From assembly GCA_913052165.1 (NCBI GenBank), contig CAJXEC010000007.1, forward strand, positions 1 to 45,083: a stretch of DNA of 45,083 nucleotides. Reading direction: 5' to 3'. Source of the stretch: an uncultured Rhodospirillaceae bacterium. GTDB lineage: Bacteria > Pseudomonadota > Alphaproteobacteria > MPNO01 > UBA2964. Position numbers and translations under genes: made by a program. Under the pieces are notes generated by a model. That model did not search any database. It had not been told where the DNA came from and saw only the letters and a program-made list of their open reading frames with translations. Positions 1 to 45,083 of the stretch are shown here, piece by piece; the first letter of the stretch is position 1, and each line of letters starts with the position of its first letter.

Positions 1-916
1 TCCAAAATCCCGAAAACATCGCCCCCAGCCCGATCATTGAGACTAAAGTCACGTAACCCTCTTTTCCTTGGCCAAAAACATCATCAGCAAAACCAGGAAG
101 CAATTCCATCACAGGACGAATAAAAATCGCTACAGCGCCAACCATTATGAAAAGGGGTCCAATGGCCGGATGCGCTAGAGAATAACGGACCCCCTCCAGC
201 AGCTCTTCCCCGATGGGTGCCCGGGTAATTTTGGTTGGTGCGTCCTCACTAATTTTCACAAAAAAAAGAGCTGTCAGGAAAAATAGGTAAGACAGAACCG
301 CAAAGAGGAAAACCCATCCAACTTCTGCAACTTGAGCAGCCGTTTTAATAGCGGAGGTGGCATCTGATGCGATAGACATGTCTTCTGCTCCCACAAGAGC
401 CAGAATTAAGCCAGCCGCAGCGGGACCAATGAACCTTGCAAGGTTAAACACCAGAGAGTTTATAGCAACAGCAGAGGCCAAAGTATCCTTGGGTACCATC
501 ACCGATGCTAGAGAGGTTCTGACCGGCTGAAATAAACCATCCGTCACACCTGTAAGGAACCCAAGCAGTAAAATTAGACCAGGCGAAATACTGCCCATAA
601 AGGTCAATACCATAAGAGCTACCCCGACGGACAAAGCAAGAAATTTAATAATTCGAGCAAGCAAAATTTTATCAAAGCGATCAGTAATTAGGCCCGCAAA
701 GGGAGAAACTATGACAAAGGGAATCAGATCAACAAAGCCAAGCCAGCCAAGCATTGCAGGCGATTTAGTCATTTCCCACATGAGCCAACCTGAAGCGAGC
801 CTTTGCGCCCAAATTCCAATTAAAGAGGGCGCGTTACCAGCAGTGTAAATACCGAAATTCCGATTTGACAATGCGCGGGCAAGCCCACCACCAATTTTCA
901 ATTTTTTGCCTGAAAT
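1..916 (-). CDS. MFS permease, partial (C-terminus beyond window)
   Basis: My own reverse-strand translation from about 916 to the left edge is open throughout and reads as a hydrophobic major facilitator protein. The start region contains ALSNRNFGIYTAGNAPSL followed by IGIWAQRLASGWLMW, typical of the EntS/MFS_3 type of putative effluxers. Later a DRFDK loop between helices 2 and 3 and a segment with FQPVRTSLASVMVP are seen. The C-terminal half lies outside the window. The frame has no ATG or GTG near its 5' end: a perfect GGAGG (924-928) sits 7 bases before an ATT codon (914-916), and a TTG follows at 899-901. I chose ATT because of the spacing. Substrate is unknown. The neighbouring hydrolase on the same strand starts about 780 bases upstream, so an operon is unlikely. 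Confidence 0.8.
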   Translation of the reverse strand, partial: MSGKKLKIGGGLARALSNRNFGIYTAGNAPSLIGIWAQRLASGWLMWEMTKSPAMLGWLGFVDLIPFVIVSPFAGLITDRFDKILLARIIKFLALSVGVALMVLTFMGSISPGLILLLGFLTGVTDGLFQPVRTSLASVMVPKDTLASAVAINSLVFNLARFIGPAAAGLILALVGAEDMSIASDATSAIKTAAQVAEVGWVFLFAVLSYLFFLTALFFVKISEDAPTKITRAPIGEELLEGVRYSLAHPAIGPLFIMVGAVAIFIRPVMELLPGFADDVFGQGKEGYVTLVSMIGLGAMFSGFW

Positions 917-923
917 TTTATGA

Positions 924-928
924 CCTCC
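924..928 (-). promoter_or_regulatory. Strong Shine-Dalgarno upstream of a non-ATG start
   Basis: GGAGG on the minus strand, 7 bases before ATT (914-916) in the reading frame of the MFS permease. The frame is closed upstream by TAA and offers only TTG/CTG codons besides this ATT, so this site decides the start assignment. Confidence 0.55.
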
Positions 929-1021
929 GAGAGACAGATGAGCCTTCAATTAACCGAAAAATTTTGACTTTCACAAACAAAACAATTTTCTTAAATCTGC
1001 GTAGGCGGACTTACAGAGATA

Positions 1022-1696
1022 CTATGCCAACTCCCTTGCAAGAAATTCTAACGTTCTCGTTCTAGCCAAATCCGCTGCCTCTTGGTGGTAACGCTCGTGC
1101 CTAGTCCAATTATCAAATCCATGCATGGCTCCGTTGTATAAGCACCAATTAACCTCTGGTCTTTTTTTCTTAAACATCGACACTTGGTCGGGAGGGACGG
1201 CCGTATCCAAGTCCCCGACGTGACAGAGCGTCGGGCATCTTGCCGGCTCATCAGGATAATCGCACATATTCGACCCGTAATAGGGTACAGAGGCATCGAA
1301 ATCGCCACGGCAAGAACCTAGCCAGCTCACCGTACCACCAAAACAATACCCCAAAATTGCAACCTTACCCGCATCGGTTTTAATAAAATCACGTGCTGTA
1401 TGCGCGTCTTCGAGTGTTAGATCAAAGTTATTAGCCCGAGAGAGCTCCTTCCCGCGCTTGCTTCCATTCTCGTCATAGGGAAGGTTCAAAAACTTTTCAT
1501 GTCTGTCAAAAAAGGCCGGGGCAATACAAATGTAACCCTCTGAAGAAAAGCGATCGCATACTCCCCTCAAATAGCTATTAACCCCATACATCTCCATTGC
1601 AACTACAATGCCGCCAAAAATAGGACCTGTGGGTCGGGATATGTAAGCACTAAATTCATGCCCATCCGGCGCCTTGAGATAAATGTCCTCATTCAT
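1022..1696 (-). CDS. Dienelactone hydrolase family protein
   Basis: A 224-residue cytoplasmic alpha/beta hydrolase of the dienelactone hydrolase family (carboxymethylenebutenolidase type). The nucleophile elbow is GYCFGG with Cys118 in place of the usual serine, as in true DLHs. Asp164 (GDLDTAVP) and His192 (MHGF) complete a Cys-Asp-His triad. The N-terminal EMYG segment matches the family's E-x-x-G motif. Length is normal (220-240). The substrate cannot be told: the family acts on cyclic enol lactones in chloroaromatic degradation but is also broadly distributed without that pathway, and no aromatic degradation genes are adjacent. Start is ATG; there is no obvious strong ribosome site. Family assignment is firm, specificity is not. 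Confidence 0.88.
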   Translation of the reverse strand: MNEDIYLKAPDGHEFSAYISRPTGPIFGGIVVAMEMYGVNSYLRGVCDRFSSEGYICIAPAFFDRHEKFLNLPYDENGSKRGKELSRANNFDLTLEDAHTARDFIKTDAGKVAILGYCFGGTVSWLGSCRGDFDASVPYYGSNMCDYPDEPARCPTLCHVGDLDTAVPPDQVSMFKKKRPEVNWCLYNGAMHGFDNWTRHERYHQEAADLARTRTLEFLARELA

Positions 1697-2179
1697 TTAA
1701 TATATTCCAAGCTCATTTCTTAAAATTCATATCCCCTCCAACATTGATTTTGATTTTGCAAAAACAAATCTTGGGAAATGTGTTTCATGCCACAATCAGG
1801 GGCTACCAATTACTTGTTCGACGGAATCCCTTTGATGCACTTCATTTACGCTCCGCAATTTATTGAGGAATTTCTATCACGGCGTTCCCAAGAACTAAAA
1901 CACCAAGCATAATCTTCATGAGCGGAAACGCTGCAAGACTGACAGACTAATTTTTGGTTTTGCTGCCTCAATTGAGGTTATCTCCACTAATTCCTCCGAG
2001 CGCTAAAAAGTACCTACAATGTCTGCTTCGAGAGGTGGCTTACTTCTAGCAGTCATTTTAAGCTCCCTATTTTTTTGACATTTATGCCGCAGAATAAGGT
2101 CGATGTCATACTCGGTTTTCGGGAAGACTAATTCCTGCTAATCAGACTACAGATATCCATTTGAAATGGCGAGGCAACA
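1697..2179. other. Intergenic interval with a decayed gene relic
   Basis: A 483-base stretch without an intact gene. On the minus strand at 1916-2056 it holds the start of a MetE-C-like gene interrupted by a stop (separate entry). The rest (1697-1915) has stops in all frames and short hydrophobic-looking fragments that I could not assign. It is probably the remainder of the decayed gene plus the promoter of the intact plus-strand gene at 2180. Confidence 0.6.
1916..2056 (-). pseudogene. 5' relic of a MetE-C-like (cobalamin-independent methionine synthase family) gene
   Basis: A minus-strand ATG (2054-2056) follows GGGAG with a 6-base spacer. The frame reads MTARSKPPLEADIVGTF, then TAG (2003-2005), then RSEELVEITSIEAAKPK and on to a TGA at 1916-1918. 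This matches the conserved N-terminus of single-domain MetE-C-like proteins (R-S-K-x-P... H/D-x-V-G-S/T-F/L-x-R-P-x-x-L). The intact neighbour at 2180 begins in the same way (IRSKHRIRITHVGSLPRPSQL-type start), and the relic shows where L-R-P should stand as stop-R-S. The zinc-binding core is absent, so it cannot be functional. It appears to be the head of a decayed divergent paralogue. The match is by eye over about 35 residues. Confidence 0.62.
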
Positions 2180-3349
2180 ATGATTCGTAGCAAACACCGC
2201 ATTCGGATAACCCACGTGGGGAGTCTTCCGCGACCATCACAGTTAATTGATCTGATGGTCGCGCAAAATCAAGGTCAAGAAATTGATAAAGGCATCTACG
2301 ATAAAGCACTGGCTGACGCAGTTGATGAAGTCGTAAAAAAACAAATTGATCTTGGGGTCGATGCAATCGATGACGGAGAGTTTTCAAAGAGAGGTTTCGC
2401 TGTATATGCCCACGAGCGCCTTGGTGGACTAGAGGAAACTGGAAGATCTAGACCGTCCCCTTGGGCGGAGTCCAGAGAGTCTAGAGAATTTCCGGAATTT
2501 TATTCAGGAGAGAAATTAGCGGGCGAGAGGCTCCCAACTCCAAGTACCATGCAAATGGTATGTAGCTCCGCCATAAAATACGTGGGCCATGATCAACTTA
2601 ATCGCGACATAGAAAATTTAAAAAAGGCGGCAGCAAAACACGGAGCAGAGGAAGTTTTCATGCCCGCCATTTCACCGAGCGACGTCGTGGGTAATCAACT
2701 CAACGAATATTATTCAACGGAAGAAGAATTTCTAACAGCTGTCGCCGACGCGCTAAATGAAGAATATCGCGCCATTGTGGATGCTGGTTTTCTCTTACAA
2801 ATAGATGATCCGAGATTGATTAATTACTATGTAAAGAACCCTCAACTATCGATCGAGGATTGTCGGAAATGGGCGGCGCTTCAAGTTGAAGCTATCAATT
2901 ATTCCCTGAGAGGCATTTCCGAGGATAACATCCGGTATCATACATGCTACGGCATCAATATGGGTCCTAGAGTGCACGACATGGAGATGAAAGATTATAT
3001 GGATATCGTTCTAAAAATTAATGCTTCGGCTTTCTCATTTGAGCACGGAAATCCTAGACACGAGCACGAGTGGGCCCTCTGGGAAGACCTCAAGCTCCCT
3101 GACGGAAAAATGGTCATACCAGGTGTTATTACCCACTCATCATTGGTCGTTGAGCATCCCGAACTCATATGCCAACGGCTAATCCGATTTGCCGAGGTAG
3201 TCGGGCGAGAAAATGTTATGGCCGGGGGAGACTGTGGCTTTGGAACCCAAGCCATGGCTGAACCAGAGGTGCACCCCAGCATCGTATGGGCAAAGTTTTC
3301 AGCGATGTCAGAGGGAGCTCAGATGGCTACAAAAAAACTATGGGGCTAA
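2180..3349 (+). CDS. Cobalamin-independent methionine synthase C-terminal-domain-like protein
   Basis: A 389-residue protein equal in length to the single-domain relatives of the MetE C-terminal TIM barrel (UROD/MetE-like superfamily), not to full MetE (about 750). Visible features: HVGSLPRP near residue 12, DDGEF at 64-68, and the zinc ligand set His254 and Cys256 (HTCYG), Glu288 (FEHGN) and Cys352 (GGDCGFGT). The family transfers or cleaves groups on thiolate substrates bound to zinc. Members include methionine synthase cores and 2-hydroxypropyl-CoM lyase-like enzymes. Without the N-terminal MetE half the methyl donor is unclear, so I do not assign metE. The gene stands alone on this strand. 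A decayed paralogue is found just upstream on the opposite strand. Confidence 0.85.
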   Translation: MIRSKHRIRITHVGSLPRPSQLIDLMVAQNQGQEIDKGIYDKALADAVDEVVKKQIDLGVDAIDDGEFSKRGFAVYAHERLGGLEETGRSRPSPWAESRESREFPEFYSGEKLAGERLPTPSTMQMVCSSAIKYVGHDQLNRDIENLKKAAAKHGAEEVFMPAISPSDVVGNQLNEYYSTEEEFLTAVADALNEEYRAIVDAGFLLQIDDPRLINYYVKNPQLSIEDCRKWAALQVEAINYSLRGISEDNIRYHTCYGINMGPRVHDMEMKDYMDIVLKINASAFSFEHGNPRHEHEWALWEDLKLPDGKMVIPGVITHSSLVVEHPELICQRLIRFAEVVGRENVMAGGDCGFGTQAMAEPEVHPSIVWAKFSAMSEGAQMATKKLWG

Positions 3350-3441
3350 CATTCTATTCGATCAGCCGAGGACTGGATATGAAAACCAAATCATAGCCTT
3401 TCCGTTAAAATAAAAAAAATTTTGAAGCTGATCCGATGTCT

Positions 3442-4308
3442 TTAACGATCAAGGCCAAGTTTAGTCCATTTTTTATAATCTGAGTCCCGCATTAACTCCT
3501 TGATAATGGTGCTATCGGCGCATCTCTCTAGGTTTTCTGGCGGAGTGCCAGTTCGCAAGGCGCTCAGGGTTTCATAGGTTGCCTGAATCGCAGCCATAAA
3601 AGGATAGTGCCCTTGTAGTGAGATTCGGACGCCGAGGCGGCCCAGTTCTTTGGTCTTGAGGGGCGCAGACCCGCTCCCACCCAACATTATTGGGATTGAA
3701 ACTGATGAAGCCACAGCTCTTATCTCTTCCCCAGTCTTGATACCCGAAAAAAACATAGCATCAGCGCCAACAGCCTCGTATCTTTTTGCTCGCTCGATCG
3801 CGTCATTTAAATCTGTAATTTGAGCTGCTCCCGTTCGTGCAATAATCGCGAGCCCCGTGTCATTACGCGCATCCAAAGCCGAGCGAATCTTTGCAACTCC
3901 CTCCTCAATGCTAACAAGGCCAGGCGGCCCACCAATTCCATAGCGTTTAGGCAAGTCAGTATCTTCAATGGTTAGACCTGAAACCCCGATTGTCTCAAGC
4001 TCCTCGACTGTGCGTCGGACATTCAGAGCGTTACCATAACCATGATCGGCATCTACCATTATAGGCATCGAAGAGAGAGCTCTATTGACCCGATGAATTT
4101 GCTCTGCAAATTCGCTGAGGGTGATAAGGATAATGTCTGGACCTCCCAAAACTGTTTGGGATGCCACCGAGCCTGCAAACATACCACATTCAAAACCCAA
4201 ATTCTCTGCTATTCGAGCAGAAATCGGATCAAATACGGATCCCGGATGGTAGCAATTTCCGCTTTCCAGCAGAGCTCGATAAGCTTCTCGCCTCGCCGTC
4301 CATTTCAT
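3442..4308 (-). CDS. PEP mutase/isocitrate lyase superfamily, oxaloacetate-decarboxylase-like
   Basis: A 288-residue (beta/alpha)8 enzyme of the isocitrate lyase/PEP mutase superfamily. The metal site is visible as VDADHGYGN (Asp86, Asp88) and IEDTDLP (Glu115). The N-terminus CYHPGSVFDPISARIAENLG and the ALNVRRTVEELE segment resemble the Pseudomonas oxaloacetate decarboxylase subgroup. The K-K-C-G-H catalytic loop of isocitrate and methylisocitrate lyases is not present, arguing against a lyase of those types. Likely reaction by family is decarboxylation of oxaloacetate to pyruvate; other alpha-keto acid chemistry is possible. ATG is preceded by GGAGGAAA at good distance. No operon partners; a tRNA-Arg gene lies upstream on the same strand. 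Confidence 0.85.
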   Translation of the reverse strand: MKWTARREAYRALLESGNCYHPGSVFDPISARIAENLGFECGMFAGSVASQTVLGGPDIILITLSEFAEQIHRVNRALSSMPIMVDADHGYGNALNVRRTVEELETIGVSGLTIEDTDLPKRYGIGGPPGLVSIEEGVAKIRSALDARNDTGLAIIARTGAAQITDLNDAIERAKRYEAVGADAMFFSGIKTGEEIRAVASSVSIPIMLGGSGSAPLKTKELGRLGVRISLQGHYPFMAAIQATYETLSALRTGTPPENLERCADSTIIKELMRDSDYKKWTKLGLDR

Positions 4309-4437
4309 TATTATTTCCTCCAGGGTTGGCTAAAACCTCAAAAGATTAGAACCGCCAGACGCAAAACTGGTACTTCTTTCCTCCAACATTTCCGTCGTCG
4401 AGTTTCTAAATTTTTTTATCCGGACCTTCTTTGAGAA

Positions 4438-4514
4438 TGGCGAGCGCAGAGAGATTCGAACTCCCGACCCACAGCTTCGAAGGCTGTTGCTCTATCCAGC
4501 TGAGCTATGCGCCC
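4438..4514 (-). tRNA. tRNA-Arg (anticodon TCG)
   Basis: The reverse complement folds as a 77-base cloverleaf: acceptor GGGCGCA pairs with TGCGCTC (one G-U pair), D stem GCTC/GAGC, anticodon stem ACAGC/GCTGT with loop CTTCGAA, T loop TTCGAAT, discriminator G and encoded CCA (4438-4440). Anticodon TCG would read CGA and possibly other CGN codons. Confidence 0.95.
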
Positions 4515-4558
4515 TTATCCACAAGTCTGTGTGTTTATAAACTCTAAATCCACAATTG

Positions 4559-4586
4559 GCGAGGGACTTTGATGGCTGTCCCTCGC
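4559..4586. repeat. Inverted repeat (9-bp stem, 10-base loop), possible terminator
   Basis: GCGAGGGAC (4559-4567) and GTCCCTCGC (4578-4586) form a perfect 9-bp stem. It lies downstream of the esterase gene and upstream of tRNA-Arg(TCG), both on the minus strand. Neither side has a good T run, so intrinsic termination is uncertain. Confidence 0.5.
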
Positions 4587-4690
4587 TAACAATGCCTTCT
4601 GAAATTTAAGAATCAAATTTCTTATTAAATAAAGACCCCCGACATCTCTAAACGAAGTCTTTTTCATACCTGTAGCCTCCAACAATCGCT

Positions 4691-5668
4691 TTATTTGGAT
4701 AGGTTATTCGTGAAAAAATCTAAAACGCGGCTCACAACAAGATCAATTTTAAGTCTATCCGTTCCGGCGAGGCCTCTATTGGTGAAACAAAGATGCCGGG
4801 CCTCTCGTCTTCTCATCGTTTCGCCGCTGCCGTCAAAAAACCGAAAGGTCCCATCTGGATATCTAATCAAGGGATTATCAGGACACCCATTGCGAGCTAA
4901 TACTTCATGCTCGCCCTCCGGAGTACTAAAGAAATGATTAACATCGGGAATGACCTCCAACCTAACCTCGGTGCCTTTCTCAGCTAAAAGGCGTGCCTGA
5001 AGCTTGCATGCTCTTACCGCATAGTGATCGAATTCTCCCTTTATCATTAAAATGGGGTAAGGCAACTTAATTGGCTCACTCATCACCTGACAGCTAGGCG
5101 CAGTCGGTGCCAAAGCCTTCCATGGGATCCCGTTCTCATACCGAACGCGGGCATCAGTTGTAGATAGAGTGGCCCCGCCGCCATAACTAAAACCGGTTAA
5201 AAAAAAATTATTGGGGTCATAACGATCCAGTTTTGACAATTTCGATTTTAAAAATAGGGCAAACCGAAAAGCCTGTGGAAATTTCTTTTTTTGATGTGGC
5301 TCTAAATCCATATCAAAAAAAGCATCTATAGCAACTATCGCAAAACCCTTTTCCGTACCGGCGTCAATCAAGCGATCGGTGAATTCATCAGTCTTGGCCT
5401 CTCCATCACTCAAATCCCGACCGTCTCTATTGCTGCCATGAAGAGAAATTATGACAGGAAGCGACCCTCTTGTGGTTTCCGGCGAAAATACTTCATAGGC
5501 AAATTTGGTTTCCTTGCCTCTACTGCGAGCAGAGTCATACTTTGTTTCACCGACCGCGAAGCCGGTTGAAAAAAAAGTTGTGAAAAATGCGGCGCAAATA
5601 ATCTTTTTCCAAAAATGATTTGGTTGAACGATGTTCACGAGTTGCCCCCGGAACCAAATATTTTGCAT
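4691..5668 (-). CDS. Secreted alpha/beta hydrolase (PHB-depolymerase/feruloyl-esterase-like)
   Basis: An alpha/beta hydrolase with an N-terminal export segment (hydrophobic KKIICAAFFTTFFSTGFAVG). Counting from the upstream GTG at 5695, the oxyanion region is ISLHGSN (83-89), the nucleophile elbow GFSYGG with Ser170, the acid Asp223 (GEFDHY) and the base His254 (DVNHFF), a Ser-Asp-His triad. Late cysteines (NGCPDN, HLCF) suit a periplasmic or extracellular protein. I start at the ATG (codon 10 of the longer frame), which has a GAGAGA stretch before it and gives 325 residues. Substrate unknown: esterase or poly-ester depolymerase-like is a family inference. It sits alone between two tRNA-Arg genes, on the same strand as both. 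Confidence 0.75.
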   Translation of the reverse strand: MQNIWFRGQLVNIVQPNHFWKKIICAAFFTTFFSTGFAVGETKYDSARSRGKETKFAYEVFSPETTRGSLPVIISLHGSNRDGRDLSDGEAKTDEFTDRLIDAGTEKGFAIVAIDAFFDMDLEPHQKKKFPQAFRFALFLKSKLSKLDRYDPNNFFLTGFSYGGGATLSTTDARVRYENGIPWKALAPTAPSCQVMSEPIKLPYPILMIKGEFDHYAVRACKLQARLLAEKGTEVRLEVIPDVNHFFSTPEGEHEVLARNGCPDNPLIRYPDGTFRFFDGSGETMRRREARHLCFTNRGLAGTDRLKIDLVVSRVLDFFTNNLSK

Positions 5669-5751
5669 CTTTTTTATCTCTCTACGAGACCTCACGCAGT
5701 TCCAGTCGGTGAACAGCTACATAGGTTTGGATCTACTTGTCTCTAAGTTTT

Positions 5752-5828
5752 TGGTGATCCCGAGAGGATTCGAACCTCTGACCCTCAGATTAGGAATCTG
5801 ATGCTCTATCCTGCTGAGCTACGGGACC
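5752..5828 (-). tRNA. tRNA-Arg (anticodon CCT)
   Basis: A 77-base cloverleaf on the minus strand: acceptor GGTCCCG with CGGGATC (one mismatch or wobble), D stem GCTC/GAGC, anticodon stem TCAGA/TCTGA with loop TTCCTAA, T stem AGAGG/CCTCT with TTCGAAT, discriminator A and encoded CCA (5752-5754). Anticodon CCT reads AGG. Confidence 0.95.
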
Positions 5829-6346
5829 ACCGTAAGGCCTTATTATCAGTTCCCTTAAATTTTGGAAACGTTCGATTTTTGTGGGGAGTAAGCGTCTGTT
5901 TGTTTCGGGCCACGCCAGCTCTCCGCTCTGATACTCTCTTATCCGATTAAAAATTTTTCACAATCACGCAAGCGAAATCAAAACGAAACAAAGTTGCCGC
6001 AAAATCAATTAATTGCTCCCGGCCTCCATTTATTCCGAGAATAATTGTATCGAATACCCCGTTATTGGGGGCTTCCACAGCCCCATCTAAAATTGACATT
6101 CGAATAATATCAAGTCTAGCACCCAATTCGGTAAAGAATTTGTCTAAAATAACTAACACAACCAAGCCTACGCCAATAGGTGTCAGACCTCCACCGTCCG
6201 TCTTACATGGCGAGCAAAAACATTGCTTATCTCGGGCCCCTAGTAGCTGTAATATTTCCGAGGCTCGGATCTTCGCTATAAACGGTCACAAACTGTTCCC
6301 TCTGAGTTCCAGGAGATTGACCCCGAGTGACCTCATAAATTAAATG
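5829..6346. other. Interval without a confirmed gene
   Basis: About 518 bases between tRNA-Arg(CCT) and the PagL-like gene. On the minus strand it holds a protein-like frame broken by one TGA (separate entry at 5947-6336). The remaining 5829-5946 presumably carries the tRNA promoter, though I saw no clear -35/-10 pair. Confidence 0.5.
5947..6336 (-). pseudogene. Possible interrupted small gene, unrecognised
   Basis: One minus-strand frame runs from ATG (6334-6336) to a stop at 5947 with a single internal TGA at 6286-6288. After the TGA it reads about 113 residues including CFCSPCKTDGGG, a hydrophobic stretch GVGLVVLVILDKFF and an acidic/hydrophobic tail ending in IVKNF. The composition looks like protein, whereas the opposite strand over the same bases gives the Ser/Pro/Thr-rich sequence typical of a shadow. 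The ATG is 11 bases after the stop of the PagL-like gene on the same strand, which would suit coupling. No ATG follows the TGA near the 5' end; a TTG at about 6165 would give 72 residues. I do not recognise a family. It may be a broken gene, a shorter real gene, or chance. Confidence 0.3.
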
Positions 6347-7132
6347 TCATTTCATTGGAACGGTGTAGGAAAACGAGATCACCTCTGTACCTGGATTAAA
6401 ATCATCAAGGCTGGCATTGGAGAGGTGATAAATTGCGATACCAAATCTAGCACCGCTATCCAGCTTGTAAGACAATTCCGCCATAGAACGAAATTCAATC
6501 CAATGACCCAGTTTTTTAGCCGATCCACCCTTAACATAAATGCCAGGAGCAAATGAGGGCGAGAATATAAATCTATCGCTAAGCTCAAAATCCGCGATTA
6601 AACCTGCAAATCCGTAATAGGCACCATTTGAGGTGGCCATGAGTCCGCCTAGCGGACGTAATTTCTTGTAAGCTACATTTCCATGCCACTCTGCGCGAAA
6701 CTCAGCTGCACCCCAATCATCAGTCACATCAAAATAACCCGCCCCAAATTGGAAACGCCCCCCCCCAGCTTCGGCAGTTCTACCGGGTTGAAGATCACCT
6801 CTATTGGCAATATTTTTTTTTTCTAATTTATTTGACCTCCGAGCTGATGGACTTCCCAAAGAGGAATTTCTAGCTTTTCTGACTTTGGAGGGTCGAACGC
6901 TCTTAGGCTCTGTATCAGATAACAATTCCCGCTCTCTCAGCGGTGTGACTCCTGCAGTGGGTGACTTTAAATTGGAAAAGCTCTCGAATGGATGGGCCTC
7001 ATTAATAAAAAGACGAAAATCGTACTGCTTTGGGCCTGCCCAGGAACTAGAGCCCCAAACTAAAAGCAAGACAGGAGCACAAAACCGAAATCCCCAAAAA
7101 CTCAAACAATCGGTGACCTTTGCTAGGTCCAT
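6347..7132 (-). CDS. PagL-type lipid A 3-O-deacylase (acyloxyacyl hydrolase)
   Basis: An outer-membrane lipid A deacylase that would remove the 3-position acyl chain of lipid A. The C-terminal beta-barrel half ends with YHLSNASLDDFNPGTEVIS; His, Ser and Glu stand at 254, 256 and 268 of the longest frame, exactly the H-x-S and +12 Glu spacing of the Pseudomonas PagL triad. The last residues FSYTVPMK fit an outer-membrane strand. I start at the ATG at 7132 (MDLAKVTD...), preceded by AGGACGA, because it gives a clean signal peptide cut near SSSWAG. In-frame alternatives are ATG 7165 and TTG 7186, which overlaps the upstream gene. Between the signal and the barrel lies a region of about 95 residues rich in Ser, Arg, Lys and Asn that PagL proteins normally lack. 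The gene directly follows the peptidase gene. Confidence 0.82.
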   Translation of the reverse strand: MDLAKVTDCLSFWGFRFCAPVLLLVWGSSSWAGPKQYDFRLFINEAHPFESFSNLKSPTAGVTPLRERELLSDTEPKSVRPSKVRKARNSSLGSPSARRSNKLEKKNIANRGDLQPGRTAEAGGGRFQFGAGYFDVTDDWGAAEFRAEWHGNVAYKKLRPLGGLMATSNGAYYGFAGLIADFELSDRFIFSPSFAPGIYVKGGSAKKLGHWIEFRSMAELSYKLDSGARFGIAIYHLSNASLDDFNPGTEVISFSYTVPMK

Positions 7133-7179
7133 TCGTCCTGGCCTTTTTCTATGTTTATTTGTCATTTTTATCGGACTAT

Positions 7180-8148
7180 TCACCAATCTTTTTGCTGATC
7201 TTTAAATGTTTCAGTCGCCCTGACGAGTGCGGCTCTTATCCCGGGCTCCATAGCAGAATGCCCAGCATCTGGAACCACCACATATTCGGCTTCGGGCCAA
7301 GCTTGATGGAGTGCATCTGCAGTCACTATTGGGCACACCATATCAAATCGACCCTGAATTATCACGCCGGGTATATCTCGGATAAGATCAACATTCTCTA
7401 AAATGCTGCCAACCTCCATAAACAGATTATTGATAAAGTAATGCGCCTCGATACTGGCAAGTGCTGACGCCAGTCGGTCACTACTAAAAGCCGCAACGGT
7501 ATCTGGTGAAGGAATAAGAGTGGAACACGCTCCCTCGTAAGCACTCCACGCCCGAGCTGCTGGTAATCGAATAGTGTCGTCAGGGTCAAGAAGCCTTTTA
7601 TGATAAGAGTTTAAGATATCGGATCGTTCTTGATCACTGAGTACTGCGACCAGGCGACGCCAATTTTCTGGATAAACCGTCTTCATCCCGTAAAGGAACC
7701 AGTCTAGTTCATCCTTTGTACCAAGAAAAATACCGCGAAGCACAAAGCCTAGACACCGATTTGGGTGTGCCTCACCATAGGCCAACGCCAAAGTGCTTCC
7801 CCATGACCCACCAAATACAAGCCACTTTTCAATTCCTAAATATTCTCGCAGCTTTTCAATATCTTCGATTAAATCTCTCGTAGTATTGTCCTGTAGGCAT
7901 CCCCGGGGTTCAGATCTGCCGGCTCCCCTTTGGTCAAATATAATGATTCGATAAAAATTTGGATCAAAGAACCTTCTGTGGACAGGCGTGGCGCCCGCGC
8001 CAGGACCTCCGTGAAGGAAAAGAGCGGGAACCCCATTTGGTTTTCCGGATTGCTCCCAATACATTACGTGAGGCGAAGTTAGGGGCAACATTCCTTTTTC
8101 AAAAGGGTCCAGCGGAGGGAAAAGCTGTTCTCTTACCATTCGAGCCAT
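7180..8148 (-). CDS. pip: Proline iminopeptidase (S33 family)
   Basis: A 322-residue cytoplasmic aminopeptidase that releases N-terminal proline. Family marks: HGGPGAG oxyanion motif (46-52), DQRGAGRS (72-79), the GGSWGS elbow with Ser115, Asp269 (GRFDMVCP) and His297 (DAGHSA). Length is normal for the family (310-330). The last codons overlap the longest possible start of the PagL-like gene, so the two are probably co-transcribed, peptidase first. The ATG at 8148 has no strong ribosome site; the family N-terminus (LFPPLDPFEKGML) agrees with this start. Confidence 0.92.
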   Translation of the reverse strand: MARMVREQLFPPLDPFEKGMLPLTSPHVMYWEQSGKPNGVPALFLHGGPGAGATPVHRRFFDPNFYRIIIFDQRGAGRSEPRGCLQDNTTRDLIEDIEKLREYLGIEKWLVFGGSWGSTLALAYGEAHPNRCLGFVLRGIFLGTKDELDWFLYGMKTVYPENWRRLVAVLSDQERSDILNSYHKRLLDPDDTIRLPAARAWSAYEGACSTLIPSPDTVAAFSSDRLASALASIEAHYFINNLFMEVGSILENVDLIRDIPGVIIQGRFDMVCPIVTADALHQAWPEAEYVVVPDAGHSAMEPGIRAALVRATETFKDQQKDW

Positions 8149-8349
8149 TTTACCTCTAAAACAATGTGTTAAATCAGGAGACGTCAGTTATACATAATGG
8201 TGAAATTGATCGCAAAGGCATCCGAAAATTCACTTAAAACAATCCGCGAAATTCATTTTCGCCAGAGCCCCTTGTCAAAAAAACGCTCGTAGAAATATTC
8301 TACAAAACATTCGGCGGGTCGAGAGCAGGGTATTAAACTAAAAAACATC

Positions 8350-9816
8350 ATGCGTTCATATATAGTTAAATTTTGGTTTTGTGTCGCAATAATCTTAATC
8401 TTACACGGGTGTATAACGACCAACCCGACCACCGGAAATCGCGTGTTCACTGGCGGGATGACAGCGCAAGATGAAATAATATTAGGCCGTAAAAATCACC
8501 CTCAAATGCTAAAGCTGTTTAGCGGTGAATACGAGGACAAGTTATTGGAGTCCTATGTTAGCAGCGTGGGAAAATTATTAGCGCAAACCGTAGAACGCAG
8601 ACAATTCGATTATAAATTTACAGTTCTAAACTCTGGGGTTGTAAATGCCTTCGCTCTCCCCGGTGGGTACATTTACATAAGTAGGGGTTTGCTGGCATTA
8701 GCGAGTAGCGAGTCAGAAATGGCCGCGGTGCTAGCGCATGAGCTAGGACATATTAATGCGCTGCATCATGCCCAACGACAAGGAAAAAAAGTTTTAACCA
8801 ATGCGGTTCTTACGTCAGTGGGAATAGCCGCAGGAAAAGAGGTTGCCCGATTCAGCGACATAATTGCTTCAGGCTTATTAAGCGCCTTGTCCAGAGAGGA
8901 TGAAATTGACTCAGATAAACTAAGTTTTCGCTATCTTGCCCGGGCAGGATTTGATCCGCACGCAGTTCCAAGCTTCTTAGCCAAACTACGTGCTAACGCC
9001 CAGCTGAATGCAAAGCGGGAGGGAGAGGCTCCTGATTCGGTAGATGATTTTGACTACTTTGGGACCCACCCGATCCCCGCGGAGCGGCTTGCCATTGCAA
9101 AAATAGAGGCCCAAAAATACCAAGAAGGGTCATCACTTGGTGACCGCAATATTTACCTTGATAAAATTGATGGCATGCTATTCGGGGATGATCCTGAACA
9201 AGGCTTAATAATAGGTCGTGTTTTCGCTCACCCAAAGTTGCGATTTCAATTTCAGGTGCCAAAAAATTACAGCCTTTTCAACTCACCCACTTCGGTTATT
9301 GCCAGAGGCCCAAATAGAGAAACTATCATTTTTGATCAGGCAAAAGAGACGGCTGACGGGCCGGTTTCCTTTTATCTTAGGGAGGTTTGGGGGAAAGAGC
9401 TCAGGCTTGAAAACATTGAAAATATCGACGTTAACGGCCTTTCGGCGGCTACAGCCGAAGCCAGAGTAAGAACCGCGCGAGGAATGCGCGACCTAAGAAT
9501 GGTCGCAATAAAAAAAGATTTGCAAACAGTATACCGTTTTGCGTTTTACACAGAGCCTGGAAAAAGTAAACAACATTCGTTGGCATTTCGACGCGTCACA
9601 CATAGTTTTAGAATTTTATCGAAACAGGAGGCCAAATCTCTCAAACCCTTGCGTGTAAGAATACAAACAGCAAAGTCAGGAGATACGATCGAGACCTTAT
9701 CGAGAAAAATGCAAGTGGATAATCTTTACCGAGAAGAGCATTTCCGAGTGATAAACGGGCTAGGGGTGAACGACAGTATTATATCAGGAAGGAAATATAA
9801 AATTATCGCAAATTAA
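8350..9816 (+). CDS. M48-family metalloprotease, lipoprotein, with C-terminal LysM-like domain
   Basis: A 488-residue envelope zinc protease. Residues 1-21 are a lipoprotein signal with lipobox LHGC (Cys21). The peptidase domain has HELGH (His130, Glu131, His134) and the downstream SREDEID with the probable third ligand Glu185, as in the BepA/YggG (Ste24p-like) group. Residues about 433-487 (from VRIQTAKSGDTIETLSRKM) look like a LysM-type domain, so the protein may be held near peptidoglycan. BepA relatives handle quality control of outer-membrane proteins; that role is inferred here. TPRs of BepA are not evident. No operon partners; the gene is divergent from pip. Confidence 0.88.
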   Translation: MRSYIVKFWFCVAIILILHGCITTNPTTGNRVFTGGMTAQDEIILGRKNHPQMLKLFSGEYEDKLLESYVSSVGKLLAQTVERRQFDYKFTVLNSGVVNAFALPGGYIYISRGLLALASSESEMAAVLAHELGHINALHHAQRQGKKVLTNAVLTSVGIAAGKEVARFSDIIASGLLSALSREDEIDSDKLSFRYLARAGFDPHAVPSFLAKLRANAQLNAKREGEAPDSVDDFDYFGTHPIPAERLAIAKIEAQKYQEGSSLGDRNIYLDKIDGMLFGDDPEQGLIIGRVFAHPKLRFQFQVPKNYSLFNSPTSVIARGPNRETIIFDQAKETADGPVSFYLREVWGKELRLENIENIDVNGLSAATAEARVRTARGMRDLRMVAIKKDLQTVYRFAFYTEPGKSKQHSLAFRRVTHSFRILSKQEAKSLKPLRVRIQTAKSGDTIETLSRKMQVDNLYREEHFRVINGLGVNDSIISGRKYKIIAN

Positions 9817-9969
9817 TTAGGAAAAAGTTCTGATCATCATTTTGGCCGCTCGGCTTTTCAAAAATATGCCTTGCAGTAACGACTAGTCTGACTCTAATCG
9901 AGCATAAGCTGTATCAGAACTCCGGATCTAGAATATCGAACCACTAACATGCATTTTACGGGGACTCAG

Positions 9970-9989
9970 AGCCGCTCCATCAGGCGGCT
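9970..9989. terminator. Small hairpin between convergent M48 protease and carD
   Basis: AGCCGC (9970-9975) and GCGGCT (9984-9989) form a 6-bp stem with an 8-base loop that overlaps the carD stop codon. On the plus strand it is followed by TTC only, so it is a weak terminator candidate for either gene. Confidence 0.25.
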
Positions 9990-10498
9990 TTCAAAAGCAA
10001 TGTCTCAAGCTTTTCTGTTGCTGCCCCGGGTTCAATTTTATCAACTAATGAGACTTCTAACGCTAGCCGGTTGAGCGCCGACTCGTACATCTGGCGTTCA
10101 CTATACGACTGATCTGGCTGATCAGGTTTGCGGTAAAGATCTCTAACAACTTCTGCAATGGCGACTGGATCGCCACTATTTATTTTAGCTTCGTACTCTT
10201 GAGCTCTCCTACTCCACATCGTTCGCTTAGCCCGAGCTTTTCCCTTAAGCGCCGTAATAGCATTCTGCATTTGGTCTTTTGAGCTAATCTGTCTTAGCCC
10301 CGAGTCTTCAGCTTTTCCAACAGGAACCCTGAGTGTCATTTTTTCAGCGGTGAAGTTGATAACATACAGTTGAAGTGAGAAGCCAGCTATTTCCTCGGAT
10401 GATATATCGGTAATTTGCCCGACCCCATGAGTGGGATATACGACATAGTCTTTAACTGAAAAAGGAAGTTTTTTTGACTTCACTTTTGCTTTAGCCAT
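9980..10498 (-). CDS. carD: CarD-family transcriptional regulator (CdnL-like)
   Basis: A 172-residue RNA-polymerase-binding factor. Residues about 13-70 (DYVVYPTHGVGQI onward) form the Tudor-like RNA polymerase beta-subunit interaction domain, including the YPxHGVG signature. The rest is the helical DNA-binding domain with WSRRAQEYEAKI and LYRK. CarD/CdnL proteins stabilise open complexes, particularly at rRNA and ribosomal-protein promoters. The ATG follows GAGAGGAA at proper distance. It is last of the minus-strand helicase-S4-TerB-fdxA-carD block, but a 190-base gap before it suggests its own promoter. Confidence 0.95.
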   Translation of the reverse strand: MAKAKVKSKKLPFSVKDYVVYPTHGVGQITDISSEEIAGFSLQLYVINFTAEKMTLRVPVGKAEDSGLRQISSKDQMQNAITALKGKARAKRTMWSRRAQEYEAKINSGDPVAIAEVVRDLYRKPDQPDQSYSERQMYESALNRLALEVSLVDKIEPGAATEKLETLLLKAA

Positions 10499-10688
10499 TT
10501 TTTCCTCTCGCGATTGTTTTCAGTGTTACTAAGGATCGAATGTGGTTACCGCTGCGGGAATAGCCCCCCGAAAAAACCAAGTTCGTGTGGTCAACTCAAA
10601 GATGTATTGCCGCTTCAATCATTATAACAAAAAAAGACCAACAATACATTACATTGCCGCCTTAAAGAAGATTGAGCCTTTGGAATAC

Positions 10689-11027
10689 TTAATCTTGTAA
10701 GCCAGGATTCTCGCTGAAGTGATCTTCAAATTTATTGGCAATATCTTTCCAATCGTCCGCATCGGCCGGCGGTTCGCCTTTGCGAGTAATATTTGGCCAC
10801 TCCGCAGAAAACTTTGCACCCACCTCTAGAAATTTTTCCGCTTCGTCGTCCGTATCGGGATGTATTGCTTCTGCAGGACATTCCGGCTCGCATACCCCGC
10901 AATCGATGCATTCATCAGGGTGAATAACCAACATATTTTCTCCCTCATAAAAGCAATCTACAGGACACACTTCCACACAATCCATAAACTTGCATCTAAT
11001 GCAGTTCTCTGTGACGACATAGGTCAT
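10689..11027 (-). CDS. fdxA: Seven-iron ferredoxin FdxA
   Basis: A 112-residue soluble ferredoxin. Cysteines at 9, 12, 17, 21, 25, 40, 43, 46 and 50 give the C-x2-C-x4-C-x3-C-P and C-x2-C-x2-C-x3-C-P arrangement of a 3Fe-4S plus 4Fe-4S (7Fe) protein, followed by the long acidic C-terminal tail (KFSAEWPNI) of the FdxA family. It is a low-potential electron carrier; partners are not defined by context. The gene is in the conserved alphaproteobacterial neighbourhood of carD and the SUV3-like helicase. Gaps of 157 and 190 bases on either side allow separate transcription. Confidence 0.96.
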
Positions 11028-11160
11028 AATAAACTCCGATTTGAACTCAGCGCCAAAAGGTTAAATTATCTACGATTTAAGCACAGGACTAGACCTGTCT
11101 TTACTATTTCACAGAGCGCTATGCAAGTCAGCAAAATGGTTCTTTATGAAACACAGGAGA

Positions 11161-11176
11161 AGGCTTGGTAAAGCCT
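11161..11176. repeat. Short perfect hairpin downstream of the TerB-like gene
   Basis: AGGCTT and AAGCCT with loop GGTA form a 6-bp stem, 9 bases after the stop of the TerB-like gene on the minus strand. No T run follows, so it may be a weak terminator or an RNA-end stabiliser. Confidence 0.35.
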
Positions 11177-11184
11177 CTACGATC

Positions 11185-11643
11185 CTAATCCAACGCCAGA
11201 ACTTTTTCGGCTCTCTGCCGAGTAAAAGCTCGATCGCGATCGGAAATATGGATCAACCCACCCAAACGCCTCATCAATTGGTCTTCAAAATCATCAACTC
11301 TACCATCAGATAAGACAACCTCCCAAATAGATTGAAGAATATCCATTCGTTCTTCGTAAGAAAAAGTTTGAGAGATAATCTTTGTAACAGAATACAGTTC
11401 TACAGATCGTCTTGCCTTTGCCTCTGCGGTGGATATTAAAATCTCGGATAACGCAGGATCATCGAGAAATCTGTCCTCAACTAACACGGTAATGATTTGT
11501 CTCTCCTCATCGGAAAAGTTGCCGTCGACTAAAGCTGCTTCTACGAGTAAAGCTGCGCAAGCAACGGTTTTTTCATCTAAAATCTGTTCCGATGAGGCGG
11601 CCAATTCCTGTGCGGAAAAAAGAGCTTTGAGTCTTCCAATCAT
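11185..11643 (-). CDS. TerB/DjlA-N-like domain protein
   Basis: A 152-residue all-helical protein: KTVACAALLVEAALVDGNFSDEER followed by a second VLSDGRVDDFEDQ repeat, the two acidic D-G-x-x-x-x-E/D turns of the TerB (tellurite resistance B) fold, which bind metal in some relatives. Function in this family outside tellurite islands is unknown. I start at the ATG at 11643, preceded by AAGGAT. A longer in-frame start (11715) would run into the upstream S4-protein gene and has no better ribosome site. It sits between the S4 protein (28-base gap) and fdxA, on the same strand. No other ter genes are present, so tellurite resistance should not be assumed. Confidence 0.85.
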   Translation of the reverse strand: MIGRLKALFSAQELAASSEQILDEKTVACAALLVEAALVDGNFSDEERQIITVLVEDRFLDDPALSEILISTAEAKARRSVELYSVTKIISQTFSYEERMDILQSIWEVVLSDGRVDDFEDQLMRRLGGLIHISDRDRAFTRQRAEKVLALD

Positions 11644-11671
11644 GCATAATCCTTTTCTATAACTTCCAGAT

Positions 11672-11959
11672 TTATTTAAAGCGCGGGATACGACTTTCAT
11701 CTGACAAATCCTCATACAACCCTGAAGCCTCTGCCGCCGGCCCCCTTCTAAGCCCTAATGCTCGTATTTTGACAACTTTTACCATATCCCTGTAACGAAA
11801 CGTCAAAATATGGCCCACGCGCACACCAAAGTGGGGTTTTTGAATTCTATCTCCGTCAATCCTTATGCTCCCCCCTAAGCAAAAACGGGTCGCCAGTCCC
11901 CGTGTCTTGAAAAACCTGGCATGCCATAGCCATTTGTCCAACCTTATTTTTTCCGACAT
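11672..11959 (-). CDS. hslR: S4-domain RNA-binding protein (Hsp15/HslR-like)
   Basis: A 95-residue protein made almost wholly of one S4 domain: IRLDKWLWHARFFKTR at the N-terminus (the alpha-L RNA-binding helix pair) and GSIRIDGDRIQKPHFGVRVG next. Relatives (Hsp15) bind 50S subunits that carry stranded nascent chains. It starts 3 bases after the stop of the helicase gene, so both are one operon, and may share RNA-related work. Gene symbol is by family; the heat-shock role is not shown here. Confidence 0.88.
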   Translation of the reverse strand: MSEKIRLDKWLWHARFFKTRGLATRFCLGGSIRIDGDRIQKPHFGVRVGHILTFRYRDMVKVVKIRALGLRRGPAAEASGLYEDLSDESRIPRFK

Positions 11960-11962
11960 GCC

Positions 11963-14446
11963 CTATGCCCGAAATTGGCTGAGAACAGCAAAGGGAGAGG
12001 AAGGATCAACCGTTCGTCTGGACGTTGTATTCGATCGTCTTTGCCGCCGAGTTTTCTTGGGAGAAAAATCAAACCCAGTCTTTTCCGAATTGAGTCTATA
12101 ACCCAAATCCTTTATTACTGACGCCATCTCGTCATTGCTCAAGCCCAAAATAGAGGCAAAACCCATAGGCAGCTTAAACGTGCCCTGCTTAGATAACCCA
12201 AGTAACTTTATTGATAATTTATCCAAAACATCCACCCGGACCACACGATTTCCAGCAGGGAAAAAACCCAGCTTTTTGTAGTAATCGATTGGCACCCCGG
12301 GCTGGATCTGGGCAGCAACTCTCCCGGGAACTGGAGGAACCACATCATGTCTTTGCTGCCATGCGGCCCAAAGCGCTGACTTAACTTCCAAAGGCTGTGC
12401 CTTTTGAAGCGCAGGCAAGTACACATGTTTCAATCCAATTCTAAGCCCAAAAGCTCGCAGTTTTTTTTTATCGATAGCGGTCAAGGTTTTTAATTGCCTG
12501 CTAATCTGCGATCGGGGAAGTGCGCCAAGGGCTTCAGATAATTGAAAAGCTATTCCCCGAGAAGCCCCAGCCAGCTGAGCATCTCGCAAAGCAATTAACA
12601 TTTTCAGAACATGGCCAATATGAGTTTTAAGCCAAGATTTTAATTTGGTCTCAAGCCTTTCTCTCTGCTGTACTGTTACCAAATCATCCACTTCGAGCCT
12701 CAAATTCGGAGACAGAATATCTGCACCTGGCGTTAGGACCGCAACAGAAGCCCCCAACCAACAGACAGCACCATTGCTCCTCAGCGTTAGATCACTCTCC
12801 CCGACATCCAAAATTCGATTTACTCGACAGTTGATTTCGTTTGATAACCCGCGCCTCGCAGCAGTAACTGCAAGATTGCGAAACTCGGCCTTGTTAGTTT
12901 TGTCAGGCTTGAATTTAAGCCCGTGCAGGTAACCCAGCAATTCCCCGGCTGTCGATACAGCATCATCTTTGCCCACTGTCACAGGGATTTTAGTTTTCTC
13001 ATGAAGTTGAACTAGAAACGCGCCTCTACGATCTACAAAACGCTCTCGCAACCTTTTATGCAAGGCATCAGAGAGTCGGTTTTCGATAGTTCTTGACCTT
13101 TCGCGCCAATTTTCTGGGTCTTGGATCCAACCGGATCTATGGAGGATATACGTCCAAGTCCTGCTGTGTGCAATTCGAGCCATGAGCGTGTCTATATCCC
13201 CATCAACCCGTTCGACTTGCGCAAGTTGCCGGCGAACCCAATCGATTGGAAGCGAGCCCGATGGACCACAAAGGTATAAATAAATTCTTTTCAGAAGATT
13301 GAGATGAGCGTCGGCTAAAGTCTTCCGAAAATCCGGAATCTGACAAACCTCCCAGAGTAATCTGAGGCGCTCCCGCCCCGAAGCAAGTCTCGTTATATCA
13401 CCTAGCTCCGCCAATTTCCGGAGCGCGCGGTGATCTTCCGCATTTCCTTTTTTGATTAAGATGCCGCTTTTTGGGACATCCTCCAAACTAATAAGAAGAT
13501 CTCGCAAAGACCTAAATTCCAAATTGGCATTTCGCCACCAAATTTGTCGGGTCGATGGAAAATTATGCGTCTCAATTGCACTAATTAAATCTGGCGCAAA
13601 TTCACCGACTTCTGGGAGAGCACCAAAGGTTCCATCTCTAGTATGGCGACCCGCACGACCAGCGATCTGAGCAATTTCTTGCATATCTAATGTTCGAAAT
13701 TTACTGCCGTCGAATTTTTTTAGTGATGAAAATAAAACATGGTCGATATCCATGTTTAAACCCATGCCGATTGCGTCGGTAGCAACCAAGTAATCTACCT
13801 CACCCGCTTCATACATCGCCACTTGCGCATTCCTCGCTCGGGGGCTCAACGCACCCAATACAACCGCCGCTCCTCCGCGGCTACGCCTAATGCCCTCAGC
13901 GATCGCATAAACATCATTTGTTGAAAACGCCACAACAGCCGCTCGTTTTGGTATACGCGAGAGTTTTTTCACGCCAGACCAACTCAATTTTGAAAAACGA
14001 CTGCGTGTCTCAATTTTTATCTCTGGAATAAGCTTCTCCAAAACAGGGCGAATTGTCTCCGCGCCAAGGAACATTGTTTCCCGTAACCCTCTAGCCCTAA
14101 ACAACCTATTTGAATAAATGTAACCCCGCTCTGGATCCGCACAGAACTGTATCTCATCTATGGCAACGAAGTCAGCAGGCCGATCGAGGGGCATTGACTC
14201 AACTGTACAAATGAAATACCGAGCTGTGTCCGGTATAATTTTTTCTTCGCCTGTCAGAAGCGCGACATTTCGAGAACCAACTCGACTACAGACTTTGTTA
14301 TAATTTTCGCGTGCGAGAAGCCTTAGGGGAAATCCAATGATCCCGGAGCGATAACACAGCATCCGTTCAATCGCACTAAAGGTCTTACCTGTATTAGTCG
14401 GGCCGAGTATAGCTGAAGGGCCCTGGTCTGTTTTTATTTGAACCAT
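11963..14446 (-). CDS. SUV3-like DEAD/DEAH-box RNA helicase
   Basis: An 827-residue SF2 helicase related to mitochondrial SUPV3L1/Suv3. Walker A is GPTNTGKT (15-22), the Walker B motif is DEIQ (97-100) and motif VI is QIAGRAGR (260-267) next to HTRDG. VATDAIGMGLNMDID (221-235) is the motif V area. The C-terminal part has the LGALPRSQISRQ and PPVPGRV segments seen in alphaproteobacterial homologues, ending in a basic Lys/Arg tail (KKTRRQRR) that probably binds RNA. Mitochondrial Suv3 works with RNA decay enzymes; the bacterial role is less clear. It is first of the S4-TerB-fdxA-carD block and divergent from htpG. ATG start with a weak ribosome site. Confidence 0.92.
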   Translation of the reverse strand: MVQIKTDQGPSAILGPTNTGKTFSAIERMLCYRSGIIGFPLRLLARENYNKVCSRVGSRNVALLTGEEKIIPDTARYFICTVESMPLDRPADFVAIDEIQFCADPERGYIYSNRLFRARGLRETMFLGAETIRPVLEKLIPEIKIETRSRFSKLSWSGVKKLSRIPKRAAVVAFSTNDVYAIAEGIRRSRGGAAVVLGALSPRARNAQVAMYEAGEVDYLVATDAIGMGLNMDIDHVLFSSLKKFDGSKFRTLDMQEIAQIAGRAGRHTRDGTFGALPEVGEFAPDLISAIETHNFPSTRQIWWRNANLEFRSLRDLLISLEDVPKSGILIKKGNAEDHRALRKLAELGDITRLASGRERLRLLWEVCQIPDFRKTLADAHLNLLKRIYLYLCGPSGSLPIDWVRRQLAQVERVDGDIDTLMARIAHSRTWTYILHRSGWIQDPENWRERSRTIENRLSDALHKRLRERFVDRRGAFLVQLHEKTKIPVTVGKDDAVSTAGELLGYLHGLKFKPDKTNKAEFRNLAVTAARRGLSNEINCRVNRILDVGESDLTLRSNGAVCWLGASVAVLTPGADILSPNLRLEVDDLVTVQQRERLETKLKSWLKTHIGHVLKMLIALRDAQLAGASRGIAFQLSEALGALPRSQISRQLKTLTAIDKKKLRAFGLRIGLKHVYLPALQKAQPLEVKSALWAAWQQRHDVVPPVPGRVAAQIQPGVPIDYYKKLGFFPAGNRVVRVDVLDKLSIKLLGLSKQGTFKLPMGFASILGLSNDEMASVIKDLGYRLNSEKTGFDFSPKKTRRQRRSNTTSRRTVDPSSPFAVLSQFRA

Positions 14447-14535
14447 CCCAGAATTTGACCCCCAAATTAAAATTTTTCAAGTCAAGTAGTGTGCAGTACA
14501 ACCCCGAGTTTAAGCGAATTTTTACAAAATAAGGG

Positions 14536-14565
14536 CTTGCATAAGGGGTATAAGAATCTCATATA
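14536..14565 (+). promoter_or_regulatory. RpoH (sigma-32)-like promoter of htpG
   Basis: CTTG at 14536-14539 and CTCATATA at 14558-14565, separated by 18 bases, resemble the alphaproteobacterial heat-shock promoter (CTTG, 17-18 bases, CYTAT-T). It lies about 34-63 bases before the htpG start, in the correct direction. Confidence 0.5.
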
Positions 14566-14598
14566 GAGGGCGATTTAGGTGATTGGAAGGCAAGAGTA

Positions 14599-16482
14599 AT
14601 GTCAGAAGAAACACTGAGCTTTGAAACCGAAGTAGGGCGCATTCTCCAAATCGTTGCCAACTCTTTATACAGCAATAAAGAGATTTTTTTAAGAGAGTTA
14701 ATTTCTAACGCCTCTGATGCTTGCGATCGTTTGCGCTATGCGTCTATTACCGATCAAGAGTTGGTATCAGATGGATCGGATTATAAGGTCACCATCACAG
14801 CGCACCAAGAAAGCCGGACGCTCAGTATTGAAGACAACGGCATTGGGATGAACCGAGAAGCACTAATCGCAGATCTGGGAACAATCGCGCGCTCTGGATC
14901 AAGTAGTTTTTTAGAGCAACTTTCTGGAGATCAGAAAAAAGATGTAGCACTGATCGGACAGTTCGGTGTGGGTTTCTATTCTGTGTTCATGGTTTCAGAA
15001 AAGGTAGAAGTTGTTAGCCGGAAAGCGGGCGAAAGCTCCGGGTGGCAATGGAAATCGGATGGAGCGGGTGAATTTACGATTTCGGAGACGGAAAAAGACT
15101 CACGGGGCACCAAAATCACCCTCTTTCTAAAGGAAGACGCAAAGGAATTTCTTGAGCAGTCTCGATTAAAACAGATCGTGACGACCTATTCCGATCACAT
15201 CTCGCTGCCAATTGAATTGAATACTGGCGAGGAAGTCGAGGTCATTAACAAAGGGTCGGCACTATGGTCTCGACCACGAAATGAAATAACTAATGATCAA
15301 TACACGGAGTTCTATCGTCATATCAGCCATGCGTTTGACGAACCCTGGATGACTTTGCACTGGCGTGCGGAAGGCGTAATGGAATATACAGGACTGATAT
15401 TTGTTCCGAACTCCAGGCCTTATGATCTTTTCACGGCTGAGCGGACGCACCGCGTGAAGCTGTATGTTAAACGAGTTTACATAACGGATAAATGCGAAGA
15501 GTTAGTGCCAGGATGGCTTCGTTTCTTGCGAGGTCTGATCGACTCTGAAGATATCCCTCTGAATGTCAGCCGAGAATTACTTCAAACCAATCCTTTGGTG
15601 AGTAGAATCCGGAAAGCACTTATTTCTCGCGTTTTGGCCGAATTGGAGAAAAAGGCGGAAGAAGACACAGAGTCCTTTGACGGGTTTTGGTTAAACTTCG
15701 GTGCAGTCATCAAGGAGGGGATATACGAGGACCCAGAGAATCGTGATAAAATACTCAAAATTGCGCGGTTCAGATCCACTAAAGGAGAAGGTCTTTGCAC
15801 CTTGGACGAATACGTGTCGCGCATGAAGGAGGGCCAGGACTCTATCTACTATATCACTGGAGACTCTGACGAGGCTCTAACCCGCAGCCCGCAGCTAGAG
15901 GGTTTTCGATCAAGAGAAATCGAGGTGCTCTTGCTGACGGATCCGGTAGATGATTTCTGGTTGCCCGCTGTGGGAGACTGGCAAGGAAAAGATTTCAAAT
16001 CTGCCACCCGCGGGGGAACAGACTTCTCTGAAATAGAAAAAAAAGACTCAGATACTAATTCAAAGAGCCCCGGAGAGAACATATCAGATGAACCTTCCGC
16101 AGAAATCTCAAGCCTTATTTCGATGATCAAATTAGAGCTAGGAGATGCCGTAAAGGATGTGCGTATCTCCAGCCGGCTTACTGAGAGCCCAGTATGCCTC
16201 ATAGCGGACGAAGGAGATATTGACATAAACCTGGAAAGAATATTGAGACAAAATCAGCAAATTCAGGAGCAGGTCACTCGGGTCCTAGAAATCAACCCGA
16301 AGCATCCGGTAATTACTTCATTGTCGGGGGCGATAGGTGAAAAGGGAACCGGCGATCGGATCTCTGAGGCAGCGTGGCTATTGCTCGATCAGGCCAGAAT
16401 TCTCGAGGGAGAACCGCTGCCGGATCCCGCAGCATTTAGCCGCAGAATTAGCGTCCTGATGGAGGCGAGTCTCCCAACCTGA
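14599..16482 (+). CDS. htpG: Chaperone HtpG (bacterial Hsp90)
   Basis: A 627-residue ATP-dependent chaperone. The N-terminal GHKL ATPase shows LRELISNASDACD (Glu33, Asn37), DNGIGM (Asp79) and GQFGVGFYSVFMV (120-132). The middle domain has SRELLQTNPLV (catalytic Arg loop) and the C-terminal dimerisation domain follows a short acidic/Ser-rich linker. Length is normal. ATG follows GGAAGGCAAGAGTA. A heat-shock-type promoter is visible upstream. The gene is convergent with acnA and divergent from the SUV3-like helicase. Confidence 0.98.
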   Translation: MSEETLSFETEVGRILQIVANSLYSNKEIFLRELISNASDACDRLRYASITDQELVSDGSDYKVTITAHQESRTLSIEDNGIGMNREALIADLGTIARSGSSSFLEQLSGDQKKDVALIGQFGVGFYSVFMVSEKVEVVSRKAGESSGWQWKSDGAGEFTISETEKDSRGTKITLFLKEDAKEFLEQSRLKQIVTTYSDHISLPIELNTGEEVEVINKGSALWSRPRNEITNDQYTEFYRHISHAFDEPWMTLHWRAEGVMEYTGLIFVPNSRPYDLFTAERTHRVKLYVKRVYITDKCEELVPGWLRFLRGLIDSEDIPLNVSRELLQTNPLVSRIRKALISRVLAELEKKAEEDTESFDGFWLNFGAVIKEGIYEDPENRDKILKIARFRSTKGEGLCTLDEYVSRMKEGQDSIYYITGDSDEALTRSPQLEGFRSREIEVLLLTDPVDDFWLPAVGDWQGKDFKSATRGGTDFSEIEKKDSDTNSKSPGENISDEPSAEISSLISMIKLELGDAVKDVRISSRLTESPVCLIADEGDIDINLERILRQNQQIQEQVTRVLEINPKHPVITSLSGAIGEKGTGDRISEAAWLLLDQARILEGEPLPDPAAFSRRISVLMEASLPT

Positions 16483-16583
16483 GGGCAACCATAAAATCAA
16501 ATATACGCGCAAGCTATTTCAGTCTTTGAATTAGCAGACTTTTAGCTGCCGCGCACAGATAGTCTGAGCCTGTTGGTTTGGGC

Positions 16584-19268
16584 CTAGGCAGCCTGGTCTC
16601 GTATGTTTCTAAGGACATAATGCAAAATTCCACCATGGCGGTAGTACTCTACCTCATCGAGGGTATCTATCCGACATTTCGCGGTAAATTCCATATTGGA
16701 ACCATCAAGCCGATGGACTACGCATTTTACGTCCATTCCAGGCGTAATTCCTCCCGCGATGCCAACGATGTCAATCGTCACATCCTCATTTAGGTTTAGT
16801 GATTTGCGATTTTCGCCCTCTTTAAAAACCAGTGGCAGGACCCCCATCCCTATTAGATTTGAGCGATGAATTCTCTCGAAGCTCTCCACTATAGCTGCCT
16901 TGATACCCAGGAGATTGGGACCCTTCGCAGCCCAGTCCCGAGAAGACCCCATGCCATAATCTTTGCCCCCGAACACCACCAAAGGGACGCTTTCTTCTTG
17001 ATATCTCATCGATGCATCAAACACCGACATTTCTTCTCCATCAGGCATGTGCTTAGTGTAACCGCCCTCGATCCCGGGCACTATCTCATTTCGTATCCGG
17101 ATATTGGCGAAAGTGCCCCTCATCATAACTTCATGATTACCGCGTCGCGCACCATATGAGTTGAATTCTTCTGGACGTATTTGCCTTTCGAGCAAATATT
17201 CAGCTGCTGGCACCGCTCTGCCGAACCCTCCGGCAGGTGAAATATGATCAGTGGTTACGGAGTCACCGAGAATAAGGAGAGGCCTCGCCCCGATAATATC
17301 CGATATTGCGTTTGGTTCTGCCGGAACATTCTTTAAGTAGCTTGGATATCGCACATAAGTCGAACCTTCATTCCACTGATAAACCTCACCCTCCGGCACT
17401 TTCATTGTGCGCCAGGCTTCTGGGCCCTCCTGAACATTGCCATACCGACTTCTAAATTGCTCGGGGGTAACCGCCTTCGCAATCGTCTGCTGAATTTCCT
17501 CATTGGAAGGCCAGATATCCCTCAAATAAACTGCATTTCCTCGATCATCATGACCAAGGGGATCATTTGTAAGATCGAATATAAGCGACCCCGCGAGAGC
17601 ATAAGCAACACATAGAGGCGGCGAGGCAAGATAATTGGCCTTGACCTGTTGGTGCACACGACCCTCAAAATTTCTATTACCCGAGAGTACAGCGCCAACC
17701 ACCAGATCGCCGCCATCGATTGCATCACCAACCTCTAGTGGCAGGGGTCCAGAATTCCCAATACATGTGGTGCAACCGTAGCCAACAAGGTTAAAACCAA
17801 GAGCATCTAGGTCGTCTTGCAATCCCGCTGCGGCCAAATAATCTGTCACAACTTGACTACCAGGCGCCAGAGACGTCTTTACCCAAGGCTTTTTTGCCAG
17901 TCCTCTAGCGACCGCATTTCGAGCTAAAAGCCCAGCAGCCACAAGCACCGATGGATTCGAGGTATTTGTGCAGCTCGTGATGGCTGCAATAACGACGTCA
18001 CCATCTGAGAGCTCGTGATCCATGCCTTCAACTTTCGTGGGACCCTTACTCGCCTCCCAGCTAGGCAACGCCTTTTTAAAACTTTGTGACATTTCCGATA
18101 AAAGAACCCGATCCTGAGGACGCCGAGGCCCAGCGAGTGACGGCTCGACCGTGGAGATATCCAATTCCATGGTATCTGTAAAAATCGGATCTGGACTGCC
18201 TGACTCACGCCACATTCCCTGAGCCCTTGCATAAGTCTCTACCAATTCAATCAGATCTTCGTCGCGACCACTTAACCGAAGATAACGAACCGTCTCTTTA
18301 TCAATCGGGAAAAAGCCGCATGTCGCTCCATATTCAGGGGCCATATTTCCAATGGTTGCGCGATCAGGCAAAGATAAATTATCTAAACCAGGACCAAAAA
18401 ATTCTACAAATTTAGAGACCACGCCTTTTGCACGAAGCATTTGCGTTACCGTCAAAACAAGATCTGTGGCCGTTGTGCCCTCTCGAAGCTCTCCGGTAAG
18501 TTTGAAACCAATTACCTCTGGAAGTAACATAGAGATAGGTTGTCCGAGCATTCCTGCCTCAGCTTCAATACCACCGCAGCCCCAACCCAGCACTGCAAGA
18601 CCATTGACCATGGTGGTATGACTATCGGTGCCAACCAATGTGTCAGGGTAAGCCATTCTCCGACCATCATCATCAACGCCCGACCAAATGACTTGGGCAA
18701 GATATTCCAAATTAACCTGGTGGCATATCCCTGTACCCGGGGGAACAACCCTGAAGTTACGGAATGCAGTCGACCCCCATCTTAGAAATTCATAACGCTC
18801 AGTGTTACGCTGAAATTCTATTTCAACGTTCTTTTCAAAAGACCCTGTATCACCATAGTTATCAACCATTACCGAATGATCGATTACCAAATCGACCGCA
18901 GACAACGGATTAATTTTTTGCGGATCCCCGCCTAGCTCTTCCATCGCCTCTCGCATGGCAGCCAAATCCACTACCGCTGGAACACCAGTGAGATCCTGGA
19001 GCAAAACACGAGCCGGCCGAAAGGCAATTTCACTATTATTTGGGTTTCCATTCCAATTTGCAGCAGCCTTGACATCCTCAACCGTGACCGACCGCCCATC
19101 CTCATACCGGAGAAGATTTTCCAATAGAACCTTCATCGAAAAAGGAAGACGAGAAATTTGGCCAACCCCGGCTGCCTCAGCCGCCCGAAGGCTAAAATAA
19201 TCAAAGTCCCTGCCGCCAGCTGTAAGTGTGCGACGCACAGACAGCGTATCATTGCCAGATAAAGCCAC
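16584..19268 (-). CDS. acnA: Aconitate hydratase A
   Basis: Aconitase of the TCA cycle, converting citrate to isocitrate through a 4Fe-4S cluster. Cluster cysteines are Cys433 ([10 protein letters not shown]), Cys499 and Cys502 ([13 protein letters not shown]) counted from the [17 protein letters not shown] and [10 protein letters not shown] are also present. I start at the GTG 19268 because AAGGAGA stands at ideal distance (19275-19281) and the protein is then 894 residues, the usual AcnA length. An in-frame ATG 111 bases further upstream would add a Cys/Arg-rich extension that does not look native. It is divergent from the ccm operon, a common alphaproteobacterial neighbourhood. Confidence 0.97.
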
Positions 19269-19274
19269 CGTCGG

Positions 19275-19281
19275 TCTCCTT
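19275..19281 (-). promoter_or_regulatory. Shine-Dalgarno deciding the acnA GTG start
   Basis: AAGGAGA on the minus strand, followed after a short spacer by GTG (19266-19268). This supports the GTG over the upstream in-frame ATG at 19379. Confidence 0.75.
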
Positions 19282-19557
19282 TTCCTAGTATAATTTCTCG
19301 ACCCCGCTAACTGAGGTAGCGAAGCACAATTTTGAGCAGAAACTACGCTTTTCAATCGCCTTCCACAAGCACTAGCCAAAAATCATTTAAGTAGAAAGAA
19401 AATAACTATATTCGCTGTTCCATAAGCGAGGTGAGAGCTCTGTCAGTGCTTGATCTTTGATGTTTAATTTAAACGCCGCAACGACCAATTTAAGGCATTG
19501 TTGCTGATCAGAAACAACGTCTCGATTGAGGCCACCACCTCTGTTATCATTGGTACC

Positions 19558-20169
19558 ATGAAATTTGTCGGGGAAAATCTGACCTGTAACAGGAGTGGAA
19601 GAGAAATTTTCAGCAAACTCCACTTCGAGGTAAGGTCCGGAGAGGTCCTCGTGATAACAGGCAAAAACGGGGCTGGAAAAACCAGCCTTTTGCGATTGAT
19701 GACTGGTCTGTCACGACCTGTAACGGGTTCAATTCACTGGGATGATGGGGATATTTTTTGCTTTTCAGAGAGACATCGTCAAAGGGTAGCGTATGTTGGT
19801 CACACCGACGCATTAAAGTCTGTATTGACGGTCTTCGAGAACCTCCAGCTTTGGATGGCAATTAGGGGCCCCAGTCAGGGGAAAGAATTGCTAAAAAAGG
19901 CCCTTTCGACTTTCGGACTATCAGATTTGCGGGACACTCCGGTTGCTGAGTTATCTACCGGGCAAAGGCGGCGTGTTGCTCTATCTAGACTTTTAACAGC
20001 TGACAGCACATTGTGGCTACTTGATGAGCCCACTATCGCTCTTGATGATGACGCAATCGGCATTCTTATAAGTTCAATTTGTCAGCATCGACGTCAAGGG
20101 GGTATGGCAGTAATTGCAACCAACGCTCCAATTGATATCAGCGCAGAAAGAATGCTTGATTTGAGATGA
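19558..20169 (+). CDS. ccmA: Haem exporter ATP-binding protein CcmA
   Basis: ATPase of the CcmABCD complex that drives release of holo-CcmE during cytochrome c maturation. From the ATG at 19558 it is 203 residues, the usual size. Walker A GKNGAGKT (35-42), ABC signature ELSTGQ (131-136), Walker B LLDEPT (154-159). A longer in-frame start 60 bases upstream is not supported by family length. It is the first gene of the ccm operon, with a 16-base gap to ccmB; the promoter should lie in the interval shared with acnA. Confidence 0.96.
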   Translation: MKFVGENLTCNRSGREIFSKLHFEVRSGEVLVITGKNGAGKTSLLRLMTGLSRPVTGSIHWDDGDIFCFSERHRQRVAYVGHTDALKSVLTVFENLQLWMAIRGPSQGKELLKKALSTFGLSDLRDTPVAELSTGQRRRVALSRLLTADSTLWLLDEPTIALDDDAIGILISSICQHRRQGGMAVIATNAPIDISAERMLDLR

Positions 20170-20185
20170 CATCAGGAGGACGATT

Positions 20186-20854
20186 TTGATAAGAGCTTTT
20201 AAGTCAACCATTCACAGAGAATTGATTTTACTATATCGGCGGGGAAGCGACTTGTGCCTGACCGTAATTTTTTTCTTACTGGTAGCCATTCTATTTCCGC
20301 TCGCTTTGGGTCCTGACCAAGGTCTTCTCGCGCAGATTGGTCCTGGCGTAATCTGGGTTTCCGCGCTCCTATCCTCAATGTTAACGATTGATAGGATTTT
20401 TTATGCAGATTTCGAAGATGGATCACTAGAGCAATTTGTGCTTTCTACTCACCCTTTTGGTATTTTCGTTTTTGCAAAGCTCTCTGCCCACTGGTTAACT
20501 TCAGGATTACCTATTTTAATTTTTTCGCCTGTGATTGGTATTTTTTACAGTATACCATTGGCTTCATACCCGGTCCTTATTTTAAGCATCGCATTGGGAA
20601 CACCAGCGCTCAGCCTGATAGGAGGTGTGAGTGCTGCGCTCTCTTTAGGGGCCAGGCGAGGGGGCGTTTTGTTACCGTTATTGGCACTCCCACTTCTTGT
20701 ACCGGTTTTGATATTCGGAACTGCAGCTACCAATGCCGCCATTTTGGGTACTCCGGTGACTCCGTCTTTACTTCTGTTAGGCGCTGTATTAGCGGCGACA
20801 CTGGCTGTAGCACCCCCAATTACCACCATCACGATCAAACAGGCCATTAATTGA
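20186..20854 (+). CDS. ccmB: Haem exporter permease CcmB
   Basis: A 222-residue inner-membrane protein with about six membrane helices; ELILLYRRGSDL near the N-terminus and LEQFVLSTHPFGIFVFAKLS are typical of CcmB. It pairs with CcmA and CcmC. The start is TTG (20186-20188), preceded by AGGAGGA at 6-base spacing; no ATG is available in frame nearby. Second gene of the operon. Confidence 0.95.
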   Translation: MIRAFKSTIHRELILLYRRGSDLCLTVIFFLLVAILFPLALGPDQGLLAQIGPGVIWVSALLSSMLTIDRIFYADFEDGSLEQFVLSTHPFGIFVFAKLSAHWLTSGLPILIFSPVIGIFYSIPLASYPVLILSIALGTPALSLIGGVSAALSLGARRGGVLLPLLALPLLVPVLIFGTAATNAAILGTPVTPSLLLLGAVLAATLAVAPPITTITIKQAIN

Positions 20855-20963
20855 AAAGTAGTCACAATTGCGAGGACTGCAGAATAATGCTTTGAAAATC
20901 TCTCTAACCCACCCTAGTTTTGGAAGCAAAAGCGACAAAATTTCAAGGACCCAAAATAACGAC

Positions 20964-21692
20964 ATGTTTAACTTTCTGGCAAATCCCGCCCGTTTTAGCC
21001 GGTTGTCCTCAAAAATGAAGCCCTGGGTTGGTTGCTTGACACTTTGCTTCTTACTCTTTGGCCTGTGGTTCGCTCTTTTAAGCTCGCCAGCAGATTACCA
21101 GCAAGGGGATACAGTACGCATCATGTATGTGCATGTCCCTTGCGCCTGGATGGCGATGTTTGCCTTCTTATTTTTAAGCACATTCAGTATAATCGGCCTA
21201 ATTTGGCGGCATCCCTTGGCGCATGTAATTGCGCAGTCTGCCGCACCGATTGGCGCCTGCTTTACGCTGCTCTGTCTGATTACTGGATCGCTCTGGGGAA
21301 AACCAATGTGGGGCACGTGGTGGGTGTGGGACGCCCGCTTAACTTCTGTATTAATTCTATTTTTTCTATATCTGGGAGTAATCACCCTGCACAAAGCATT
21401 TGATGATCCTGTACGCTGCGAGAAATCCGCAGCAATTTTGGCAATATTTGGTCTGATAAATCTTCCGGTTATCAAGTTTTCAGTGGACTGGTGGAATACG
21501 CTTCACCAACCGGCCAGCGTGATAAAGATGAGCGGTCCATCGATACATTTTTCCATGTTAACGCCACTATTTTTGGTCGCGGTCAGTTTTATATGTTTTT
21601 TTTTCTACGTATTGCTGATCAGGATTGAGTCCATTCTTGCCTCAAAACGTCTTGAGACGCTGCATCGCCAGTGTGGGAGGAGAGCGCAGTGA
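20964..21692 (+). CDS. ccmC: Haem-handling protein CcmC
   Basis: Inner-membrane protein that loads haem onto CcmE. From the ATG at 20964 (MFNFLANPARFSRL, the usual CcmC N-terminus) it has 242 residues and six membrane helices. The tryptophan-rich haem motif WGTWWVWDARLTS is present, with periplasmic histidines before (VHVPCAWMAM) and after it (HQPASV). The frame is open for another 96 bases upstream but the extra residues are hydrophilic and unlike the family. The stop overlaps the GTG of ccmD. Confidence 0.95.
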   Translation: MFNFLANPARFSRLSSKMKPWVGCLTLCFLLFGLWFALLSSPADYQQGDTVRIMYVHVPCAWMAMFAFLFLSTFSIIGLIWRHPLAHVIAQSAAPIGACFTLLCLITGSLWGKPMWGTWWVWDARLTSVLILFFLYLGVITLHKAFDDPVRCEKSAAILAIFGLINLPVIKFSVDWWNTLHQPASVIKMSGPSIHFSMLTPLFLVAVSFICFFFYVLLIRIESILASKRLETLHRQCGRRAQ

Positions 21693-21859
21693 TAACTGAA
21701 ATTTTTGATTATCTCAGGATGGGTGGCTACGGCTGGTTTGTGTGGCCTTCTTACTTGATTGTGGGAGCAGCATTGATCGGTATTTGGTTGCAGAGCAAAA
21801 AGAGCCTAAAAAGACGACAAGAACAAATCTCCGCCCTACAAACGAAATTCAAAGACTGA
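21689..21859 (+). CDS. ccmD: Small membrane protein CcmD
   Basis: A 56-residue single-span protein from GTG 21689, which overlaps the ccmC stop (GTGA) and follows GGAGGAG. GGYGWFVWPSYLIVGAALIG is the typical CcmD membrane segment, then a basic cytoplasmic tail (KKSLKRRQEQ). It is required for release of haem-bound CcmE from CcmABC. A GTG 18 bases upstream is an alternative start. Confidence 0.9.
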   Translation: MITEIFDYLRMGGYGWFVWPSYLIVGAALIGIWLQSKKSLKRRQEQISALQTKFKD

Positions 21860-21877
21860 AAAGGCGGGTAATAAAAG

Positions 21878-22324
21878 ATGGGGCCAAAGAGCAGAAGATT
21901 AAGCTTTATTCTGATGATAATGATGCTTCTGGGGATTTCAGTAGCACTCGTTTTAGCAGCATTGAAAGACAATATTGTATACTTTTATAGCCCCACAGAA
22001 CTCTTGATGAAAGAACCGCCAATGGGCCAGCGTTTGAGGGTTGGTGGCTTAGTAAAGCAGGGCAGTTACTTGCTTGAGAATGACGGCATAACCAGCAGAT
22101 TTGTAATAACCGATAAAAAAAGTGAGGTAACCGCGACTCACAAAGGGGTTCTTCCTGATTTATTTCGGGAGGGACAGGGCGTAGTCGGGGAAGGGCATTT
22201 CAACAAAAACAAAATTTTTGAGGCTGAAAAGGTACTCGCTAAACATGATGAAAATTACATGCCCCCAGAGGTCGCCGAAGCGCTTCGGAAGAATGGTGTA
22301 TGGAAAGGTTCCAAAAAACCATGA
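21878..22324 (+). CDS. ccmE: Periplasmic haem chaperone CcmE
   Basis: A 148-residue membrane-anchored haem carrier. Basic N-terminus and one membrane anchor (about 9-29), then an OB-fold. The covalent haem-binding His123 and axial Tyr127 lie in LAKHDENYMPPEV. It takes haem from CcmC and delivers it to CcmF. The stop overlaps the start of ccmF (ATGA). Confidence 0.96.
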   Translation: MGPKSRRLSFILMIMMLLGISVALVLAALKDNIVYFYSPTELLMKEPPMGQRLRVGGLVKQGSYLLENDGITSRFVITDKKSEVTATHKGVLPDLFREGQGVVGEGHFNKNKIFEAEKVLAKHDENYMPPEVAEALRKNGVWKGSKKP

Positions 22325-24300
22325 TTGCTGAAGCAGGACATTTCGCGCTTATCCTTGGACTGGTGATTGCTTTTGTCCAGGGAACCTTCCCGCTTTTTGG
22401 AGCTTCTCGAAATAATTATGGCTTGATGGCATTAGCCACCTCATCAGCACATGCCCAATTTTTTGCCGTTTCATTAAGCTTCCTTTGCCTAATGTATTCC
22501 TTTCTCATTTCAGATTTTTCGGTCGTAAATGTCGCGCTGAATTCCCATACTCTAAAACCATTAATTTACAAAATAACTGGAGTCTGGGGCAGTCATGAAG
22601 GCTCCATGCTGCTGTGGGTTACAATTTTAGCCTTATTTGGAATTGCCGTTGCTATATTTGGTAACAATTTACCTGATACCCTGAAAGCGCGCGTTTTGGC
22701 TATTCAAGGCTTGATCGGCAGTGCGTTCATAGGATTTATTTTATTAACCTCAAACCCCTTTAACAGATTAGATCCTGCCCCAGCTCAGGGAAACGGGCTT
22801 AATCCGATTTTGCAAGATCCGGGTCTCGCATTCCATCCCCCATTTTTGTACCTGGGATATGTTGGGTTTTCAGTAGCATTTGCGTTTGCTGTAGCCGCAC
22901 TTATTGAGGGTCGGGTCGACCCTCCATGGGCGCGTTGGGTGAGGCCATGGACTTTGGCAGCTTGGTGCTCGCTAACAATTGGCATTGCGCTGGGGAGCTG
23001 GTGGGCATATTACGAACTGGGCTGGGGTGGCTGGTGGTTTTGGGACCCTGTTGAAAATGCCTCATTTATACCTTGGCTCCTCGGCACCGCCCTGTTGCAT
23101 TCAGCAATTGTGGTCGAGAAACGAGACGCCCTCCAAAGTTGGACAATATTCCTCGCCATTTTGACATTTTCTAGCGCCCTACTGGGCACCTTCTTGGTTC
23201 GCTCTGGCATTCTCACATCAGTGCATGCTTTCGCGACAGACCCAGAGAGGGGAATTTTTATTTTATTACTTTTTGTCCTAATCACAGGGGGCTCTTTATT
23301 TTTATATGCGATGCGGGGACCGGTTTTGAAGGGGGGCGGTCTGTTTTCACCCATATCAAGAGAAGGTGCGCTTGTATTAAACAATCTTCTATTAACAACC
23401 AGCGCAGCAGTGGTGTTGCTGGGAACCCTCTACCCATTACTTCTCGACGCCGTTGGTGGTGGGAAGGTCTCGGTTGGCCCACCGTTTTTCAATGCCACAT
23501 TCGTGCCTCTGATGGTTCCAGTTCTTCTTTGTTGTACTATCGCTGGTATGATGACCTGGAAACGTGCTGATCTGCATGGTGTTTTGCAACGATTGCGGGT
23601 TGTCGCCCTCACCGCTGTGATTGTTACCTTAGTAGTTACGTGGCTCCAAGGAACAAAAGAAATACTCCCGGCTATGGCTCTGGGTGTAGCTGCGTGGTTG
23701 ATAATTGGAAGTACTGTTCAGATAGCGGAGCGAATTGGTCTCTTCAAAATTTCGCTTATGGGTTCGTTGAAAAGAGCCTCTGGCATGCCGCGAGCCGCCT
23801 GGGGTATGGCTATCGCTCACGGTGCACTGGGAATATTCGTAATTGGTGTAACAGCCTCCTCAGCTTGGAAAATTGAAATGATACAATTGATGAAGCCAGG
23901 CGAAATAATATTGGTCGACGACTACAAAATTACTTTTTTGGGGACAGCCAATATAAAGGGGCCAAATTATAGCGGTATACAAGGCCAATTCGAGGTGAAT
24001 GTGGGTGGTGATGTAATTACCATGTTAAAACCAGAAAAAAGACGGTACCAAGCTGAGCGCAGTGAAACCACAGAAGCAGCTATTTTAACGACTCTGAAGG
24101 GTGATCTTTACGGTGTTCTCGGTGAGGAGTCAGGGACGGGAGCATGGAGCACTCGTTTCTACTTTAACCCCCTGGTCTCATGGATTTGGGCAGGAGCATT
24201 GTTGATGGCTATAGGAGGGCTTATATCTCTCACAGACCGACGTCTTCGTGTCGGCGCTCCCAAATTGGCGTCTAAACCAATTTCACATGCCGCGAAATAA
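22321..24300 (+). CDS. ccmF: Cytochrome c haem lyase subunit CcmF
   Basis: A 659-residue polytopic inner-membrane protein from the ATG 22321 (MIAEAGHFAL), which overlaps the ccmE stop. The WWD domain reads GWGGWWFWDPVENASF (234-249). Conserved periplasmic histidines are seen in SHEGSMLLW, AFHPPFLYLGY and SVHAFATDP. It attaches haem to apocytochrome c together with CcmH and CcmI. An upstream in-frame ATG (22300) would add 7 residues inside ccmE and is less likely. Confidence 0.97.
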   Translation: MIAEAGHFALILGLVIAFVQGTFPLFGASRNNYGLMALATSSAHAQFFAVSLSFLCLMYSFLISDFSVVNVALNSHTLKPLIYKITGVWGSHEGSMLLWVTILALFGIAVAIFGNNLPDTLKARVLAIQGLIGSAFIGFILLTSNPFNRLDPAPAQGNGLNPILQDPGLAFHPPFLYLGYVGFSVAFAFAVAALIEGRVDPPWARWVRPWTLAAWCSLTIGIALGSWWAYYELGWGGWWFWDPVENASFIPWLLGTALLHSAIVVEKRDALQSWTIFLAILTFSSALLGTFLVRSGILTSVHAFATDPERGIFILLLFVLITGGSLFLYAMRGPVLKGGGLFSPISREGALVLNNLLLTTSAAVVLLGTLYPLLLDAVGGGKVSVGPPFFNATFVPLMVPVLLCCTIAGMMTWKRADLHGVLQRLRVVALTAVIVTLVVTWLQGTKEILPAMALGVAAWLIIGSTVQIAERIGLFKISLMGSLKRASGMPRAAWGMAIAHGALGIFVIGVTASSAWKIEMIQLMKPGEIILVDDYKITFLGTANIKGPNYSGIQGQFEVNVGGDVITMLKPEKRRYQAERSETTEAAILTTLKGDLYGVLGEESGTGAWSTRFYFNPLVSWIWAGALLMAIGGLISLTDRRLRVGAPKLASKPISHAAK

Positions 24301-24841
24301 AGTAAGTTTCATCTCATTATTGCCACTGGGTTGCCTGTTTGCATTAAGCATCCTCCTTGGTTTTTATCTCTGGCAATTAGGGTCTGGCCAGAAGTCTTTG
24401 GAAGAGCTGCCGTCGGCATTAATTGATAAACCGGTCCCAACTTTTAACTTGCCGCCAATCGTGGGGGAAGGAGTTGGGTTATCAGAAAAAGATTTGGGAG
24501 GACGTGTAAGTTTAGTCAATGTTTGGGCAAGCTGGTGTCTACCGTGTCGCGTAGAACACAAAGTATTGATGAAAATCGCTGATACCGGAGTCCCTATATT
24601 TGGCATTAACTACAAAGATACACCCGAGGCTGCCGCAAGGTTCCTGAAAAATTTAGGCAATCCATTCAGGGCCGTAGGTGCCGACCGGACGGGGCAAACC
24701 GCAATCGACTGGGGCGTCTATGGGTATCCTGAAACCTTTGTTGTCAATAAAAGCGGACGCATCAAATATAGACATGTAGGCCCGCTCACCGAAGACGACC
24801 TGAATAACCAAATACTTCCTTTGATTAGGAGGCTTCAATAA
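24287..24841 (+). CDS. ccmG: Thiol:disulfide interchange protein CcmG (DsbE)
   Basis: A membrane-anchored periplasmic thioredoxin that keeps apocytochrome thiols reduced. From ATG 24287 it has 184 residues: membrane anchor about 8-31, then a thioredoxin fold with WASWCLPC (Cys84, Cys87) and the conserved GVYGYPETFVV cis-Pro region. It overlaps the ccmF 3' end by 14 bases. Confidence 0.95.
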   Translation: MPRNKVSFISLLPLGCLFALSILLGFYLWQLGSGQKSLEELPSALIDKPVPTFNLPPIVGEGVGLSEKDLGGRVSLVNVWASWCLPCRVEHKVLMKIADTGVPIFGINYKDTPEAAARFLKNLGNPFRAVGADRTGQTAIDWGVYGYPETFVVNKSGRIKYRHVGPLTEDDLNNQILPLIRRLQ

Positions 24842-25305
24842 TGAGAATCTTGCTAAAATCATTATTAACGGTTTTTTTTCTTACAACAGAGGCGCTTGCG
24901 TTAGAACCCGGCGAAATTTTAAAAGACCCCGCCCTAGAGGCTAGAGCTAGATCTATAAGTAAAAATTTACGTTGCCTTGTTTGTCAAAATCAATCAATTG
25001 ACGACTCCGACGCACCCTTAGCGAAAGACCTCCGTTTATTGGTTCGCAACCAGATTGTATCTGGGAAAACCGACGAAAAAATTATTTCAGATATAGTCGC
25101 GCGATACGGTGATTTTGTTTTGCTTAACCCTCCCATTAACCAAAAAACCATTATTTTGTGGCTCAGCCCCATGCTAATTTTATTGGCTGGTGGCGTGAGC
25201 CTATATATATATTTTCGGAAAAGAAAATCAGCTGCCGCAGAAACGCTGCTTTCGGAGGCAGAAAAAGAAAAGCTCGCGGAACTTTGGAAGGGAAATAGAT
25301 CGTGA
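24841..25305 (+). CDS. ccmH: Cytochrome c maturation protein CcmH (CycL-type)
   Basis: A 154-residue protein with a cleavable signal (cut near ALA-LEP at 20), the LRCLVCQN redox motif (Cys45, Cys48), and a membrane span about 102-124 followed by a basic tail. It reduces apocytochrome c in the haem lyase complex. It shares one base with the ccmG stop (TAATG) and overlaps ccmI (GTGA). Confidence 0.95.
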   Translation: MRILLKSLLTVFFLTTEALALEPGEILKDPALEARARSISKNLRCLVCQNQSIDDSDAPLAKDLRLLVRNQIVSGKTDEKIISDIVARYGDFVLLNPPINQKTIILWLSPMLILLAGGVSLYIYFRKRKSAAAETLLSEAEKEKLAELWKGNRS

Positions 25306-26192
25306 CCCTCTGGGTTACAATTGGCTTTATCGCTATAATCCTAACTTTTATCGCGATACTTCCCCTTTTCAGAGACAGCTCGAAGAAACCATACCAACGA
25401 GATAATTTCTCACGCCAGATATATATCGATCAACTGGATCAATTAGAGATAGAGGTGGCGCAAGGGCAACTACAAGCGGAAGCTGCCGAGTCGGCGAAAG
25501 CGGAAATAGCGCGCAGATTACTTACAACAACTAGTGTTAAATCGAGACAAGAAACAGCAGAAAAAAGCGGAAAATTTACAGCGTTCTATCTGGCTACCGC
25601 CATACCCACTGCAGCATTGGGATTGTATTTAACTCTGGGCGCACCACACATCACATCTAACGATCGGAACCACTTCAAAAGCATCTCTAAGCAATCTATT
25701 AAGGCTGAACAGATGGTCAGAAAACTAGCCGAAAAATTAGAGACGCAACCCGACGACCCGCTAACCTGGAGTACCTATGCCCAAGCGCTCTTCTTGCTTA
25801 AAGATTACGCAAGTTCAGCAAAAGCATGGGAGAAAACTCTATCTCTTGATCCCGATAATCCTGAATTTCACGCAAAATACGCGGAAGCATTGATATTATA
25901 TGACAAAGGATCTGTTAAACAGGCTGCCCGACAAGCTCTAAGCAAAGCCCTTGCCTTGGATAGCGGTCAACCTTTGGCCCGCTATTATGCGGGTTTGGCC
26001 GCTTCGCAAGCTGGAGATCTTGACATAGCATTACGGGTATGGATTTCTTTGCTCGCTGAGGTGAACCCGAGGGTCCCCTGGCGAACAGCACTGGAAACTC
26101 AGATCAAGCAGGTTGCGAATAGGGCAGGTATCCCTCAGGAAAGGTTGAGAAAGATGCTCAACCGCTCGAGGGAAGCCATCAAGAGAGAATAA
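25302..26192 (+). CDS. ccmI: Cytochrome c biogenesis protein CcmI (CycH)
   Basis: A 296-residue apocytochrome c chaperone. Two membrane spans (about 2-20 and 88-108) enclose a coiled segment (YIDQLDQLEIEVAQGQL, a CcmI signature), followed by TPR repeats (DPLTWSTYAQALFLLKDY and the next). GTG start overlapping the ccmH stop. This is the last gene of the operon; the convergent binding-protein gene ends 52 bases beyond. Confidence 0.93.
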   Translation: MTLWVTIGFIAIILTFIAILPLFRDSSKKPYQRDNFSRQIYIDQLDQLEIEVAQGQLQAEAAESAKAEIARRLLTTTSVKSRQETAEKSGKFTAFYLATAIPTAALGLYLTLGAPHITSNDRNHFKSISKQSIKAEQMVRKLAEKLETQPDDPLTWSTYAQALFLLKDYASSAKAWEKTLSLDPDNPEFHAKYAEALILYDKGSVKQAARQALSKALALDSGQPLARYYAGLAASQAGDLDIALRVWISLLAEVNPRVPWRTALETQIKQVANRAGIPQERLRKMLNRSREAIKRE

Positions 26193-26243
26193 TCTCTAAA
26201 AAAGTGCAGGAATTGAGATTGGTCCAAAAGTTCACATTATTGG

Positions 26244-27128
26244 TCAAACTGGAGGGTCTGCACAAACCAAACTCCAATCAAACCTTTTACTAATCGCACC
26301 GAACCTCTCAAATACATCATAAACTCTATCAAGGGCTTTTGGCGTAATCTCGATGTGTGGTGTCCAACAGCCAAGTTGTTGGTATGCAGAAATACATTTA
26401 GTGAGTGCCAAAAGGCTGGTGTCTGGAAAATATGGGCTCAAGCAATGCGCGATATCTTCTGGTGCGGTCTCACTGATCCAAATTCTAGTTTTCGCATAGG
26501 CCCTGGTAAAACGCTTTGCCGTATCGGTTGATAACCATTCCCGGGTCGCTGCAACGCTTGAAAAGGCGTTCGGGCCAATTAACGGACCTGATTGTGCTAG
26601 AATGTGACCGATCCCATCTTCCTCCAACTGCTGCGGGTAAGGTCCCTGCTGTTGAATATATGAACCAACCCCTTTCCGAAATGAGAGATCCATCTCAGAG
26701 ACACTACCCGGGATCACGAAATTGATCTTAGAGATATCCACTCCAGCGGCAAAGCAGGCATACTCCAACATAGCCCTCGGTTGCCCCCCACCAAACGATA
26801 TAACTTCAGCACCCTCTAATTTTTTCCAATTAAATTCAGGATCATCGATCCGACCAGAAATGAAAAAACCATCCATCTCATTAATTTGAGCAAAGTGCGC
26901 AGCCAAGGGTTTATTCCCAGCTGAAAGCTCGCTGAAGGCTTGGCTCGGGGCAGTTTGAATTACATGAGCGCTCCCAGCCTTAAGAGCCTCTACGGCAGAC
27001 ACCCCAGGTGGCGAAATCGACCATGTCGCATCGATACCTTCTTCTTCAAGAAATCCTGCCTCCATCACAGCGATTAGGGGGGCGTAAAAAGCAGAAAAGA
27101 GGGTGAATTGAATTTCTAGCTTTTCCAT
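26244..27128 (-). CDS. NMT1/THI5-like substrate-binding protein without signal peptide
   Basis: A 294-residue periplasmic-binding-protein-like fold of the NMT1/THI5 (SsuA/TauA-like) group: FTLFSAFYAPLIAVMEAGFL at the N-terminus, PPGVSAVEALKAGSAHV and TAPSQAF in the ligand loop, then PGSVSEMDLSFRKGVGSY. The N-terminus lacks any hydrophobic export segment, although the frame could be searched upstream. No permease or ATPase gene of an ABC importer lies near. It may therefore be a cytoplasmic THI5-like enzyme or sensor rather than a transporter subunit. ATG start; the ribosome site (GGAAAG) is moderate. Confidence 0.75.
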   Translation of the reverse strand: MEKLEIQFTLFSAFYAPLIAVMEAGFLEEEGIDATWSISPPGVSAVEALKAGSAHVIQTAPSQAFSELSAGNKPLAAHFAQINEMDGFFISGRIDDPEFNWKKLEGAEVISFGGGQPRAMLEYACFAAGVDISKINFVIPGSVSEMDLSFRKGVGSYIQQQGPYPQQLEEDGIGHILAQSGPLIGPNAFSSVAATREWLSTDTAKRFTRAYAKTRIWISETAPEDIAHCLSPYFPDTSLLALTKCISAYQQLGCWTPHIEITPKALDRVYDVFERFGAISKRFDWSLVCADPPV

Positions 27129-27205
27129 CTTTCCTGCCCAAACCCTCTGGATTTAGCCTTTTATTAAAACTGGAACCGAAGAACGTATTTCATAGAACAA
27201 AAAAT

Positions 27206-27222
27206 AATAAATCCATTAGTTT
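27206..27222. repeat. 17-base repeat, copy 1
   Basis: AATAAATCCATTAGTTT, identical to 32595-32611. It lies about 80 bases upstream of the minus-strand binding-protein gene. It may be chance in AT-rich sequence. Confidence 0.3.
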
Positions 27223-27308
27223 AACTTGCCGTTTATTTTTAAACTACGGTACTGAGCTAAAAATATATATTTTTATAAGTTTCCTGTAACCTTATTAGGG
27301 CCATTGCG

Positions 27309-28433
27309 TTACTTTTTATTTCCTAATTCTTTATCAGTCCTGTTTTCCAGTCCTATCAATCTACTTTTTATTTTTCTGAACTCTTCTACCAACTTTCCTT
27401 GGCGCCGCAGAGTTGCTATTTCTTTATAGACTTCGGCTTTATCACGCGCGGGATAACCCGCAACTACTGATTTTGGCTTGATACTCCGAGCGACACCAGA
27501 TTTAGCCGTTACAATGGAGTCAGGGCCGACAGTGACATGGTCGGCGATGCCAACTTGGCCCGCTAATACAACTCTATCCCCAATGACCGCACTGCCGGCT
27601 ATGCCCACCTGCCCACAAATCATACAATTTTCTCCGATAACCACGTTATGGCCAACCTGGACTTGATTATCTAGTTTGGTGGATTGCCCTATTCGTGTAG
27701 CAGATACGGTGCCTCTATCGATAGTTACACCGGCCCCAAGCTCTACATCGTCACCAATAACAACCGTTCCCAAGGAATTAATTCGAACGATTTGAGAATT
27801 GACCTTTCCGATTCTGCCGCTTGCCTTGGCCGTTTCGACACTACCTGGGTCCGGCGTGACATAGCTGAAGCCATCCGCCCCAATAACTACGTTAGGTTGG
27901 CAAATCACTCTCTCACCAAGCGTGACATGATCACCAATTCGTGTACCGGCTCTAACAAGACAATCTGCACCCAATATGGCACCCGCTCCAACAGTCACAT
28001 TTTCTAAAAGAACAGTCCGCGCCCCAATCTTTGCCCCTGGCCCGATGTTTGAGAAAGGGCCAACCGACACGTCAGATCCAATTTCTGCAGTTAAATCAAT
28101 AACTGCATTTGGGTGGATAGCAGGATGCCTTACCGCGGGTTCCGAAAAAATCTCTGTAAGTTTTGCAAGCGCAAAGCGAGACCGATCAACAATCAAAAAA
28201 CCTTTTTGGGGAAGCAGTTTTTCCGGTTCTTCTGAGACAACCGCAGCACCTGCGGCGCTGTCATTAAGTAGATTCAAAAAACTGGGCTCCATTGCCAAGG
28301 CTAGATCACTTGCATGTTTTGCGTCAGATGGATGGACTAAACGATTGGCTTGGACGGAGCCATCTCCTATTACACGTGCACCTATCGTCGCCGCCAACTT
28401 TTCTAGGGTTATAGGGAATTGCTTCTGGCTCAA
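27309..28433 (-). CDS. lpxD: UDP-3-O-(3-hydroxyacyl)glucosamine N-acyltransferase LpxD
   Basis: Third enzyme of lipid A synthesis, adding the N-linked hydroxyacyl chain. N-terminal uridine-binding domain (about 1-100), then a left-handed beta helix of hexapeptide repeats. Catalytic His262 lies in QVGHNVVIGENC and the substrate loop IGADGFSYV is at 184-192. Its 374 residues are somewhat longer than E. coli LpxD (341), mostly in the C-terminal basic helix. Start is a TTG at 28433, as no ATG fits; GGATG lies about 9 bases upstream. Unlike the usual bamA-lpxD-fabZ-lpxA order, it stands alone. Confidence 0.94.
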   Translation of the reverse strand: MSQKQFPITLEKLAATIGARVIGDGSVQANRLVHPSDAKHASDLALAMEPSFLNLLNDSAAGAAVVSEEPEKLLPQKGFLIVDRSRFALAKLTEIFSEPAVRHPAIHPNAVIDLTAEIGSDVSVGPFSNIGPGAKIGARTVLLENVTVGAGAILGADCLVRAGTRIGDHVTLGERVICQPNVVIGADGFSYVTPDPGSVETAKASGRIGKVNSQIVRINSLGTVVIGDDVELGAGVTIDRGTVSATRIGQSTKLDNQVQVGHNVVIGENCMICGQVGIAGSAVIGDRVVLAGQVGIADHVTVGPDSIVTAKSGVARSIKPKSVVAGYPARDKAEVYKEIATLRRQGKLVEEFRKIKSRLIGLENRTDKELGNKK

Positions 28434-28527
28434 ATTTTTACATCCAAATTTTTTCGCGTACGCAGATTGATAACCCGATCTTTCTCTGGATGCCAGACTC
28501 TGTTGAAAACTTACATTGTTAGTGGTT

Positions 28528-28603
28528 TGGTGGAGCCGAGGGGAGTCGAACCCCTGACCTCAGCATTGCGAACGCTGCGCTCTCCCAACTGAGCTACGGC
28601 CCC
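28528..28603 (-). tRNA. tRNA-Ala (anticodon CGC)
   Basis: A 76-base cloverleaf on the minus strand: acceptor GGGGCCG with CGGCTCC, D stem GCTC/GAGC, anticodon stem CAGCG/TGCTG with loop TTCGCAA, T loop TTCGACT, discriminator A and encoded CCA. Anticodon CGC reads GCG. Confidence 0.95.
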
Positions 28604-28768
28604 TAATATACGAGCGCGCAATCTGCGCAGGGTGTCAAAATTTGTCAAGATAAACGTTTGAAGAATAACCTCTTTTAGCCGGCTTGAACCCTGTTTCGAG
28701 TGGGTTTAGGCTATTAATAATTTCTCTTTCAATTGTTCATTCAACCGCACCAATAAGATCAGAATTAA

Positions 28769-29068
28769 ATGATAATAATTGACCCCCTTTTCCGAGTTCT
28801 AATGATTGCGATCGACCTATATATCTGGTTGGTTATAATTGGCGCGATCCTTAGCTGGCTCGTTGCATTTAATGTTATTAATACCTCCAATCAACTCGTC
28901 TATTTAGTTCTTGATTTTCTATACAGGATTACAGAACCTGCTTTACGAAGAATAAAGCGTTTCTTGCCTAATTTAGGCGGTATTGACATATCACCAGTAA
29001 TCTTAATTCTCGGACTAATTTTCATTCAAATGGTACTTGCCAATGTGCATCGAGCGCTGGTGAGTTAG
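28769..29068 (+). CDS. YggT-family membrane protein
   Basis: A 99-residue protein with two membrane spans (about 5-35 and 74-95) separated by the conserved loop LYRITEPALRRIKRFLPNLGGIDISP, the YggT signature. The exact role is unknown; relatives are linked to cell shape, osmotic stress or chloroplast division-like functions. It is followed 9 bases later by folD on the same strand. Confidence 0.92.
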   Translation: MIIIDPLFRVLMIAIDLYIWLVIIGAILSWLVAFNVINTSNQLVYLVLDFLYRITEPALRRIKRFLPNLGGIDISPVILILGLIFIQMVLANVHRALVS

Positions 29069-29077
29069 GGGAAACCC

Positions 29078-29959
29078 ATGACAGCTAAGACCATCGATGG
29101 AAAAGCCGCCGCCGCGGAGCTTCGCAAACGAGTTGCCAAGCAAGTGTCCGAACTCAGAGCCAACTATGACGTCCAGCCTGGACTTGCAGCAATCCTTGTT
29201 GGCGATGATCCCGCAAGTCAGGTGTATATCAGAAATAAAGAGAGACAAACTGAGGAAGTGGGTATGGCTTCAGTGGGACGGAGACTGCCCGCAGAAACCA
29301 GCGAAGGTGCGCTTTTATCAATCATAGAAGAATTAAACCATGACCCCACCGTCCACGGAATCTTGGTACAGCTCCCGCTGCCAAAGCAAATAAAATCGGA
29401 AGCCGTAATAAGCGCCATTAGCGCTGAAAAAGATGTGGATGGCTTTCACCCCATGAATGTTGCGGCTTTATCCAATGGAAAAGATGGCTTAGTGCCCTGT
29501 ACCCCAATGGGCTGCGCTATGCTGTTAAAAGACCAGATTGGAGACCTTACCGGCAAGGAGGCGCTAATCATCGGACGATCAAACATTGTGGGGAAACCAA
29601 TGGCTCAGCTTCTTTTAGCCGAAAATTGCACAGTCACGATCGCCCATTCACGTACCCGAGATCTAGATCAAAAATGCCGGAATGCCGATATTGTTGTGGC
29701 AGCCGTAGGTATCCCAAAACTTGTCAAAGGTGATTGGATAAAACCAGGAGCGACTTTAATCGACGTGGGCATTAATCGCGTCTCAAAAAACGACGGGACC
29801 ACGAGCTATCGGTTGGTAGGGGATATCGATTATGAGGAGGCGGTTCAAGCGGCAGGTGCTATTACTCCGGTTCCGGGAGGCGTAGGGCCAATGACCATTG
29901 CTTGCCTGCTACAAAACACTTTAGCTGCCTGTAAGCGTCAAACCATATTGAGAGATTAG
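29078..29959 (+). CDS. folD: Bifunctional methylenetetrahydrofolate dehydrogenase/cyclohydrolase FolD
   Basis: A 293-residue enzyme of one-carbon folate metabolism, interconverting 5,10-methylene-, methenyl- and 10-formyl-THF. The catalytic Tyr50 and Lys54 are in [20 protein letters not shown] is the Rossmann nucleotide site and [11 protein letters not shown] the C-terminal signature. ATG follows AGGGGAA. Co-transcribed with the YggT gene, as in many proteobacteria. Confidence 0.97.
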
Positions 29960-29973
29960 CCTCGATTTATGAT

Positions 29974-30387
29974 TTAGGGGCCATCTTTTTTAGCTCCACC
30001 CCAGCCATTGTGTGTAATGTCAAAAATGATTCCGTCAGGATCAGTATATTTGACCTCATAAAAAGCGTTGTCGACGGCCATTTCCCCCATAAACCACTCA
30101 CCACCCGCCTCGCTAATTTTCTTTGAAGTCTTCTCAGAGTCATCCACCCAGAAACCAATATGATGAGGCCCAAACCAATTACTATCCTTACCCTCGCCCA
30201 TCGGTTCGTCTTCTTTATATCGAAGGAGAGCTAGATTTACTGTTCCGTCACTGAGATAAATGCCATCTGCTGTAGGGCCTTTCGCCGATCCAACCCGTCT
30301 AAGACCAAATGTATTTGAGTAAAACTCGGCGGTTGCCTCAAGGTCTTCGCAGGATATTGCCAGATGACGCAGCTTTCCGTTGGCCAT
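29974..30387 (-). CDS. VOC-superfamily (glyoxalase/dioxygenase-like) protein
   Basis: A 137-residue vicinal-oxygen-chelate fold protein with paired beta-alpha-beta-beta-beta modules. Metal-ligand candidates are His8 (KLRHLAIS), His57 region (GPHHIGFWV) and Glu111 (YEVKYTDPDG). The module end DPDGIIFDITHNGW is typical. The substrate is unknown. It lies 55 bases downstream of the amidohydrolase gene on the same strand and may act in the same catabolic route. Confidence 0.85.
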   Translation of the reverse strand: MANGKLRHLAISCEDLEATAEFYSNTFGLRRVGSAKGPTADGIYLSDGTVNLALLRYKEDEPMGEGKDSNWFGPHHIGFWVDDSEKTSKKISEAGGEWFMGEMAVDNAFYEVKYTDPDGIIFDITHNGWGGAKKDGP

Positions 30388-30442
30388 AACGAGATATCTC
30401 CGAATTTTTCGCCGCCTTAATATGTAATTTTTTTACGAGAGA

Positions 30443-31558
30443 TTAATTTGGCCCGTTAATGCCGAACATTTCTGCCGCATGATCCCAAACCACTCTCTGC
30501 TTAATTTTCGGATCAATGCCCTCAAACATTTTATCAATTGGTATAGAAACGTCGGGCCAAGTACCCTGCGGATGAGGATAGTCTGATCCCCAGATTGCGT
30601 AATCACCAAGCTCGCACCATTCCTGCTTCATCATTTCACACCCAATGTAATCCTCTTCAAAAGTAAATCCACAATTACGAGCCGCATATTGACTTGGAAG
30701 CATCGAGAGAGGAGCTGACGGATCAGGCGCGCGTTCTTTTACCTGACGGTCCGCCCACTGGACGGCGAATGGAACCCACCCAATACGACACTCTGAGAAT
30801 AGAACCTTCAGATTTGGATGGCGTTCAAATGCTCCACAAAAAGTTAGCTGCGCCCATGTGTTAGCCAGATTAAAAGGAGCAGTTGCCAAAAAGGCGATCT
30901 GCGCACCTCGCTGGTAGGGCGGCAAAGGAGAGTCTGCAGCGCCCCCTATATGAATACACAACGGCACCCTGGCCTCTGCTGCCCTTGCCCAAATCGGTTC
31001 CCATACCTCGTCATAAACTGGTTGCGCGACATCAAAAGGGGGAAATTCAACTGCCTTTGCCCCAGCCTCTATCATTCGATTAAGTTCCCGAACGCATTCC
31101 TCTGGATATTTGGTAGGCAAAGCAGGTAGAAGAAAAATGCGATCTGGATCTATTTTGTTAATTTCCATCGCGTAATCATTAAAAGCGCGATAAACCGCAA
31201 ATAGTAACTCGGGATCAGAAACATTCCACTTTCGTACACTCGGGAAGATAATACTTGACCAAACTTTTGATTGATCCATGTGATTCAGCAGTATTTCGGG
31301 GTCAGCCGGGGGGAGGGCCCCATCCGGCAAATTAACTCCCTGATCACGAAATGGTTTCAAGAATTGGGCACTATTCGATCCATCTGCCGATTTATCCCAC
31401 AGCTTGCCTTCCCAAGTCCACTGAGAACCATTTTCACCCTCAACCACCTTGGGCCCAACTTCCCTGAATTTCTCCGGCAACCTATCTTGCCACAAGTTTT
31501 TAGGGCACCAGTGGGTGTCTAGATGATTATCAGCAGAAATATAGAGGTATTCGGACAT
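30443..31558 (-). CDS. Amidohydrolase (amidohydrolase-2/ACMSD-like) family protein
   Basis: A 371-residue metal-dependent TIM-barrel enzyme of the ACMSD/gamma-resorcylate decarboxylase-like amidohydrolase group. Candidate ligands: Asp10-Asn11-His12 at the start (SADNHLDTHW; the usual first motif is D-x-H-x-H), His203 (LCIHIGG), Asp326 and His329 (WGSDYPHPQG). The end motif GSDYPHP matches the family well. The reaction may be decarboxylation or C-C/C-N hydrolysis of an aromatic or cyclic substrate; specificity cannot be read. It is flanked on the same strand by an EamA permease upstream (about 115 bases) and a VOC protein downstream. Confidence 0.86.
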   Translation of the reverse strand: MSEYLYISADNHLDTHWCPKNLWQDRLPEKFREVGPKVVEGENGSQWTWEGKLWDKSADGSNSAQFLKPFRDQGVNLPDGALPPADPEILLNHMDQSKVWSSIIFPSVRKWNVSDPELLFAVYRAFNDYAMEINKIDPDRIFLLPALPTKYPEECVRELNRMIEAGAKAVEFPPFDVAQPVYDEVWEPIWARAAEARVPLCIHIGGAADSPLPPYQRGAQIAFLATAPFNLANTWAQLTFCGAFERHPNLKVLFSECRIGWVPFAVQWADRQVKERAPDPSAPLSMLPSQYAARNCGFTFEEDYIGCEMMKQEWCELGDYAIWGSDYPHPQGTWPDVSIPIDKMFEGIDPKIKQRVVWDHAAEMFGINGPN

Positions 31559-31672
31559 TATAAACTTTAAACCTTTTATTTATTGGAAAACATCAACAAA
31601 GTTCTCCTAACCTGCACCAGACGTCAAGGTGCTTAATTTCAATGACCTAGAAAACTCCCCTCCCAGGTAAAA

Positions 31673-32569
31673 TTAATTGTTCCGTAAGAAGTCCTGAGCC
31701 TGACGCCTTGAGATCATAATGATAGCAAGAAGTATCACCGTCGCTCCCAGCCAGACCCAGATATCCGATACTTCGCCAAAAAGGACCCAACCCAAAGCCG
31801 CCGCTATTGGTAAACGTAAGAAATCGACGGGTCCCAAAATACTTGCATCGGCAAATGTCATTCCACGGGCCAGAAAAATATGAGCAACCGTGCCCAATGC
31901 GCCCATCGCCAAAATCCAAATCATGTGCGACCAATCAGGCCAAACCCAACTAGACCACGAAATGAACAATGCGCCACAGGCCATAACCGCATTCATATAA
32001 AATATCATGACGGAACCTCTAACCCGCAGAGAGAAATACTTTGTCATTAATTGAACCGTGGCATTAGAAACAGCAGAAATTAAAACGCAAAGCACAAGGG
32101 GTTCAAATGGAATTACGCCGGGCCGGATCACGATCAATGCTCCCCCAAAGCCAATAGCTAGCGCAGTCCACCGCCGAGCATCAACACGCTCACCAAGCAC
32201 AATTGCAGCGCCAATTACCACAAAAAGTGGATGCGTAAATTGAATTGCGACAACGTCACTTATAGTTAAACCTGTTAGGGCGATAAACCACCCAAGGACC
32301 CCCAAAAGTCCTATCCCTCCTCTTAACAAAAGGTAGCGCCATTCGCCTGGCACTAGAATTTCAGGCTCTCGGCAAACTGTTTGAATGAGCCATGGCGCTA
32401 AGAAGATCAAACCCGCTGCCGCCCGAAAGAATACGAGCTGGGGACCCTCAAATCCCTCAAAACTAAGCTGTCGGACACAGGCCATCATTCCACACATAGA
32501 AACAGTTTGAGCAAACATCCAAAATATGCCCTGCGCTGTTGGGCTCAATTCGGTCATTCTCAACTGCAA
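31673..32569 (-). CDS. EamA/DMT-family permease (1)
   Basis: A 298-residue inner-membrane protein with ten predicted helices and two EamA repeats. GIFWMFAQTVSMCGMMACVRQL opens the first repeat; VAIQFTHPLFVVIGAAIVLGE and GALIVIRPG are family signatures; the second repeat has SILGPVDFLRLPIAAALGWVLFGE. It exports or imports small metabolites of unknown identity. It sits ahead of the amidohydrolase on the same strand. ATG start. Confidence 0.9.
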   Translation of the reverse strand: MQLRMTELSPTAQGIFWMFAQTVSMCGMMACVRQLSFEGFEGPQLVFFRAAAGLIFLAPWLIQTVCREPEILVPGEWRYLLLRGGIGLLGVLGWFIALTGLTISDVVAIQFTHPLFVVIGAAIVLGERVDARRWTALAIGFGGALIVIRPGVIPFEPLVLCVLISAVSNATVQLMTKYFSLRVRGSVMIFYMNAVMACGALFISWSSWVWPDWSHMIWILAMGALGTVAHIFLARGMTFADASILGPVDFLRLPIAAALGWVLFGEVSDIWVWLGATVILLAIIMISRRQAQDFLRNN

Positions 32570-32594
32570 TTCGGCACTACATCCTGCCTCTCAA

Positions 32595-32611
32595 AATAAA
32601 TCCATTAGTTT
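32595..32611. repeat. 17-base repeat, copy 2
   Basis: Identical to 27206-27222. It lies 26 to 42 bases upstream of the EamA permease start at 32569, where a promoter or operator could be. Confidence 0.3.
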
Positions 32612-32817
32612 CCATTTGGTAAACTCATCGCCGAATAAACCTTAGCTAAAGGAAGCCATAACTGGACCATCAACAAAGATAAGTCCAAACCAGCACATGC
32701 CCGCGCCGTCTCCATTAACCACAAAACCTCAGCGTACGCACGGAGAGATATAGAGTGATCATTTATGCTTAGCTCCCTAAAGTAGGGTAAACTTCCAATT
32801 GCTTTATGGGGCTTATT

Positions 32818-34047
32818 TTAGCTATTTCGCCGCCGGGCTGCCTCGCTCAGCCTGAGTCGTAGAGCGTTAAGTTTTATAAAACCCTGTGCATCATGCTGAT
32901 CATAAACGCTGTCTGCCTCAAAGGTAACGTGAGCTTCGGAGTAGAGGCTATCCGGGGACCTACGACCTATTACCGTGGCAGCACCCTTAAATAACTTAAC
33001 CCTAACAGTTCCATTTACATTTTTTTGCGACTGATCAATCGCGGATTGAATCATTTCCCTCTCAGGAGAAAACCAAAACCCATTGTAAATCAGTTCTGCA
33101 TACCGCGGCATCAGTTCATCCTTGAGATGTGCCGCCCCACGATCCAATGTAATGCTCTCTATCCCTCGACGTGCAATCGAGAGTATTGTCCCACCTGGGG
33201 TCTCGTATACGCCACGAGATTTCATTCCGACATACCGATTTTCGACTAGATCAAGCCGTCCAATACCATTTGCACCACCCAATTTATTCAATTTCATCAG
33301 AAGGGAAGCGGGAGATAAGACTTCCCCATCGATAGCCACTGGATCTCCGGACCGAAATTCTATTTCAATTATTTGGGGCTCATCCGGGGCCGCCTCAGGT
33401 GACACCGAACGAGTAAACATTGCTTCATCGGCTGCTATCCACGGGTCTTCAAGAGCTCGACCTTCATACGAGATATGGAGGAGATTTGCATCAGTTGAGT
33501 ATGGTGGCTCATCTTCTTTGTCCCTCGGAATGGATATTTGATGGGATCGTGCATAATTCAACAACTCCTGTCGACCATCCAGATCCCATTCTCGCCAAGG
33601 AGCAATCACTTTAATATCAGGATTCAAGGCATAATAACCCAATTCAAACCGAACCTGATCGTTTCCCTTTCCTGTGGCCCCATGACTAACAGCGTCAGCG
33701 CCTGTTTCTTTCGCAATTTCTATCTGACGTTTTGCTATCAAAGGTCTCGCGATTGAAGTACCCAAAAGATATACACCCTCATAGAGAGCATTTGCCCGAA
33801 ACATAGGAAACACATAATCACGAACAAATTCCTCTCGCAGGTCCTCTATGTAGATATCTTTAACCCCAGCAGCCTGTGCTTTTGCTCTTGCCGGCTCTAC
33901 TTCCTCACCCTGGCCTAAATCCGCAGTGAATGTGACTACCTCGCAACCATATTCCTCTTGCAACCAACGAAGGATCACAGACGTATCAAGACCACCGGAA
34001 TACGCCAGGACGACCTTGTTGACGCCTTTTTTATCGGGTCCTGTCAT
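32818..34047 (-). CDS. argG: Argininosuccinate synthase
   Basis: A 409-residue cytoplasmic enzyme that joins citrulline and aspartate with ATP, in arginine synthesis. The PP-loop AYSGGLDTS is at 15-23; [17 protein letters not shown] and [14 protein letters not shown] are further signatures. I start at the ATG at 34047, preceded by CAGGAGAA; the frame is open 87 bases further but the extra residues are not family-like. It is downstream of rlmN by about 94 bases. argH is not in the window. Confidence 0.97.
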
Positions 34048-34141
34048 GTACGGTTCTCCTGGTTGTTTTTGGGGGTCTGGGTCGACGACGCAGTATATGG
34101 AAAGCCACTTCCCCATCAAGGGCGGAAAGAGCAAACTGAGT

Positions 34142-35242
34142 CTAACGCAACTTTTTTCTGATAGTATCTGACTTCAGTTGACCACAGGCAGCGAGTATGT
34201 CGCGACCTCGGGGACGACGCACAGGTGAGGAATATCCGGCATTATTTACAACGTTCGCAAATTTTTGAATGGACTTCTCACTCGAACATTCAAAAGGGGC
34301 ACCCGGCCAACTATTAAAAGGGATAAGATTCACCTTTGCGGGAATGCCAGAGATCAAGCGACAAAGCTCCTTCGCATCAGCCTCAGAGTCGTTTACATCC
34401 TTAAGCATGACATACTCAAAAGTTATACGTCTTGCGTTATGAGCTCCAGGGTAAGAGCGACACGCGTTAAGCAATTCTTTGATCGGAAACTTTCGGTTCA
34501 GTGGCACAATTTCATCGCGTATATCGTCCCTAACCGCATGCAGTGAAACCGCTAAATTGACACCAATCTCATCACCACACCGCTTCATTAGTGGAACGTA
34601 TCCAGCGGTAGAGAGCGTGATACGTCGCTTGGAGACGGCAATTCCCTCAGGGTCCATAATTATATGTAAGGCTTTCTTAATATTTTCAAAATTTAATAAA
34701 GGCTCCCCCATCCCCATCATGACAATATTCGAAAGAAGTTTTCTTCCTTGAGAGGACGGCCATTCTCTGTATGTGTCTCTGGCTATCAGCATCTGGCCGA
34801 CTATGTCAGCGGGAACAAGATTTCTAATCAGTGGCTGGGTCCCAGTATGACAAAATTTGCAACTCAAAGCGCAGCCAACTTGCGATGAAATACACAGCGC
34901 CCCTCTATCTTCCTCTGGAATAAATACCGTTTCGATCTCGCCGCCGCCCGGGGGGTTTAGAAGCCATTTTCGGGTGGCATCTTTTGAAAGCTGTTCTCGG
35001 ACCACTTTGGGGCGGATGAGTTCGCACTTAACTTGTAACTCGGCCCTCGTTTGCTTACCTAGGGAAGTCATTTCATCAAAGTCCCGTGCACCCCGATGAT
35101 ATATCCAGTGCCATATCTGCTTAGCTCTAAATTTTTTTAGACCCAGAGATAAAACCACTGCCTCCAACTCAGATCGGCTAAGACCGATAAGGTTTATTTT
35201 TTTGTTCTTAACCGACAGGTCGCTGTGGGGTTTTAAAATCAT
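34142..35242 (-). CDS. rlmN: Dual-specificity RNA methyltransferase RlmN
   Basis: A radical SAM enzyme that methylates C2 of A2503 in 23S rRNA (and A37 of some tRNAs). The cluster motif is GCALSCKFC (Cys124, Cys128, Cys131); the two catalytic cysteines correspond to Cys117 and Cys353 (AACGQL). From the ATG at 35242 with GGGGAC upstream it has 366 residues, the normal size; a longer in-frame start at 35431 overlaps the MFS gene and is rejected. 35 bases separate it from the upstream MFS stop. Confidence 0.96.
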
Positions 35243-35277
35243 GTCCCCTTTTTTGAAAATTGAGGCTGTTTCCGCAA

Positions 35278-36606
35278 TCAACTCTCTTCTCCCACAGAGT
35301 CTGAGTTCCGAAGCCCCGCGGGAACCGCAGACGGATATAATTTTAACCAGCACACTGAAATAAAAACCGCGGTAATAAATGGCAAGACCAAATAACAGAC
35401 CGTGTTCCAGCCTAATACCGTTTGGATCCAACCTGAGCTACCTGAAAAAATCGCCACTGCGCCAAAAACCAGAAAGTCATTTATCCCCTGGGCCTTCGCC
35501 CTTTCTGAAGGCCTATACGTGTAGGTCAGAAGGGCCGTACCCCCGACGAATAGAAAATTCCAGCCCATTCCAACCAACACATTGGCTAACCAAAAATGCG
35601 AAATGCTACCCCCAAGAGCACCTACTATTGCTGAGCACGCACTTAGTAGCAAACCCGCGAGTAAGACATTTAACAATCCAAAACGCGCAATAAGACTGCC
35701 AGTTATAAATGAGGGCGCGAACATTCCTACCATATGCCACTGCACCACAAACATCGCATCGACTTCATGATGGCCAAATTGCGCCTTCATTGCGATGGGT
35801 GTGGCAGTCATCATCAAAACCATTATACCCCAACCTATCACGGCACACATAACAGCTACTATGAAACTTGGCTGGACCAGAATTTGTCCCAAGGCCCTCG
35901 GGGGCACCGAAAATTCCTCTTCTCTTACTTGGGGAAACTTTACAAACCGAACCACAATGATCAATAAAACTGGGATCATCGCGAGCACCAAAAATGTGGC
36001 AGCATACTGATATGGCTGATCAGGGACCCGATCCGAAAGGGAGAGGACGCCTGGCCCACAAATGAAGGCAACCACCGCCGAAAAACTATCTCTATCCATC
36101 CAGCTGCCCGCTAAATTATATGTCCATTTAGAAATTTCTGGCCCGGCAAAAGCTGCAACCACACCGCCGCCAATAACTAAAGAAATGGCTTTTCCACGAA
36201 ACTTAGGGCTCGAAACCTCTGCCGCAGCAAAACGGTAATGTTGGCTTGCGGCTGTAAAGCCCCCAAATAGCAAAGTTGCGCAAACAAAAAGCCAATAGGA
36301 ATGTTGGAAAATTGCCAACGCTGCGACAAGCGCTCCAGCTATACCAAACATCGCACTGACCGAAAAACCCACCCTTCGCCCCACGCGCCGCATCATTATT
36401 GCAACGGGAATAGCAAACGCTGCCGTCGATAGCCACTGGATCGCTTGAGGCAGAGTTGCGACGCTTTTATCCACAGCTAATTTATACCCAACCAGGGCAG
36501 CGATCGCTAGGAGGACTCCCGTGGAGGTGTTAAATAAGGCTTGGCAAGTTGCAAGCAAAAATACGTTGCGTTTCATATGCGCCGGAACGGCACCAGATTT
36601 AGACAT
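35278..36606 (-). CDS. MFS transporter
   Basis: A permease of about 442 residues with twelve predicted helices. [22 protein letters not shown] opens helix 1; [11 protein letters not shown] is the helix 2-3 loop signature; [30 protein letters not shown] lies in the C-half and is characteristic of an uncharacterised proteobacterial MFS group (YwfA/Ynfm-like not assignable). I start at the ATG at 36606 (AGGAAAA before). It follows the SDR gene by 60 bases on the same strand. Substrate unknown. Confidence 0.88.
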
Positions 36607-36666
36607 CAAGTTTTCCTGGATATTTAGACGAGGGTAAGTCCCTGCCAAAGTCTATATCGCGGGGTC

Positions 36667-37452
36667 TTAATGCATGCTTTGACCACCATCAACATTTAAT
36701 GTCTGGCCAGTCATATATGCCGATGCGTCAGAGAGTAAAAATAGAACCGTTCCGACCAAATCATCAGGCACCTGGGGTCGTTTGAAACATTTCCCTTCAT
36801 CACGACCAGCCATGTAATTTGAGGATGAGCTTGCAATTTGTGTGGCACTCAAAGTGAAGCCAGGGGTAACAGCATTTACGCCAATATTATCATCCCCAAC
36901 CTCCCGCGCGAGAGCTCTTGTCAGACCAATAACGCCAGCCTTAGAGGTCGTGTAATGCAACCGGTTTGGGTTTCCCCTCCAAATACGGCTTGAAGAAATA
37001 TTTACGATCCTCCCGCCGCCTTGAGCTTTCATATGGGGATAAACCGCTCGGCAACAGAGGAAAATTCCTTTCAGATTGACCTGCATTACCGAGTCCCACT
37101 CATCGGGGGGTATGTTGAACCATTCTCCCCTAGGCAAGACGCTCATCATTGAAGCGTTATTGATAAGGCCATTGACCTGACCAAACTTCTCCATCGTTAG
37201 GTTGACCATGCTCTCTACCATGACCTCGTCTTTGACATCAGTGGCAATAGAGAGCGCCTCACCCCCAGAATCCCTAATTTCTTGGGCTACTCTATCTCCC
37301 TCCTCGGCTGCTAAATCAGCAAGAACAACTTTTGCACCGGCCTCAGCCAAGATTTGACTATAGACCATACCAATGCCAGTCCCTCCCCCTGTCACGATAA
37401 CAACACGACCTCCCAAATCATAGGCCCTTCGAGGATCAAAACCATCCGCCAT
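36667..37452 (-). CDS. Short-chain dehydrogenase/reductase (SDR)
   Basis: A 261-residue classical SDR. Cofactor motif TGGGTGIG near residue 20, NNASM around 92-96, and the active-site set Ser (NISSSR), Tyr and Lys (HYTTSKAG) are complete. The terminus MTGQTLNVDGGQSMH is typical of 3-oxoacyl reductase-like SDRs. It uses NAD(P)H on an unknown carbonyl or alcohol. It may be co-transcribed with the MFS gene downstream and the IalB-like gene upstream (54-base gap). Confidence 0.92.
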   Translation of the reverse strand: MADGFDPRRAYDLGGRVVIVTGGGTGIGMVYSQILAEAGAKVVLADLAAEEGDRVAQEIRDSGGEALSIATDVKDEVMVESMVNLTMEKFGQVNGLINNASMMSVLPRGEWFNIPPDEWDSVMQVNLKGIFLCCRAVYPHMKAQGGGRIVNISSSRIWRGNPNRLHYTTSKAGVIGLTRALAREVGDDNIGVNAVTPGFTLSATQIASSSSNYMAGRDEGKCFKRPQVPDDLVGTVLFLLSDASAYMTGQTLNVDGGQSMH

Positions 37453-37506
37453 ATTTTAGCTCTCCATATTAAAAGATTTTATTGAATAATTTTTTGAATA
37501 CTCTCA

Positions 37507-38046
37507 TCATTGGCGACGTTTCTGCTTACCAACGCAAGCGTTTTTGGCGGCAATATAAGCGGTAGTAAAACCAATTAGTGAATATCTATCGGTTGTGACT
37601 GTACCGCGCGCCGACACGCCTCTTATCACCAACTGCCGTCCCCCTCGCATAGCTTTTACTAAAGCCAGATCCTCCTTGGCAGAATACGACCAAGCGGAGC
37701 CCCCGCTAGTAAATAGTTTTCGCTTTTGACCATCAATTTCTGCGGTCACCTCACTTTCTTTTCGGTAAGGGTAACCTGCTGTGATAGATAGCTCATCAAA
37801 AATCTTTTCTTTAGGGCGGTGGGTAACTTGGAGATAAGTCCGCCCGCGACGTTTGTATTTACCCGAGGACTTTCTCGGCTCACCATGCACAAAACATATC
37901 TTGCCCTTTTTAGTCTGCAGCACTGAGCTAATCCAATTCTCACCTTTATGCACTGCTTTTGGTGCAGCAAACGTCAATTGGGGAAACATCAAACCAGCGA
38001 ATAAAAGTAAGGCACTCATTGTTGAAATTATTTTTGAAAGTTTCAT
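37507..38046 (-). CDS. IalB (invasion-associated locus B) family exported protein
   Basis: A 179-residue exported protein with a signal peptide (cut near FAA-PK at 28). The mature part has the family pattern KICFVHGEP, RGRTYLQVTHRP, a GYPY segment, AWSY and GTVTTDRYSLIGFTTA, ending in a conserved NAC. Members are periplasmic proteins of alphaproteobacteria; in Bartonella IalB is linked to erythrocyte entry, but most homologues are free-living and uncharacterised. Its ATG overlaps the TGA of the upstream methylase gene (ATGA), indicating translational coupling. Confidence 0.85.
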   Translation of the reverse strand: MKLSKIISTMSALLLFAGLMFPQLTFAAPKAVHKGENWISSVLQTKKGKICFVHGEPRKSSGKYKRRGRTYLQVTHRPKEKIFDELSITAGYPYRKESEVTAEIDGQKRKLFTSGGSAWSYSAKEDLALVKAMRGGRQLVIRGVSARGTVTTDRYSLIGFTTAYIAAKNACVGKQKRRQ

Positions 38047-38594
38047 AGTTGTTGACTCTCTTGAGGCTGATCTTGGCGACGCCTTAATGGTTCCCCGAAA
38101 ACATGATCCGGAAGCGGTTCTACTGGACCCATGGGTGTTACTGGCCGAGCGGCATATCGTTGTAACGAAATGAGCCGATCATACATTACTATTGCTCCGG
38201 CTGTGGCTACATTCAGAGAAAAATTAGTTGGAATTTTAACAACATGGTCGCAGCATTGAGTAACAGCGGGTGACAAACTGCCCCGTTCCATACCCAAGAT
38301 GTAAGCTGCACACCGAGGATGACAAAAACTGGGCAGCGCCACAGCCTCTTCTGTTATCTCCACTCCGACCAGCGAACACCCTTTCGGAAGCCGGACAGTA
38401 TCGAGTTCCTCAAATTCATAAAATGGGACCTGACCCTCAGAAGCAGAAGTATCTGACTTTCGGATGTCGGCCTTATAAGCAGCCCCAATAGTAAAAACAA
38501 AACTAGCACCGAAAGCATGGGCAGAACGATAGAGATTTCCTGCGTTTAATGGTTTACTGAGTCCTTCAACCCCAATGCCAAAATATCCCCTCAA
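38043..38594 (-). CDS. SpoU/TrmH-family RNA methyltransferase
   Basis: A 183-residue SPOUT methylase. Motif 1 is NAGNLYRSAHAFGA (18-31), motif 2 ILGMERGSLSP (about 99-109) and motif 3 SLNVATAGAIVMYDR (about 126-140), which form the trefoil knot SAM site. It is likely a tRNA or rRNA ribose 2'-O-methylase; the target is not clear. The start is TTG at 38594, with GAGGT seven bases upstream; an ATG slightly upstream runs into a stop at once. The C-terminal tail is Pro/Gln/Arg-rich. Confidence 0.87.
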   Translation of the reverse strand: MRGYFGIGVEGLSKPLNAGNLYRSAHAFGASFVFTIGAAYKADIRKSDTSASEGQVPFYEFEELDTVRLPKGCSLVGVEITEEAVALPSFCHPRCAAYILGMERGSLSPAVTQCCDHVVKIPTNFSLNVATAGAIVMYDRLISLQRYAARPVTPMGPVEPLPDHVFGEPLRRRQDQPQESQQL

Positions 38595-38621
38595 AGGGTT
38601 ACCTCATGCGCGATCAGATTT

Positions 38622-39380
38622 TCAGTTAACATTTGCTACCTCTCCAAGAGAAGGCCCGATCTCTCGATGGATTACCAAATCAGCGATTGGGTCCAAAGGA
38701 GTCTCCTCACGATTAAGAATAGCCAAAGTCGATCCATTTTTTACAGCAATTCCGGGAAACCCAGCCGCTGGAAAGACCTTTAGCGATGATCCGACTGCGA
38801 TAAAAAAATCACATTCAAGCGCTTCCTCTTGGGCACGACGCATTGGTTGATCTGGCATCGGTTGGCCAAAAGATATGGTGGCCGCTTTGACGATCCCTCC
38901 ACAGACCCCGCATATCGGGAGCCTCTCATCTCTAATAAAGTCTTCTCGAATCTCTGCTAGCTCATGCCTTTGACCACAATCAATACATGTAGCATATGTA
39001 CTATTTCCGTGAAGCTCGATAACTCTAGCTTGAGGAATTCCCGACTCTTGGTGCAAACCATCCGTGTTTTGCGTAATTACCGAAGAAATTTTTCCATCCG
39101 CAACTAATTTGGCAATAGCTCGGTGGCCTCTATTTGGGGTCGCCCCATCGAACCCATAAGAGTCATCAAACTTGCGTCTCCAGGATTCTCTTCTAGCCTC
39201 TTCCGAAGCAATGAACTCTCTAAATTGGATTGGCTTATATTTAGTCCAGACCCCTCCAGGGCTTCGAAAGTCGGGAATGCCAGACTCTGTACTTACGCCT
39301 GCACCTGTAAAGATAACGCCTCGACTCCCTCGCTCGATCACATCCCGCAAGTCATCAAGAGTACCAGCATTTTTTTGCAT
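38622..39380 (-). CDS. SIR2-family NAD-dependent protein deacylase
   Basis: A sirtuin that removes acyl groups from lysine using NAD. From the longest frame: GAGVSTESGIPDFRS (48-62), TQNTDGLH (125-132), catalytic His146 (IELHGN) and zinc cysteines 154, 157, 179 and 182. I start at the ATG 39380 (252 residues), which fits homologues; an in-frame TTG at 39446 is the alternative. First gene of the minus run SIR2-methylase-IalB, with a 27-base gap to the methylase gene. CobB-like by role, but the subclass is not assigned. Confidence 0.92.
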   Translation of the reverse strand: MQKNAGTLDDLRDVIERGSRGVIFTGAGVSTESGIPDFRSPGGVWTKYKPIQFREFIASEEARRESWRRKFDDSYGFDGATPNRGHRAIAKLVADGKISSVITQNTDGLHQESGIPQARVIELHGNSTYATCIDCGQRHELAEIREDFIRDERLPICGVCGGIVKAATISFGQPMPDQPMRRAQEEALECDFFIAVGSSLKVFPAAGFPGIAVKNGSTLAILNREETPLDPIADLVIHREIGPSLGEVANVN

Positions 39381-39490
39381 TGGCCCCGTCAAGTTCCTCT
39401 TGGCTTGTGACAAAAAATATTTAAAACCTGGATCTATAATAGACAAGAATCCCGCAAGTCACAATTAGACTTCCCACCCGATTAAGGTTG

Positions 39491-39778
39491 CCAGCACTTT
39501 TTATCTCGGTGACACCCAGTTTAGAACAGCTTGCACTGCTGGTTGGGGTCTGACTTTTCGGTGCCGCCACCCAACGATGCCTTACTCACGCCTATGCTGC
39601 TGCCGACGCTACCGTCGTGGTACCTTTTGATTTTTCGCGTTTAATTTTTGCCGCCGTAATCGGTTTCCTGCTATTTAATGAACTTCAGGACACCTGGACC
39701 TGGGTAGGCGGCTCGGTAATATGCCTTGCGATACTATGGATGGTAAAAGGCGAGCCCCAAGAGACACCAAATGCCTAA
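39491..39778 (+). pseudogene. C-terminal relic of an EamA/DMT permease
   Basis: A plus-strand frame that I translated by hand reads PALFISVTPSLEQLALLVGV, then TGA (39551-39553), then LFGAATQRCLTHAYAAADAT, VVVPFDFSRLIFAAVIGFLL and FNELQDTWTWVGGSVI to TAA (39776-39778). This is the last third of an EamA permease (helices 7-10; compare PFNFMKLPFAAVLGVLLFAE in the intact permease at 41710). The N-terminal two thirds are missing and one stop interrupts the remainder, where homologues commonly have Gly or Trp. The stop codon overlaps the stop of the convergent dioxygenase gene. Third-codon positions still look coding, so decay is probably recent. Confidence 0.85.
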
Positions 39779-40629
39779 TTTAACGGTCCATAGCCTGCCA
39801 GAGTCAGTCTTCGCATGAGGCGTGGCTGATCCCTCGGGAAATCTTTACGCTTGTGTATCGAAGCATAATTATCCCACATTACGAGATCGCCCAGCCTCCA
39901 TTCATGTTCGAAGACAATGCTTGGATCCTCGGCTATATCAAATAGCTGGTTCAAAACATCCTCATTTTCCTGAGGCGCCAAACCCTCAATCCTCGCGCTC
40001 ATCAACCTACTAATATAAAGGGCTTTCCTACCCGTTACTGGATGCGTAACAAAAAGGGGTTGCTCGCATTGCAACATTCCAGATGTGTCAGTGTTATAAA
40101 TGTCGATCCTTTCTCTGCGTTTATAATCATGAATCTGTAGAACCTTTCTTCCGTCAAGTCCATTTTTCAGTTCCTCCGGCAAATTTTCATAAGCCTTATA
40201 CATATTTGCAAAACAGGTTTGACCTCCCCAGCTGGGGAGGGTCACCGAGTAAAGTAGTGTTGCTTTATGTGGGTTAGGATAATAACTGGTATCGTGGTGA
40301 AACCACATTTCCCCATCTCCGAACGCACCAACGGGTTCGCCGGTCTTTTCATCTTTGATATTTGTCACCAACATAAAAGGGGTATCATAACTCCCGCCTG
40401 GAGTGTGACCATTTGGAGATTGACGACGCTCGCCAAGGCCGCCCAATTGATTGGCGAAGGCAAGTTGATCTTCATCATCTAGATCTTGATCTCGAAACAC
40501 CACAACCACGTTCTCGTGAAACGCATCCTCAATCGCTTCCTTATCCGCATCGCTCAGCTTTTGGCGTAAATTCACACCTTTTATCTCCGCACCGCACGCA
40601 TCCGATAATTTTTCCACTTTAATGGCCAT
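39775..40629 (-). CDS. TauD/TfdA-family Fe(II)/2-oxoglutarate dioxygenase
   Basis: A 284-residue oxygenase. The iron triad is His111-x-Asp113 (MWFHHDTSYY) and His259 (ASIHKR); the 2-oxoglutarate-binding Arg is near 270-274 (QPRLMRR). VVVFRDQDLDDEDQLAFANQLG at 42-63 is the usual start of the family fold. The substrate is unknown (taurine, 2,4-D-type acids and other acids are all possible). Intact EamA permease genes follow on the other side; the 5' flank to the divergent permease is 146 bases. Confidence 0.92.
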   Translation of the reverse strand: MAIKVEKLSDACGAEIKGVNLRQKLSDADKEAIEDAFHENVVVVFRDQDLDDEDQLAFANQLGGLGERRQSPNGHTPGGSYDTPFMLVTNIKDEKTGEPVGAFGDGEMWFHHDTSYYPNPHKATLLYSVTLPSWGGQTCFANMYKAYENLPEELKNGLDGRKVLQIHDYKRRERIDIYNTDTSGMLQCEQPLFVTHPVTGRKALYISRLMSARIEGLAPQENEDVLNQLFDIAEDPSIVFEHEWRLGDLVMWDNYASIHKRKDFPRDQPRLMRRLTLAGYGPLN

Positions 40630-40775
40630 GGCCTTGCCCCATTTTTGTAAAAACCTAGGTTTTGCTGGCTTGATATTATCTGTATACTAACGCGACTTTG
40701 CTGGCGTTCCAACCAACCTCTGTTGCCCAACAAACCAGCTTCGCCAAAGAGACCCACTAATCGGGATTTTTCAAT

Positions 40776-41687
40776 TTGTCCCAACCCAAAGTCAATATCT
40801 TTCGTTCCGGGATTTGGGATAGGTTATCCCCAAATTTACGGGGAATTATATGGCTAGTTACAGGAACTTTCCTATTTTCAAGCGTAGATGCTGTGGTGAA
40901 GCATTTAGGACAAAGTTTTCACCCATTTGAGTTGGCATTTTTTCGCTATTTTATTGGAACGATCATCTTATTGCCAATTTTCATCCGTCTCGGCACTCGC
41001 GGGATGAGAACAAATATCTTTGGGCTTCATCTCCTCCGACTTGGACTTGCCTACATCGCTCAACTTTGCATCTTTATTGCCATTATATATATGCCACTGG
41101 CCGATGCCACCGCCCTAAGCTTTTCAAAACCGCTTTTCACTACAATAGCAGCGGTCATAATTCTGTCAGAGGTCGTGAGAAAAGCGCGCTGGGTCGCAAC
41201 GGGGGTGGGGTTAATTGGGGTTTTAGTGATGATCCGCCCCGGCACCGGGGCAGTTGATCCAGTGGCTTTTCTTGCAATTTTCTCAGCGCTGACCTTTGCA
41301 TTTGGGAATGTTCTTATACGGGTCCTTGCACGCACAGAACCAATGACCCGTATACTTTTTTACTATCACGCCGGAGGGCTAGTAGTTGGGCTTTTTACCG
41401 TGATTTGGGTATGGAAAACACCGGTTGGATTCGAGTGGTTCTTTTTAATCGCAATCGGCGTCATCACAACCATGGGAATGACATGCTATGTAAAAGCATT
41501 CTCAGTGGGAGAAGCCAGCGCGGTAGGGCCTAGCGAATATATCAGGCTCATCTATGCCGCAACATTTGGGTATTTTATATTCAGCGAAATACCGGACTTC
41601 TGGACGATTGTGGGAGCAACGATCATTGTAGGAGCAGCTCTATTCATTGCTCGTGATGCGGCAAGAGCGAGCTCTGAGCCCCGCTGA
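40776..41687 (+). CDS. EamA/DMT-family permease (2)
   Basis: A 303-residue ten-helix permease with two EamA repeats: GIIWLVTGTFLFSSVDAVVKHLG at the start, FELAFFRYFIGTIILLP, ATALSFSKPLFTTIAAVIILSE and VLVMIRPG, then SAVGPSEYIRLIYAATFGYFIFSE. The start is TTG (40776), as no ATG lies before the first helix. It is divergent from the dioxygenase and convergent with permease 3. Confidence 0.9.
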   Translation: MSQPKVNIFRSGIWDRLSPNLRGIIWLVTGTFLFSSVDAVVKHLGQSFHPFELAFFRYFIGTIILLPIFIRLGTRGMRTNIFGLHLLRLGLAYIAQLCIFIAIIYMPLADATALSFSKPLFTTIAAVIILSEVVRKARWVATGVGLIGVLVMIRPGTGAVDPVAFLAIFSALTFAFGNVLIRVLARTEPMTRILFYYHAGGLVVGLFTVIWVWKTPVGFEWFFLIAIGVITTMGMTCYVKAFSVGEASAVGPSEYIRLIYAATFGYFIFSEIPDFWTIVGATIIVGAALFIARDAARASSEPR

Positions 41688-41709
41688 AGATCGAGATCCT
41701 AGGAGATCT

Positions 41710-42621
41710 CTATTTTACGTTCTTTTGAGCCCGCAGGTAAGCCTCGCGGCGGCCGATGTAATAGGTGCTGGAGAAGATTATCAGAGCACCTAAACCAGTC
41801 ATGAGATCTGGCAGTTCTGCAAAGAGCAAAACACCTAAAACAGCGGCGAAAGGTAATTTCATAAAATTGAAGGGCATAACAACTGCCGCTTCTCCAGCTG
41901 CAAGCGCTCTAGTTACACCCTGGACCGCTAACAATGAGAGCAGGCCCAAACCAAGGATCCATGGCACGTGAGCAACACCAATCGGGTTCCAAGTGTAGAT
42001 AGCAGGCCCCACACTTAAAACAGTCATGCCCAAAAAAACATAGAGCACAATCTTACTGCTGCTGTCAGTCACGGATAAGGTCTTGGTGGTAACATTCACA
42101 AGAGCATATGCCGCACTTGTCAGCAAAACACCAATCATCGGCCAAGAAAGTTCGACAAAACCGGGCCGAATAATCACCATCGCTCCTACGAAACCGATAA
42201 CTAACGCCGCCCCCCTGCGCAAGCCAACATGTTCCCCAAGGATTGTTGCGACAAACAAGACTGTAAAAAGAGGAGTCGTAAACATAAGCCCAGTCACTGT
42301 TTGCAGTTCAAGATTTCCCAGAGCCCACATCAAAAGCACCATCCCTCCAAAATTCAAACCCGTTCGAATAGAGTATGTGCCGACCTTTTTAGTTTGCATA
42401 ACGTGAAGCCCGCTTTTGAAGAGCCAGGGCAAAAGAAAAATTATTCCAAGGAATGAGCGGAAGAAAACAATCTGAAAAGTTTCGAACCCCTCTTTTGATA
42501 AATATCTCACGGTTGCATATGTTGCCGCATAAAATACAGCAGCGAATAACATCCAAAAAATCCCTCGGGTATTGCCGGGGAGCTCAGCGAATGTCGACTT
42601 CAGACGCTTTATCGAGTTCAT
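41710..42621 (-). CDS. EamA/DMT-family permease (3)
   Basis: A 303-residue ten-helix permease: GIFWMLFAAVFYAATYATVRYL, TGLMFTTPLFTVLFVATILGE, AMVIIRPG in the first repeat; AAVVMPFNFMKLPFAAVLGVL in the second. ATG start at 42621. It ends 22 bases from the convergent permease 2. It is more like permease 1 in its N-terminus than like permease 2. Confidence 0.91.
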   Translation of the reverse strand: MNSIKRLKSTFAELPGNTRGIFWMLFAAVFYAATYATVRYLSKEGFETFQIVFFRSFLGIIFLLPWLFKSGLHVMQTKKVGTYSIRTGLNFGGMVLLMWALGNLELQTVTGLMFTTPLFTVLFVATILGEHVGLRRGAALVIGFVGAMVIIRPGFVELSWPMIGVLLTSAAYALVNVTTKTLSVTDSSSKIVLYVFLGMTVLSVGPAIYTWNPIGVAHVPWILGLGLLSLLAVQGVTRALAAGEAAVVMPFNFMKLPFAAVLGVLLFAELPDLMTGLGALIIFSSTYYIGRREAYLRAQKNVK

Positions 42622-43060
42622 ATTATATCGTTGTCTATGTTAAATTTTACGGAAGGGCACTGACACTTGAACACCAAGAGTCCATAAAGATTTGAGCCGA
42701 CGCAATCCCAAATTTGATTTTTCATAAGCTTTGTTACCACACTTTGAAGGGACTCAACCCTAATTAATAAGTAACCTAAGCTTAAAACAGCATTGGGAAT
42801 GACCAATAAAGGCTTACCAGAGAAAAAACTATTATTGCTCACTGTCAATACATGCCGGTTGCCAACTGTCAGGGGGCACATTTCGTGCGATGGTAGAAAC
42901 ATTCCAGATGGCCGACACAATTGAAGGAAGCTCCGCAGGGATACTTAAAATCCAAGATGGAAAGCGCCTGACGATCGGACGCAGAAAGTGGCAAAGATCC
43001 GTGATTTTGATATTTCACATTAAAGAGCCCAGCAAAAAATTTTAAAAGACTAAGAACGAA
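42622..43060. other. Gene-poor interval
   Basis: About 439 bases with no gene I can support. A plus-strand frame from ATG 42890 to TAA 43045 gives 51 residues containing ADTIEGSSAGILKIQDGK, which looks somewhat protein-like and stays open upstream to about 42800, but I recognise no family. A minus-strand frame of 100 codons (42618-42920) has an unconvincing composition. These may be relics. Confidence 0.4.
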
Positions 43061-43282
43061 CTAATACCATGCTAGCAATGGACGATACGCATTTTCGATT
43101 TCTGCACCAAAATCTGCCAGCGCAGGCGTCAGCCGAGTTATATCCGCTGCTGCAATTCGTGCCGCAGATTGGTTCTCGAGATTTGCCCCACCCATTCCAT
43201 CGCGACATTGAAGAATTCTTTTTTCTATGGGTCTAATCGAGGCGGGGTGCGCTGGATTGGTTAATGAGCTGCGCAGCGCCAT
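43061..43282 (-). CDS. Hypothetical small protein after the Lrp-type regulator
   Basis: A 73-residue frame on the minus strand that starts (ATG) 6 bases after the stop of the Lrp/AsnC regulator. The middle, NLENQSAARIAAADITRLTPA, is amphipathic and protein-like. No ribosome site is evident, so translation would depend on coupling. No domain recognised. A plus-strand frame over the same bases (43068-43241, 57 residues) is an alternative, and the segment may be a relic. Confidence 0.35.
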   Translation of the reverse strand: MALRSSLTNPAHPASIRPIEKRILQCRDGMGGANLENQSAARIAAADITRLTPALADFGAEIENAYRPLLAWY

Positions 43283-43288
43283 TCACAA

Positions 43289-43789
43289 TTAGGATTGCGG
43301 TCTTCGATCCGCCGTCCGTCCATCGTTTACGTAATCTAGCGGCAATGCTGTAGTAAATTTCAGCTCTTCCATCGCGAAGCTAGAGCTCACATCTTGCAAA
43401 TCGACCTGCTCTATTAACCGTTTATAAAAGTCATCGTATGCGGCTATGTCTGGAACAACTACCCTGAGAAGGTAATCAACATCGCCACTCATCCGATAAA
43501 ATTCTGCCACTTCTTTAAATGACTTAACTGCTTCAGAGAATTGCTTGAACCAAGTCGCCGAGTGATTGCTCGTCCTGATAGAAACAAAGGCAGTGACACC
43601 CACGTTTAGTTCTTTAGAGTTTAGCAAAGCAACTCTTTTTTGAATTACCCCACCCGCTTCAAGGCGTTGTATTCTGTTCCAGCATGGGGAAGTCGAGAGA
43701 CCCACTTGGGCAGCGATTTCACTGACTGGAAGCGTCGCATCGTCCTGCAAACGTTCCAAAATTTCTAAATCAATCCTATCCATTTTCAC
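43289..43789 (-). CDS. Lrp/AsnC-family transcriptional regulator
   Basis: A 166-residue regulator: N-terminal helix-turn-helix (DLEILERLQDDATLPVSEIAAQVGLSTSPCWNRIQRLE, split over residues 6-43) and a C-terminal RAM/AsnC ligand domain (VEFYRMSGDVDYLLRVVVPD-type segment, about 96-115). The SPCWNRIQRL recognition helix is typical of Lrp. Effector likely an amino acid. Its targets are not clear; the gene 6 bases downstream is small and unassigned. The AT-rich upstream 250 bases probably hold its promoter. Confidence 0.93.
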   Translation of the reverse strand: MKMDRIDLEILERLQDDATLPVSEIAAQVGLSTSPCWNRIQRLEAGGVIQKRVALLNSKELNVGVTAFVSIRTSNHSATWFKQFSEAVKSFKEVAEFYRMSGDVDYLLRVVVPDIAAYDDFYKRLIEQVDLQDVSSSFAMEELKFTTALPLDYVNDGRTADRRPQS

Positions 43790-44040
43790 CTCGCCAAGAT
43801 AATTCTTTCTATAAATTTTTTATTTACGGAAAATATTTTTGTCAAACAGGATTTTCATTAAAATAATTAACAATTTTTTCTTTTCTATTTTATGAAGCCA
43901 TCATTTGTAGTTTGGGGAGCGGTGTATCCAGGACTGATAAATATTGGGCATTCGTGAGAAATGGAAATCTCACTAATATTTGAGAGGACAAAGACCACGC
44001 ATGCCCCCCTCTAAAAGAGTTCTGCCAAAGGGAGGCTTTT

Positions 44041-45083
44041 CTACCCAATCAGGGTCAAGACCCCAGTGTAGCCGTATATTCTGTTGTTGGAAATTTCTCC
44101 ATTTGCAAAAAAGCCTATCAGTGACTGCTCTCCGAGAATTCCCTGGATAGTTTTTAATTCTACCGATCCTCTCCCGAAAAGATTGGGGCCCCTCGCAACA
44201 CATGAGAAATAAAAAGCAGCTTTTGGAGTCCCAGAGGCCCGACGCTCTAAATCAGAGACCATACGTTTAAGATCTGCGATGGCGCTGGCGCCATCGCGTC
44301 TCACGAACATTACTCGATCTCCAGGCTTCACGTACTGACCGACGGCAATTGACTCATTATCAGGTGAGATCCCTATCAAATTTCTAACAAGGTAATCGCC
44401 GGTATCTGACCCCTCAATTGGTATTGCAACGTGGACATAACCCATTGCCTTAGAGAGGTCTCGTGACAACAAATCACCAATATCAGATTTGAACACCTCA
44501 AATGCGGAACGATTATCTAACGAGTAAATAATATTTTCTTCTGCCGCCGTAACAAAATGAATGTCGCCTATGGGACTGCAACCCTGGGTGAGGCCGGTAT
44601 GAGCAACAACCTCTGATCCAAACAAAATGCCTGACACACCGCCATCCATAATATCATTAGAAATCTGCTCGTGAGCCCCTCTAGAAGACGTCATTCCACC
44701 AACCAAAAAACAGCCTGTTTGTTCTTGGATAATATTTAGCGTTTCTTCAATGCCAGAGGCTCTGGGATCAGCATGAACAATTCCAAGTGTGGGATTATGA
44801 TTTTTTGCCCACGAAATAATCTCTTCAGGGATTTCATTATGGTTCAGTCTAATAGATGGTAAAACCCGAAAACTGTCCTGCGGGAGACGCCCTAACATGA
44901 TCGCAATCGCGGGTATATCGAATAACTCTATCCCAGAGACACATATTCCAAATCCGACCGTGCCGACCCATTGGGAGATACCTGTTTGTTCTCTGAGACG
45001 ACTTAGTATCGCGGTGACGTTTTGTTCTAGGGCGTCCGTGAGGTAAACAAACCCGATATTTTCGCCTGATTGAGTATCACCTA
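44041..45083 (-). CDS. FIST-domain sensory protein, partial (N-terminus beyond window)
   Basis: The frame is open from the stop at 44041 to the right edge. The first ATG inside the window (44898) is internal: upstream codons read GDTQSGENIGFVYLTDALEQ and more of the FIST_N domain. FIST_N continues with GCFLVGGMTSSRGAH and GGVSGILFGSEVVAHTGLTQGCSPIG; the C-terminal FIST_C has RVMFVRRDGASAIADLKRMV, AAFYFSCVARGPNLFGR and IGFFANGEI. FIST proteins bind small ligands, thought to include amino acids, and often signal to chemotaxis or cyclic-di-GMP partners. No such partner is visible here. Confidence 0.92.
   Translation of the reverse strand, partial: GDTQSGENIGFVYLTDALEQNVTAILSRLREQTGISQWVGTVGFGICVSGIELFDIPAIAIMLGRLPQDSFRVLPSIRLNHNEIPEEIISWAKNHNPTLGIVHADPRASGIEETLNIIQEQTGCFLVGGMTSSRGAHEQISNDIMDGGVSGILFGSEVVAHTGLTQGCSPIGDIHFVTAAEENIIYSLDNRSAFEVFKSDIGDLLSRDLSKAMGYVHVAIPIEGSDTGDYLVRNLIGISPDNESIAVGQYVKPGDRVMFVRRDGASAIADLKRMVSDLERRASGTPKAAFYFSCVARGPNLFGRGSVELKTIQGILGEQSLIGFFANGEISNNRIYGYTGVLTLIG

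Follow-up and report, generated by a model that had tools for sequence, protein, structure and literature searches.

A probable pseudogene of a single-domain MetE-like methyltransferase gene beside an intact MetE-C-like gene in an uncultured Rhodospirillaceae bacterium

Single-domain MetE-like proteins and the locus under study

The closest known relatives of the remnant described here are the 5-methyltetrahydropteroyltriglutamate--homocysteine S-methyltransferase-like proteins of the NF005085/PRK06520 kind, which consist of a single domain and have a solved relative in 1ypx. This single-domain MetE-like subfamily is labeled q1 in the following. Bacterial core-MetE (Sci Rep 2020, PMC7005905) is described as a single-domain MetE-type enzyme with an H-x-C...C zinc motif. 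By these features it can be likened to q1 and to a second type (q2, see below), either of which may belong to the core-MetE group.

The window, i.e., the whole stretch of DNA that was analysed, is the 45,083-base contig C7 of genome G000 (a 2.48 Mb draft in 141 contigs, 86.6% complete). It opens with an MFS transporter gene on the minus strand (2-949, truncated at the contig end and named from sequence alone), followed on the same strand by an intact gene of the dienelactone hydrolase (DLH) family (1022-1696; PF01738, 1.3e-32). An intact, single-domain MetE-C-like gene (q2) lies on the plus strand (2180-3349; PF01717, 42.4 bits against a cut-off of 21) and contains both the H-x-C and the C-G-F motif. 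Further on, a PEP-mutase-family gene (3442-4308, minus strand) and a tRNA-Arg are found. At 28528-28603 (minus strand), ARAGORN called a tRNA-Ala (CGC), while the same 76 bases matched the Rfam tmRNA model with 47.6 bits (threshold 47); this element is possibly part of a permuted tmRNA, or just a tRNA.

The space between the hydrolase and q2 genes measures 483 bases (1697-2179). Its minus strand very probably holds a pseudogene of a single-domain MetE-like gene, the product of an ordinary lineage-specific loss. The first-pass annotation had proposed about 480 bases of debris; the gap does have this size, but only about 75 bases (2056-1982) can be recognised as remnant, and the unrecognisable part of 1697-2179 would be debris or spacer. 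With the NF005085/PRK06520 proteins the remnant has the N-terminal pattern R-S-K-P-P-x-x-A-D-x-V-G-x-x-x-R-x-E-x-L in common. It differs from them by a stop at codon 18 and by the part after codon 25, which is lost or unreadable.

The readable head and its intact neighbor

The readable head covers codons 1-25 of a decayed q1-type gene (1982-2056, minus strand) in a single frame with one internal TAG (2005-2003). As had been noticed in the first pass, a ribosome site is well placed: the Shine-Dalgarno-like AGGGAG (2063-2068, minus strand) ends 6 nt 5' of the ATG (2056-2054), giving the start context AGGGAG-cttaaa-ATG. The minus-strand translation from 2056 to 1697 opens with MTARSKPPLEADIVGTF, a stop, RSEELVEITSIEAAKPKISLSVLQRFRS, and another stop, where MTARSKPPLEADIVGTF comprises 17 codons, the TAG is codon 18, and RSEELVE follows. 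A search of the surroundings for repeats and promoter-like sites gave nothing usable. The head resembles the extreme N-terminus of intact, 380-residue q1 proteins from genomes of the same family, with identities over 23-24 residues of 63% (G006), 58% (G008 and G007), 54% (G010), and 52% (G005). The conserved segment P-P-F-R-A-D-x-V-G-S-x-L-R-P is found, in degenerate form, at the start of the ORF from profile column 1.

The intact MetE-C-like gene indeed starts in the opposite direction at 2180, with 123 bases between the two starts. Its position, orientation, and distance would fit two close paralogues that once formed a divergent pair, one half of which decayed, as was first suggested. The neighbor is a single-domain member of the same broad family, but it is hardly a close paralogue: it aligns with a q1-family protein (L117 of G004) at only 23.9% identity, its N-terminus reads T-H-V-G-S-L-P-R-P, and it reaches no NCBIfam cut-off. 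On sequence grounds, q2 and the head are thus assigned to different MetE-C subfamilies. Furthermore, 19 q2 orthologues (60-76% identity) were listed for other members of the order, and a readable q1 gene was found beside none of the 15 whose loci were read (14 of them informative, as the upstream sequence of L035 is limited to about 70 bases). The head peptide matched nothing at these 15 loci beyond q2 starts and chance-level stretches. A lost divergent or tandem pair of paralogues was rejected on these two grounds, the subfamily and the missing q1 neighbor, and we consider it unlikely that the remnant is half of such a pair. In the same-genus genome G001, the MFS transporter, q2, and PEP-mutase genes are arranged in the same order and orientation as in the window; no DLH gene and no readable head lie between the MFS and PEP-mutase genes.

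Two side observations were made at the q2 loci. At L047 (G015:C82, 6517-7869), the q2 orthologue is split by a TAG into two ORFs, which represents either decay of the family elsewhere or an assembly error. At L033 (G001:C4, 5248-7921), a tandem pair of MFS-like transporter genes is present, the first of which is closest to the hydrolase-adjoining transporter of other relatives (47-59%), and the second of which corresponds to the transporter in the window (72%).

A different possibility is that the ribosome site and the 17-codon ORF form a leader peptide or another short ORF with a function, located ahead of the hydrolase gene. Selection would then have kept the start of a dead enzyme as a regulatory short ORF, i.e., a translational leader for the hydrolase. 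Both the ribosome site and the start are intact, and the stop follows after 17 codons. Beyond the TAG, however, the q1 pattern R-x-E-E-L-V-E persists, as decay predicts; the q1 alignment crosses the stop without a frame shift, and the similarity to the five genomes named above (E 4.5e-4 to 7e-3 per genome) lies on both sides of it. The TAG had been noted earlier at the point where the conserved L-R-P follows, which agrees with these alignments. Moreover, no Rfam family reached its gathering threshold at the remnant, and no terminator-like site occurs in 1600-2300. At the DNA level, the head is not conserved in 60 other genomes, where a single 24-base match, judged to be chance, was obtained; a homologous non-coding sequence kept in relatives, which the first-pass annotation had named as evidence against decay, is therefore not seen among them. 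A leader function is accordingly very unlikely in our judgement, and decay of a q1 gene remains the preferred reading.

The strength of the match itself has to be judged with some care. A q1 profile built from 39 q1-family proteins matched the three frames of 1697-2056 with 11.7 bits over columns 1-30 (E 1.5e-5, for three short sequences). A frameshift-tolerant alignment of the head scored 28.1, a value reached by none of 1000 dinucleotide shuffles (mean 13.2, maximum 23.3). When the whole window was scanned in 2994 six-frame chunks, nothing outside the intact gene at 2180-3349 scored better than the head (E 0.0028), and the first place unrelated to the head or the q2 gene followed at E 1.3. 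The decayed gene head on the minus strand is thereby borne out by profile and shuffles alike. The matches to single proteins are modest and near chance level; the weight rests on their agreement and on the profile. This is illustrated by G036, where a 40% match to the head (E 0.009) falls in an ORF missed by the q1 profile, so that single matches of this size must be regarded as close to chance. Among 385 genomes drawn from across the class, G006 was the only one, besides the window itself, to match the head at E <= 0.003, and the 46-residue peptide was not recognised by Pfam. Chance resemblance of intergenic DNA to a MetE N-terminus, for which the mere 25 residues and a best single-protein E of 4.5e-4 per genome could be cited, is highly improbable given that the match begins at an ATG preceded by a ribosome site and aligns from the first profile column onward, that no shuffle reaches its score, and that no other place in the window outside the intact gene does as well.

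The presumed remainder of the remnant and the hydrolase side

The stretch 1697-1981 (minus strand) is presumed to be the decayed rest of the pseudogene and would derive from the same dead gene. It has stops in all frames and ends at the hydrolase start codon, so that the debris directly abuts this gene (TAA 1699-1697, ATG 1696-1694). After about 25 codons, no significant similarity was detected: in a free local alignment that allows for frameshifts (1697-1978), the best score was reached by 46 of 150 shuffles. The middle of the q1 profile, including the zinc-site H-x-C, found no match in any frame of 1697-2056.

One motif near the end of the debris may nevertheless be mentioned. P-D-C-G is encoded at 1800-1789, about 32 residues short of where the debris ends, and q1 proteins have P-Q-C-G-F with the cysteine 33-35 residues from the C-terminal end; this cysteine is presumably a zinc ligand. 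In a position-anchored alignment, the tail score was reached by 14 of 1000 shuffles and by 11 of 1692 window stretches, among which the intact gene and the remnant were still included. Since this test was designed after the motif had been seen, the reading of P-D-C-G as a C-terminal trace of the q1 gene is suggestive only. If 1697-2056 is all that remains of the gene, the deletion would have removed about 780 bases from an original length of roughly 1140.

Ten further genomes of the order carry a DLH orthologue (53-59% identity). A readable q1 gene was seen at none of the 10 orthologous loci (at two of them, L110 and L116, the upstream sequence is shorter than 450 bases) and at none of the eight loci of another set, seven of them on the same contigs. 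A lost operon of q1 and hydrolase was rejected, as no q1 gene lies beside the orthologous hydrolase in any relative read. In five relatives, a q1 gene is convergent with a paralogous hydrolase that is 33-34% identical to the one in the window, which constitutes a different arrangement.

Probable loss of the q1 family in the genus

Across the 27 genomes of the order that were searched, q1 matches at E <= 1e-40 were found in 23, near full length in 22 and as a fragment only in G014. The frame of the remnant is broken (by the TAG and by stops in all frames) while the gene is near full length in 22 of 27 genomes. The q1 protein of G006 scores 362.3 bits against the NF005085 cut-off of 313, and its closest solved structure is 1ypx (E 4.7e-76). 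At this threshold, q1 is absent from G000, G001, G011 (71% complete), and G021. In a laxer search (E <= 10), three places came up in G000: the head at E 0.03, q2 at 0.07, and C54:16257-16364 on the minus strand at 0.12. The same search of G001 (99% complete) gave a single ORF at 26% identity (locus L160). With PF01717, only the q2 gene was detected in G000, and both q1 fossils were missed as well.

The third of these places belongs to a second decayed q1 gene (C54:16257-16437 of G000, minus strand; locus L159, about 7258-7438), of which roughly the final 60 codons survive, spread over two frames. Profile columns 310-335 are matched in one frame and columns 338-372 in the next, indicating a frameshift, and Y-G-L stands where q1 has C-G-F, i.e., the presumed zinc cysteine is replaced by tyrosine. 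The frameshift-tolerant score of this fossil was 48.6 (300 shuffles reached at most 19.8), which makes it a much clearer q1 remnant than the head in the window. The head spans columns 1-25 and the C54 tail columns 310-372; with no overlap between them, the two may be parts of one gene that was split by rearrangement. The surroundings of the C54 fossil have one gene in common with locus L085 of G025 (57.6% over 370 aa), but its placement with respect to q1 differs, and this resemblance was set aside. Given two decayed pieces and no intact copy in the available G000 sequence, gene loss is the simplest account, although an intact copy may be missing from this assembly of 141 contigs and 86.6% completeness.

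The pseudogene would have originated from a full-length gene of about 380 codons for an NF005085/PRK06520-type methyltransferase, running on the minus strand from 2056 toward the hydrolase gene. The stop at codon 18, together with later breaks, would have inactivated it, and a deletion would have shrunk it to at most 360 bases, leaving the ribosome site and the first 25 codons readable; we infer this order of events and the size of the deletion. No intact orthologue was found at the same place in relatives, so the deletion is not directly seen. The remnant is predicted to make no functional product. The q1 family would have been lost in the genus, as neither of the two genomes sampled (G000 and G001) has an intact copy and the C54 copy is also decayed. 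Relaxed selection or genome reduction is the presumed cause; the same-genus relative has a genome of 2.5 Mb at 99% completeness, and other family members with a completeness of 93% or more have genomes of 2.8-4.4 Mb.

Taken alone, the remnant is of little significance. It would document how a multi-copy family of MetE-like methyltransferases, kept by most relatives, is being lost from a genus; in one genome, two decayed q1 copies can still be seen. The remnant also serves as a warning that unannotated intergenic stretches can hold traces of lost genes.
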